NCBI GenBank assembly: GCA_023053545.1
Contig: JAKZAN010000001.1
Span: 8,824,565 to 8,888,564, forward strand
Direction: 5' to 3'
Source of the DNA: Lepidurus packardi
Lineage: Eukaryota; Arthropoda; Branchiopoda; Notostraca; Triopsidae
Length of the DNA: 64,000 bases
Below are positions 1 through 64,000 of the stretch, in pieces (the first letter of the stretch is position 1; every line of letters begins with the position of its first letter). The position numbers and the translations under genes are program-made. The notes under the pieces are model-generated. The model did not search any database, had not been told where the DNA came from, and saw only the letters and a program-made list of their open reading frames with translations.

Positions 1-500
1 AGGTTTCGGCGATAAATATGCAATTCCACTTGCGCGCTTCTTTCGCAGACCCTGGTTGTGAGAGCCATGCCTGAACAGCCAGTTCTCGACTTCTTTCTGA
101 GCCCGACTTATATCTTTTCTTGTTTGAAGGTTCTGTGGGAGTAGGCCAGAGATTCCATTTCCTTGCAGCGTAGTAATCTAGTTGTGTTTTTGCTAGCGCT
201 GGTTTAGGGGTGGAAGTCCTGTTTCAATTTCCAGGGTTGAGGTGGGTGTTGATCTTAAGGCAACTGTAATTGCTAGCAATCCTTTCCTGTAAATTTGCAC
301 TAGTGGTATAAGAGTCGAATCACTGACTGAACACCATGCTGGGTAGGCATACTTTAGTTTCGCCAGAGTTGTTCCCAAAAGAAGGGTCTTAACTTGTTTG
401 CACGTGATGGTCTTGCAGGCTTTTGCAATTCTGGAGATCTGGGCTACTGACTTGGAGTTTAGAATTATTGCGCTAGTTATGAATGAGACACAAACTTAGG
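1..500 (-). mobile_element. Degraded non-LTR (LINE) retrotransposon, 3' end of reverse transcriptase ORF
   Basis: On the minus strand, an open stretch of about 95 codons (roughly 475 down to 193) reads like the region just after the catalytic core of jockey/I-type LINE reverse transcriptases. It has a basic run, then KLKYAYPAWCSVSDSTL, then a stretch ending in STLEIETGLPP. In this family the motif 'KLEYASPVW...' is followed by 'LEIETGLPPL'. A stop at 193 is followed by further related-looking sequence in a shifted frame down to the window edge, so the copy is broken. The catalytic YxDD part is not inside the window. The family call comes from recognition of the motif, not from a search. Confidence 0.6.
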
Positions 501-1225
501 GGGTTTCTAAGCTATAATTATATTTAGAACGCTACGAGGATGCTGCAAACAAACTGGAGCAGGACAGAGGGAAGTGAATCGCTTACCACAATGAAATATT
601 TACACCAAGTCATAGCTCGTAAGCGCGAAATTTCAGAAGTGAAAATGCGGAATTGCAAGTACATAATAAAGCAACGTGGCGTTTAATGACCTCAACCATA
701 ACGAACGAAATTCTTCACTTGCTGCAAATGCTTACCTGTCTCATAGCTCACCACCAATGTTACTTTGTAAGGTCAATGTTTTTTCATTTATGGAAAACTT
801 ACTGCGTCTTACGTGTTATTGTATTCCTTGGTTATTCAGAATAACTCACAGCACCAAATGGTCGTCAAATTTTGTTCTTTTTAAAGAAGGAGATACGTCC
901 ACCTTCTCTGTACCTCCACTTTTAGAAATCGCTAGGCTAAACTAGATACCGTAAACCTTCAGTGGACAACGAAGGATTGTCAGCGAATGGTGGACTATTT
1001 CATATTAATTGAAAACTTAAGTTATTCTGACAGAAAGTCTCTCTAATATCTGCAGCTTCCAACGCGCGTGAGAGCATGCAACTTACTGAAGTGAGTAGGC
1101 CTACAGCGGATAATGGTAGTAGCGGAAGTAAAGGTACAAGTTTTGCGAAATTATAACATAATTCTTTCAGTAATTTGTAAAAATTCATTGGCAACGGAAT
1201 TAATATCACCGGAAGTTATCAGCAG
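501..1225. other. Intergenic stretch, no supported gene
   Basis: Short open frames overlap here on the plus strand (653-945), but none has a recognisable domain, splice structure or convincing start context. I see nothing else supportable in this stretch. Confidence 0.4.
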
Positions 1226-1942
1226 TTAGTAACCCAAATGTTCGAACTCAAAAATATGACACGAGAAATGAAGCAGCAACTGTCGCGTATTGAAGAAGGC
1301 AACGCGGCTGCCCAAGTTGAAGTAGTGCCTACTATGGAAAGTTTGCCTGTCCAGATGCTTGACGAATTCAAAATATTAGAAAGGAATTTATAGAGCGCAG
1401 AACTGCAAAAAAAAAAACTTTGCAAGTTTTAATAAGATTTCTTGAAAGCACGTTTAAAAAGTATTTCTAAATATAGTAAAAAAAATCTAATTCGATGCTT
1501 AATTCCTTATAGGTATCCACAATCTGACTTATTGGCAGAAAGACGATTGAAAATGCGGTGAGGAACGCATGGAAAGCAGTCGCAAGCGACTCCGTCTGGA
1601 AGGACTAGCCTACCATTGGGAAGGCAGACATTACAGCGAGCGGGAAGTGAACAAGCCGGGAATCAGAGGTTCCATCGTCTGCCAATTAATACAAAGTAAG
1701 TGGTTTTTATATGTAAACTTTTTCACTATTTCACGAAATTGTATTATCTACTTTCAAATGCCCTACGCGCAAACCCAAAATTAAAAAATTTAGAGTACAC
1801 GTTCAAAAATGTCACGTGCTCCTTCCTGAAGCAGGCGTCCGCGAGATGGAAGGTTCAGCGAAAGCACCAGCACCAAAACGGAAAATGTTTTTTACATTTT
1901 AAAATGACAAAATGTATTCGGAGAAAGCAATACAGCAAATAA
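1226..1942 (+). pseudogene. DUF4806-type gene relic with frameshift
   Basis: Three pieces on the plus strand together resemble an arthropod DUF4806 protein. The first (1226-1393) is a charged, coiled-coil-like segment ending in LPVQMLDEFKILERNL, the usual lead-in to the domain. The second has IGRKTIENAVRNAWKAVASD in one frame (1531-1602); it hits a stop and the homology resumes one frame over as GLAYHWEGRHYS (1602 on), ending at a good donor (GTAAGT, 1695). A possible third exon (1794-1942) follows a TTTAG acceptor and contains FLKQASARWKVQRKHQ, like the tail of these proteins. The frame change near 1603, the stop at 1525 and the stop at 1391 make a functional product unlikely. A missed intron could explain one of these breaks but not all. 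DUF4806 is a domain of unknown function. Confidence 0.5.
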
Positions 1943-2267
1943 AAATCTAAATAATTTGTATTCCCTGCGTTTTCAAGTAATTTTCATCGCAAGAATTAAT
2001 ATGCAACAATATATAAGGATATAATTTGTATAAAATATGCATGTTATCTGCTTTTCAACGTAGAATTGGGCGTTTTCTGCATGTATATAAACCTATTGGC
2101 GAAGACATATATTATACGTCTAAAAAGACGAATTTTAGATGTCGCTAATAAACGTTTGCAGAGTGAACAATAGCACGTTTAAAAGGCGTTAAATACGCGT
2201 AAGCCTGTAAGTCTTAGGTTTGCAGCTAAATATCTAGAGAACGCTTAGAAAACGTGCGTGTGCTACT

Positions 2268-2760
2268 TGGGACGTAGCACTGACAAATATAGAAAAATTA
2301 CCATTAAATAGCTCTGATATTATTTTATTTGTCTAAATGGTTCACCAATATTTCGATATCGAGAACTATTTTAAAAAATCCCAAACTATGAAGAGAAAGC
2401 CCCTTCAATAGCCGAGCTAAAGCCAAATTGAAGGGTTTCAGTTTTATTTTTCGGGCTGCTCGGATGTAGCAGTGACGCATACAGAAAACTTACGTTTTGA
2501 TAGCTCTAATGCTCTTTTTTTGCCTAAAATGCACACAGCTATTTCGATATTGCGAATTATTTAATCAATTATTAAAAACTATGAAGAACAAGAAAAAGCC
2601 CCTTCAATGACCGAATTAAAGCCAAACTATATGGTTCCAGTTTTATTTTTGACATCGCGAACTACTTAAAAAAAATTCCAAAGTATGAAGAGAAATCCCC
2701 CTCTTCAATGGGCGAGAAGCCCAATCAAATTCTTTCAGTTGTATTTCATTTATTTTATTT
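2268..2760 (+). repeat. Diverged direct repeat, about 190-bp unit
   Basis: Two nearly full units (about 2268-2455 and 2456-2650) and a third partial unit (about 2650-2757) share recognisable blocks in the same order. These are a GTAGCA(C/G)TGAC block, ATTTCGATAT followed by a GAACTATTT-like run, CTATGAAGA near AAGCCCCTTCAAT, and a GTTTCAGTTTTATTTT end. The units differ at many positions and by small indels, so the duplication is old. No coding potential is seen. Confidence 0.55.
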
Positions 2761-3472
2761 CAGCTTTATCACGTAAGGGTAAATGCACGCTTCCTACAAG
2801 AGGAGCGAACACGCCCCGCCTTCTGGGATATTGACTTCAGGACAAAATCAAGCATGACCTACAATTATTTTTTTCGCTAATCGGAAATAACAGATAAAAT
2901 ATGCGAAGGACATATGTGTAGTTATTGACTATATTTCTTCACCGAATTTACCTTCATTTAATCACCATACTTTACACAAAAAGTTTAACTCTAAATATCT
3001 TTTTACAGGAACTTTTTACAGATAATTCCTTGAACAATTAATGATGGCTGTCACGTTCAATATTCTACAATAAAGAAAAATAACGTTTTTGCCAGATGCA
3101 CGCATGACTTTTTATCGAAAATAAAAAATTATTAAATCTGATATGTTATGCCCTCTAGGAACAAAGATAGACACAAATTCCGCCTCCATGTTCTTGTTCT
3201 ATGTGTTCGGGTTCCGGTATAGCGTTGTGTTTTTATTATGAGAGAAGTTGGGACAAATTCCTTTAGCTGTATCTTGAAAGCAAGTTAAACAGCCTACTAT
3301 TATGATCTAATTTTCAGTTTAAATAATTTTCAAGTATAAAGCGCATTGCTTACTGTGAATTAACCCCCTTGCATTCTTATGTTATGACGCACAAGCACAA
3401 AGCAGAGTCACTTCAAAGAAACTTGTAAACTATCAACCATAACTTTATCTTGTGTCATTCGTATATTTCCAG
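2761..3472. other. Upstream region of the BTB gene
   Basis: AT-rich sequence with no open frame of note. It must contain the end of a 5' UTR intron, because the coding exon is preceded at 3471-3472 by a pyrimidine-rich acceptor (ATTTCCAG). I could not place the upstream non-coding exon or the promoter. Confidence 0.35.
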
Positions 3473-3480
3473 GTACCAAG

Positions 3481-5395
3481 ATGGCAGTAAACGCAATACA
3501 ACAGTACTGTCTGCGATGGAATAATCACTTGCCAAACTTCTTGTCCATGTTTTCAAAACTGCTCGGCAATGAAGTTCTTGTTGATGTTACGTTAGCAGCA
3601 GGAGGTCGAACTATACAAGCTCACAGAATTGTTTTGGCTGCTTGTAGTTCTTATTTTGAGGTAATATATCATATTTTATCTTCATAAGGTATATTCATAA
3701 AGTAAGTTTCAGGAGATTTTTCAAGCTAACCCGTGCCATCACCCGGTTGTGATCCTTAAAGACATTGGCTTTGAAGATTTGCGTGCCGTAGTGGAGTTTA
3801 TGTACTATGGGGAAGTCCATGTCTCTCAAGCTAACTTACAGACAGTTATTCAAGCCGCTGACACGTTACGAGTTAAAGGCTTAACTGATCCACCCTCTCA
3901 TCCTACCCCTTTCACACCAGCCAATAAACGCAACGTTAACCCCACAACTGCCAATCGTCCTCCCAGTCCTAGGCGACGAAAGAAAAGCAGAAGACTCTCT
4001 GCTGACGCCAGCTTATCCACAGGTTTCTTTGTTTACTAAATCTATTTACAAAATCTAAAGTTGTACATTTTTTGTAGAAAAGAGCGAAGAAAACGTTACT
4101 TCTTTTGAAATCCGAGAAAACGAACCGTTGTTATTGTCCCAGCAAAACAGTTTAGCAGAGGATGAAACCTTTAATGCCGCTGTGGTGGCTTCAGTAACTT
4201 ATTTCGATTAATCCCTCTTGTATTCTGTTTACTAAATTACTTTTTGTTTACTTTGATATTAGGAAACCATTGTGGAAGGTGAAAGCACTGTGGAAACTTC
4301 CAGCCAAGCTGCAGCTGAAGGTTAGCAAGTTTATATTATTCCTACTATTATTATTATTCGTCTTCGCCTTGGTCTTGAACTTTCAAATCTTCCGTTAAAG
4401 GACCGTAGCCACCAAATCCATCCTTTTTTAAAATTAATAGCTTGTTCTTTTAAATGACAAGCGAATTGTTATCTCGTGCTACCACCTGGGCTCGACCGAC
4501 TAGAGAGGAGTTTACCATACTAAAATGTACCTACAATTATTTCTTCCCCACTTAATTATAATTGTTTGCACAGTGGCAAGGTTATTTTCTTGACGAACTA
4601 AACTTTAGCTCTTTTGTACTTTTTTTCCCCTTTTCAAGAAAAAGTGAGTTTTGGTGGCTGTTCCCTTTTAAGAGCTCTTGGATCAGTTGTGTATGTCATT
4701 TAAGTTTTATTGTGAACACTGCTCAGGGTCCAAGCATCCTTCTGAAAAAAACGTCTAATTCCAAAATCGGGGGTTTTATGTGTGCAGGCCTGGCGACCGT
4801 GACACAAGTGGCTGTGACTTGGGTGGACTCTGAGCAGCTCAAAACGAACGATACAACAGACGAGGTCACTCAGGGCAGGCTTAAAGGACCGCGCACTAAA
4901 AAGTCCAAATCTATGCCCACTTTTACCGAATCTTCCCTCACGCCCCTTGCTCCAGCCGCTTTTTCCAATCGCAGTAGTTTCTTGCATGCCATCGCCTACC
5001 CATCCCGTCGCCACAGTAACTTTCGCGAAGACGAGAACTTTGAAAAGGCCCTCAACGACATCCGCACGGGCATCATGGGCTTTGGCAAAGCCGCCAAGTT
5101 CTATGGCTTTAGTTCCAACACGTTATGGCGAGAATACCATCGAAGGGGTTTACCCCTGCAGAACCCAGCCTACAAGCGTAAAAAAGTGGCCAAAGAGGGA
5201 GCAGAAGAGGTGGAGGGCGTTGAAGCCATCTTGACTGGAGAAGGCGAAAGCGAAGAAACGCACGACGAAGTACTAGCACAAGTTAAGGCTGAAACAGAAG
5301 TTGACGGCATTACCGAAATGATGGAAAAAATCCCTGAGGAAGAACTGACGTACATGGATACGGGAGCTGTTGCGGAAACAGTGGACGTCGTGTGA
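3481..5395 (+). CDS. BTB/POZ - pipsqueak HTH transcription factor (isoform with HTH_psq end)
   Basis: A five-exon model gives 423 aa: 3481-3660, 3713-4022, 4078-4193, 4263-4320, 4788-5395. All introns are GT-AG and the phases agree. Residues 1 to about 125 are a complete BTB domain of the insect tramtrack/bric-a-brac class: QYCLRWNNH at the start, LVDVTLAAGG, HRIVLAACSSYFE, FMYYGEV, and AADTLRVKGL at the end. A proline/arginine-rich, nuclear-localisation-like stretch follows (PSPRRRKKSRR), then acidic linkers. Residues about 298-352 are a pipsqueak helix-turn-helix (FEKALNDIRTGIMGFGKAAK...LWREYHRRG), a DNA-binding fold. The C-terminus is acidic. Proteins of this class dimerise through BTB and act as nuclear regulators. 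The start at 3481 is the first in-frame ATG after an acceptor at 3472 and sits in good context (CCAAGATGG). A second last exon exists at 5729-6639. Confidence 0.88.
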
Positions 5396-5529
5396 AAAAG
5401 GAAACTTTTATCAATTTCCTTGCCCGTATCTTAAGATTTTCTTATTAAGTTTCTCTCATTTTCTTATGTATACAGAATTCAACTGTTTAGTTTTAGAATG
5501 TGTGCTGTTTAAATATTAAAATGATGTGT

Positions 5530-5535
5530 AATAAA
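5530..5535 (+). promoter_or_regulatory. Polyadenylation signal AATAAA for the HTH_psq isoform
   Basis: A canonical AATAAA lies about 135 nt after the isoform's stop and about 195 nt before the acceptor of the alternative last exon. Choice of isoform could therefore depend on cleavage here versus splicing past it. Confidence 0.55.
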
Positions 5536-5728
5536 TTTGCATTTGTCAGATTATTAGCAATTCACTGTCAAGATGTAGGGAGTCGTTGGCAGAAAAACGG
5601 AGCTGGAAGAAGGGAAAGTTCAAGCGTAAGAAGCGAAAGATAATTTTTCAGAAATTTCTTGCTTAAAAAACAAACTGAAAATATTCCAACACATTTACTA
5701 ATTTTTGGTTTTCCGTTCTTTCTTCCAG

Positions 5729-6639
5729 CTCTGTTGGCCAGAAACTCCAACCCTTCTAAAGTGAAACGCATGCGCCTGCTCACGCGACAAGAATGTGTCA
5801 AAAAAGACCATCCCGAACAAGTCACTGAATCCGAACCCGCGTCACCTTCAAGCGCCCTGGTTTTAACCAAATCCTTCTCCACCTTAAGCGCCCCGCCTAC
5901 TTTTGGGGAACGGCAGCAGTCATCCCCCTCTCCCACGCCCCTCCTCTCGGCACATTCGGATTCTCCGCATTACATTCTCCCGGATGACGGACGACCCCAA
6001 ATCCAAACGTTCTTACAGGTACCCTTAAGCCACACCCACGCTAACGCGGGATTGACCCGACAGCGATCCCAGCCGATTTTACCCTCCCAAACCACAATAG
6101 TAACCACTGGTAACCTTTCCAGTCACCTACTACCCATGGTTACCACCGTCGCTGGTGGTTCTCACGCCGGGAAGTCGCTAGCAGCATTATCGGTTATTTC
6201 GGCTGAAGGGAATACGACGTCCGGCGGTAGACCGATGATTGTGGTCGACCAGTACCCGATTTTTAGGGTTGTCTCCCAAGATGAGCCTCCCACTCAGGCT
6301 GCACCCATTTTGTTACAGAGAGCAGCGTCAGCTCATGTAGAAGCAGCTGAAAATCGAAAACCCTCTCCTGTGGAAAAGAAAGGGGCGGGGCATTGTCCGG
6401 TCCAACGGACGGGACCGGCTCTAGGCTGCAATTTTTGCTGGAATACCATCGATAGTTGCGGTCGAATCCTGAGGCGCAAAACGAGGTACCATTGTCCGGA
6501 ATGTCAAGCTAACCTATGCATCGTTCCGTGCTTTCAAGAATACCATGAAAAGTTTTTGGCGTCGGGAGAGAATAAAGAAGGAAGTAATAGCAGTAAAGGA
6601 CCTGTCCCTAGTGTTTTGCCTAAAATGAGTTCAGTTTAA
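5729..6639 (+). CDS. Alternative last exon of the BTB gene: piggyBac-transposase-type zinc domain
   Basis: An acceptor (TTTCTTTCTTCCAG) ends at 5728. The exon opens with two bases that complete the same phase-1 codon left by exon 4 (ending 4320), so it can replace exon 5 and give a 524-aa protein sharing residues 1-221. The middle is Ser/Pro/Thr-rich and probably disordered. Near the C-terminus (residues about 455-494) is C-x2-C-x18-C-x2-C-x4-C-x3-C-x4-H, with RRKTRYHCPEC, LCIVPCF and YHE. That order matches the cysteine-rich zinc domain at the end of piggyBac transposases (Pfam zf-Tnp_2 type). No transposase catalytic region is present. I infer a domesticated DNA- or protein-binding module delivered by alternative splicing, as in lola or mod(mdg4), where a BTB exon set is joined to interchangeable zinc-finger exons. 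It could instead be a separate gene using an unseen first exon; the phase match argues against that. Confidence 0.75.
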
Positions 6640-7312
6640 ACTACTCTTGTTTGGAGGTATGTCTTACAGTTGCTTAATTAAAGATACTAAATTTGATGAA
6701 TTTCTAGTAGAAAGTTTTCTAGGAGATTTGGGCTAATTTGCTGCAGCGTTGCTCAATTTGGAAAAGTTGTTTGGCTACCGAAGTGGGCGTAATATTGGAT
6801 TCTCGTCGCTGTGAATCATTGTGAAACACACCGTTCATGGCTGCAGCACTTAATGTGTTCGAGTGTCTTATTATTATAACTTGTATTTATCTAGCCACTT
6901 TCCCGGAGTGAAAACGTTAAAATTTTTTAAAAGAGATGAGGAGATATTTTAGCGGGGATTTAACCTGTATAGGATGTAAGGCCCCTTTTTCTCACAGAGT
7001 AGCGACGAAACGAGAGAGTTTTGCTAAGGAAATTTGTCGTTGGAGTTATTTATCTGTTTGGCATGCCAACGTTTACAATCCTTGAATGTGCCTTCGTAAT
7101 ATGTTCAATTCGTCACTCGATGGCCTAGGAAATTCTGGCAGTTTTATGAGAGACGATTCGAGACTGTACGGGATTGTTCCGTTATAGTCGAAAATATCCA
7201 TATCCCTCGAAGAAAAGGATAGATAATAGCTTTAGCTGTGCACTTGATGGGTTTGTCATAAATTCGTTGTTGCTACAGAATTTATTAAGATCAGACAACA
7301 TTACATTTGCTT
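6640..7312. other. 3' region of the BTB gene and intergenic DNA
   Basis: No gene is seen. An AATTAAA lies about 35 nt after the stop at 6639 and could serve as a weak polyadenylation signal; no canonical AATAAA follows nearby. Confidence 0.3.
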
Positions 7313-7319
7313 TTAAACT

Positions 7320-7885
7320 ATTGGTTGTATTTTATGTTTTTTAGTAGTGGAAACTTGTGTGCAGTACACAGTATTCAAACTATTGGTCGTCCTATTTACT
7401 TTACAAATTGACCAATGGCAGTGCGTATCCGTCGTATCGACCAATCCTGTCATTTCCAGACCACTACTGTGCTTATGTAGAGTTCTCAGCACGATAACCC
7501 TTCTAAACTCCCCAGTCAATTAAAAGCGCAGGTCATTCAATTAAATGCCCCTTACTGGCAAAAAGGACAAAACCAAAGAAAATGCTTGGCGACCATGAAT
7601 TTCAAGAACTTTATATTTATCAATAGCTTATATGCCCAAGCACTTTATTTGTTTTGCCAATGAAGAGCGATTAGCTTCGCTACTAAAGGGCAATTGAATG
7701 ACCTGTTCCTGTAATTGATTGGAGAGTTTAGCAGGGCTTCCATGTTGAGAACCCTATACTTAAGCGTAGTTTTATTCATGAAGTGACAGGATTGGTTGAA
7801 ACGACGGATAAGCAGTGTCATCAAAATCCGTGTAGCGATCAATAAGTTCGTTACTGTATGTACTATAGTGGGCAAAAAAACCTAT
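7320..7885. mobile_element. Foldback (inverted-repeat) element, copy 1
   Basis: The left arm (about 7330-7560) and the reverse complement of the right arm (about 7650-7885) align over some 200 bp with many differences. Shared blocks are a T-run near the end, GACCAATCCTGTCA, a TACGCTTA-like block, GGGTTCTCA/GAGTTCTCA, CTAAACTCCCCAGTCAATTA, and GGTCATTCAATT. The loop between the arms is short. There is no coding capacity. A second element of the same family is at 8200-8750, and a fragment is at 33226-33312. Confidence 0.6.
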
Positions 7886-7912
7886 ACCGAGCAAAACAGG
7901 TCTAATTAACCC

Positions 7913-7962
7913 TCTCGAGGCTGAACCAGCCTAACGAGTTAAACCAGCCTAACGAGGCTTAA
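7913..7962 (+). repeat. Short direct repeat
   Basis: The block ACCAGCCTAACGAG occurs twice in tandem, with a partly matching GAGGCT on each side. It lies between the two foldback elements. No function is evident. Confidence 0.4.
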
Positions 7963-8199
7963 TTATGTAAGAGTGGTAACCTTGTATAGTATGGCGTAAG
8001 TGAAATGTGAATGTTGTCATTCTTGAGACTTGACCAGGATCTGACCAATCGACTTGACCCGTCTTCATTTGGACTGACCCACACTGGTAGTGATTAGCTG
8101 ACATGACGTTGTGCCTATACCATATATATAAAAGACCATTCTTCGTAAATACGGCAGTCTTAGGTTGAACCTTGATTACTTTACAGTTAGACTTTTGTG

Positions 8200-8750
8200 G
8201 TATAGTTTTTTTTGCTCACTGTAGTACAGTACGAACTTACTGATCGTGACATGGGGTTTGCAAATTGACCAGTCACATTGCTTATCAGCTGTTTAGACCA
8301 ATCCTGTCATTTCTAGCCTTCTACTACGCTTACGTAGGGAAATTCCTTTTAATCTCCCAGTCAATTAAATGAGCAGGTCATTTAGTTGAGTGACCTTTAA
8401 TTTTGCGTGACCAGCTCTGTTTAATTTAATTTTGCTCCTTTACTTTCTAAGGAGCCGGTCTGTGAATTTAATGCTCCTTAGTAGCGAAGCTAATCCCTTT
8501 TCCCTGACAAACGAAAGATCAACTACTAAGCTACTAAGGAGCAGTTAATTGACTGACCTGCTCCTTTAATTAACTGGGGAGTTTAGAAGGAACTTCTTGA
8601 GAACCCTATACCAGAGCGTAGAAGTAGGCAAGAAATGTAAAACTCGTCTAAACAGGGGATAATCGCTGTAATTGGTCAAAATTGAAACTCCATAAGAACG
8701 ATCAATAAGTTCGGTACTGTACAGTACTATGATGTCCAAAAAAACGACCC
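8200..8750. mobile_element. Foldback element, copy 2
   Basis: The arms, about 8200-8395 and 8540-8750, are imperfect inverted copies. From the outside inward both contain a T/A run, GTA(C)AGTAC, GAACTTA(C/T)TGATCGT, a TTATC...GTTTAGAC block, CCTTCTA or a similar block, and CCCAGT(C/T)AATTAAA(T/G)GAGCAGGTCA. The loop (8396-8540) is low in complexity. The same blocks appear in copy 1. The right arm abuts the left arm of another inverted-repeat structure at 8723, which suggests repeated insertion into the same spot. Confidence 0.6.
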
Positions 8751-9646
8751 AATGGATACCCTGGAGATCGCTTATCCAATTACTTGTTCTTGGATTTTAC
8801 TGGCCAGCGGGTTTAAACTCCTCTTTCGTTTCCTTTTTTCGCCTCTAAACCAAACCGAACTCTTTTAAGGCGTGTTCAGATTAAGCCTAAATTTTCTCTT
8901 ATACAGTGGAACGCACTTAATTTCATATTGCATAAGCTCATGCCCAATTACAAGCTCATGCCAATTTATAACCCGTCTTACTTCATACTGAACTTACGAT
9001 CCCGTTTTATTCTCATTTAATTCTATAGAGACAGGGATCGTTTCGTTTCATACCGCCTAACATAAATCGCCGAAATTCATAAATTATTTAAGTCCCGTTG
9101 GGTATTTTGCAATGGTAAATTGCTCCAGTTAAATTCATGCGTAATCCCAACGCCAATTAGTAAAACCTGGAGGCCGGAACATTCAAAGAAATGCTTAGAC
9201 TAAACTATTCGAACGTAATCCTGTAGCCAAGACCCTTCACCTTTCACCGTTGACGACCGATATGACTTACTTAGACCGTGTTCACATTCATTACTGACGC
9301 TGTAATAAAAGTATATTTTAGACGTAAAAAAGGTTTCTTTCATTTTCTGTTCCTTAGCATTCTAATAGGCAACTCCATGTTATTTCATGCTCCGCGTAAA
9401 TTCATATTGGTCGTCCGGTCCCGAGCCTATGTAATTAAACGGGTTCCACTGTACTACGCATTTTACTGTAAAGCGAAGAACCATTTTGACTTAATCTGAA
9501 CACGCTTTAGGAGCTCGGTTTGGTTTGGACAGGAAATAAGGGAACTAAAGGAATTTTAAACCCTCTGGTTACTAAAAGTCAATAAAAAATAATTGGATAA
9601 GCGATCTCTGGGATATCCACAGGGTCGTTTTTTTGGACATTAGTAC
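8723..9646. mobile_element. Long imperfect palindrome enclosing a nested MITE
   Basis: Left arm 8723-8898 and right arm about 9475-9646 are inverted copies. Paired blocks include GTCCAAAAAAACGACCC, GAGATCGCTTATCCAATTA, GGGTTTAAA, CCAAACCGA and GTGTTCAGATTAAG. The spacer between the arms is almost entirely the pogo/Tigger-like MITE at 8904-9451, so the outer palindrome is older than that insertion or the two moved together. The open frame at 9278-9499 lies inside this structure and is not a gene. Confidence 0.6.
8904..9451. mobile_element. pogo/Tigger-like MITE, TA target duplication
   Basis: The ends are inverted: the left begins CAGTGGAACGCACTTAATT and the reverse complement of the right begins CAGTGGAACCCGTTTAATT. 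TA flanks both sides (8902-8903 and 9452-9453). CAGTGGAACC-type ends with a TA duplication are typical of pogo/Tigger members of Tc1/mariner. At 548 bp with no transposase frame it is non-autonomous. Confidence 0.55.
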
Positions 9647-11969
9647 GTTTTTGGAGATTATATTCCAAACAGGCCGGACGAGAGATATCGCCATCTGTAT
9701 TCTAATTATAGAAAGTACTGGTAACGTGCGCTTGTTAACGAAATTTTGTTCATGGTAAGGAAGTAGAGCTAGAAGTGGCATTAACAAGTCATAATCGGTT
9801 TGATTATAAATTTCCTTATTTGATTATGTTTGATTATAAAATTCCTTTGATTATAAAATGCCCATTGAAGACATGTTTTTCCCTTTTTCTTTTCTCCGTT
9901 TGGTAGGTTACAGTAACGTTTGCTGTTGTAGTTTGGAAAGAGTTTCGATTTCGTGGGGATTTTCTTTTTACAACTTACCGTATGCCTTTGGTTTGTGATT
10001 AACTTGATAGCATGTTGTTTTTCGAGAGTCAATCTTTGTTTTTATTTTTCGATGTCTGGGTTTTTACTCAAGAAGGCCTTTTCACAACAGTGTTCTAACA
10101 TTGTAACATAGGCAACGGACACGGATGTTAGATTAGAAACCTGATATACTCTCAGACCTGTCCTATAAGGTCCCGTAAGCACTTACAACATGGGTGGTAC
10201 CCCGACAGTTTCGCATGATTCGCACAAATAAAAGTGAAACTTCAGACAAGCATTAAGGCTCTTCCTCCATTTTTCTACTAATTCTGATTTATCTTAGCTC
10301 ACACATTTTTAAAAAACAATTTTTTGACAAACTTATATGACTTCCTGCTACGATATATATGTCACGGGGATTCAAAGTTAGAAGATAGAGACACGATTTT
10401 TTCACTGGGCATCCCTGACAGCTCCTTGACGATTTAACAAACCGACCAATCGGAGAAAAAAAGTCATTTGGAAAGTATTGGCGTTCATACGTTCAATGCG
10501 TTCCTATTACGTTGTATGCGTTCATACAAGCAAGAGCTTCGAACACCGTCAACCTGGTTCAGGTGAAGTGTACTTTTACTCTAAGTACTGTCGTCGATTT
10601 GGGGTTGGAATTATGAGCACTACAAATGTAACTAAATTGCGTCAAAATGATCAAATTTCATGCTTGATTTATATTTTTCCTGTTAGCTGATCAGCAATAA
10701 CCTCAAAAAGGGTTCATTAACTTGTCCTGAACTCGCGTGTGTCGTATTTGCGTTTATGTACCCGATACCTAACTTATATAACAAATACGTACTTTGGTGT
10801 TTCTAGAGCGTAATTCTACTCGCCCGATCTAGGAAGTTCGGCGGGCTAACTTGGTATTTGCCACCTCTAATACATTGTAGAAGGGTAACGCAGGAATTTT
10901 AACGAGCAAGTATTGCCATGTTTCCGTGGAAACCTTTAATCACACACAGGCTTCAAAATAGCGAAGATACTTCATCTTCGTCGTGCTGTTCGATATGATG
11001 TTCAAGGAGAAAAAAGGCCTCTCACCCCAGCTCTAGAAACCATAGATAAGTCATCCAATCAGCACTTGTTACGGAGGAAAAAGCAGCATGCCGTCTTACG
11101 TCTGAGCTTTGAAGCCTGTGCTATGGATACCAACAACTTTGGACGCATCTCAAACCTCCTCGGTCTTTCTCCGGCACGTGGAAAGCAACGTGATGTTTGA
11201 CTTCGCTTTGAAGTTGTAGGTAATATATAAAGACTCATCGGTATCACCTTGCCAGCATTGCTCTTCCAACCCACGTTTCCGTCTCTACACCTGAGCATGA
11301 CTCGGATAGGTAAGCTCACATGTAGTACCTTCTGCCATGTCATGTCCGGTGTCTGGTTGATGTCTTTTAAAGCTAATTGAGAAGATAGTGTTTGGGTTGC
11401 TATAGTGCCTATCAAGTACGGCATTGTAAGTGTACATAGTAATGAAAATTATTGCATTCACTTGCCTGACTCGTCGCGTGTTGGGCTTACGGTTTCTTAA
11501 TAATCACCCCCATTAGCATAGAGCAAGCGACAGAACTGGGTGGGTCTGCCGTCATTCCATTTACGTAAAGTGCTCAACGTTATAACAGTTGTCTAGTGAG
11601 CAGTTTTTATTAGATTACTGCATTACGTAACATTCTTTCTCAAATCTTGGTTCTTAAAACGTTCTTCGTCTAAACCTTCCAAGGTCTTAAACTCCATACA
11701 ATTAATTATACGAACGAGTTCATAGGTACGTTTTTATGTATCGTTAAAAACTTAAGAATCTGAAGAAAGTCTGTTGAACTGTTTGATTTAGTACTTTTGA
11801 CTAGTACATTTGATTGTTTCCTTTTTAACTTTTCTTTCGAATTTAGTTTTCCAATAAAACGTATTGGCTTGTGTGTTTGCTTAGGTTGTGTGTGAACATT
11901 ACGCTTGTCACTAGAGCCGTGGCCCCATTTTCACATCTGAAAAAAAAAAAGTAGCCAACCCATAGCTCA
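9647..11969. other. Intergenic region upstream of TRPA1
   Basis: No supported gene. The longest frame (121 codons, minus, 11059-11424) shows no domain, splice structure or recognisable family. The last few hundred bases before 11970 should contain the TRPA1 promoter, but no TATA box could be assigned. Confidence 0.35.
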
Positions 11970-14900
11970 ATGCCTTCAAGCTATAGCGGTTTGCTGTGTG
12001 CTGTAAGCAAGTGGGTGGGTCTCCAGTCCGATCCTTCCCGTCTGCCAGATACAGCTGTGAAGGTCAAGAGTTACAGTAATAACGCCGGCGCTGCTGAGGA
12101 AAAGCCTTGTTTGGATAAAGGGCAGGTACAAGCTATACTTCTTCGTCATTGTCGTAGTCCTTCTTCTCCGTTCGCTTAATAAATATTTGATCTCTTCTTA
12201 AAGAAACTCAAGTTTTTAAGTGCGTTTTGAGTAACTCAAGATTTCTCTTGTTAGACCATGGCAGATAAACCTGACAAAGTGGAGAAGACACGCAATTGGA
12301 GAATTCGTATGATGGTGATACAAGCATTCCAAAGGATCCCAAGTCGAATCCAACCGCTAAAGCGGACTTTCGCGGAAGATCTTTTACCCGAGATCGTCGT
12401 TGTCACCGATGTCTGTCATATGCGAGACAGCCCCTATCGCATTTTTAAGGTTCGATCACAAGTTCTTATTTTTTTATGGATCGCATGTTCATTTTCCCCT
12501 CTGTAAATTGTACTTGCAATATGCATTGCAAGCAGTAATATTCTTGCTGGTATCTTTTAAATTAATGGGGAAGATTAAAGTTTTTTTTTAATACGAATCG
12601 CATGTTTGTTTTTCTCCTGTAATTCGTGCGTGCGGTTCTCTTTACTGCCGTAAGTAGCAATTGATGGAGAGGAATTACTTTATGCGAGCTTTTCTTTTTC
12701 AAGCTTGTTATTTTCTTTTTCGAGTTTTTCTTTTTCAAGCTTGTTATTTTGGACAGAAAAACGAATAGTGTTTTTTTAAGATTTCCAATCTTAAGTATGC
12801 CCGGTCCTTCTGTATTTCAGGCGGCGGAGGCTGGGCATGTGGACGAAGTAGCAAGATTGATCACTTCCCAACCTGATCGACTGTCTTTACGGAACGTTCA
12901 CGGCAAGACTGTGCTTCATGAAGCTGCTGCTAAAAATCAAACCGCTGTGGTTCAATATCTTGTGCAAGCGGGAGCTGGTAAGTTACAACCTTCCAATATT
13001 ATGTTTTCTTCCTTTTCCTCTCAGAGAATATCCTGATTCTTGATGTGAAAGAGCAGTAATCACAAAGCGGGAAAGCAACAATAATATCATTGCAACCTCC
13101 ATAGCCATCACGGGCTCATTTCGTATATTGTTGTTTCTTAGAGATATTAGACGAAAAAAAAATAAATAGAGAGAAAATCATTGAATTTTTTTAACATAGT
13201 TTCGTCTTGCTTTCAGATTTGAACTCTCAGGATGGAGCAGGCAATACTGCCTTACATTTTGCTGTGGAGAATGACGCCGTGGACTCAGTTGACGTCTTAG
13301 TTCAGAGGTAAGCAACTTTGTTAGTTTGCCTTTCATCACTTCTTCTTTTTTTTAAATCAAATGATGCTCCATTGTGGAAGTTCATACTTGTTTCCCCTGT
13401 TATCCTTTTTCTTTTTTTCTGAATAGTGGGGCCGGTACGGGTATCCTGAATGATCGTCATCAAGCGCCTATTCATTTAGCCACCGAACTGAACAAAGTTT
13501 CCGTACTAAAAGTGCTCGTTTCCCACTACAAACAAGTTGACATCCTCCAAAGAGGCGATTTGGGTCGTACAGCCCTGCATTTGGCAGCTATTCATGATCT
13601 CGCCGATTGCGCTAAGATTTTAGTAAGTAATTTCTTCAGTTATTTTTTATATGGCGTAGGCGGTTTCTGCCACTAATCTCATCAGGATATTTTTTTGGAG
13701 GGTACCTTATATTCTCCCTTTTAATATTCTCCACTACATTTGGTAGCTTGTGTACTATTTCTTCGAAAACTATAGTTTGTTTTAGAAATCCTTTGTGCTG
13801 CGTGGGATGAGGTTTAGTCGAACTGTTTTGTCGTATTATTCAGGAAGGAAGCTATCTGGTAGGTAAAGCAGAAATTTGTGTAAAGTTTGAGTCCGCGGAG
13901 AGATGCTTTGTTGGATTCGATGAGAAGGTTGATACCTGAGCAATGTCAATTGGTCCTAATTAATCTGTGTTTGTTTAACAGATCAGTGAGTTACATGCCC
14001 TTCCCAAACAGGCATGCGACAGTGGTTACCATATTATCCATGAAGCTGCGAGACATGCAGCTTCCAATACTATGGAAGTACTTCTAGAATGGAGCGATTC
14101 GGCAGGAATTTCCAGAGCGGAGATAATGAGCTTTTATGACGCGGAGGGCAACGTACCCTTACATTCCGCTGTTCATAGTGGAGATATCAAAGTATACATG
14201 TACCCAGCATTTACCTGTGCTTTGACAAGTGTGGGTTTTGTTAGGCAGTGGAAATTTGCTTACGGGCAGGAGCTCGAATATCAACCCAACAGCATGATTT
14301 ATCTACCCCAGTACACTTGGCAGCGTCACAAGGGGCCTTGCATTTAGTGAGACTTATGTTTCGTCTACAACCGGAAGAACGAGCCACGTGCTTGGCGGTT
14401 GCTGATGCTCAGAAAATGACGCCATTGCATTGCTCGGCCATGTTCAATCACAGCGACGTTGTCCAGTTTTTACATACTGAAGTAAAAGTTTCTTTTTATT
14501 CTTAAGATCACCTTTTATTCTTAAAAATGTTTCTAATATAATAACGTATCCCTTTTGGATTGGTTTAAGGGGGCTGATTTGGAAGCTAGAGACCGAGAAA
14601 ACCGTACTCCTTTGTTGTTAGCGGCTTCTCGGGGTGCCTGGCGGACAGTTCATGTACTGTTAACTTTGAAAGCTAGTACCTTGGTCAAGGATCAAAGTGG
14701 GCGCAATGTTTTACATCTGATTGTCCTTAGTGGTGGCGGTTTGGAAGAGTTTACGCAAGACATTTCCGAAATGGTGATGCTTAGTGTTTATTCTAACGGA
14801 TTTGTGCAGCTTGCTTGGTTGATCTTTTGAGTTTATTTTTGTAACTACCCAGATTTCTGCCCAGATGTCGGCCTTGTTGGACGAACGCGACAAAGCAGGC

Positions 14901-17900
14901 TGCACGCCGCTACATTATGCGTGTCGGTATGGCAATGTGCGAAGTTTGAAAGGGTTACTGGGACTTGGAGCTTCCGTTTCGTTGAAGAACTATCAGCACG
15001 AGAACCCTCTTCATTTTGCGGCCAGGTATACAATCAAAAGACCTTTCCACAGTTCACACTTCATATTTCGGCGTTATCATACTTTGACGTTGTAACGTTT
15101 GAGTTATTACGTCCGCTAATTTTTTTTTTTAACTTTACAGGTATGGACGGTTCCAGACTGTTCGTCAGTTATTGGATTCTGAAAAGGGTCAGTCAATAAT
15201 TAATGAGAGTGATGGGCACGGCTTGACTCCTTTGCATATTGCAGCACAACAAGGTAAACTCTACTTTGATCGCCTTGAATTCAATTTAAGTTTACTTTAT
15301 TGGCAAACTTTCAGGGCACGCCAAGGTAGTGCAATTGCTTCTAAACAGGGGAGCACTTCTTCACCGTGATCACTTGGGTCGTACATCTTTGCACTTGTGT
15401 TCAATGATGGGACATACGGAAACTCTTGATTTGCTCTTAACCGTACATGCCCATTTGCTCAACCAGAAAGATAAAGAAGGTGTAAGTACTTGTATTACTA
15501 TTTCATAATCAAGAAAATCAAAAGTTATAATAATGATAATGATAATAATGACTCTAATAATAATACATTATTACGTATTTAGAATACCGCGTTGCATTTA
15601 GCTACAATTGAGAATAAGCCGGCGACGATTTCCCTGCTATTGTCCATGAATTGCGCCCTCATTGCCAATAATAAGGGACTTTATGCGATTGATAACGCCA
15701 TCCATTACAAACACTACGAAGCCGCTTTGGCTCTTGCCACACATGAGGACAGGTGTAAAATCATTTCTTTCTCTTTTTTTCTTTTGTCGACTTAAAGAGT
15801 CTAAAATTTCGTGCTTTTTACCTTTATAGGGGAGATGAAATTCTTGGGAACCGTTCGGAGCGTACTCCGTGTGTTATAATCAGCTTAATTAGTACGCTAC
15901 CCCAAGTAGCTGAGGCTGTACTTAACCGTTCTATCATCCGCGCAACTTGCAAGAAAGAGTCTAAGTTTTACTACGTAATAATTTAACCTTGTTGTCTCTT
16001 ATGTTTCGGCATCTCTAGCCCAGCTTGTTACTTTCTAATTAGACGCAATATTCATTCCGGTACCTGCAAATGTCTCCGGATCGCCTGGATATGTATCGGA
16101 AACTACACAATGATCCTAATTGGAAACCTGAACCTCTGTGCGCCATGAATGTTAGTATTTTTCACCCGTTTTTCTTTTTTAAGTTTCAATCCAAAACATC
16201 AGTTTCGCAACCTGGTTTACATTCGTTGATAAATTTAGCTTAAATGGGTGTAATTTTTATTTAGATCTATTGTAAAATTTTTTAAAGTTTGCTCATTTTA
16301 ATTTGAAGAGCCTAAATTAAATTCATAATTTAATTTTTCTTTTAATAACATAGGCCATGGTAGAACATGGTAGAGTTGAATTACTGTCCCATCCACTCTG
16401 CCAGAAATTCCTGGAATTCAAGTGGCACTCGTATGGCATGTATTTCCATGTGGCCAATCTCGTCTTCTACTTGTTCTTCCTGGCTTCCATTACCGTCTTT
16501 TCGTCGGATGTCATGATGACCCCTCTTATTTCAGAATTTTTCCAAAGTACACTTGAAGCGAACAAGACTGCACGTTATGTTGTCCCCGGGCGTCGCGATC
16601 TGGGAAGATTGAACCAAGAAGTCTACAACGCACCCTTAACTTACGTCTGCGGCATTTCTATCATCGTTTTTATCCTTATAAGCGTGGTGCGCGAGTCTTG
16701 CCATTTAGTCCGTCAACGTGCCCGGTATTTTACGGATTTCTCCAATGTGGTCAGCTGGGTGCTGTATTTCTCGTCTACCGTCATGGTCTCTCCTGTCTTC
16801 TGCGGCACTTTTTCGCCCATCAATTACTCCGCAGCTGCAATCGCTACTTTTCTCTGTTGGTTTAATCTACTTGTCTACTTACAAAGGTAATGTACCTATA
16901 CAAGCCAATATCTATAACTTACAAAAAGTCGCATGTTTCAAGGGTACTTTAGAATAGACTAACAATGAAATATATTTGAAGGTTTGACCGCGTGGGGATT
17001 TACGTAGTGATGTTTTTGGAAATTCTCAAAACGCTGCTACGTGTCCTAATGGTGTTTTCGATTCTCATCATTGCATTCGGACTTGCGTTTTACATTTTGC
17101 TCGCGGATGTAGGTCTTTTTTATTTATTTAAATTTTTGTTTTGATAACAATCGGTTTGTTTATACCAGGAAAATCATGTTTCGTTTCAACACATTCCAAT
17201 GGCACTAGTGCGCACATTTACGATGATGCTGGGCGAGATGGATTTCGTGGGAACGTTTGTCAGACCCCTATACGGAGAACATGGAGGCGGCTCAGTCCCT
17301 ACGTTAGAACTGCCTCGCACTTCGTTTTTTATTCTCTGCGTGTTCATGGTTCTTATGCCCATCCTGCTCATGAACTTACTCATCGGTTTGGCTGTGGGTG
17401 ACATCGAAGCTGTACGTAGGAATGCGCAGCTCAAGCGTTTGGCCATGCAGGTACTTTTTATCCCACTTAAGGCTCCCGTATACCTTAGCTTATTGATGCG
17501 AAACAATCACAGATGGCACTGATATTTGTTATGTTTTGTCGAAGCCTTGCATAAGAAAGTAAAAAAAGACATAGATAGCTAATTGCCGGCAAAGTTTATA
17601 TGCTTGTTTTGATTCTAAAAATGTACAACTTGTCACCACAATTTGTTGTAGCAGCACAATATCCCAAATCAAGTCGTCGAACTTTCGGAACAGATTTCTC
17701 GAAAAGGGCCCGTCAGATTTGAAAGCAATTAAAACAAAGTTTTTTTTTTTTAGCAGCAGTGCATATCCAAATGACATATTTTTATGCAACGTATTTCTCA
17801 TAGTTGCAAAATTCATTTGCATATTGGAAATTTATTACTCATTGGAAACAAATCTACATTGGTTGTGCACTACCTGTTAGCAAGCTTAAGATTACTTTAA

Positions 17901-18633
17901 AAGAATCTTATTGGTTTTCTCAAAAAGTTGTACCGAAATTCCCCATTCCCATAACATATACCGAACTAATGTATACGGGAGCCAACATCCACCAACATGA
18001 GCCAATGGCAACAACAAATTGTCCCATTTCTCTTTTATTTTCATTCGATTTTTTTTCAGGTTGAGATGCATACCGATTTGGAAAGGCGGTTACCCCAATT
18101 TATTTTAAAGCGAGTTGACCGCATGGAACTGGTGGAATACCCCAATACTTGCACTGGCGCGAAAAAGAACTCTATTATTTGCTTTCTAAAATACTTGCTC
18201 CAGACACCTTTCACCGATTATGGTATTCATGGATACTATTTAAAAATAAAAGTAAATCACGAGGCATGTTTAGGGGAAGATGGTGACGGACCTGTGGAAA
18301 CTAGTTCGGAAGATAGTTTGTTTGAAGAGATGCACATTCAGAAGCGCAAATTGGAGGAGATTGGTAAAAACGTAGAAGCCCAGAGTCAACTCCTAAGACT
18401 AATTATACAAGTACGTGTAATTTTTCGCCTGGCTTTTCCGTATCTTTATGGCTTAACTGTTGGTCCCCATATAGAAAATGGAAATCAAGACTGAAGCGGA
18501 TGAAGTGGATGAAGGAGTTCGGAGTGAGGATTTCAGTGCTATGGCTCTCGCTAATCGCTGGTCATCGCCTCGTGCGAACCGTCCCGTACGACGTTTTTCA
18601 AATTTGGTGTCGCGTCATTCTTCCGCCTATTAG
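11970..18633 (+). CDS. TrpA1: Transient receptor potential channel A1 (ankyrin TRP)
   Basis: A non-selective cation channel of the plasma membrane, used in arthropods for noxious heat and irritant sensing. The 19-exon model gives about 1253 aa, the usual family length: 11970-12125, 12255-12449, 12821-12977, 13217-13307, 13427-13622, 13982-14191, 14245-14481, 14570-14773, 14865-15025, 15141-15253, 15315-15481, 15583-15752, 15830-15974, 16043-16150, 16354-16886, 16982-17108, 17169-17450, 18060-18410, 18475-18633. All introns are GT-AG and all phases agree. Residues about 118-700 are serial ankyrin repeats (e.g. GKTVLHEAAAKN, GCTPLHYACRYGN, GLTPLHIAAQQGH, NTALHLATIENKP). Six membrane segments lie near 801-820, 863-883, 899-919, 928-947, 967-987 and 1042-1064. 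The pore-filter motif MMLGEMDF is at about 1009-1016, and NLLIGLAVGDIEAVRR follows S6. The C-terminus is cytosolic and charged. The intron at 17451-18059 is enlarged by a MITE. Confidence 0.95.
12255..12449 (+). other. TrpA1: TRPA1 exon 2 with an alternative internal start
   Basis: ATG at 12258 (ACCATGG, excellent context) begins MADKPDKVEK three bases after an acceptor. The preceding open exon 11970-12125 splices to it exactly in frame (phase 0, donor CAG|GTACAA) and would add 53 residues. Either start could be used. If an upstream exon is non-coding, the short form starts here. Insect TrpA1 genes are known to use alternative N-termini, which alter heat sensitivity. Exon 9 likewise has two in-frame acceptors 12 nt apart (exon start 14853 or 14865), changing the protein by four residues. 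Confidence 0.5.
17471..17983 (+). mobile_element. TTAA-flanked MITE (piggyBac-like), copy A, inside a TRPA1 intron
   Basis: Starts GGCTCCCGTATACCTTAGC right after TTAA (17467-17470) and ends with the inverted GTATACGGGAGCC; the right-hand TTAA has decayed to AACA. Internal sequence matches copies B and C in the window (e.g. GGCACTGAT, ACAACTTGTCACCACA, AGCAGCACAATATCCCA). It lies in the 609-bp intron 17451-18059, while most neighbouring introns are 50-150 bp, so the insertion explains the size. There is no transposase. TTAA target sites are the signature of piggyBac transposition. Confidence 0.7.
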
Positions 18634-18784
18634 ATGTTTTTTTAACTGATTTTTGTCGTATCTGTATTTAAAAAGATATGAATTTGTGCTTGTCTCGGAA
18701 TTGATATTCAGCTTTATTGAAAGTGAAGTGTCAAATTAAAAAAAGTCTAGTAAGAAAGTAGTTTTGAAATGGTTTACTGTCCAA

Positions 18785-18790
18785 TTTATT
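18785..18790 (-). promoter_or_regulatory. TBCEL polyadenylation signal (AATAAA on the minus strand)
   Basis: TTTATT on the plus strand, 227 nt past the TBCEL stop. A second candidate is at 18713-18718. Confidence 0.45.
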
Positions 18791-18819
18791 GTATTTTTGT
18801 TTATATACAAGCGACACTA

Positions 18820-18825
18820 AATAAA
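18820..18825 (+). promoter_or_regulatory. TRPA1 polyadenylation signal AATAAA
   Basis: The first canonical AATAAA on the plus strand after the TRPA1 stop, about 190 nt downstream. It lies beyond the candidate signals of the opposing gene TBCEL, so the two 3' UTRs may overlap. Confidence 0.5.
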
Positions 18826-19016
18826 TCGTGAACTAATTCTGAAAATATGGCCCAGAAGTTGTACGTGAAAACCGGAAACCGCTTTCTGAATGTACTGTAC
18901 TAAGGTAAAGCTAAGAAAGACTAGTCTGATAGAAAGCTTGCAAAAACGACAGCAAAGTGCCGATGACGAAAAAAGTTGGGGATAATAACTAACTGTTGAA
19001 TTTTTCCTAAATCTTT

Positions 19017-20709
19017 TTAGCTTTTTGCGTCAACGATGAACTCGTCACCATCGTTAATATTGTAACTGTACAACTTCTTATTGGGATACCTCATTTCTTC
19101 AGGTCCGAAGCCGCCTTTCATGCCCTGGTCAACGTAAAATAAGCGCATTCTCGACAATGGCAAACCAGACACTTCTCTTAACTGCGTCTTTAGCTCACCC
19201 ACTGTTTGGTAAACGGTAATTCGTCGCTGAACTTGCAATTCTCTCCACCGAATAAGAACCAACACTTCCGTTTTGGGTTTGAGATCCAGTTCAACCAAGG
19301 GAAAAAGTGGGCCATGAGTTTCTAATAATTCGCCATATCTAAGGCAACCAGAGAAAGTATTAAAAGATAGCACAACTCAAAGGATAATTATAAGAACTGC
19401 AAGCCAAGTTTCTTTTTACTTTCATTTACCTGGTTGGTTTTGGCCTATCTGGCTTGGAATCATAGTAGCGAATGAAGGCTCGCTCAGACTCCTCCTTCTC
19501 TTTGGCCGAAATAAGTCCCCCGTTGAGCTTGGCAATTTTGGGCAAACGAGCTATGGTAAATTGTCTCTTCTCGTGTTGTGTATAGCCCTGTGCCGATCGA
19601 TTACAAAGAACATAAAACAAAAATAACACAAAAAGTTAATAAATATTAAACGATTTTATATACAAGTGACATTTTAAGCGGATATAATTACGTTAAATAA
19701 AGGACAGGTCAGGAGCCTTAATTCTTGTAAGGCAGGCCAGGCATTCAGCGAGTCGATTTCTTCCCAACTTTCAATATGGCAATTACTGATACACAGGTTC
19801 TTCAAATGCGTGAAAATTTGCAATTTTTCTTGTTTCGCTAAAGGAGACCTGGAATGGTACTCCATGTAAGAGACCGAATGAATAGGGGAACTTAAAACGA
19901 CAAGCGAAGAACTGGCTTCTGATTGTGACACCTGGATGTGGTGTTTTTCGAGTTTGAGGCGAGCTGCATCTTCCTGGCTTAGAAGTAAGGTCCACAGCGG
20001 ACAGTCTACCAAATACAAATGCTTGAGTTTGGGGAATAAGAGATCCAGAAAACGTAAATCATCCCCATGTTCCACACAATTGCTATTAAAATAAAGCGTG
20101 CGAAGGTTTGTATGGGGTTGAACCCAAGCTGGGAGGTTTCTCTCACATGTCAAGTCGTTAAGACTGAGATGCAGTTCTTTCAAACTAAATACAATATTAC
20201 AAACCCTTGGAGAAATATAACTAAGATCTACTTGGATGCTAGCTGCAGCAGAGAAAAAACGTTTTGCCATCGTATCTGTGTGCTGTTCAAAACTAACTGG
20301 GTCAAAGAATCAAGTCTTATATCTGGCACTGGAGTTGAAGAACTCAGATTGTTAAAGCTCAGGTTCAGAAAGCTTAAATTTTGCACCTGACGAATTACTT
20401 TGAACACCTGAAAGTGAAAACAATCCAAAAATAACTTGATGAAACAAAGATTCAGCATTAATGAGAATAACTTACTTCGTCCCAGCTGTTGAGCAAATTA
20501 TGAGCCAAATCCAATTCGCGAACCTGACCACATTTTTCGAGGATATCTTGCTCATTGCCAGCTTCGTCAATGTTGCAATTTTCCAAAACCAAAACGCTAG
20601 GGAGACGCTTTCTAGGACTGGATTTGGGTACACATATGATAAACTCCAAGGACTCTTCATCTTCTGTGTTATTGTACTTCTCGTCTATGGCCTCGACTAA
20701 AGTTGGCAT
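19017..20709 (-). CDS. Tbcel: Tubulin-specific chaperone cofactor E-like protein (TBCEL)
   Basis: A five-exon minus-strand model gives 460 aa: 20709-20476, 20407-20232, 20184-19692, 19587-19430, 19338-19017. All introns are GT-AG with matching phases. Residues about 40-330 hold leucine-rich repeats (VRELDLAHNLLNSWDE, LSFLNLSFNNL, LKELHLSLNDLTCE, LYLVDCPLW, LKNLCISNCHIESWEEIDSL). Then come the conserved FTIARLPKIAKLNGG and SERAFIRYY motifs. The last ~100 residues are a ubiquitin-like domain (TVGELKTQLREVSGLPL, GPEEMRYPNKKLYSY). The CAP-Gly domain of true cofactor E is absent, and the order LRR plus UBL is that of TBCEL, which promotes tubulin degradation and microtubule turnover in the cytoplasm. 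The start at 20709 is the first in-frame ATG, directly after a likely acceptor (CAATAAAG), so a 5' UTR intron is possible. It is convergent with TRPA1. Confidence 0.92.
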
Positions 20710-21111
20710 CTTTATTGAAAAAAAAATAAGACAGACATGCGAATTTAATAAAAAATAAATAGTTATTTCTTTTGCAAAACAAAAGCACATCCTGACCGTG
20801 ATTTGCGACGAATCCAATGCCTGAATTCAAACAATCCGTTGTTCGCCTTGGACATTCAGGATTACCAAGTGCAAAGTTCGTGTTATCTCTATCGTTTAAC
20901 CCACAATGACCAAGCGTCAACGGTATCACGTCTATGCGTTCACTTTCTTTGTTAGCTTTTGTGTCTTAACGCGCATTTCACGTTGCTCAAGGCTGATAAC
21001 AAAACAAAAGAAGCTCCTCTGACGTATTTTCGCCCCACCCACAAACAAAGACGCTCATTGGCTGTCATATTTATCTATTTTAAGCGCTCGATTCAAACGA
21101 GGAAGACTCAC
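20710..21111 (-). promoter_or_regulatory. TBCEL upstream/promoter region
   Basis: This 400-bp gap between the TBCEL start and a transposon holds a CCAAT box in minus orientation (ATTGG at about 21057) and a CACCC-type element (CCCCACCCAC at about 21035). No TATA box is evident. The promoter role is inferred from position. Confidence 0.3.
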
Positions 21112-22028
21112 CCTTATACCTAGGCTAGACGGGACACGTTAATGGTCGTCAATTCCGAGTTAACCCTTCTACCTGAGTTAAAGGCACTTAAGTGAATCGT
21201 CTAGAAAAAGAAATTAAGGTTAACGACCCTCAATTGAACTCTGATGGGTATTGTCTAATGCCCATGAAAGTCCCGCCTAGATAATTTAAAGACCGTTAAG
21301 TTAGGACTAGGATGACAAATAAGCATTTTTCGTCACTTCACAAAATGTTTTGCTCATATAGATATAGAAGTAACCAATACGGATAAAACCGGAATCGATC
21401 TTTTCATAACCGTCGCTTCTTTTTTAGACTAGGCCTTAACCGGTCGCAAATACACGTAAATAATGTTCTGGAAACGCGAAAGTTGTGTTGGAACCTAGCT
21501 TCTGTCATTGTTGCACTATGTGGATCCACCACAGAAGACATGGGGTATTCCGGCCTAGCTAATCTTCCACACAAGATTAGCAGCTGAACCAAAAGGAATA
21601 CTTTCGCCAGAAAACTTGTAAAAAAACAACAACAAATTCATTTGCCATATGTGAATACGGAAAAATTTAAGACTTTCTGGCGATAATGTGTTTAACTATA
21701 TGAAGGTACTATACCTACTAAGGATTGGTGAGGTTTAAGCTTGGTAAATCATCGGAAATAGTCTACTTTCCAAAAATTAACACGGATGTGAAACGTCCAT
21801 CCTTTGCCGTTGCAAACTACTTTCTGATAGGAAAGCGACAGGGAAAAGACTTTAGCCGAAACGTGTTTAAATATGTGAATGTGTAGCCTGAAGCATAGGC
21901 TTAAGCTTAATTAAAATGAACTTTCCGTTTGTCGTCTGGGTACCTATCAAATATTCCCCGTTTTGAAACTAGTTGAGACCCCTTACCAAGTTAACTGGGT
22001 TAGCGTCCCGTCTAGCCTAGGTATAAGG
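21112..22028 (-). mobile_element. Harbinger-like DNA transposon, degenerate
   Basis: The ends are a perfect 24-bp inverted repeat (21112-21135 and 22005-22028) containing CCTAGGCTAGACGGGAC. On the minus strand 21592-21404 encodes 62 residues including ARFQHNFRVSRTLFTCICDR followed by LRP and a lysine-rich run. That resembles the N-terminal part of Harbinger/HARBI1-type transposases, where a 'F+...FR+SR..F..I...L+P.L' segment precedes the catalytic core. No DDE core is found in the remaining ~900 bp, so the element is internally deleted or decayed. The target duplication is ambiguous because the ends read TTATA...TATAA. It lies between TBCEL and the secreted-protein gene. Confidence 0.6.
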
Positions 22029-22057
22029 ATCACACAACAGGTGCATTATTGACTTAT

Positions 22058-22063
22058 TTTATT
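22058..22063 (-). promoter_or_regulatory. Polyadenylation signal for the secreted-protein gene
   Basis: TTTATT on the plus strand (AATAAA on the minus strand), 215 nt after the stop codon at 22278. Confidence 0.45.
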
Positions 22064-22277
22064 AAATGACAGCATTACTTTCACACCACTTTTGATTAGC
22101 AAACATCGAATTAGTCGGTCCAGCCGTAAGAATCTTTTATCACAAAAAGGCTTGCAATGCGGCTTAAAAATACCGAATTCCACCTCAGGCAACGTTAAAT
22201 TGTCACAATCCAATAGCTATTCTCTAAACTACAAGTATGTTATTTTATCCTGAATTAATTTCTGAGAGTGAAAAACC

Positions 22278-24348
22278 TCAATTTGTAGGGAATTTCCACA
22301 CAGACCGTGTTCCTGCTTGCGAAAAACGAGATCTGGAAACTTTCGCTTCTAATCCATCGAAACGACTTGCGTCTCGTTTGAAACCAGGCAAAGTATTTTG
22401 TCCAGGGTCGTTAAAATTGCCACTGGGATCAAAGTTCGGATCAAATCCTGGCCCACCAATAGGCGGCGCAAAACCCCCTCCACCTCCGGGTTGAAAAGTT
22501 GGTCCACCAAAACCACCACCAGGTTGTTGTTGAAAAGAGTTATCCACCGTGCCACTTCCAGCAGGTGTGAATGATCCAGTGAGTGGATCAAAAAAGCCTG
22601 ATTGGGGTGGGTTTGACGGTAAAGGCTGTTGTGCAACTCCTCCTCCGGGTTGGAAAGTTGGTCCACCAGATCCACCTCCACCAGCAGGGATGAATGAGCC
22701 AGTGAGTGGGTCGAAAAAGCCCGATTGTGGTGGGTTTGCTGGTAGAGGCTGTTGTCCACCTGCTCCTCCTCCTCCTGCGCCGGGAAAACCTGGAAAGCCT
22801 CCCGAAGGTCCCAGACCGAACAAATCGTTAATACCACCAGTACCAGCTCCAGTACCAGCCCCAGGATTGTTTACCCCACCAGCCGCTGGATTACCAGGGG
22901 CAGCACCACCTCCTGTTGCATCTAAGAAATACAAATAAGAAGTTAGCTTAATCAAATATTATCAACAAAAAAGTACACATAACTACAAATAAATAGAAAC
23001 CGGATTTAGTAACAAAATAAAACATAGTGACACTAAAATATGTAACAAACAATGAATCCGTGAATGTACTTGTAATAATGCCTCCTAAGTTGCTAATAGC
23101 TCCTTGGAGTCCTCCAGGCGTGTCATTTAAACCTTGAATGAGAGCGTCAGTGGTGCTAGGGCACTTTGAATTTCGTCGACACCTATCTGGGTCGCGGTGG
23201 GTGTGGCCAGTGACTGCAGCTTCGAGGTAAGGGAACATTGCGTTGTCACCGAACTGCAACGCTCGCATAAAACTAAAAAGTTGCAATGGTGATATCTTAC
23301 AGAAATGCCTTAACGAAAATAATCCTTAACGAATGAAAAGGCACGACTTACTCTAGTAACTGGTTTGCATTAGGAAGCTCAAAACCACTTCGAGTGCTGT
23401 TGCTGGCGGTGCCAAATGATGTCAAGTTCCGACCAGCAACGGTTTCGCAGATCGTACGGCGGAGACAACCATGTTTGTCCAAGCTGTTGACGAGCCCCGC
23501 TATCCGTAACACAGGACCAAAACCAAGTCCCTGTCTGCGAAAATCAATTACCCAAATTAAATATTTGCATTAAAAATGACTATTGTCTTGATTTTAAGCC
23601 AACAAGAATAGACTTACGCGACATTACCAACGAGGTCACTAGAGCCTCCACTTCCTGTTCCAGATCCACCAAATAAGCCAAGACTGTTTAATAATCCCAA
23701 TCCCCCCGATTGTTGGTTGTCCAACCCACTTCCAAACTGTTGACCTCCTAAACCTCCTAAACCGCCTAAATTTGCAGCTCCTCCCAACAAACTGGTCAAT
23801 GGGTCCAATCCACCTAACTGTTGCTGCCCTAGACCACCTAATTGTTGCTGAGCAAAGCCATTCAACAGTTGCTGTCCAAAACCACCTAACTGTTGCTGAC
23901 CAAGACCATTAAGCAGTTGCTGTCCAAGACCATTAAACTGTTGCTGACCAACACCACCAAATTGTTGCTGAAGACTAAAAGGATCAAGTCCTCCAAACTG
24001 TGGTATTTGCCTTCTCTTCCGTTTGGTCTTTAAGTTAGCTTCTTCTGTTCCTCTTTCCGCTTCATTATTTGTTTCCGTGCTAAACTTTTCAGCGTGTTCT
24101 GTGGCTGTGGCTTCATCTTCCCACTCATCCCACAAAGGTAAAGCAGTTGATTCCACATTTCTCAGTTTATTCAAGTCTCGTGAACGCACCACATGATCTA
24201 CCAAGGTTTCCACCGTAGTAAGGAACAACTCGAGGATGAGCGCCTCATTCGGATCCAAATTTTCACTCGAAGTAGCTGCAGGTCGCGTTTCCAATACTGG
24301 AAATCCCATGAAAACGCAGTTAATAAATACTAACACTATAAAATGCAT
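22278..24348 (-). CDS. Secreted Gln/Gly-rich protein with furin-type site and four-cysteine module
   Basis: A four-exon minus-strand model gives 586 aa: 24348-23618, 23534-23352, 23272-23070, 22921-22278, with consistent phases. Residues 1 to about 22 form a signal peptide (MHFIVLVFINCVFMGFPVLE). A charged propeptide-like region ends in KTKRKRR (107-113), a furin-type cleavage site. Residues about 125-182 repeat (L/F)GQQ(Q)LLNG / GQQQLGG-type units. The conserved-looking core (about 250-350) has HGCLRRTICE (C267, C273) and DRCRRNSKCPST (C336, C342) and an N-linked glycosylation sequon (NLT, about 280). The order CLxRxICE...YxxA...C...CP recalls the arthropod DM4/12 family, but the spacing is not typical, so I treat that as tentative. 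The C-terminal third is Gly/Pro-rich with near-identical repeats (NPPQSGFFDPLTGSF, PTFQPGGG). The role is unknown; an extracellular matrix, cuticle or gland secretion is plausible. Confidence 0.8.
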
Positions 24349-27300
24349 TTTTCAAAGCAGAAAGGGCGAAGTTTTAGTTTAAATTAGAGCAAGGGAAGAT
24401 ACGTGTTGACTCTAGTTGAGAATCGCGGTCACTGACATGTTCATTTCAGTTTGCGTCTTATGGAAAACGCAGCACTCATGGAGAAAGTTGGGATTGTTTT
24501 CTTCGCCGCTCTTGCATTCTTTCCCCTGCAGGACTTAACACTGCGTTTTTCTTCACTCCATAATTGGAGTCAATTCTGGAGGGCTTCCACATCCTTTGGC
24601 ACACAGCATCAACACTAATACTGTAACCTCCTTTTCGGACGAAAACTTTCTCCCACCTTCGTCTTCTTCGATCGTTTGTTTTCCCCGTTAGTTGCTCACT
24701 CACGCGTCAGGAATTCCCGCTCTCCACCTCTTAGACTTCTAAACATAAAACCAATAAAACACAATATACGGACCCAGAAACGAGTTCAACATACGTATGC
24801 AGGTTCAATTAACTCATAAACGGATATGGATAGAAAATGATATTCTTCGTAAGTGTAACCCAAGAATTAAAACTGTGATGAAAACCCACAAGTAATAAAC
24901 CGAAACTATAGCTAATGCAAATGCAAATATTTCAGACAAAAAATGAGAAACCTTCAAGATAAAAGTAAAAATTTAGAATATAAGACGAATATAAACAAAT
25001 TGATCCTTAAAACAATACAAAACAACAACGAAAAAATTAAGAATAACGGAAAGGAAGAAAATGCCAATATAATTAAAACCCTAGCTTTAAAAGAAAATGT
25101 ACGAGATGTTAATGAAACATTAAACTTAAATTTACGTTTTACTACTAATGCACCCAATTTCCATAACGACGATGACTAGCTAAACCTGGCTCATTGTTGT
25201 GCATCTCTGCCATCACGCAAAAACCGTTACGGCTAATAAAACCTTGCGTTAGCTCTTGAAAAAGTCACGTGGCTTTAACATGGTAAAGAATTAGCCAGGT
25301 CCCGGCTTCACAATGGGTAAACTTGCCGCATTTCTAGAAATTACACACAAACTAACTCAACAGAAAGGTTATTTGCATGACAAACTGCGACCCAAAAACC
25401 GGTCACGTGTCTTCACTTTGCACCGCAAACTCCCTCTTGGCGTTAAATAAAAATCATAGAAAACCAGCTCCCCCTTGCTACTTCATCCAACACCTATAAA
25501 TTAACCTTATCTCTCCCACTGATGGACTTACATTAGCAATTACCACCCTCACTACCGCATCTCCCTATTGTTAAAGTCCACATAACTTTCTACCCCTGTC
25601 ATACAACGTTACCCTAAAAAGCTTATTATTACTGAACGTGTTTGACGTCCTATAAAAGCATCCAATGTCCCAGTAGTTCACCCCCTGCGCACCATATAAG
25701 TCACCGAGTTAATTTATATACCGGCCTTCTGCCTCTCAGCTACCAAAAAAGGTATTTCCCACACTTCTCCACACGATCTTGTTGTGCGGGAACGTTTGTA
25801 TAGCCGTAACCACGGCACTTACTGACAGCTTTTGTCCTCACCGAGCTTGTTGGGCCAGTAAACCATTAGTGATGGACAAGTCACGTGCCGGTGGCCAAAA
25901 ACAACACTAACCCTTTACGGGTTGGCTAGTGTGTGATGGACGTGAGAGAAGTCCTCAAACGAAGACTTGTGTCTTGTACAAGCTCGACTACACATAAATA
26001 ACAAGCAGACAAGTGCTCGCTTAATGATAATTGTCTTGCTCAACACAGCGTTACACTTTGACTTAAAGAATCATTAATCTAACGTCCTCGCCATATCCGA
26101 TGGGTCATTTCGCACTTTCGCAGTTTTGCATTGGTAAAATCCCTTGGCTCAATCCGGAAAATCTACCATTAAACCTCTTCCCATAATAACATCGTGGTTT
26201 CGGATTGTCGGTTGATGTGACCAAGTCCATTTATGGCATCCGTGTAATTCCCCAGTGCTGTAAGTGGCTTCAAAAGCCCTCGAAAAGCGTGCATGAGTTG
26301 ATAGTTGACAACCCAAAACGCGTGAAAGGGCTTGGCGGCTTTGAGAGAGCTAAATTGGGTGGCACTTTTAGCCCTTCATTCTCTCACTCTGCGTTTTAAA
26401 TCTCTCAAATCTTACCTCAAAGCGTCTTGTATGCGAATAAAGGAAGGCTGAAACTGACACGGTAGCCATTCTGGTAGCAAAGCGAACAATTCCGTAAGCT
26501 TCTCTCTCCCTTTCCATGGCTCTTGCAATGCATTGATAAGCAGTATACTTTCGAATAAATTTTACGTTTCGATGATTTTCTCTTCAATTGAGTCCTTCAG
26601 TCCTGTTTGGCTCACCCTATTGATATCTTGTGTGTGTGGTTGGAGAGGGCTGTCAAGTTCAGATGCTGCTCTTCTTACATGAAACGTGTGCCTGTGTGTG
26701 TACACCATTGAAATGTTAGTTCTAACGTATATGCCACATCCAGGAAAATGGAAGTATTAAAACTTACCCGCGCGGATGCAAGTGAAATGATCAGGAAATG
26801 TAGGACGAGTACATATCCATAATACTATGATGTCCACTGTCAGATAAAGGTAATAAGCAGCCAATTATGGGAACTGTTCTGGCTCAGTGTCCGTTCAAAG
26901 GGTCATTTGGGTAGCTGCTTTGGTTCAAAAAGAAGATCGCATATTATACCTTTGGGGTTTTGGGGTTTGCCTGAACCAAATTAGTAGGGTGTGGTGGCAG
27001 TATGGTTATATACCGACTAGCGGTACGCACTTATTTGAGCGTACACAGAAAGAGAAGGAACCTTACGGCGGATCTTTTCGTATACCTGGACAGCTTTTAC
27101 ATATGATAATAGGTGTAACTTAATGACCCCCCAACACACCATCACACGTGTGCCCATAACCTCACCAGACAAGCTCCAAAAACACTTATTGGCAAGTCTT
27201 CACTCAGTTTCCCTTTCCTAGAAACGCAAAACTAACACGCACGCAGCCAATCCATTTTCGTTCATTATACAATATATGGACTCGAGTCAGCGCTTCTTTC

Positions 27301-30300
27301 CCCTCTTTCGACAGCTATGAATCTAAAAGTTGAACGGGAAACTCATCAAGCGTGCAAATATGTCATTAGATCCATCTTTTAACACAGTACAATAACTCCC
27401 AATAACTCCCAAAGTACAATAAATGGGAAAATAAAATCTTGCACAATACAAAGAACTGGGCGCTTTACAACTGAAAAGGTTGTCCTGCCGTGCTACGACT
27501 TGCATATGCAAATGCTTCTTGCTATAATAAGTTTAGAAAGATGATGTTCTGAGGTTGCGAAAATTTTCGCAAGTATAATACAAGGAAACCCCCTTGCAGC
27601 TATTGTAGCGATCCTTTTGTGATCCTCAGGATTTCTTTGGATATAATAGTATCCGCAGCTATTGAATTCTCAAAGAAAGTTTGTGTCAAAGACTTCCCCC
27701 CTTTCGAACGACATTGCGCTACGACTGATGTTGCGCTACCTTGCAATTACGCTCAAGTTTTCGGTGGTTTTTCCCTTATTTACAACAAGGAAACTCTAAG
27801 TATATCTACTCCAAAGTTAACATCTGCAGCACCAACAATCAAGATCCAGATCCGTCGCTCCCGTAGTGCATTGAACCTCCCACCCTCGACCTTTGACCCC
27901 CGCTTCGGGTTGAAAGGGATATTCTCCCTACCTTACTTCTTTACTACCTGACTTTTCGTTTCTCTTTCGTATTTCACGGGTTTTGGCTAATGTTGACGTT
28001 GGGGGATGCCCTTATACTTTGCCAGCCACCAGAAGACATCATGATGACTGCTCTTGGCAGTTCACAAACTTAACCAAAGGCGAAAGCAGAGAAAACCCTA
28101 TGGGACTTGGGATACTAATGGTTGGCCTATTGTATGAAGTAAAAACCCTTAGTTATAACCTCACATGCAATCACTTGTTCTATGTTCGCTATATACCTGA
28201 CGGTATAATGTGTGGCCAAGGGGAAAAAAGGACCCATTATATACACCTTAGTTATAATACTCGTTCAGTTACATTGAAGGGGGGGAGGAAACCTTCTTCG
28301 CATATATGCTTGTAAAGGCATGAGGCGGATCACGTTTTACGTCTCTACTCAAGTAGAAACGACCCCCCTTAGTCAATATAATAGAATTACGGACTGGCTT
28401 CTTTTACAGCCTTCAGCATCAGCATTGAATCAAGGCCCATAAACATTATTACGCATGGCGTAATCGAACTGCTGTGCTCCCGGAGCATTTCATAGGTCTT
28501 CCAACCCCTTTTTTTCTTTGGCTAGAAAACCCAACACTGCCAAACACGAAGCAGTTCATTACATCATTAGTAACTCTTTTAACACGCTTACTCCCACTAT
28601 TTAAAATTAAAACCCTGTTCAAGAGCGCTTCATCGCCTCTGAATTAAACCTCTACAGCCCTGTACTCCCCCCCTTTAATTTTTGTTTTTTAAATTGGAAC
28701 CCCTTGCCAGTCAACCCTTCTTTCCTTCCAATTTAGAAAAGAATGGGACTCCATAGTCATTAGCTACACTTGACCAATTCGCAGCTGCTTATTAAACTTA
28801 ATTTTTTCAATGGCGTTCTTCGTATTTAAATTAATTTGCTCAACTTGAATTGTTCGGTGGATTTCATTCGGTGCTTCACAACGATGCCGACTGCAAGAAA
28901 ATTGTAACTCCATTCCGCGAGAGAATTTTTCGTTCAGATGATTTCAGTTGGGGTTGAAAAGATCGACTTACGAAGTTACGGTCAGAAACGGACAACACTC
29001 GCGTACCAAAAGTATCAAGTAGCATCTCGTGAGATGGCCATATGTAAATCTCTCCAGGCTCATTCATCTTGTTCCACACGTCACAGACGTTACCCTTAAC
29101 TAGACGACACCTTGTTTAACATAGATTGCTCCATCTGCGCTAAAGCATCAGCATCCCCTTTTGGGCAATGTGACAGTAAGTACAAAACGAATTTACCCGA
29201 AAGACAAGCCAACTTGACGGAGGAGTATAACAGCCAGTATCCTATACAAGAGGAACAGCGAAAGGGTTAACAAGGAGCTAAATAAACGAGCCATATGTGT
29301 TCTTATATGTCGAGTTATACCACATATACAGCTTATAAGCACCTCATTACCCAAGCCCCTTTGCTCCCTAACTTAATGAGATGAAATCCTAACATTCTGT
29401 GGTGTGCCATGTTTATAGTTCAAGTGTGGAACGTATATACGGTAATCGCAATGCGAGAAACCCTATTGTCACTCCATGGCGAGCCTGATCCATCAAGTAG
29501 GGCCTGTCAAGTGACCCTTTCCTAACCTCCAAGGCAATCTTTAGAGTGTCGTCCATCTCCCTTTACTTGTCGCGCACGAGAATCATGCAAATCGGGCAGA
29601 ATCGACTCATTGTGCAGGGGAAGTCCAATGGCTCTCCAGTGTCCACTCACGGCCTTCCAGACACACGTCAACCACAGACGTCTCTTGACACCAAATCCTA
29701 TCAATAGAACACGTCTTACCATGAGCCTGACCTCAGCAAAAAATTTTCGTAAGAAATATAAACGACTTTTTAATTTTTTTTAACTGACCATGGACCATCA
29801 ACCTTGCACAAAAGAACGGATTCCATACGGAAGTATGTTTTTGAAAATCAGTTCCATTTTTTGGACAAAAGAGGGGGATTTTCTATGAAATATGGGATTC
29901 GTAAGCTGTAAGACAAGCTCATTTTGCTTTTGGTCAAGCGTGACCTAGGATGGGCAGTCGTTTGTTCGTTCGCCTCGGCCTTTTCCTTGCTTTTCTCGTC
30001 TATGCAAAAGTCTTCAAGGTCCCAAACGGCCCATTGCGCTCATTGCCAGCCATCAAAAGCCAACGGAGCAAGCCAGAACCCAATCTTGGTACTCATGACC
30101 TCTGGACCCTCCTGACGGCCCCCACCAAGTTCACTTTGCATGCTTTGCATAGGTCAAGTATTAAATATATCTTGTATACCCAAAAGTTTCACCCCAATCT
30201 TGCCCTACGGCGATTTCCAATTGAACGATCGGGTAAAAAAAAGCAAGAAAGAAAACAATACGTTTCTGGTTCCCCCTTCTTCCAATCTTACCGTTTATGT

Positions 30301-31516
30301 TCGACACAACCCCAATTCCGGGCCCTGGACATTGTCCATCGATTATATGCATGGAACCGTAAGTCACCAGTTCAATTCACCCTCATAACCCCTAGAGAAA
30401 TTTTCGGGAAGATTTTCCTCAAGCCCCCAAAACTTTGCATGGATTAATCACTTGGAAAACTCCATGCGCTGACTCAGGCAGGACATAAATTCAGAAAAAT
30501 CAGAAACTCGGAATAATAACACAGAAAAACCCTCTTTTTAAGTTACATTCTTCTATAAACATTGCCAATTCAGAGTTAAAATTTAGAATGTACTTATGGT
30601 CAATATGTGAAACTAGCTACAGTGAAATAAATACAATAAATAGATTATTTGTATACGTTTTTGTGATGACGCTATTCAACTATATACAGTCTACTTGAGT
30701 TGCTTACTTCCGATAAAAATAACAGGAAATCAGAAGCTTAGTAGTACGAGCAAGCCTTAAGCTCTGGGTGCTATATGACCGCAAGTAAAAATACCGCTAA
30801 TGATAGCATATCCCACATCATTACAAGCACGTGGCGTTAGAAGCCATCTATGAAGTAATGGGGGTAAGAAAAAAATAAGCATCATGACAAGATAGATCCT
30901 TTTTGCCTTTTATCCTTGAAATGTGATAAAACGTTTCAAGTTTCGTTTATCTTGGACGGTTCTTCTTTTGCTCCTTCCCACGTTCTTTATAGTCCCTGAT
31001 TGAATATTTATACAGTCTATTGACACTTCAGACATTGTCATTGAAATGAAAGTGTTCACAGTAATTAATTAACAATGAAGACGGATGGATTTCACGTATG
31101 AAGTCTTATTTTGAAAGTCAAATTAGGCCAAACTCAATTCACACTTTATTCAAAGATTTTTTTGGAATCCAAATCGAGGTGATGATGGATCAACGATCAA
31201 GTCATCAACTTGATCTGACACGTACGTCGGTCTATTGCCACCGACGTCGCTCTCTCTCCAAATTTTTTTCTTTTTTTTTAGAAATCGGATAAACTAATAC
31301 GTCTCTTTCACTTTTAGCATAGATGCAGGGGTTTATTGTTGCAAAGGAAAATCTTGTGCTTGGCTGATCCCTTTTAGTTTTCAATAGCCTCTAAAGCTTT
31401 GGGCCGCGTAGACTTTACACCCCATTGTAATGGAAACCCAAACACCCTGGCCCCAAGTTCTATAGCAAAGTCAAAAAGGAGACGCTCTCTCTATACGTTA
31501 AGACTTTCTCGCTTTT
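24349..31516. other. Gene-poor region, part 1
   Basis: The first ~300 bp is the upstream region of the secreted-protein gene. Beyond it I find no exon set with domain content. Open frames such as 24943-25179 (lysine/asparagine-rich, in AT-rich DNA), 27983-28315 and 29950-30447 have no recognisable family, no conserved splice sites and no repeat partner. Nothing resembling tRNA, rRNA or snRNA was recognised. Confidence 0.4.
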
Positions 31517-31541
31517 TTATATATATATATATATATATATA
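31517..31541 (+). repeat. (TA)n microsatellite
   Basis: About twelve TA repeats, preceded by a T-run. Confidence 0.9.
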
Positions 31542-33225
31542 CACATAAAGAACTGTCGCCCTTATCAAATTGCTTCATTTGCATCCCGCTCACAGGACTG
31601 ACCCTACGTTCCGGATTGAATTTCAACCGTCGCCTTCTCAAGCTCGATGAAAGATTAGAAAACGCCCCCAAAAAAGTAACCCCCGGAAAACGTAAAATGA
31701 GAGAAGCATTAGCCGCTCAGTTAAACATGAGAACCTTATGACTGGCCGTATGGAGATTTTCTTCCCTTGTCACGTGGCCATTTCCATCCCTCAACCTCCA
31801 CCAGCAGTCATTAAAAACACACAAGACGCTAGGCTTCCAATAACGTGTGTGATCTTTTCGAATCCCTTCACCCAACAATCCAAATCTACAATCCTTATTC
31901 TTTTTAAATCGAGAAAATAATGGGGAAAAAAGAAAGTGGAGATTAAAACAAACAAAATGGCGGAAAGTAAAAGAAAAAAACATAAAACTTCGGTCTGCCA
32001 GACTAATTACGCGTATCTATAGCTAACATATGCTTCCATAACTGGAATATGATTCATGCCACTCATCCCGACATGAGCTTAATTGCACACCTGCAAAGAC
32101 TTTACTAGAAACGCATCAAAAAGGTCTATTTTTAACCCTCCACAATTGCCGGCGTATATATAACCCTCTTTCGCAAAGGGGTTGTTCAAACGAATAGAAT
32201 AAGACCACCCTATATGCATGATCAGCAGCATCAGACAACATACTATTGTCTCCTCATTTAGATATTATTTCTACATTAAAGTCCAGTCTCGGGAAAAAGA
32301 GGGGGTAGGGGAGGGGAGCAAGTGTTTTTGACTCATGCCCACCTGCAAACCCGATCCTTGACAGGGTTAGGTCAAACCCGCGGGGTTCAAAAGCTCACCC
32401 CTATAACATTTTAGTTGTTGGTCTCCCCCCCCCCCCCCTTTTTTCCACAATTAGTGTGGTTGTCACAGAAAAAGGTATCGATCCACAAAACTCTCCCAAA
32501 ATGTGCACGTGTGCAGGTTCTCGTAACGATAATACGCGGGGGAGATCAGGAAATAAACGAGCCAAATCGAGGGACAATAGGGAACTATATGCTCATTATG
32601 TTGCCAACAATGAAAGTTATAAGCTACCATAAACTTTCCAATAGGGAACTTCGGGGACTAAATTCGCTTAGGCATGAACTACACTATAAAAAAATCATTG
32701 CAATTTGACACTGAAATATACGTAATTTGTGTTAGAAAGTCTAAAACTTTTTCTATCGTTTACCATTTATTAAATAGTACAGTAGATGCCGCTTATCGTG
32801 ATCACGTTTGTCAAGTTAATATTGACCCTATTAAGCAGAGCTTCGAAGAACCGAAAACCGGAGATATGCAAGAGAATGCTACGATTAATTGGCACGTGAA
32901 ACGAACTGGCTTTTTTAAACCAAAGAAACAAACATCGCCTACTTTTTGATAATTCCACACACGTTTCCTTTTTCTAGGTTCACTGAACCACTACTGTTTT
33001 ATTTCGTAACGATTTTTCGACAATTTTGATAGAGATGATTGAGGGATTCCTAACTTAGCGGCCGCTTCCGTATGTGGAAATCTTTTACATTTAACTTATT
33101 ATAAGTTTGAATGAGCCGCAACTTCTCTTTTACATTCAAATCACCTCTTTCCTTGTTCGTAGCAATTTCTTTGGAACCACACGTCTAAAACACAACTAGC
33201 ACGGCGCCTTTGAAGCCTAATCTTA
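31542..33225. other. Gene-poor region, part 2
   Basis: No supported gene. It contains a 14-C run (32425-32438). At 32778 it has CAGTAGATGCCGCTTATCGTG, which resembles the terminal sequence of pogo/Tigger-like elements; no convincing inverted partner was found nearby, so it is not called as an element. Confidence 0.35.
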
Positions 33226-33312
33226 CGCTTAGAAAGGGTTCTCAACACGATAGTCCTTCTAAGTTTCCCAGTCAATTATAGGAACTGGTCATTCAATTTA
33301 ATAACCAGCTCA
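33226..33312. mobile_element. Fragment of the foldback element family
   Basis: Contains GGGTTCTCAACACGATAGTC, CTTCTAAGTTTCCCAGTCAATTA and GGTCATTCAATTTA in the same order as the arms of the elements at 7320-7885 and 8200-8750. Only part of one arm is present. Confidence 0.5.
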
Positions 33313-36300
33313 TCTGACTGTAAAATTTGATTCCATAAAGCGTCTGATTCTGGTGATCACAATATGCGGCAATATGGATTATATGTCGTTTACAATAATG
33401 TATTTTTGAATTAAAGACCTTCAATAATGAATTATCTTCGGATACGTTTAGAACGTAAATTACAATTTTCATGGAAAGTTTTGTTTGTAAATATATTGGC
33501 GTTAAACAACTTCTTATAGAGTAGGAAGGAAACTTCACTATAGAAAGGTTTAGGTTTACTTTTCTACTTAATATACACTTTAAGTGCTCGAGTGCTTGAT
33601 TTACATGAAAATGAAAGTGGAGCGATCTTCGATGGGGATAAAAAGGTGACAAATGCTACTAATTTGTCACATCTGAGGGCCCCGGATACAAGCATCGATA
33701 GCCTCTTCTAAATTTTTTTAAAAGCAATCTTATCCGCTTTTAGAGCTCAACTTGCAACGTAAAGATAAAAAGAAAAAAAGTAGTTTCAATGGCTCTTATT
33801 TCTCATCCCTTATTCGTATAGGTTTTTTCCCGCAGCGATGGTTATCAGCAGCAAGCCCTTCACACGGAAACGCATCCCTGTCGTTCTGATATGCTAATCA
33901 GCGTAAAGGAGCATGGATAGAGGGGACACCAACATACACATAGTTCCAAATATAACCCCCCGATAGTCTAAGATGGTGTCGGAAGTGATCCTCGACAAGG
34001 CCCAATTCCCCGAACAAATGAGCAGCCATTTGTAAATGTAAAGGAACCTCCGCCATTGCTACAGCTTTTCATTCCGCTGCCGCGCCACCAGACCGAAAAC
34101 TAAATTTCCGTAACCCCGGTTTACATTTGTAACCTGTATGGCTGTAACCCAACTCAAATCATAAGCTCATCAAGTCATTTGCACCAATCTTTGGCTATCC
34201 CATTCCCACCATAGGCCAAACTAAAAATTTCCATTCCGTCTAAACGAATAATAATCTAAACTAAATATAGCTCAACTCTATTAATTTTAAGGGTAGAAAG
34301 TATTGCAAGTAACATAATTCGTTTACTGTAGGTAGATTAGTTAATAAAAAATCTGAAACTGCAATAAAAATTGAAAAGACGCTTTCCAAGATAACACATT
34401 CAGTAAATGTTATCAAAGAAACACTTAAATATTGATAATAGAATCGGCTTAAGTCTGCATAGGGGATTGCTTCTGTGGTTAAGACAAAATTCCCGATCCC
34501 CCCTCCTAACACCATGGCTATTGTCACCACCAACGGTAAAGCTAATGGACGCTGGTCAAGTGGTGAACAGGCTAACCACCCACAACTCGGTTAAATTCTT
34601 GAAAAAATATAGAGTCGTCAACTTACTGTAAAGGAGGATTTAGCCAAGGGTGTTGTAGTTGTAAAAGGTAAAAACGAAAAGAGAATATCATCAAAAGAAC
34701 TGAAGAAAGATCCTTGTGACAACCTGTCACACCTGGTAATCTCTTTTAGGACTCAAATCTCTTAGTCAATTCCCTCTCTCTCCTTCTCTCTCTTTTTCTC
34801 TCCTCTGATCTCCGTCAGCCAAGTTATAGGGTCTATTTTGCAGAGCTTTGCCCCTCCACGGCCTAGCGAAAGGGTAAATAATCTTTGCACAAGGAGTGGA
34901 GCAGGGGGGAGTTGGGGGTTTGTGAATGTTTCGCCTGTTTGACCCCCGAGACCAAAACAGCATAAGTTTTAGAAAATCTGCATGGGGTCTTTGCTTTTAT
35001 GCATCTTTGGGTCTCGTGAATGCACTTGCTGGACAACAATACAGCTTGACAGGGCATTGACAAGCTTTGGTTTCCTTACATTATAACACAAGGTTCCAAT
35101 ATCTGGCCCCTCCCCCCCACCCAAAGCCCTTTCAACTTGGGTCAATTCGCAACAGCTTTATAGTTATAAAGTGCCCAACACCCCCCACCCCCAAGAAAAA
35201 AAGAAGGATGAGTTGACACTCACCTTTGCCTTGATATGTCCCCATTGTTGCCCCCAGTCGGGGCGAAGGAGGGGTATATATCCCTCCATGGAAATGATCC
35301 TGATGATCCATGCGTTCAAGGGTTTGTTCCTTGAAACCCACTCATCATGAGTAAACGACAAAAAGTCAAGTCATCCATGAAGTTGATTTGATATATAAGG
35401 GAAACCAAAAAGCCCCAAAGGCACGTGTATAAGATAGAAGGTACACGTGTTGTTGGTTAAGGCATAGGCTCGACTCACACTCAAAACTGATAAAAGTCCA
35501 CTACGTATACCTCTATAGGTTACCTCCTTGACTCACGAGCCAGAGATGTGCAGGTACTTTTTTGACGGTGCTTAAATATTCCCCGGTGAGTGAGTCATTC
35601 GTGAGCTCCAAAACGAGTCTTAATAGATATTACCACCTTCCTCATTTGCAGGTATGCGGGAGGGGAAAAGACCGGAAACCTTCAAATATTCGGTTCTTTT
35701 TTCTAAATGCAAATCATGTTGAGTCATCTGTGTAGTCGGTCACCGTGACACAAGCGGTAAGAGGCTTCCAAGAGGATGGTTTTCCAAACAGAAGCTGGGG
35801 AATGGGATCTAAAACAAAGGTAGAAGGGTTGAATTTCACCCTTTTTCTTCGGCTAACCAAAAGCTTTCGACGTCGAAAGACAAATACACTTCAAAGGTCC
35901 AGAGAGAGTAAAATGGTTCTTAATTACACAAGAGAACAATTTCGACGTTTTGCGATTTAATCTCTTATTTTTCTTTCAGTTAGAGTTGGTAAAGAGCCCT
36001 GGCTTCATTAACAACATGATTACACATGCTATTTCTCTTAGTGTTGTAATTTCAAGGAAAATTGCACAATCCCTAGCTGTAAACTGTTCGGAGATTTTAA
36101 TAGCGACTGTATTGAATGTACTTACGAGGAATCGCATATCGTGCAAATTGGCTGTATGAAAGCTGTTCAATCCATATGACAATGCAATTAAAATGTGAAG
36201 AAAACCGACCAGAGACGTGGCGAGATTGAGACTTCGCGAAAAGGCAATCAAAATCTGGTTCCCATGACCAAATCACTTGATGCGCCTTGCTATTAATGAC

Positions 36301-37190
36301 TGTTTTCCGTTGTTTTAAAACTCCCCCTGCAAACAACTTTGCCAACACATGTAGCAGCCTCCTCGAGTTTGCAGGGCCTCCTTTTAAGAAATGGAAAATC
36401 ATTATCCAAGCAGTATTACTTTTAAAAGTTTTGCGGTTTCTTGATTCGCGCGCACAAGGATCTTTTGAACGATACTTGTACATGTGAGGGGGTGGAAAAT
36501 GATTGGTCACTCGAGGAAATCACGCTGTTGATGTTATTTCCACTTCTAGGTTAAGTGGTCATGAGTCCGGTTCAATAAACTTACGATAAGACCTATCTTC
36601 GCCCACTCAAACTCGACAAATACAAAAAGAACTCAGCTCAATTACCCTGAGCCCTCGAGACGCAAAAACCAGGAAAAGCGAATAGCAGTCGGTGGAATTG
36701 CAACCACGTTAGATCGCACTTTGATATTGCGTTATCAAGATCACAGAATGCACAACTACTAGGGCATACTGCACAGTGATACCAGAGATCTTGGGAGCAA
36801 GTTATGGGTCGTCTAATGAGCTCAGGTTATGATTCATTCTTTTCAATCCAACGCGGGGGGGTCATCGCACCATCTTTTGCACCACGAATACCCGTACTTT
36901 CGCAGGTGTTATGCTCTTACAGGTATACAGACTGAGCTTATAAGTAAATCTCACCCTTACTTCTATCGCTTTCACTACTGCTCCTCATACCAGGATTATG
37001 GACTGGTGACATGCACAATACTTGAAAGTTGAAACCCATAAGCTTCGTGCAGGAGGAATAGATCACCTCATATAAGTGTCTATACTTTCCTGGGAGCGAA
37101 GCTAATCACGCCAACGTCCTGACGAAAACAGGTCATTATTGTCACCCTTGGAAAGTCTTATCATTTTTCAAGGTGAAAACTGTCCAAATG
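33313..37190. other. Gene-poor region, part 3
   Basis: No supported gene. A pyrimidine-rich tract lies at 34770-34807. The hydrophobic frame on the minus strand at 34261-34533 and the frames at 35976-36510 have no domain or splice support. Confidence 0.35.
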
Positions 37191-37194
37191 CCTT

Positions 37195-38640
37195 GGAGAA
37201 GTGAAATTGTTAAATAAATAACATTAACCCCTTTCGTTCTCCCCCCCCCCCCCCCCCCCGAGTATTTGCCCTCCCCAATACATTATTATTAGTCCCTCAC
37301 TGTTTCTCGTTCTGGACCTCGGCTGAGCACCAGATGTAGCAAAAGAGAAGATTTGACTGTTTTAAAGTCATACGCTGTCAGTTCGGTTTGCTCTAGGAAA
37401 ACCGTAGAACGCCTCTCAGAAGTAAAACTATTAAAATAATAACATTACTAAATCAATAACGTTTCGTAATTTTTTCCCAGAGTCTTTACCCGCATATTAT
37501 TAGTCCCTCACTTTTATCTTCTCGCTCTTGGACCATAGCTGAGCTCCAGATGTAACAAATGAGAAGATGTCAATGTTTTGAGTCATAAAACTGCGAATTA
37601 GATTTACTCTAGGAAAACCGTATAAGGCTATAGTGTATGATGTAAGGTAAAACATTGGGAGAAACATTCGGGGGAAAAAACGTCCTTTTATCCCGAGTGT
37701 TTTACCATACTAGCCCCTGATTTGTATGCTATTATTCTATACCTTGGCTGAGCTCAAACTGCAGCAAATGAGAAGACATAGTGAGAAGATTTTACCGTTT
37801 TGAGTCATAAGGTCTACGTAAACCGTAAAACGAATTAGAGAAGTAAAACTATTAAGTAAATAGCATTATAACTCCTTTCGTTCTTCTTTTCCCTGTTTCT
37901 TTCCCTCACGTGTATATTTTCGTTCTGGACCTCGGCTGCGCTCCAGATGTCAAGGGGTTCGAAACTTGCTTGTAGCCTCGTACACTGACTAGTTGGTTAC
38001 TATATATCTATAATCTATATTACTATATATCAACATACAACTTTGTAACCGGGGTTCTCCGGGGTTTGTAACTCTGCAATATATCAGGCTTACACACTTT
38101 TTTGTAACCTTTGTACACTTGGAAACTGAGTTTCGAGCGCCTTGCCAGATGTAAAACATCAAACGATTTAACCAGTTGGGTGTTAAACGGCAAGTTCGGT
38201 TTGTCTAGGAAAACCACGTAAGATTATATTGTAAGGTATAGGGTTATAGTGTACGTGGGTGAAACACTAGGGAAAAATCGTCCTTTTCTCCCGAGAGTGT
38301 TTTATAACATACTATTAGCCCATCACTTGTATGCTCTCCTACGCGTCAGATTAACTCCAGATGTAACACATGAGAAGATGGGACCGTTTCGAGTAATAAA
38401 CTGCAAGTTCCGTTTTCCCTAGGTAAACCGTACTTACCACGCGTAGGAGAAGTAAGACTGTTAAATAAATAACATAACCCCTTTCGTCCTTTTTTCACCC
38501 ACTGTTTCATAACATACTATTAAACCCTCACTTGTATTGTCTCGTTCTGGTTCTGGGATGAGCCCCAATTGAAGCAAATGAGAAGATTTGACCGTTTTTA
38601 GTAATAAACTGCAACTAGGAAACCCGTAGAAGGTTCCCAC
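37195..38640. repeat. Tandem satellite array, about 205-bp unit, about seven units
   Basis: The marker block CTCCAGATGTAACAAATG (with variants) recurs at about 37330, 37547, 37755, 37943, 38148, 38352 and 38562, i.e. every 188-210 bp. Each unit also carries, in order, CCCTTTCGTTCTT, TATTAGTCCCTCACT, TCGTTCTGGACCTCGGCTGAG, the marker, GAGAAGAT...GACCGTTTTGAGTCATAAACTGC, and CTAGGAAAACCGTA. Units are diverged and one (about 37980-38190) is strongly degenerate. A 19-C run sits inside the first unit (37241-37259). The repeat is non-coding. Confidence 0.75.
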
Positions 38641-41600
38641 GATGTTTTGCTCGTTGGCGAAAAATCTATCTGGGTCGAACTTGTTTGCTTCCATTGTGCA
38701 ACATCTACCCCCCTCGTCCTTTAAGCTTTTGGATGTTGCCAAACCTTTTGTGTACAGCACCAGCAACTCCTTCCTGGTTTTCTCCCCGCTACCAATAACT
38801 AGAGGAAAATCCTTCGGAAACCTTGTTATTGACACTTTTGCGTTTCTTCACTCTTGGCTCTCCCCTCCGCAAATCTTCACGTATATAGGAAAAAGGTCCT
38901 ATAACCATATAACTTGTTACTTTCCTGTATATCCTCAACATATGCAGTAACGCACCTGCTCTCTTTTGGAACCGTTACTACTCGGTTTAACCAATGCTCC
39001 CTGTGAACGCAACCAACCCCTCAACCTTACACGTCTTTTCAAAGCAAGGCCAGAAAAGAGCTTCTGAAAACTTATAATAAGCTTCTTCAATGTTGTACAC
39101 AACGTTGATCAGTGTCAAGAGGAGATTTTATACCTGCTCGCTTATAAGAAGGGAGACCATAGAGGGCATATATGACTATTACAACACAGCTCCTAGCCCC
39201 ACAAACCTAGAGCTTCGTAGATACAAAAATATGGGCAACGCCACCATATCATCATTTGCATGACAAAAGACAAGCTCTTGGCTTCCTATGCAACGTCCCC
39301 CCCCCCCCCCCCCCCTTCAAACTCGCATCGTTATCTCATGTTTCAATCGCCTTGCATCCCACCAGAAAAATAAAAAAGATTACAATGCCAGAACGGTTTC
39401 CACAATACGTAGGATTATGTCTTACACCACACACACACACTGGTTATTTTTTTTTTGGTAGGAGGGAGAGGGGGGTAAGGAAACTGCCGAGTAAAAGCCT
39501 AAAGGGTACAAGAGTCTAACCGAAGAAGAAAAAGAACCTGTTTGCTCACAATATACCTCCCACCCCCACCAAAGGAAACATCATCATCATAATCCCAAGC
39601 AAGCATAATAAGCGTATAGTGGTACACATAAAAGGGTTCTGGCGATGTTTTCACGAGGCTGGCTTGTTAGATACCCTGGGCTGTACAAAAACGGAGGGGG
39701 TTCACGTGATAACCTGTCACTCGCTCACCGTTGACAAGGCCAACTACAAACCCTTTTTGCCAAGGAGGAAAGAAAAAGGGACGAGAAACCCAAACTTTTT
39801 CTAACAAATTCAAGGGGAGGCTCACCTGATCGCCTGTCCAGTAGAGGTGGGAAAAATCATTTGGGAGCCGGTCGTTTTCAACCCTGTCCCTTATTTGTGT
39901 TTGATTAGCCATCATCTGCTGATTTTCCTGGCGTCTTCAAAGGAGAACATTAAATCAATCTTACAAAGTCATTAGTCACCCCCGCCTCCCACCCCAAACC
40001 CGCCATCCCAGCCATATTTCCCTTTCTTCGAGGTTAAACTTGAAGCCACAACAAGGAAAAATACATCAATTAAACTCCCATCCCCACCCAAAAAAAAACT
40101 GAAAATAACAAAACATACAGCTGTGTAATAGAACAATAACGAAAGCGGAAAATAGTTGTATAGTAAGCCAATTTACCTTTTGTCTTTATACTGTGCTAAG
40201 ATCCATGTCGCAAATCTAAAGGCGCATAACAATAAAACCGAAGTTGATTTATTTAGATACCCACACTATTCCTTAATCCAATTTCTCAGTGAAGTATTTT
40301 CATACATTCTTAATAACGTACAATAAAGTATACAATATAATTATACATAGTATAAAAATGTATAATTACGTGTAAAGAATAAAAATAGACTTATGCGAAC
40401 AAGTTATTTTTAAATGACAATATATTTTAATTGAAATATAATAAAAACAACAAAGAAACTTTCAGGGGGTAAGGTTTACAAATTTCCTGTATCCTTGATG
40501 GGTTCACTATCGAACCTTAGTATCGAAAACCATCAACAATAAAAAAAAGTTTTATTTCTGTTCAAACTAACTGTTGAAATGAAGATTTGGGAAAGCAAGG
40601 GCAAATAAAGCTCAACAATGAAGAGGGCAAGTTTCCGTGTCATGACTAACAATGAAAGATTGGATTTTGAATTCATTGTTGATCAAGTGCTCCGGCGCCC
40701 CCTCTCCGTGCATAGAATTAGAGAATTAATTGTCGAGCCGTTTTGCAGGTTGAAAAGAAGCTCGGAGGCCTTCCCTTGAAATCGAAAAAGGGACGAGAAA
40801 AGAGGCAAAAGAGGCACAGGAGGGTGGGCTCCGACTGCCGTCTAGGAGCTTAGACAGTACAGTCCATGAAGACCACGCATGATCCATCAACACCATTATC
40901 TCCTGCCTGCATCTGGCGACTTGACCGTCGACCGTTCGACGTCCCCCCCCCCCCCCCCCCTTTTTTTTTCTCAAGCCCCTTGAGCACACCAGCACCCAAA
41001 AGTGCCCAAAAGCTATGTTATTTTACTGTTAGACGAGTCCATCTCTCGCCAGAGACAGGGAAGTTCAGTAGAGTAAGAAAGGATCTGTAAGCAACGTAGT
41101 AAAACTGCCCCAAGGATTTTTCCTCTCCCACCATCACTCAACATCTCTACCGCTAGAGCCATCCTCGGCTACGATCTGCTATAGACCCAAAGAGCCAAAG
41201 CAGGACTCCTGACCAAAAAAGACGAGGTCTACGACGTCGACGTCCCCCCTCCTTCCAATACGACCCTAATCTCGTTTTCCAGCAGATCTCGCACCTGCAG
41301 GCGCCTAGCAACTACGTCGTGACGGTGCCTCTATGCCATCCGAGGGCTTCAGCAGCCTCTTTCTTTGGTTGGAGACTGCCTAATAGCTTCAGTCATTAGC
41401 CAAACATTGCGTCACAGGCAAAATGACCAAGAATTGTCCTAAAATCCAGCACTCTAATGTCTCATTAGCGAAGTTTTCGTCCTAAAAGGTTGCTTGCAAC
41501 CAAATGAAAATTTAGCCAAACTGTAAACACGAAGTTTCCTGCCCAAAATGAACGCTTTGTCGTATCTGGTCATTTCCTAAACAACATTCCTTCATTTCCT

Positions 41601-44600
41601 TCATAATTAGATCAGTAGATAACCAAAAGAACTATACAGTGTTGTAGTTACTAATTAAATTGCTACTTAGTTTAATGTAGCATCTATTCGTTCGTAAGTC
41701 CCGATAATTTACTTAACAATTACGATCTTCCTAGATAGGTCATTCGATAACCAAACAACTATACCAATGAAATTATTAGTTAGAAATTCAGCATTACTTT
41801 GCTCGCTAAATCCCGAAAGTCATTAATAGGCTTCGGCCTAAACTGGTACACAATAGAAAAAAAGAACTCCCGAAAGTATCCCCTCCATACCTTTCCGAGC
41901 GTTTTACGTAGTTTACGTTAGATTTTATTGCAGATTTAATCTATCTTGTAGATCTTAGGAATAGTGTACTAGTAGTGACTTTAGATTTTAAATTATACTG
42001 TGATTTTATGTATACTGTAGATTTAATTTCTTTTAGTGTATATGGAAGAAGTACTTTTGACACTTAAAACACGTATCAAGGTTTATCAGAAAAAGAGGGC
42101 CCTTTATAAACACCACTTTCCCAGCTTATTGTCAGAAAATGCAGTTAAACCTGTTACTAGATCCGTCCGATGTCCCTCTGTATAGGGGGTTGGGGTGGTT
42201 AAAAGCGTCAAGGTTTGTAGCAAACCAAAGAAGAAATAAGACACAAAAGGCGTCTGGGGTTTGCTGGCAAGTGGTGCACCTGCATGTGCGTCGTCGCTTG
42301 CTTGCCTCGACAGACATAAATATAAATATACACCTCTCTCCTGCGCTGTTGGGATATCGCTACAGTGCACCCTAAAAACCTCTCTGGTTCTCTTCTGGTC
42401 TTCTTTTTTTGGCCATGACCGTATCTCCTCCCCCCCTCTCCTCCTTTTAAAAGGTGACTACAAGTAAAACTTTCGGCGAGACAGTCTGTCGCCAGCCATG
42501 TACCGTATAGTAGTAAACAAAAGCTTTTACTTTTTGGTTTTAAGAAGGCGATGGGGGAGGGGATGAGTCTTGTGCCCCAACCAAACGCAGGTAAAACAGC
42601 CGCCAGCTAGTCAACCCATCTTATTTGAATTTATGACTTACTACTCCCGAGCTGTCCAGGAGGCAACAAGAAATTAAAAATAACAACTGAGATCGAGGAG
42701 GACTACAACATTGCGAAACTGCCAACAACCCGGGAGTCTGTTGCCTCCAATTAAGTTTTCAAGGTAAAAACAGCACGGATCCGCGAATATATGTCATAGA
42801 GGATCCGTCCTCGTGCGCCTTTTGGGAGACAAAGACGTTAAACTGTTCCTGAAGAGTTTTCGTCCTTTCCGTAAAGATCACTTAAAACTGAGGATAATGA
42901 TAAGATCATAAGTCCTGCCCATCCTTCTATATTTTCAACGTACTGATACCCAAAGATGCGGGGAGCTCGATAGCAACCGAGTCCTAACGATGTAATTAAA
43001 CAAGTACACGCGCCCTAATCAACATCATCATGCTCATCTTGTCTCCTAAATTGAAAAACTCTATATTCCCAAAAGTGCGCAGTTTGGAAAGGCCTGCAGG
43101 TCAGAGTCCATTTCCTTGTCGCTATCAAATTACGTTACTCCATTTCAACCAAGGGACACGTGTCGCCCTCGCTCGACTTATGACAACAATGAAAAACGAC
43201 AATATATACATGCATATACATAAATACTCCGAGCCTTCACTTTCTCGAGTTTGATATCTTAAATAAAACACTAGCTCTACTAGGCTAGCTCGACGAGGAA
43301 GTGTGATAAAAAGGACATGACCTCTGGCCTTTTCCACTCCGAAATCCCCCATGTCAAGTTTCAGAGAGCTAGTTTCCAAAAAAGATCAACTGACTCCAAT
43401 AAAAAAAGAAGGTAGGCTACAGAGCAGACACAACGGAACGACGCAACGACTTGAACTCGAGCTTGACGTCCAGATGTGAGATGCGTCGACAGTCGACATG
43501 CGAGCTCAGTTTACAGCAAAACTTAGAGCCTTTAGCCCCTGTTGCTTGGGACAGTGTTTGACGTAGCGTCGTGGAGGAAGTGGATACCTCGCCATGAGCA
43601 TGTATAAATTCAACGTGACCGGACTTGTCTTGCTCGGAATCTGTGTGCCTTTTATCTAGCTAATCAGTATAGACGCAAGTTTTTCTTTTTTTTTCGTATG
43701 GAATTGTAATGCGTAATAAAACGACCATCACATCAATAATCTAGTGACACATCAAATTAGCCGCAGAGCTGAAACGAACAATTTTTTGGACTTAAAAATA
43801 ATTTTTTTTTTGGGGGGGGGGAAAGAAAATTAAGGGAAATTCAAAATATAAAGGATTGCACAGCGAAATCAAAGATTTAGGGTTTTTTGGGAGGGTTTCA
43901 GAAGAAATCAAGGAAACAAATCTTGGGGGAAGATTTTAGCCAGCTAAAAATAACTTGTCGTAGAAAAGGTAGAGGCCACAAGGAGAAGATACGGTAGACA
44001 CAGGTGTCCGAGGGGGATAAGCGAGCGCCCTTTCCACAACTACGGGGCGTTAACAATAGACAAGGGTGTATCAGATACTATAAATCCCAACAATAGTGCT
44101 AGAAATGGGGTGTCTATGCGTAGGCAAGTCTTGACTCACTCAACCTCAACTTGGCCACGGTAAAACCCTGGATAATTGTACCGAAGAAGCCCCAAATCTG
44201 TAGCTTTAGCGAACGTTTTCAACCCAGCTTTTCTTTTAACACCAGAAAGGGGACAAAAGTCCAATATTTCTATGCAAATCCTTATGCAAAAATCCTTAAA
44301 AAAATATTCCAGCCATAGAGGCTTTTCGTACCCAATCCTATTGGTCACCCATCTGTTGTGCTTTTTGTGGGGAAAAAATGGTTTGTCGTTTTAAATCAAA
44401 GTGTCGTAGCATTTACTTTTTCTGGGGGGCGATGAGGAGCCTTGTTTCCCTAAGCTGATTTGGGTTAAACTGTGGATCCTATTTGCTGCGGGGTAAAAAT
44501 CCCGGTCTGTAGGGGCTACTAAACCATAAATACGTCATCCGTTAAGGGGACACCGAAAACCACGCCAAAAACCATCAACGCATGTGCTCCTAGTCTGCAC

Positions 44601-47600
44601 TTCGGCTCCAATGTCCAACGTTTTTCCCTTCGAAGAAAGCCTTGGACAGTTTTCACAACAATCAAGCCATAAATACGGAAGGGCCAGAAGCAGATTTGCC
44701 TTTTTCTCCACACAGCAGAAAAGTAAAACACCCATTTGAGAGATAAAGAAAAACACGAAATCCGATACCCTTTATTCCTTTACAAATCTCAACCAGAGGA
44801 AATTAATGTATCATTCGACAGCTAATTTCCAGAGTATGGTGCATAATTAGCCTGTCGAGTTGGATTCGATTTACGATCGTTACCCATGACTAAATACTAG
44901 ATTACTCGTCTTGGCCCAAAAAGGGATAGATAGAACTAGATATACGGCGGGTTCAAGCTCACATTTCATCTTCGGAAATAAATAAACGTTTGTTTATTTA
45001 CTTTAAGTCAATTGCCTGACTGTCGACAAGGCATTGAACAAATTTGGAATTTTCGAAGATTCTTTGATGTCGGTTTCAGGAAATATATATGATTGGAAAT
45101 CCAATACACTACGTAAACTGCAAAAGATGATTACACTATATAAAAATTTAATAAATTAAACTTCGTTCTAAGAATAGAGATAATGGCTTGACGTGTGAAA
45201 ATGTGAAAAATCTATCAACTAATCTATTATATGAAAGAATTTCTATAATAACTAAATTAAGCGTAAATAAGAAAAAGAAACAAGCCAACACGGCTTAAGC
45301 CAGCAATGTTGGAATCTTCAAGAAAATAAAGATACATTTCTAACGATTTAATATTATAATTTTACGTATTTATTCATAATCTGTACGCTTTTTGTTATTA
45401 TAGACATATGTATTTATTTACTACAAATACATTTATTCAAATAAATTAATAAATACATTGCATATGCTTTTTCACATTTCCCTTAAATGAGATATTCGCT
45501 TATCGTTCAAGCTTATATTTCGGAACGCACTGATCTGTGGGATGAGCATTACTGATTTAATAAATAAACAGAAAATTTAATATTATTTGATAAAAAAAAC
45601 ACATTTATTTATATACATTTGTATTGTATTAGCATTGTATAAGCATACGCATTAGCCAGAGTGTACTAGCTAAGATATAAAAGTTATTTTTGCTTTGATG
45701 TAACATAAAACCACCGAAACAGTTTAAAGGCCGACAATCACTCCCGGATGAAAGCTAAGCTCTAGTTTGAGCATCTCAATACTCATGTGGCATCAGTGTT
45801 GCAAGGTCAGCACGGTCACCGAGTATAAGTACGTCTCACAATGTAAAACTTCAAGCCTCTTAGCATATTGTTACGCACTTTAAGACATGACTGCCAGGGG
45901 GGGGGGAAGCTTTCAAAGCCTTCAAGTATACCAAAAAGAGAAGACGTAATCACAAAATTTTTTGTTTGTCCGCCAACAGGTCAACAAAGTCTGGTCATTC
46001 ATTTCTAAAAGGACGGGAAGTTGGTTTTTCGACCAACTTCTGTCTTTTTATCCTTGACAGCAAGTCCAGGGTAAACCAGAGGGTTCTGGTTAGCTTTCTA
46101 TCACGATTTTGCATGAGCAAACTAACTCATTACGCGCGGCATCACTAACAAAGACTTGGCTTGCTGTGCAGTTTGTCTAGAGAACCATTCCAATCTATTT
46201 GCAATTTTGCGAATCAATTCAACCGTGGCTCATTACTGTTGATCATAATAGAGACCAAACTAAGCGTATAGGAGGCATTCGGGCGGCGGCATGCTCTATA
46301 ATGCCTGCTCCCGCAATTAACCTGTTGTTTATTAAAGCCGAGAGCTTTCCACAGGAGTGTGTGCGATGCAATTAACCATCGTCACGGGGCGCCGTTCTGC
46401 AATCTGCCCTGTGCATTTTCACAAGCATACAGGCTCCAAATTAGAAAGAAGACAATCCTTCCCGAAATCGCCGCTGGCGCCAGTTTTGCATAGATCGCCC
46501 GGGCTAAGGATCTCTTATCCTCTGCTGTTAATTGCACAAACGGGCGTTTAGCAAACGCAACACCTTCGGACCTCGGCAACGTGTCTGTAAGGCACGAGCG
46601 AGACAGCCAGAAAACCTACTAACGGTCACTCGTTGTTATTTAACCAGGGCTCGTGACATGAAACGCATTCAAGTCCCTTGCAGGTAAAGACAAGTTCGGT
46701 ACGAAATCTGAGCAAGTCTTCTTGAGTCCCTTTTAGCTCGATGGGGGGATGAGAGACGAAAGAGACGCTGGCCGTGCCCAAGATTTCACAGTTAGCAAGC
46801 AACTTTAAAAGCTAGAGGCTGAACACGGGCCAACCTCTCATTAAACTTGAGCTCCAGAACTCCAGAAGGATGCTGGATGTTAAGGGCTAACCATTAGACA
46901 TGCACACACTAGGGTCTTTTGGCGTTTAAGGGTTGCAACATCTCAAATTTGGGCTGTGGAGCCTTAGAAAAACCTTCCGAGAAGCTGGCAGTTTTCAAAG
47001 AAAAGCTTATCCATCAAAAGGCATTGTTAGAGGGAGATGATGATGACCTTAATGAGACTGGCGTGAGGTTCCGAGTGTCATTTTGCGGTACAACTCTGCT
47101 GGAATATCCCTCAAGGCGCCTTTTTAACAGTCTAACAGTTGCATACACGCTAATAAGGACCGTTGCGTGAAAATTATTGCTCAGCAGAGGCCAGGCTTCT
47201 TGTGTACCCCTGCAGATATTACTGCTATGACTTTTGCTACGAGATTTAGCGTACAGCCCAAATTGGAGAGGCGAACCTCCACGTCAATCTACCGAACCTC
47301 CAGCGTTGTGTTTAACTGGTCTAAATTATCCCAAACCACCAAATTGGCAGGTGTGATTTCAGAACTTGTACAACTCAACAGGTTTCACGCAGGGCAACCA
47401 ACCACAGGTCAACAAACAGACTGTCTTTCACCATATCATATCCACTGCACAACATTGTTTGGTCATTTTTAATATTAAATTACTGGGGAAACCTTTTAAT
47501 GCCAACGTAAATACTGTCTTGTTTTTAAATACTACAACTACAAATTTTGAAGGCGGTTTTACACGAATGAGTAAAATTGTAAGAAATGCAAAATTTCTTT

Positions 47601-50600
47601 GGCTTAAAAACTCTACAATATTCAGTTGTAGAATTATTCCAGAAATATAATTATGTCCAGAATCAAAACAAAACGAGGATATTAACTAGACCAAACTGAG
47701 GATATTACACTGCAAAGAAATACTGAACATACATACTTTACTGAATCTTCCAAGTACACATCGAAGTCTGGAAAAGTTAGAAAGATGTAATGGATACACA
47801 TGCAGTTAGTACATTATCGAAAAAGTATGTATGCAGTGCACTATTTATTGTGTTTTTGTTTTTAACGGTTTCAGTTTCATGTTCAAGGGTAAAGTACCTA
47901 CGTTCAAGCAACGTTTGTTCAGCTAAACCAAACTGAACTAAACTGGGTGAATGGTCTTGTTTTGGGGGGGGACAACGAGGTACGAAAGTACAATTCTAAA
48001 AAGGAACTAAACCACACTGAATGGTTCAGAACTGGGATCGCTTCCCTGATTGCCCTCGCAATAGTGCACCATGGGTCTGATTGTCGTCAGTGTAGGAGGC
48101 AGACCCTTGTTGGTTTTTGAAACTGGTCAATTCTATTGGTCCCTTTTCGAGCATTTGCCAGAAACGGCCGACCTAGCAGCATGGTCTTGAACCGTAGTGC
48201 GCGTTTGGACGCGAGGTGCAGGACCTGCTTTGCAAACGTTGTCTTTTAAAGGTAATTGGGGTATGTTGCCTCTACGGATGTAGAAGCAGTTGAGAGTTGT
48301 TCGGGAAGCCGCAGCAAAGCTTGCTGAGGAGTCCGCTGTTTAAAGGGGATATGGGGACAACCTGCCGTGGAGAGGACACCGCAGCGGCATGACGATGCAT
48401 GCGAAACATATACAGGGCGTACCGCGATGAGAAGAGTCGAAAAATGAAAATAAACACTCCAAAATATAAAAATAAGAATAACATCAAGGGGGAAAAAGTA
48501 CAGAAAGTGATATCACCTTGGGAAGTAGCTGCTCTTCGGTGTTTAGTGGAGCGTCATGATAACGTCATAAGCTGCTGCTCTGTTCTTCTGTTTCCTTCCT
48601 TCTATGCGTTTCATCGTAACACCTGTGCGTAATTTTGGCCCAATATCTTGGGATCTAATATCGTAATTAGGATGAACGTGTAGAAAGGAAGATACTTAAT
48701 TACGTCTATTTGGGATTTGTTTCCCATTTGTTTGTTTTTTGAAATGTGCTTGACTTTAAATAAAGACATTAAATAAAAATAAAAGGATCTTTTAATATAA
48801 TATGGACCAAAGGCATAATTTGGATTACAGTATATAGGTTTTTGTGGGGCCATGGGCAAGTCTGTGAACCCTGATACCCTCCAATATTCCTTCGCCCCCG
48901 CATATCCTCTTGGGACCGAGCAAGTCGGTTCCGAAACCTTTACATTGGGATATACCCTTGTTATCCTACCGTGTAAACCTATGTAGTGTGGTTTGGATGA
49001 AGGTCGGTAAAGTTTAAGGAAATTACAGTGCTCTTAAATTAAAATGTGTTCAAAACACAGGAGGCTAGACTCAATTGAGGAATTCTTATCTATTGCGAGG
49101 TTCATTAATTCCTTTTTCCTTCTTTTTTTCTGCGACACTGTATTCAGAAGCAGAAATTGCTAAGAGATGACGCATACAAAATGATAAGCAGTAATGGAGC
49201 TTCTGCTAGTATTCGAGATCATAACTCGCGCTTGGATAGATAAGTATTTCACCCTCCGTTATTGTGGCAGGCTCTCGGCCAATTTATAAATGACGCCGAT
49301 TTGTCTATAGACTGATGTGGGGACTGTCACAATGACAAAACTCCCCGGGAAAAACCCCGATTGCCGTTCTCAAAGATACACTTCAAACTTAAACGCCTCC
49401 TACTGTAGCGGGGAACATCTATCTATACAGTGGAACGAAAAAAATGTGTGAAAATTAAATATCGCCAATACTGAAAATGTCGGGACTGGAGAAGAAAAAA
49501 GTTCAAGACAAGATACAAAAGGCGGGCATGTCGTTATTTATGCTCCGCAGTCTGCATGGAGCATGGGTCAATGACAATCGAAAGCAAGAGGCAAGTTCGG
49601 ACTTGCGTGAACCGTCTTTTTAATAACACTACGCTACGCAGCAGGTTTCGTGGATGTCCGGTCTCCTTTAGCAAAACCCCAGACCACCTGAGCCATCCCA
49701 TGAAATCCAACTTTTGGGAGGCTGGGGGACAGCCCTTCTTTGAACTGAAAACTGACCAGTGAAAATGAAAAAGGTGTAAGGAAAAGCTTGGCGCTTCAAT
49801 AGTTCACAAAAAAGTCTTTGTCAATGAAAAGAAGGCAAACTTTGGCTTAGTTTGCCCCAGTTCAGCTCGAGGGCAAACATATTTTTACCGACAAGCTTCG
49901 ACAACTTGGTCACCTTTGTTCCTGAGACTTCAACAGCTAGTTAAACATAAAAAATAAAGAAATTCGGTGAGCGAATCCTGTACATTTCCAACTCTTAAAT
50001 AAAGATAGCCTTGTTATACAAAAATAACTTTACATGAAGTAAAAACAGCAAATATGTTAATCAGTCTTAATAACTATCCTTTGGTCTGGCTTCTGTTACG
50101 CATTTTCCTTTGGACTTGGACTAAATTGGCAGATTTTGATCGATTAATTTAATTGCAGCCCCTAAAAACCTGTTATGAGATCACAAACACTTTTCGAAAT
50201 TAAAAGATAAAAAATATTGGTAAATTACCATGTAAATACGAATCCAATTTACACCCCTCACACAATCCGGTAGTAAGGAAAACTTTCGAGAGCAACGGTC
50301 AAACCCAAGGTCAACATCGTAGAACAAGATGTGTCTAAATTGTGCCGTTGTCGCAAATCTCTTCATTGGATCTATTTACTTATGCTTATCACTAAGCCAA
50401 TGTTACTATACTACGTAAAGCAAACTTGGAGAACTTGGAGGCTAGCCCAGTTTTGCCCTGAAAACAATAAAAGTTGCATAAGCATAGTGAGCAAGTGAGC
50501 AAAAAGCTAATTTCTTTATATTTCCCAGTAAAAGAAAAAAAGTAAATAAAATAGGACACTTTCCTAACAATCAAGCATTCATTTAACGCCCATACAAAGT

Positions 50601-51140
50601 CCACGATTTAGTTCCCAGAAAAGAGTCACTTTTAACGCGTTTAGTATATATTAAAGCTCTCTAAAAACGTGGTAGCCACCGTAATTTTGAAATAATTGAA
50701 CGAATTTATTAAAATTTAATAACTTCTCAAGTTCAGTGAATTTTTCGAATGAACGGTTTGAACAAAGCTCGTTGATGTTTCTGTATTCTATATTAATTTC
50801 ACTAATTCACTTGCAATTTAGTTCTTTTACACTACACATGCACACTCTGCATGTTCGAAAGTCATCTAATCAGACATATACACTGTACATTTATGCATTC
50901 AGGTTTTATAGTGATCTTAATAGTACTATTTTTATTTTGTATTATTATTGTATTATTGTGAGTTACAAATAGTAATTTTGTGCTGTATTCGAATAAAGTT
51001 TTAAGTCATGTAACCGTGAAAAACAGTGATACGTTTCCTACTGCGCACATGGTCCATTTTTCCGTTTTTCGCCAACTGTCGCAATCCCGTGTAGTACAAC
51101 ACACATTCGACTATCACAAAAAAAAACATCAGCAAACCCC
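38641..51140. other. Gene-poor region, part 4
   Basis: No supported gene in about 12.5 kb. It holds homopolymer C or G runs (39297-39315, 40943-40960 followed by nine T, 43812-43821, 45897-45907), a short (CA)n at about 39427, and AT-rich segments at 40200-40450 and 45100-45720. The plus-strand frame 46919-47165 (82 codons, acidic DDDD stretch then RFRVSFCGTTLLEYP) faintly resembles the first strand of a phosphotyrosine-binding domain. It lacks an ATG and clear splice sites, so it is not called. Confidence 0.4.
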
Positions 51141-51218
51141 TCCTATGGACCCTGAGCAAAAGCTGGGGCATCATTGCCGCGCAGGGGAGATTTTCGATGA
51201 TAGCAATAGGTCGCTGCG

Positions 51219-51227
51219 TATATATAA
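51219..51227 (+). promoter_or_regulatory. Candidate TATA box of the BH3-only gene
   Basis: TATATATAA lies about 290 nt before the ATG at 51509, which would put the start of transcription near 51250. The leader would contain several upstream ATGs (e.g. about 51330 and 51359). The assignment rests on position only. Confidence 0.25.
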
Positions 51228-51508
51228 TCCCACAAACAGCAGCTTGAAAGCCGTCTGTTCGATCGACTCAAACTCCAGTCTGTTCCTGGCAAGCAACGCG
51301 TGTTGTCGTGCTCCACCGATCCGCACGGATATGTGCAAGTGCAGTAGTCGTGGTTCATGTTCATGGTCCATGTGGTTCATCTTTTGTGTACCACAACTCG
51401 TTCCACACTGAAATCAAGTTGCCTAAAAACGCTCTTCTGCGAAGAATTTCAAAACTTTGGCGCCAAAATATCGTAATTTAAAATTGTCCGAAAAAGGAAA
51501 GAAAAACC

Positions 51509-54297
51509 ATGCTGGCGCTATTTTTGGCGGGTGCTGTACCAATTGGCGCCTCTGACAGTACTGCAGATACTGAGAGTGGTATTCCTGGCGCTACAACGAA
51601 CTTACCAACAGAGTATTACTACCAAATGCTGGAAACTTTAGTCTCGGACCTGAGTTTACAAGTCGTGCGTCAATCCCAGCCTGATCTGTTGGTCCTGCAG
51701 AATCAGCCAAACCAGCCCAACGTATTCCATCCTACTCCAGCCATGGGTCTGCGTCACGTAGCGCAATCCCTGGAAATACAACACACAGGTAAAGACAAAG
51801 ATTCCCCCCCCCCCCGTAAAAAGCAGGCTTTTGCGACGAGTAACGTAGTACCATATATACCTACCGTACGCTCCAAACATGTCTGAAACTGTCTAGAAAG
51901 ACATACAGCTTCTCAACTTTTCCTTAAGGCTTAAGTCCATATTACCAACCCCCACTTGTTACCCTCACACGTGCAAACGAACCTTTTTTCTCTCTTAAAA
52001 CAAAAGAAAATTTGGAAAAAAAGAATCTATTCGCTTGACTCATCCCCATTTTCTTCTCTTAAAAATCCCTCCTTTTCCCCCAAGTTCTAAACAAGCTTTT
52101 CCTCTAGCACAGATGCCTCAACCATAAATTTCCTACTTTTTTTCCCCTAAAGTGCGAAAGATGTTTAAAACCCATGCCATAATGAAGCGAACAAAAAGAC
52201 CATTTTTCTAAGTTCCATTATTTGTTTCAAGCTTTCGTACTGTACCTCTCATTGGGGGTAGTTGGTGTGTAGAACCTCGCACGGTCCAGGCCTCGCGCTC
52301 GCTATGCAAGCCGTAACCTGCCGGGTAGAGTGTTTCGCTGGTCGTGTGTTTTATACAAGCATTTGAAAACCAGATAGCCAGTGTGGTAGTTGCTATGTAA
52401 GGCAAACGTAAGAGTAAGAATACAGTCTATATTTCTATAGATAGTAGTGTAGTGTAGTACAGCTTTGCCCCCAAAAGCTACTTGGAAAGCCAAGTCTAAA
52501 CTCAGGTAGAGAGAGAGCAACCTTTTCTGATTCTTTCCTCCCCTACCTCTGATTTTGATAAAAGCGATAAAACCCTTTTACTTTCTCTCAATTTGCTTTG
52601 GAAACGCCAACAGTTCAACGCTAAACGTCTTTGTGTGACTATTAAATGAGCGTCTTTTTGTTACACTCCTAAACATTAGTTAAGAAAACTCCCTTAAAAA
52701 AGTTAAAATTTTTGAAAGCGATTTTGTCTTCCGTTTCCTTTTCTTCCGGCCTTCTCTTGCGCCCTTAGCAGAAGCTAAAATAAAATTTTCAAAAACGTTG
52801 ATTTTTTAAAAATAATTTAACCAGCATTGGCAATTGTCTTTTGCCAGTCTATTTATTGGTTGACTTTGATTTTTACAGAACTTTTGTAGATTTATAGAAT
52901 TTATTTCTTTGCTTACAAAAATTGAAGTACAAATCGAATCGAAATCGTGACAGTCGAAGTACTCAAAAGTACTACATTCTATTTGGTTTATATTAAAATG
53001 ATCTTGTATTTCTTTTCTATCTTAAAAGGTTTTGTATGTCGCGTAGTTTCTTTTTTAAAACGTTTTGTTTTTGTAACACTATGACTGGTAATGTTTGTTA
53101 ACAAAGAATCGAAATTGATGTTTTTCTTCTCTTTGTGCTCTTTGAAATAGGAGTGCGTGTCCCGACGCACAGCCACAACTTGCCTGATTTGGTGAGCTTG
53201 TCACCTTCCAGCATCCGCACGACGACTTCGAACAAAAAGCAGAGCGTTTCGCGAACTGATTTACGTTCGAATCCCAGCCAAGAATTGCGTGTTCGGCGGG
53301 GCTATACGCCGCTCCGTTGCCGCCTGGACTCGGTCGGCTCGTCGGCTGCGGAATCGGCAACTTCTACTCCGCTCAGTCTCATGGACATCATGATGACCCC
53401 GACGCCTGAAATGCTCTCTCCCTCAACAAACTCGGCGTCATCCAGTCTTCCGCCTAATTCGGCATGGCACCAACACTACGCAGTGCCACACATTTTCACG
53501 TGGACCGTCACCACGCCCCCTCGCTCTCCCGAGATGATTGCCTCCGGATCACCAATATTTGCTCTCGATCTCCCCCTGCAATCGGACGACATGGCTCAGT
53601 ACCAACAACGAGAAGAGGCTATTGAAGACTGGCGACAAATTGGGCGCGATTTGCGATTCATTGCGGATAATTTTGCCAATCAAGAGCAACAGGTAAACGA
53701 AAATCCTAATTTTTCTGAATTTTCTAGTAAATCCGAACTTTATGCATTGCTCCTCTACTCTTCCTCTACGTAACTGTGCTGTCGCTGAATTCTAAAAATT
53801 AATTCTTTTAAGAACAAGCTCGCAAGGTGAAAGTCTCAAAATACATTCTGTAATTGCTCTTTGCGAACATCGAAAGCGAGCGCTGATAATTTTGACCGGT
53901 TCTTGTAAAGCGAAAATGTAAGCTCGGTAGAAGGCCTAGAGGGATGCTAGAAAGCACACTTTGGGGGCGAAATAAAAGCAGGAGTGGCCATCCGAATAAG
54001 CGTGAGTCATAGAGCGGAACCAGAAAACCGTTTGAAAACGTCCAACCTGTGAATCACGGCTGTTCCGCGCCACGTGACGTCATGTTTTTAGTTTTATTTT
54101 GTAAATAAAGCTAAATATCTAATTTCAATTGTCTTGAATTTTTTTTACTGTCTCTGTAGAATGGCGCACGTGGTCGCAACAACGCCAGGATTTCTTCAGC
54201 CATAATCCGAAACTGTGATGGCAAGTTTCCTACCATTTGCTCTGCAGTATTTGCGTACGTAGCCTGGAGACTGCTCAAACGACTCGTTTCGCCTTAA
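51509..54297 (+). CDS. BH3-only (BIM-like) apoptosis regulator
   Basis: A three-exon model gives 319 aa: 51509-51788, 53151-53692, 54160-54297. Introns are GT-AG and phases 1 and 0 match. Most of the protein is Ser/Thr/Pro/Gln-rich and looks disordered, with several S/T-P sites (MTPTPEMLSPS, TTPPRSPEM). At residues 254-268 is WRQIGRDLRFIADNF. It fits the BH3 rule (I257, L261, I264, small A265, invariant D266, F268) and has the W and Q spacing of vertebrate BIM. The last exon ends in a hydrophobic, basic-flanked tail (about 297-317, FPTICSAVFAYVAWRLLKRL), as expected of an outer-mitochondrial-membrane anchor. There are no BH1 or BH2 motifs. Known BH3-only proteins bind BCL-2 family members and trigger apoptosis. 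The start is the first ATG in good context (AAAACCATG); its hydrophobic first residues could mimic a signal peptide. Motif and tail are seen in the sequence; function is inferred. Confidence 0.7.
53693..54109 (+). promoter_or_regulatory. Intron with possible readthrough isoform: stop, CACGTGACGTCA site and AATAAA
   Basis: If the second intron of the BH3-only gene is retained, the frame runs on for 26 residues to a stop at 53771-53773. A canonical AATAAA follows at 54104-54109, ahead of a T-rich stretch. That transcript would keep the BH3 motif but lack the membrane tail. At 54071-54082 the intron also carries CACGTGACGTCA, an E-box overlapping a CRE-type palindrome. Both are sequence observations; use in the cell is not shown. 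Confidence 0.35.
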
Positions 54298-55738
54298 AAA
54301 GCATTTTGGTTCGATTTTTCCTATGTGGAGCCGGCCATCAAACTCGTCGCAATGCATCGATTTATGCAAAGGAAAACCTATACGTCGTCACTGCCCGTTC
54401 CAGGAAAACGTCTTTCAATTCGAATGTTTCGGGGAAGAGAATCTAGCATTGGATATGCGGAAGAAAATAATCTTTACGGTTGCCCAAGTATTTGGCCCAA
54501 GTTTGGAAGTTTTGGAGTCAATATGTTTTTCCAAAAAGGTGCACTAGTTTTTTTATATCCAAGAAAACGATTGCCAGTTTATATTTTCGTGTTCGTATTA
54601 AGAAAAATGATAATAATAATCAAGGTTATTATTAAAAACTCAGGATTGTCACTTGTCTTTAGTAATATGTAACTTCGTTTGTCTTTATGTTTTTCGGGTT
54701 TATCATACACTGATTCAGATGTCGTTTCTGGGATACGATTTGTGCATCAAAATGCTCATCAAAGCAGTACGAGTGATTGGCCCTCAAAAGCTCTGTACAT
54801 AATTTAGTCCTTAATTGCGAAGGATCTCTCTTAATCATAATTATCAAAGATTATTTGCATTTTGTAAACTTTGGGCGATTTTGTGCGTTTTTTTATACCA
54901 TGTCTTAGCCTACAAAGCTTTTCGTATCAGCTTTCTTGATCTCGTTTTGCATCTAATTAACCATCGGCGTTTGTTTATGTCAGGTTAAGTATTATTTCCT
55001 TTTCTTCTTTCAGTAAAAAAACAACAAGAAATAAGATGATTTCCCCAGTTACTTCATACAAGCAAAATACCATTTTTGTATTTATTGTTATTTACATTGC
55101 ACTCGTTCTCTTTCTCTCTTTTTAGTTTTTGTTTTCCTTTCTAGTCCCGTTTTACAGTATCTGTCCGTCTCTAACATTGAGTTTGACGTAAGAGGCTCTT
55201 GTAATCTTTTTCCGACACAATTTTCTGCTGTCATGATTTCTGTCCAGTTTATTGTCGCTTGTTTTTCTTTGGTATTCGTTTAATTTGCATAATTTGTTAT
55301 GTTGGTTTATCATTGTGTGTCTTGTGATTTCGCCCCTTTGTACGACGTAAAACTCGCACGCCAAAAAAGGTCCGCGGATCTCGCCTATACCCGGCAGTCT
55401 TTCATCACAAGTTGAATGTATATAAACAAAAAATTTGGAATTGCATAATCAAGACATGGAACCATTTCAATGGTCAGAATAAACATGAAATCCAGTATTT
55501 TCAGTTCTGATCACTTGTTTTGTTTTCTGGTGAATTTGCTGACTGTATAACGGTGAGACCTTCAAATATAAATTGTGCTAATAATTAAAACATCCACATT
55601 TCTCTAAAAGCATTTGACGGAACTTTCAACTAGTTTATTCTATTTTTATTCTGTTTACTTTTATTAGAGTCGATACCCGACCGACACCTAACAACTAACG
55701 TCAGCCGCAAAAACCATTTTAGCTTCAGTCAACGTCAT
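54298..55738. other. 3' region of the BH3-only gene and intergenic DNA
   Basis: No further gene. Frames at 54237-54672 are shadows over the last exon and its UTR. A canonical AATAAA at about 55484 is the first clear one after the stop, which would imply a UTR of about 1.2 kb; an earlier non-canonical signal may be used instead. Confidence 0.35.
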
Positions 55739-55742
55739 TTAA

Positions 55743-56272
55743 GTATCCCGTATACCTTAACTTATTGACGCGAAACAGCCAGAGATGGCACTGATGTCCT
55801 TAAACCCTGTGTAAAAAAGCTAACAAAAAAATAGCTTATTGCCCGCTTTCTACACTCGTTTCTACACAAAGTTTCTACACTCGTTTTGATTCTGAAAAGT
55901 ACAACTTGTCACCACAATTTGCTGTAGCAGCACAATATCCCAAATCAAGTAGTCGAAAATTCGAAACAAGATTTCTCGAAAACAGCTTGTTGGATTTGAA
56001 AGCAATTTAAAGCAAAACATTTATTTTATTAGCGGCTACTGCGGAACCAAAAGACAGACTTGCGCAACGTATTTCACATAGTTGCAAAATTCATTTACAT
56101 ATTTCTAATTTATTACTCATTGGAAAAATATTTGCTTTGGTTGTACACTACCTGTTAGCAAGTCCAAGCTTGCTGTCAAAGAATTTTTTCGTTATATGTA
56201 CTGATTTTCTCAAAAATTTGTTCTGAAATTCCGCACGCTAATCACCTATACCGAGCAAGGTATAAGGGACCC
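55743..56272 (+). mobile_element. TTAA-flanked MITE, copy B
   Basis: TTAA on both sides (55739-55742 and 56273-56276). The left end is GTATCCCGTATACCTTA and the right end is its imperfect inverse (GGTATAAGGGACC). The interior matches copy A at 17471-17983 (GGCACTGATG, ACAACTTGTCACCACAATTTG, AGCAGCACAATATCCCAAAT). There is no coding frame. Confidence 0.7.
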
Positions 56273-56276
56273 TTAA

Positions 56277-57422
56277 CGTATTGGTTCAAAGGGTTCAACG
56301 TATGAACTACAAATTAAATATAAAGTACAAACGGCGTTATAACAAGGAAACTGTAGTAAAATACTGAAACGTATAACGGAATTAAATGTCTTTTTATCAC
56401 AATGTGTTGGCTATCAAGCCGTAAACCGCTTTGCATACAAATCTAGTAGCATAAAAAATACTTTAATTGAGAAGTTGGGTAAGCATCCAAGCAATTTGAA
56501 GTCCAATTCATAAATCTTAAGTGCAAACTGGAAAATCCTCAATTGACCAGAGAAAATTTGTAAGGTAGACAGTTCTTAACTATGACTGACTGTCTTTACG
56601 AACATGGCTACATATGTATACAAGGTCAGAAAAAGTAGCAGGTTAATTAGTCAACATGGTCAACATAGGTTGCTTAGTCAAACTCTGCGTAGGCTATTAG
56701 TCACGTAGTCCAGGTCTTAAATCTCAAAGGGAATCAAGGAGGTTACAGCTAAGCATCAATTATACTACTCTAAGCATCAATTATACTATGTAAGTTGAGT
56801 CGGGTCAAGGTCATACAAATTATTCCATCAACAATATTCATCCGTAGAAGTTCAAATTCAATTTCTAACTAAATGGGCAATCAAGATCAATGATCTCCAG
56901 GAAACTGTGTGGTAAGAATAACTCATACGCTCGTTAAATCTCCGCAAACCAGAACTTCTCCTTTTGGCAACTCTGCAGTTGATCTTTGCATACATGTCAA
57001 GTACGCTCGTCCTTTCACTGAAAGGTATTCAATTTGAGAGCACTAGAAGCTGAAACTGACTCCCCAAGTCACACACACATAAACAAAAAACGAGTTTATA
57101 GAGATGCTTGAAGCTTCTCAAGACCATAAGTTACCCAACTTGGACGGGAAAAAAATCTCTCTCTCTCATTTGCATATCATCAACCCCAAGCTATGCACGT
57201 AGATCTCGCTAAACAGCTCTTGATCATAGTTCAAATAGGTAACCTTTCTTATGTGCTGTGGTCTTCAGATAAGATGCAGCGCGCTAGTGCGGAACCCATT
57301 AAACCTTTCAACCTTCTAAAAGATCCCGGTCACACACACACATTACCTTTAACCCCCTCTTTCGATTTTTTTTTAAATAGTAGGGACTTCTCTTTACTTA
57401 GTACTTTTGTCCAATGCATAAT
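56277..57422. other. Intergenic, no gene seen
   Basis: No supported exon or RNA gene. A near-exact short duplication, CTAAGCATCAATTATACTA, occurs twice around 56751-56788. Confidence 0.4.
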
Positions 57423-57446
57423 CACACACGCACACACACACACACA
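57423..57446 (+). repeat. (CA)n microsatellite
   Basis: An imperfect CA run; a second short one lies at about 57331. Confidence 0.85.
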
Positions 57447-58300
57447 GAGACATGACCATTCAAGTTAAAGGATTGCGGCGCCGCCACGCGGGGTACCGCA
57501 ACCCTTTTTTTCTTTTTTAAATCCTTATTATAAGCTTTATACATTACAATAGCGCATTAGACACCTTTTTTTCTTTTCTTTTTTAACGCAAGTTCCCCTT
57601 CTGACGGAAGCTATACGCTCCCAAGTAAAGCCCTTTAAGGTGATTCTTTTCAATTCACAGTTGGAGTACTGTAAAAACTTTTGAGGGAAAATCTTTACGC
57701 TGCTTAACTTTGATAGACTTTTTCGTTCCTTTTCTTTCATTTACAAGACTAGAAAGCATAGACGTATTTTCTATGCTATTCCCCTTCCTTGTATGCGTCA
57801 GCCTCAGGCAAAAAAGAAGTAGTGATAAAAAAACCGAATTTTGCTAGAGTTAAAATGGACCTTAATACGCCAACATTGAGAAGCTTTTAGAAAGCGTTGG
57901 TAGGCGATGGACCTAATAAAAATGTTTCCCTTACTCAATGGCCAATGGTCACCGTACAAGTGTAAATCAAGTGGGGCATCCGAAAAGCGGCCATAATCCC
58001 GATCATGGCCCATTTCTGCCATATCCCTCCTTGAGGCGGTCTATTCCCCAACTTTTACTGCAGCCATAGGCCTCAAATTCGATCATTTGTATGCAATCCA
58101 AGAGGTTCACGCCGCGTGACCGTTAAAAGTTCCATTTGATAGCCTGGATTTACATAAATATCTTTTGGCTACAAGGAATAGTGTGTATAATAGTCATAGT
58201 AAAGTAATTAAAATACAACACTGCCAAAAGTTTTGCAATTTTATATTAAATTGCGTAATTATTGTTATGATTTGCATAATGTCTAACTGCAACGTTACAA
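57447..58300. other. Intergenic, no gene seen
   Basis: No supported feature; the short frames have no domain content. Confidence 0.4.
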
Positions 58301-58304
58301 TATT

Positions 58305-58380
58305 AGTTACACTACAATTATTACACTACGATTATTACACTAAAAATTACACATTATTACACTATTTTAATTACACTAAG
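58305..58380 (+). repeat. AT-rich minisatellite (ATTACACTA unit)
   Basis: ATTACACTA and close variants recur five to six times with a spacing of 12-18 bp. The unit is irregular. Confidence 0.55.
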
Positions 58381-58988
58381 ATATTAATCACGCCATAAAT
58401 TAAAATCACATTGATAGCTGACCTAAAAAATTGGGTTTTGATATTGTACATTTCAACTTATATGCTAAACTTGCAAGTTTTATTCGCACAGAAGGTACCA
58501 ATAACTACTTATTTCGCATAAAATAATTAGCACAAAGGATTAGTATGAACACGAAAACAATAAACCAACAAATGCGCTCGACGGAACGATACTATTTCTA
58601 TTAGAAAAAAAGAAAGGGATGCTAGTTAAATATAAAAAAATAGAAATAAATTTTAATTAAATAATAAGCTGACAAAAAATTAAGATTGGAAGAGCAGTTA
58701 AGCCGAAATTATTAAGATCAGCCTATTAACCCGCATCAAAATAGTTATAAACAAATATTTACGATTCTTTAATTTTCTCAACAAAACACAGCTCTCTTTT
58801 TGACAAGAAGAGAGTCAATAATGTATTTGGTTCACCCAAATATTGTTTTTTGACAAGCAGAGAGTGGTGCAGAACGCCTCGAAAAGTTTTCCAACTTTGA
58901 ACTCCTTCCCAATCGACCAACGAAGCTAAGCACATAAAAAAAGACAAATTCGGTTTCCGGTTTTGGTCCGGGCTGCTTAGAAAGAGAA

Positions 58989-59011
58989 GGGGGGGGGGGG
59001 GGGGGGGGGGG
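58989..59011 (+). repeat. Poly(G) run, 23 nt
   Basis: An uninterrupted run of 23 G, the longest of several G/C homopolymers in the window. Confidence 0.9.
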
Positions 59012-60603
59012 ATTATAGAAAAGTACATGGCAAGCACGTGATGATCATCCTTGTTTGTTTTTTCTCGAAACTTTTCAAGTCACCATTTTCAAACATTTTC
59101 AACTCTTCACTGATGTGACCAGTTTCTTTCCTAAGTCAAACAGATTTTCCGAAACTCAACCTTCCAATGATACGAAAAAAACATCACTTACTAAATACTG
59201 CAACTCCTACCATGCGCCCCTCTCAATTCGTTCTTAGTTTTTTAAAGTCTAAGTCATGTAAATGCTTGACAAACAAATAAATTTGGCAACAGGCTTTCCA
59301 GCCTACGGTTATTAAAAAAAAGAAAGAAAACACCACATTCAAATATTTTCAACCTTTTCAAATGACCATTACTGTAAAATATCACAGCGTACAATCTGTA
59401 CTACTCGAATTTCTGAAAGTATAAAATCACTATTCTTCTTGCAATGTTATCACTGCAAATACTTGGCCTTCAAGGGACCTTAAGGTAACATTTTCGTTTA
59501 CGCAGATAGCACTTGCGCCAGCCAGAGTAACGCAATTAGGGTTTGACACCAGACAAACAGGTTTCATTCCACTCAAATTGCGACCAAGATGAGCACCATC
59601 ACCGGAAGCCATCTTATGGTCTCGGATACTGCTTCGCAATGGGCCCCATGGGAAACTATAGATACACAATCTCTATACTATCTCCTCCAGATTTGGGCCA
59701 TTTGAGGCGACGAGGCTTCAAAAGAATGAGAACCAACATTCCAGTCAATTTTTTTTTCTCCCTTGGAAAAAAAAATAAAACATAAAAGAAGGAAATCTTG
59801 GTAGCTTCCGCAATAGCGGGGTAATTAAATATAAAGTACCATTCGGGGTGTTAAAGCTAGTAAGGAGAGAGAAAGGGAGAAAGTGAGGGGGTTGGTTGAG
59901 CTATAAATCTGCCATCGGGAAATTGGGGCCTTTTAGAGGGGAAAAGAACTCTTCTTTTCCATATCGGACTAAAGTTTTGGCGGGAAAGTATAGGACATAC
60001 ATATACGAGGTGCGAGCTGCTGCAGGTCTTAATGATGATCGTTTCTGCGCGGCCAAGAAGAGGTTCTGTTGTATGGAAGGGGGCATTTAATGGCAGGCCT
60101 GCTCATTCCTTGATTTATTGCGCCACATATGCAGTAAATTACTCGCGAAGAGCCGAACTGGGTTAGAACACCCCAAAATCGGCGTCTCCACATGCTGTTG
60201 CTCACGTTTCCCTCAAAATGTGCTCAAAACGATGCTTACTACACTCAGATAAGCAAGAATAATAAACCGAGAGTACACAAAAAACGGAGCCAATAACAAT
60301 ACTCGCAACAGTATTGTTGAAAAGAGGGGAGAGAGGAGAAAAAACTGAGCCATAAAAAAACCCAAACGGTTATGGTAAAATAATGAGCATTGTTGCAGCC
60401 ACGAAGGTGACAAATGGACTCCCATTTGACTCCTTTTTAAACGCTTTAACGCGGTGGACCAGGTGAGAAATCGCAGTGGCCACTTCTATGCACCATAGTT
60501 TCGTATTCAAACGCTGGTGACCTAATCGGCCGTAACAGACGGTTGCGATTCATTCTAGATATCTCTGTACATGGCATGACGCCGGTTGCTGAAACTTATC
60601 AAA
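59012..60603. other. Intergenic, no gene seen
   Basis: Short frames at 59430-59785 and 59896-60090 have no domain, partner exon or conserved signals. Confidence 0.4.
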
Positions 60604-60607
60604 TTAA

Positions 60608-61097
60608 GGCTCCCTTTTACCTTAGCTCAGAACAATTTTTCGTTAAAACCAGCACACTTCATGAAAAAAGTGTTTGACAGGAATTCTGAGCATACTAAGA
60701 GCTAGTGCACAACCAATCTACCCTTTTCCCAATGCATAATAAATTAGTAAAATTTATAAACTAATAAAATAGTAAAATAAGTGAGCAATATGCAACTATC
60801 GAAATAGGTTACCAAAAAATATGTCCTTTAGTTGTGTTTTAGAAATCTTGTTCTAGAATGTTCGACGACTTGATTTGGGACAGTGTGCTGCTACAGCAAA
60901 CTGTGGTGACTGGTGACAAGTTGCACTTTTTCAGCAAACTGTGGTGACAAGTTGCACTTTTCAGAAGCAAAACAAGCCGACAATTAGCTATTTGTTTCTT
61001 TTTTTTACTTTCGTATGCAAGGCTTTCACAAAACAATAACAAACATCAGTGCCACCTGTGACTGTTTCGCATCAATAAGCTAAGGCATACGGGAGCC
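60608..61097 (-). mobile_element. TTAA-flanked MITE, copy C (inverted)
   Basis: Perfect TTAA on both sides (60604-60607 and 61098-61101). The ends are inverted repeats: GGCTCCCTTTTACCTTAGCT at the left, and the right end reads GGCTCCCGTATGCCTTAGCT on the minus strand. Read on the minus strand, the interior follows copies A and B. A short internal duplication (AAACTGTGGTGAC...AAGTTGCACTTTT, twice around 60898-60960) is specific to this copy. Confidence 0.75.
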
Positions 61098-61422
61098 TTA
61101 AACAACGTGCACTTCAATGAAACGCGGAAAATTAAAAATGAAACTGAGTTATTCAATTCACACAACATTACTACATACATTAATACAAATACACAAATCT
61201 TTCTCCATTTACGTATCACTAAAGGAAACATAGTTGGAATTTGAAATAAATGTCTTAATTCTTAGGAGTAAAAGGACCAAAAGCGTGTCATTGCCTGTAG
61301 TTAGCTCTCCGAATTAGCATTAGCATTGTTTGGGCCCCCAACAAGTAGATCTAAGCTCACACGCGGCTTACAGCCTTTGGTCTTCTGGACCTCTATTGTT
61401 ACGTTTGACGACATTCGCTTGT

Positions 61423-61449
61423 CCCCCCCCCCCACCCCCCCCCCCCCAC
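61423..61449 (+). repeat. Interrupted poly(C) run
   Basis: C11-A-C13-A-CC. The run is nearly pure and breaks any reading frame through it. Confidence 0.85.
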
Positions 61450-64000
61450 CTCGATTACGACAACTGACCGGCACTCCTCCACCGTCCGCAGGCTGGACAT
61501 GAGCCTCGCCACGTGGCCCAAGTCGCCCGGGTCCTTCAATCTTGTCAACCCTGAGCTGCAAAGCATTTCATTTGGACAAACAACGTCAACAAGCTCTTTC
61601 CGTCAAGGATTTTCGACTAACAGAAACAAAAGACGGGTCCGGTCCATAGTAACCAACAATACTCACGTTCTAGACAAACGTATCCAGTCTTGTTCAGTTC
61701 TGTCTCTCGCTTTATACCCACTCACCCCTCTACAGGAAGCTGATCAAGTATTCGATCTGATAAATAATTCCTTTCAATGCTCCAGAAACTTTTAACGGGA
61801 GCAACTTTTATTAATGCTTGGATCAACTTCCCGACAACCTAGAACTACCCAATTTCATGGTTACAAAATACAAAACAATCTCTGAATTTACTAACTTGCA
61901 AATTCTTTCGACTGCGAATCCTAAAGCGCTTGAAACCATTAGATTTTGAATTTGAGAAAAAAAATATAACTCAACTGCATTGTTATGTAACAAGCTATTT
62001 GTATGGAATATTCACTTATAAATATTCCCTTATATTCACTTATAACTTTTGCTTTGCCTTATGCATCTTGATGAAGTTAAATAGTTGAATTGTGAATTTT
62101 AGTAATATAATTTGGGAAAATCTTGACCGTTTCAAGTCCATTTACATCATCGAGAGTGAAATAGAAGGTTTTACCATGTATTCACTTGATTTACTAGTAC
62201 GAGAATGACCCGTACACTTCTAGAGAGCACTTGGCTCGACTTTTATAGTTGACCTTTTGTGTGAATGACGCTAAAAGAAGGGGGAATGATGCTCCCAATC
62301 CAACCCTCGCGATTATAGTTTCTGTCGCTGTGTCAACTTTCGGGAATAAGCGTAGCCCACTTTCTAATGGGGCTCATTAACAGGAACACACCCGCACTTT
62401 TAGGCTTCTGGGCCCATCTGTGCTGTCCTATTGCTCAACGGACCGTACCCCCACCTCCCGTCATCTTCCTTTTACCAAGCAAAACTTTTCATTCAATTAA
62501 TGATCACGCAATATAGCCAGCCCCCTTTTTCTGGCCAGAGAGAGGGATGGACGCTCCGTGGACAATGTGAAATAAATCAAAGTACATTGCTGTCCTTTTG
62601 CTGTACTTCCCATTGAAGTGGTAAGGCTATACAAGAGCGTCTGCTGTCTTGCACGGGAGATAAAAGGCGAAACATCCAAAAAGCATCCTAAAGCGCTCAA
62701 AACCTTCCTAAAGTTGAAAGGACGACATGGCGTATACGAAGAGAGAGAGAAAGAAGGTCCTTGTAATGTTGTAATGTTAATGGGTAGGTCATTTGTGTGC
62801 TGTTAGCTGCCCGCCGCCCATCAAGGTATAGATGAGTTCGGGGCCCAAACTGCTGATTCCCGTGCCCTAATTTCGTGTGTTTCTATCTCGCTCTCTCGTT
62901 CTCTCTTAAGACTTTTGGAAGTGTTTCGTCTCTTATTATGGCCATCTGTAGAACTAGAAGACCTTTCTCCCCTCTGTAACTACTCTTTCACCTAATTGCA
63001 CGGCCATCAAGCGCAACACCCAGCGAATCGTCGCTTGGATTTCGGAGCATATTACTGTATATCTTACTGCTAGTTATACGGCTGTGCCTTTAGCATTACA
63101 ACCATCAGCATTACTCCTCCGCAAACCCCTTTTGCCTTGCTTTATAGAGGCGGGTGGTTCAGTTTTTTTTTTGTTTTTTTTGCAAAAAGGTCCAAACGCG
63201 CTTTGAAGCATTTCACAGGAGTTATCTTGGTTCTCTATCGCGTTCACTAGAAGGAAGGGTTTTAAGGCAATCCTTTGACTTTATCAGAAGGAACGTTGTA
63301 ACGGCTTCTTACTGAAGTATTTACGAGTACTGGACAGACGGTTGAGTACTGATTTAACTTTCAAGTATTACAGTATGTCTTCTTAAGTCTTAAGAAAATT
63401 ATATCTTTCCAACATTTCTTCTTCTTCTTTTGTTATGTACCGAGAGAGAAAGCTTGCGTACAGTAATTCGAACACTTTATTATATGCGAAGACTAACTCT
63501 TGCCAATAATGAAATATTTTAAATCTCCGTCATAGTTCGTTCAATTATACTTTTTGACGTTTAGTCGCTCAATTGACATTTAATTGTGTCGAAAAATTAT
63601 TGTATCTTGGTTTCGATCTTTGTTTACATTTCTAAAGCATTTTAATCAATATTTTCGCTATTCACAATAGATTTTAATTATGAAAAAATTTAGCAAATAA
63701 ATTGAAGGTAACCAATGTTACACGAGTAAAACTACGCTTGTTGTACTTCGTATGTATATAAAACATTTATATATCTAAAAAATGAAAGCGATTCTAGCGC
63801 CTTTTATGTTTCCCCCAATGTTTAGCTTATTTCCTTTCCATGTTACAACTAGTAATACAGGGTATTACGGTACAGGGATGAAAAACTCGAAACCCACAAT
63901 AGGTCTCCTTTCTTTGGAATGGACGAAAAGGTCCACTATAACTGAAAGTTGCATGGGGTGTATGATCCTATTGTTATGTGGGAGATGAAATAGAAGCCCA
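61450..64000. other. Intergenic to window end, no gene seen
   Basis: No supported exon, RNA gene or mobile element. AT-rich sequence occupies 61860-62120 and 63380-63780. Confidence 0.35.

Follow-up and report, generated by a model that had tools for sequence, protein, structure and literature searches.

Gene structure and coding potential

The window, a stretch of 64,000 nucleotides (64 kb), is part of the 14.0-Mb contig C1 in an assembly of 108.6 Mb and 344 contigs. The forward strand of the window likely contains a gene with three coding exons that encodes a protein of 319 amino acids. A Psq-type HTH gene lies in the same window and is among the grounds for taking the source to be a crustacean-like arthropod. 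The exons and the signals around them are as follows:

51219..51227, forward strand: possible TATA box TATATATAA, which would place the transcription start site near 51250
51331..51411, forward strand: upstream ORF 1, 26 codons, in the presumed 5' UTR
51357..51476, forward strand: upstream ORF 2, 39 codons, in the presumed 5' UTR
51509..51788, forward strand: coding exon 1, residues 1-93 plus the first base of codon 94, with a hydrophobic N-terminus; donor CAG/GTAAAGA
53151..53692, forward strand: coding exon 2, an S/T-P-rich middle part followed by the BH3 helix; acceptor AAATAG/GAG, donor CAG/GTAAACG
53315..53332, forward strand: RCRLDS, residues 149-154, a site of the basophilic-kinase type RxRxxS (consensus match only)
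54160..54297, forward strand: coding exon 3 including the stop codon; acceptor CTCTGTAG/AAT, also written CTGTAG/AAT
55478..55483, forward strand: AATAAA, the first canonical poly(A) signal downstream

As proposed in the preliminary description, these exons join in frame across GT-AG introns, of phase 1 and then 0, and the reading frame ends with the stop codon at 54297. The GC content of the exons (0.504, 0.552 and 0.493) is higher than that of the introns (0.369 and 0.392), and the value of exon 2 was reached by only 1 of 1058 540-bp windows stepped across the 64 kb, the one beginning at 5881. Codon usage was uninformative, as the candidate exons were not separated from other frames in either of two tests. 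For training, the first test used five of six pieces, leaving out the BCL-2-family gene L002, which was included in its right frame in the second; in this second test the candidate exons scored 0.002 to 0.014 and nine true coding pieces, three near-identical kinases among them, -0.084 to 0.127. When random sequences were generated with the dinucleotide make-up of exon 2, 32 of 2000 gave an ORF of at least 220 codons, the length of the ORF in which exon 2 lies. Because codon usage cannot confirm coding and random ORFs reach the length of this one, the three exons are regarded as likely, but not proved, to form a real gene. It is extremely unlikely that the preliminary description had joined unrelated open frames that do not belong to one gene; the uninformative codon usage leaves room for this doubt, which is countered by consensus splice sites that keep the frame and by the match of GC-rich stretches to each of the three exons.

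The TATA box at 51219 is weak evidence, with 104 TATA-type matches in the 64 kb on both strands, and a scan of 50000-51508 for p53 half-sites gave a single palindromic half-site (50439-50448), which is about the chance expectation. Downstream, an ATTAAA at 54631 precedes the AATAAA. As regards the S/T-P-rich flanks named in the preliminary description, the protein has 11 [S/T]P sites, compared with a mean of 5.2 in shuffles (P 0.007), and S, T and P together make up 29% of residues 21-296.

A BH3 motif in the only predicted helix of exon 2

The part of the protein on which the interpretation turns lies at the end of exon 2 and in exon 3:

53582..53689, forward strand: sole predicted helix of exon 2, residues 238-273 (AlphaFold2, one sequence)
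53639..53674, forward strand: BH3 motif IGRDLRFIADNF, residues 257-268 (rule match and profile score)
54226..54294, forward strand: C-terminal tail FPTICSAVFAYVAWRLLKRLVSP, residues 297-319, candidate mitochondrial anchor (hydropathy and charges)

Residues 257-268 agree with the BH3 rule (hydrophobic-x3-Leu-x2-hydrophobic-small-Asp-x-hydrophobic) at every position, just as the preliminary description had stated. This loose rule was found in 112 of 20,000 shuffles of the 319-aa protein; a strict form, [ILV]x3L[RK]x[ILVM][AG]Dx[FLM], which was composed once the motif was known, turned up in 1 of the 20,000. In the six-frame translation of the 64-kb window, with stop-containing matches excluded, the loose rule occurred twice and the strict form once. 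The motif was furthermore scored with a profile built from seven vertebrate genes, which together supplied nine BH3 sequences: five from BIM, PUMA and BMF, all in agreement with PDB chains, and one each from BAD, HRK, BID and BIK. The candidate motif scored 17.7 and the second-best segment of the protein 2.2. Scores of the vertebrate families, each obtained without the family itself, were 15.4 for BID, 17.3 for HRK, 18.5 for BIK, 18.7 for BAD and 25.1 for BIM; the candidate thus ranks above HRK and BID and below BIM, PUMA, BMF, BAD and BIK. A score of at least 17.7 was reached at 64 of 199,999,400 random positions and at 37 of 99,999,700 positions with the composition of this protein, corresponding to a chance of about 1e-4 for this protein and to about two such scores per proteome, with 7 million residues as the assumed proteome size. 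Because about two scores of this height are expected per proteome by chance, the motif alone is not decisive and its context is needed.

With respect to that context, exon 2 was folded alone with AlphaFold2 from one sequence, which yielded a helix of 36 residues that encloses the BH3 motif, with block pLDDT values of 64, 90, 97 and 88 across exon-2 residues 141-180; folded in this way, L002, a genuine BCL-2 protein, reached 90 at no residue. The segment with the highest 18-residue hydrophobic moment of the whole protein, WRQIGRDLRFIADNFANQ (residues 254-271), also spans the motif. Elsewhere confidence was low, 133 of the 180 exon-2 residues having a pLDDT below 50; this is weak evidence of disorder, because in the same single-sequence mode L002, itself a folded protein, was also mostly low (159 of 292 residues below 50, mean pLDDT 46.7). 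Disorder around a helical BH3 is typical, though not universal, among BH3-only proteins.

Similarity searches added no family assignment. In a Pfam scan of the 319 amino acids no family passed the cut-off, and neither Bcl-2 nor the BIM family PF08945 was matched; the sub-threshold entries Polysacc_deac_1 (E 0.028) and DUF1611 (E 0.082) are both unrelated to Bcl-2. Against the PDB, the BH3 segment matched no BH3 peptide and gave a single match to a designed protein (E 9.9), and the full protein gave one unrelated match (E 1.6). In the organism's own genome the PF08945 profile found nothing, a weak blank since the control likewise matched nowhere, and the mouse PUMA BH3, run without a positive control, gave zero matches and so missed the candidate gene itself. 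The own-genome paralogue search returned three matches, all of them exons of the candidate gene. Searches of genome_contigs (prokaryotes) with the whole protein and of viral_contigs with the last 72 amino acids only gave 75 and 11 pattern matches, respectively, and no relatives in either; as neither collection contains animals, these blanks say little.

These data bear on the possibility that the gene is real and its protein serves some other function, unrelated to BCL-2 proteins, with an amphipathic helix that fits the BH3 rule by chance. The expectation of about two such scores in a proteome of 7 million residues is in keeping with this, as are the greater frequency of amphipathic helices in real proteins than in random letters and the failure of BH3 families to match by profile or sequence (Pfam, PDB, and PF08945 and mouse PUMA in the genome). 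We nevertheless regard a chance motif as unlikely, though to be taken seriously, given how rarely shuffles produced the loose rule (112/20,000) and the strict rule (1/20,000), the position of the motif within the only helix predicted for exon 2, and its placement eight residues ahead of the last exon, which bears the tail.

The C-terminal tail and the N-terminus

In mitochondrial tail anchors, basic residues flank a C-terminal segment that is short and moderately hydrophobic. The last exon has a layout that may correspond to this, in which a basic stretch (charge +4 in residues 277-296) is followed by about 14 hydrophobic residues (297-310) and a basic end (+2 in residues 313-319). The best 19-residue Kyte-Doolittle value of the tail, starting at residue 299, is 1.19, which falls below the hydropathy of classical membrane spans and yet within what mitochondrial tails can show.

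The hydrophobic N-terminus, MLALFLAGAVPIGAS, had been passed over in the preliminary description. With a value of 1.92, residues 1-15 form the most hydrophobic 15-mer of the protein, and the segment may act as a signal peptide. This 15-mer and the small residues behind it, which offer a potential cleavage site, would suit a secreted or type I membrane protein with an N-terminal signal peptide, a C-terminal span and a lumenal and hence meaningless BH3 match. The protein has no N-glycosylation sequon, where 2.7 are expected, and only three cysteines, both of which speak mildly against a lumenal fate; the N-terminal charge is -2 and the C-terminal span is weak, so that we consider a membrane or secreted protein rather improbable.

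An AVPI tetrapeptide near the N-terminus

A second feature of the N-terminal region was likewise passed over in the earlier reading and noticed only after the fact:

51533..51544, forward strand: AVPI, residues 9-12, a Smac-type IAP-binding tetrapeptide by sequence, not N-terminal

AVPI is the IAP-binding tetrapeptide of Smac. Counted over 11 start positions close to the N-terminus, the exact tetrapeptide has an expectation of 1.5e-4. It agrees as well with the RHG consensus A-[KTVI]-[PAE]-[FEISY] (PMC8620624), for which the expectation is 0.010 over the same 11 starts and 0.29 over the full length of the protein. As the tetrapeptide is not N-terminal, it would be exposed only by cleavage.

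According to the sections of PMC8620624 on which we draw, the IAP-binding motif (IBM) of RHG proteins is N-terminal, the C-terminus follows a rule of a terminal Arg and a Gly-Trp pair 5-7 residues from the end, to which insect exceptions are described, and, of 15 RHG genes examined from insects, the large majority have an ORF in three exons with smaller terminal shares, Drosophila hid having four. The same sections describe the C-terminus of Drosophila Hid as hydrophobic and mitochondrial, and state that searches for RHG homologues in crustaceans found none, with RHG genes reported only from neopteran insects (PMC8620624). Among the matches listed from the open-licence PMC literature there was no Hid-type protein in crustaceans.

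The candidate resembles insect Hid and other RHG proteins in having three coding exons, as most of them do, and a divergent middle part; its tail recalls the hydrophobic mitochondrial C-terminus of Hid, and it carries AVPI near the N-terminus. It differs in that the IBM is not N-terminal, eight residues preceding AVPI, and in that it lacks the C-terminal Arg as well as the Gly-Trp pair, ending in LLKRLVSP. Membership of the RHG group was rejected, and the candidate is not filed there, because its IBM is out of place and its C-terminus departs from the GW...R rule, to which insect exceptions are known. A Hid-like IAP antagonist, which would cause death via AVPI and the mitochondrial tail with the helix as an accessory, could draw on the low chance expectation of the tetrapeptide (1.5e-4 exact, 0.010 for the consensus, 11 starts, post hoc) and on a coding layout of three exons, the outer two being smaller, and the mitochondrial C-terminus of Hid (PMC8620624). 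Set against the eight residues ahead of AVPI, the consensus expectation of 0.29 anywhere in the protein, the missing C-terminal Arg and Gly-Trp pair (with insect exceptions to both) and the lack of a crustacean RHG homologue in the searches described in the cited parts of PMC8620624, this reading appears very doubtful indeed.

A protein that combines both activities can also be envisaged, in which the BH3 would serve BCL-2 proteins and a Smac-like AVPI, exposed when the hydrophobic N-terminus is cleaved, would serve IAPs, the whole being carried on a mitochondrial tail and acting against both restraints on caspases. Such a dual function seems very improbable from the features at hand; if true, it would make the protein a functional bridge from vertebrate BH3-only proteins to insect Hid.

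Potential partners in the genome

The genome encodes proteins of the kind that a BH3-only protein would need. L002 is a BCL-2-family protein (Pfam Bcl-2, 1.8e-22) whose best match is BCL-XL across BH1 and BH2 (E 1.2e-15). Its BH1 keeps the Arg, with Asn-Trp-Gly-Arg of BCL-XL changed to Thr-Trp-Ala-Arg. A Gly to Ala exchange in BH1 of BCL-2 or BCL-XL harms BAX binding, and its presence makes textbook BH3 binding by L002 somewhat less likely. The best PDB matches of the BH1-BH2 exon of L003 are to BAX (E 2.2e-6), and the BH1 Arg is kept here as well. Domain matches in the genome further comprise 2 for p53, 10 for BIR (one on a small contig) and 36 for caspase.

Relation of the motif to BIM, BMF and PUMA

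The label 'BIM-like BH3' used in the preliminary description was right as to a motif of BH3 type and went too far as to kinship with BIM. Over 16 columns the candidate shares 8 residues each with BMF and mouse PUMA, 7 with human PUMA, 6 each with BIM and BAD, 5 with BID, 3 with BIK and 2 with HRK. The W-x-Q-x4-L spacing of BIM had also been attributed to the candidate, which was an error: Trp and Gln stand at L-5 and L-2 in the BIM peptide of PDB 2nl9, EIWIAQELRRIGDEF, but at L-7 and L-5 in the candidate, and of the claimed W-Q-L pattern only L-R-x-I-x-D-x-F is common to both. The TQT dynein-light-chain motif is a feature of BIM, and it is absent from all 319 amino acids. Kinship with BIM (BCL2L11) was rejected on the Trp spacing and the missing TQT. 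On the sequence comparison, the fitting label for the motif is PUMA/BMF/BIM-type BH3, not specifically BIM-like.

Interpretation

Altogether, a protein of the BH3-only type is a plausible and the best reading of the gene, in view of the agreement with the BH3 rule, the failure of the Pfam scan to detect another BCL-2 domain, the one confident helix, the tail and the BCL-2-family partners in the genome. That it works by insertion of the BH3 into a groove at mitochondria is, judged from sequence features, somewhat probable. The tail would place the protein on the mitochondrial outer membrane, where the BH3 helix may enter the groove of BCL-XL-like L002 and/or BAX-like L003. In such a complex Leu261 would occupy the h2 pocket and Asp266 would face the BH1 arginine that both L002 and L003 have kept, and groove binding could free or activate the BAX-like effector. 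Until stress sets in, the protein might be kept low or inactive by its S/T-P and RxRxxS sites and by the pair of upstream ORFs. If true, this would suggest that some arthropods kept a three-part mitochondrial pathway of a tail-bearing BH3-only protein of PUMA/BMF type, a BCL-XL-like and a BAX-like protein. For testing such a pathway, the candidate supplies a gene, the residues L261 and D266 and the partners.

Comparison with known BH3-only systems

The view, repeated in the preliminary description, that BH3-only proteins are missing in arthropods is outdated, as Sayonara (CG14044) was demonstrated in Drosophila in 2023, its assignment as a BH3-only protein being supported by genetics and biochemistry (PMC10107002). 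Among the matches listed from the open-licence PMC literature there was no crustacean BH3-only protein. Sayonara and the candidate are both arthropod proteins in which one BH3 motif stands without any further BH motif. In the portions of PMC10107002 considered here it is described as a PTHR21974 coiled-coil protein whose BH3 can be inferred only in Muscomorpha and represents a convergent gain within Diptera. Identity of the two proteins was set aside as they belong to different families by the published description, and it is by this description alone that the candidate, with one predicted exon-2 helix of 36 residues, is set apart from coiled-coil Sayonara (PMC10107002).

Among ecdysozoans, the candidate shares the BH3-only type with EGL-1, a protein of about 90 amino acids that is not known to have a tail of the candidate's kind. 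EGL-1 is the BH3-only activator of C. elegans and acts on CED-9 (PMC8998228, PMC13303787). In the relevant passages of a 2022 analysis, BH3-only proteins are given as known in C. elegans and not in other nematode branches or in the insect D. melanogaster (PMC8998228), and the cited part of a 2020 review describes extensive gene loss in ecdysozoans and worm and fly apoptosis that is not started by mitochondrial permeabilisation (PMC7022251). In ticks, Bcl-2 and Bax homologues interact through the BH3 domain (PMC8336254); the machinery is therefore not confined to vertebrates. These tick proteins are arthropod partners of the kind needed here and differ from the candidate in being multi-domain and not BH3-only (PMC8336254).

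The closest resemblance is to vertebrate PUMA (BBC3), BMF and BIM (BCL2L11). Outside the motif, homology to these proteins is not detectable, and the N-terminus of the candidate is hydrophobic. As in PUMA, BMF and BIM, the BH3 core reads I...L..[IM][AG]D.[FL] and no other BH motif was found, and as in these vertebrate proteins the BH3 lies near the C-terminus and is followed by a hydrophobic tail. With one BH3 helix and a membrane-seeking tail, the candidate appears to have the layout of the vertebrate BIM-type death triggers that were long thought to be missing in arthropods.

Kinase matches and small contigs

Searching the assembly that holds the window (G000) gave 131 kinase matches, 30 of which became loci. 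In 27 of the 30, namely all those on contigs C73 and above (L009-L037 minus L020 and L035), the reading frame contained one or more TAA or TAG codons, and two of these 27 carried TGA in frame as well. The three loci on C1, C2 and C5 had no in-frame stops. When the single TAG of L010, one of the stop-bearing loci, was taken as Gln, an uninterrupted kinase reading was obtained. The small contigs look as though they belong to an associated ciliate whose genetic code is reassigned. Kinase matches of lower rank were mixed, with stops, perhaps due to introns, in several on C2-C6 and none in some on small contigs.

Candidate gene and apoptosis-related loci

Two short, mutually overlapping upstream ORFs lie within the presumed 5' UTR of the BH3-only-type candidate gene (window 51331-51476) and could hold down its translation. 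Residues 9-12 of the predicted protein (window 51533-51544) read AVPI, a putative IAP-binding tetrapeptide of the Smac type, which is preceded by a short hydrophobic N-terminus. If intron 2 were retained, the reading frame would continue for 26 codons before a stop (window 53693-53773), and the predicted isoform would have the BH3 and lack the C-terminal hydrophobic tail.

Caspase-domain matches were clustered on two contigs of the same assembly, apparently as tandem arrays (C6:10062815-10086244 and C4:12938172-12948976). This genome also encodes a BCL-XL-like protein (L002, 1447-2322, minus strand), in the BH1 of which Thr-Trp-Ala-Arg replaces Asn-Trp-Gly-Arg.
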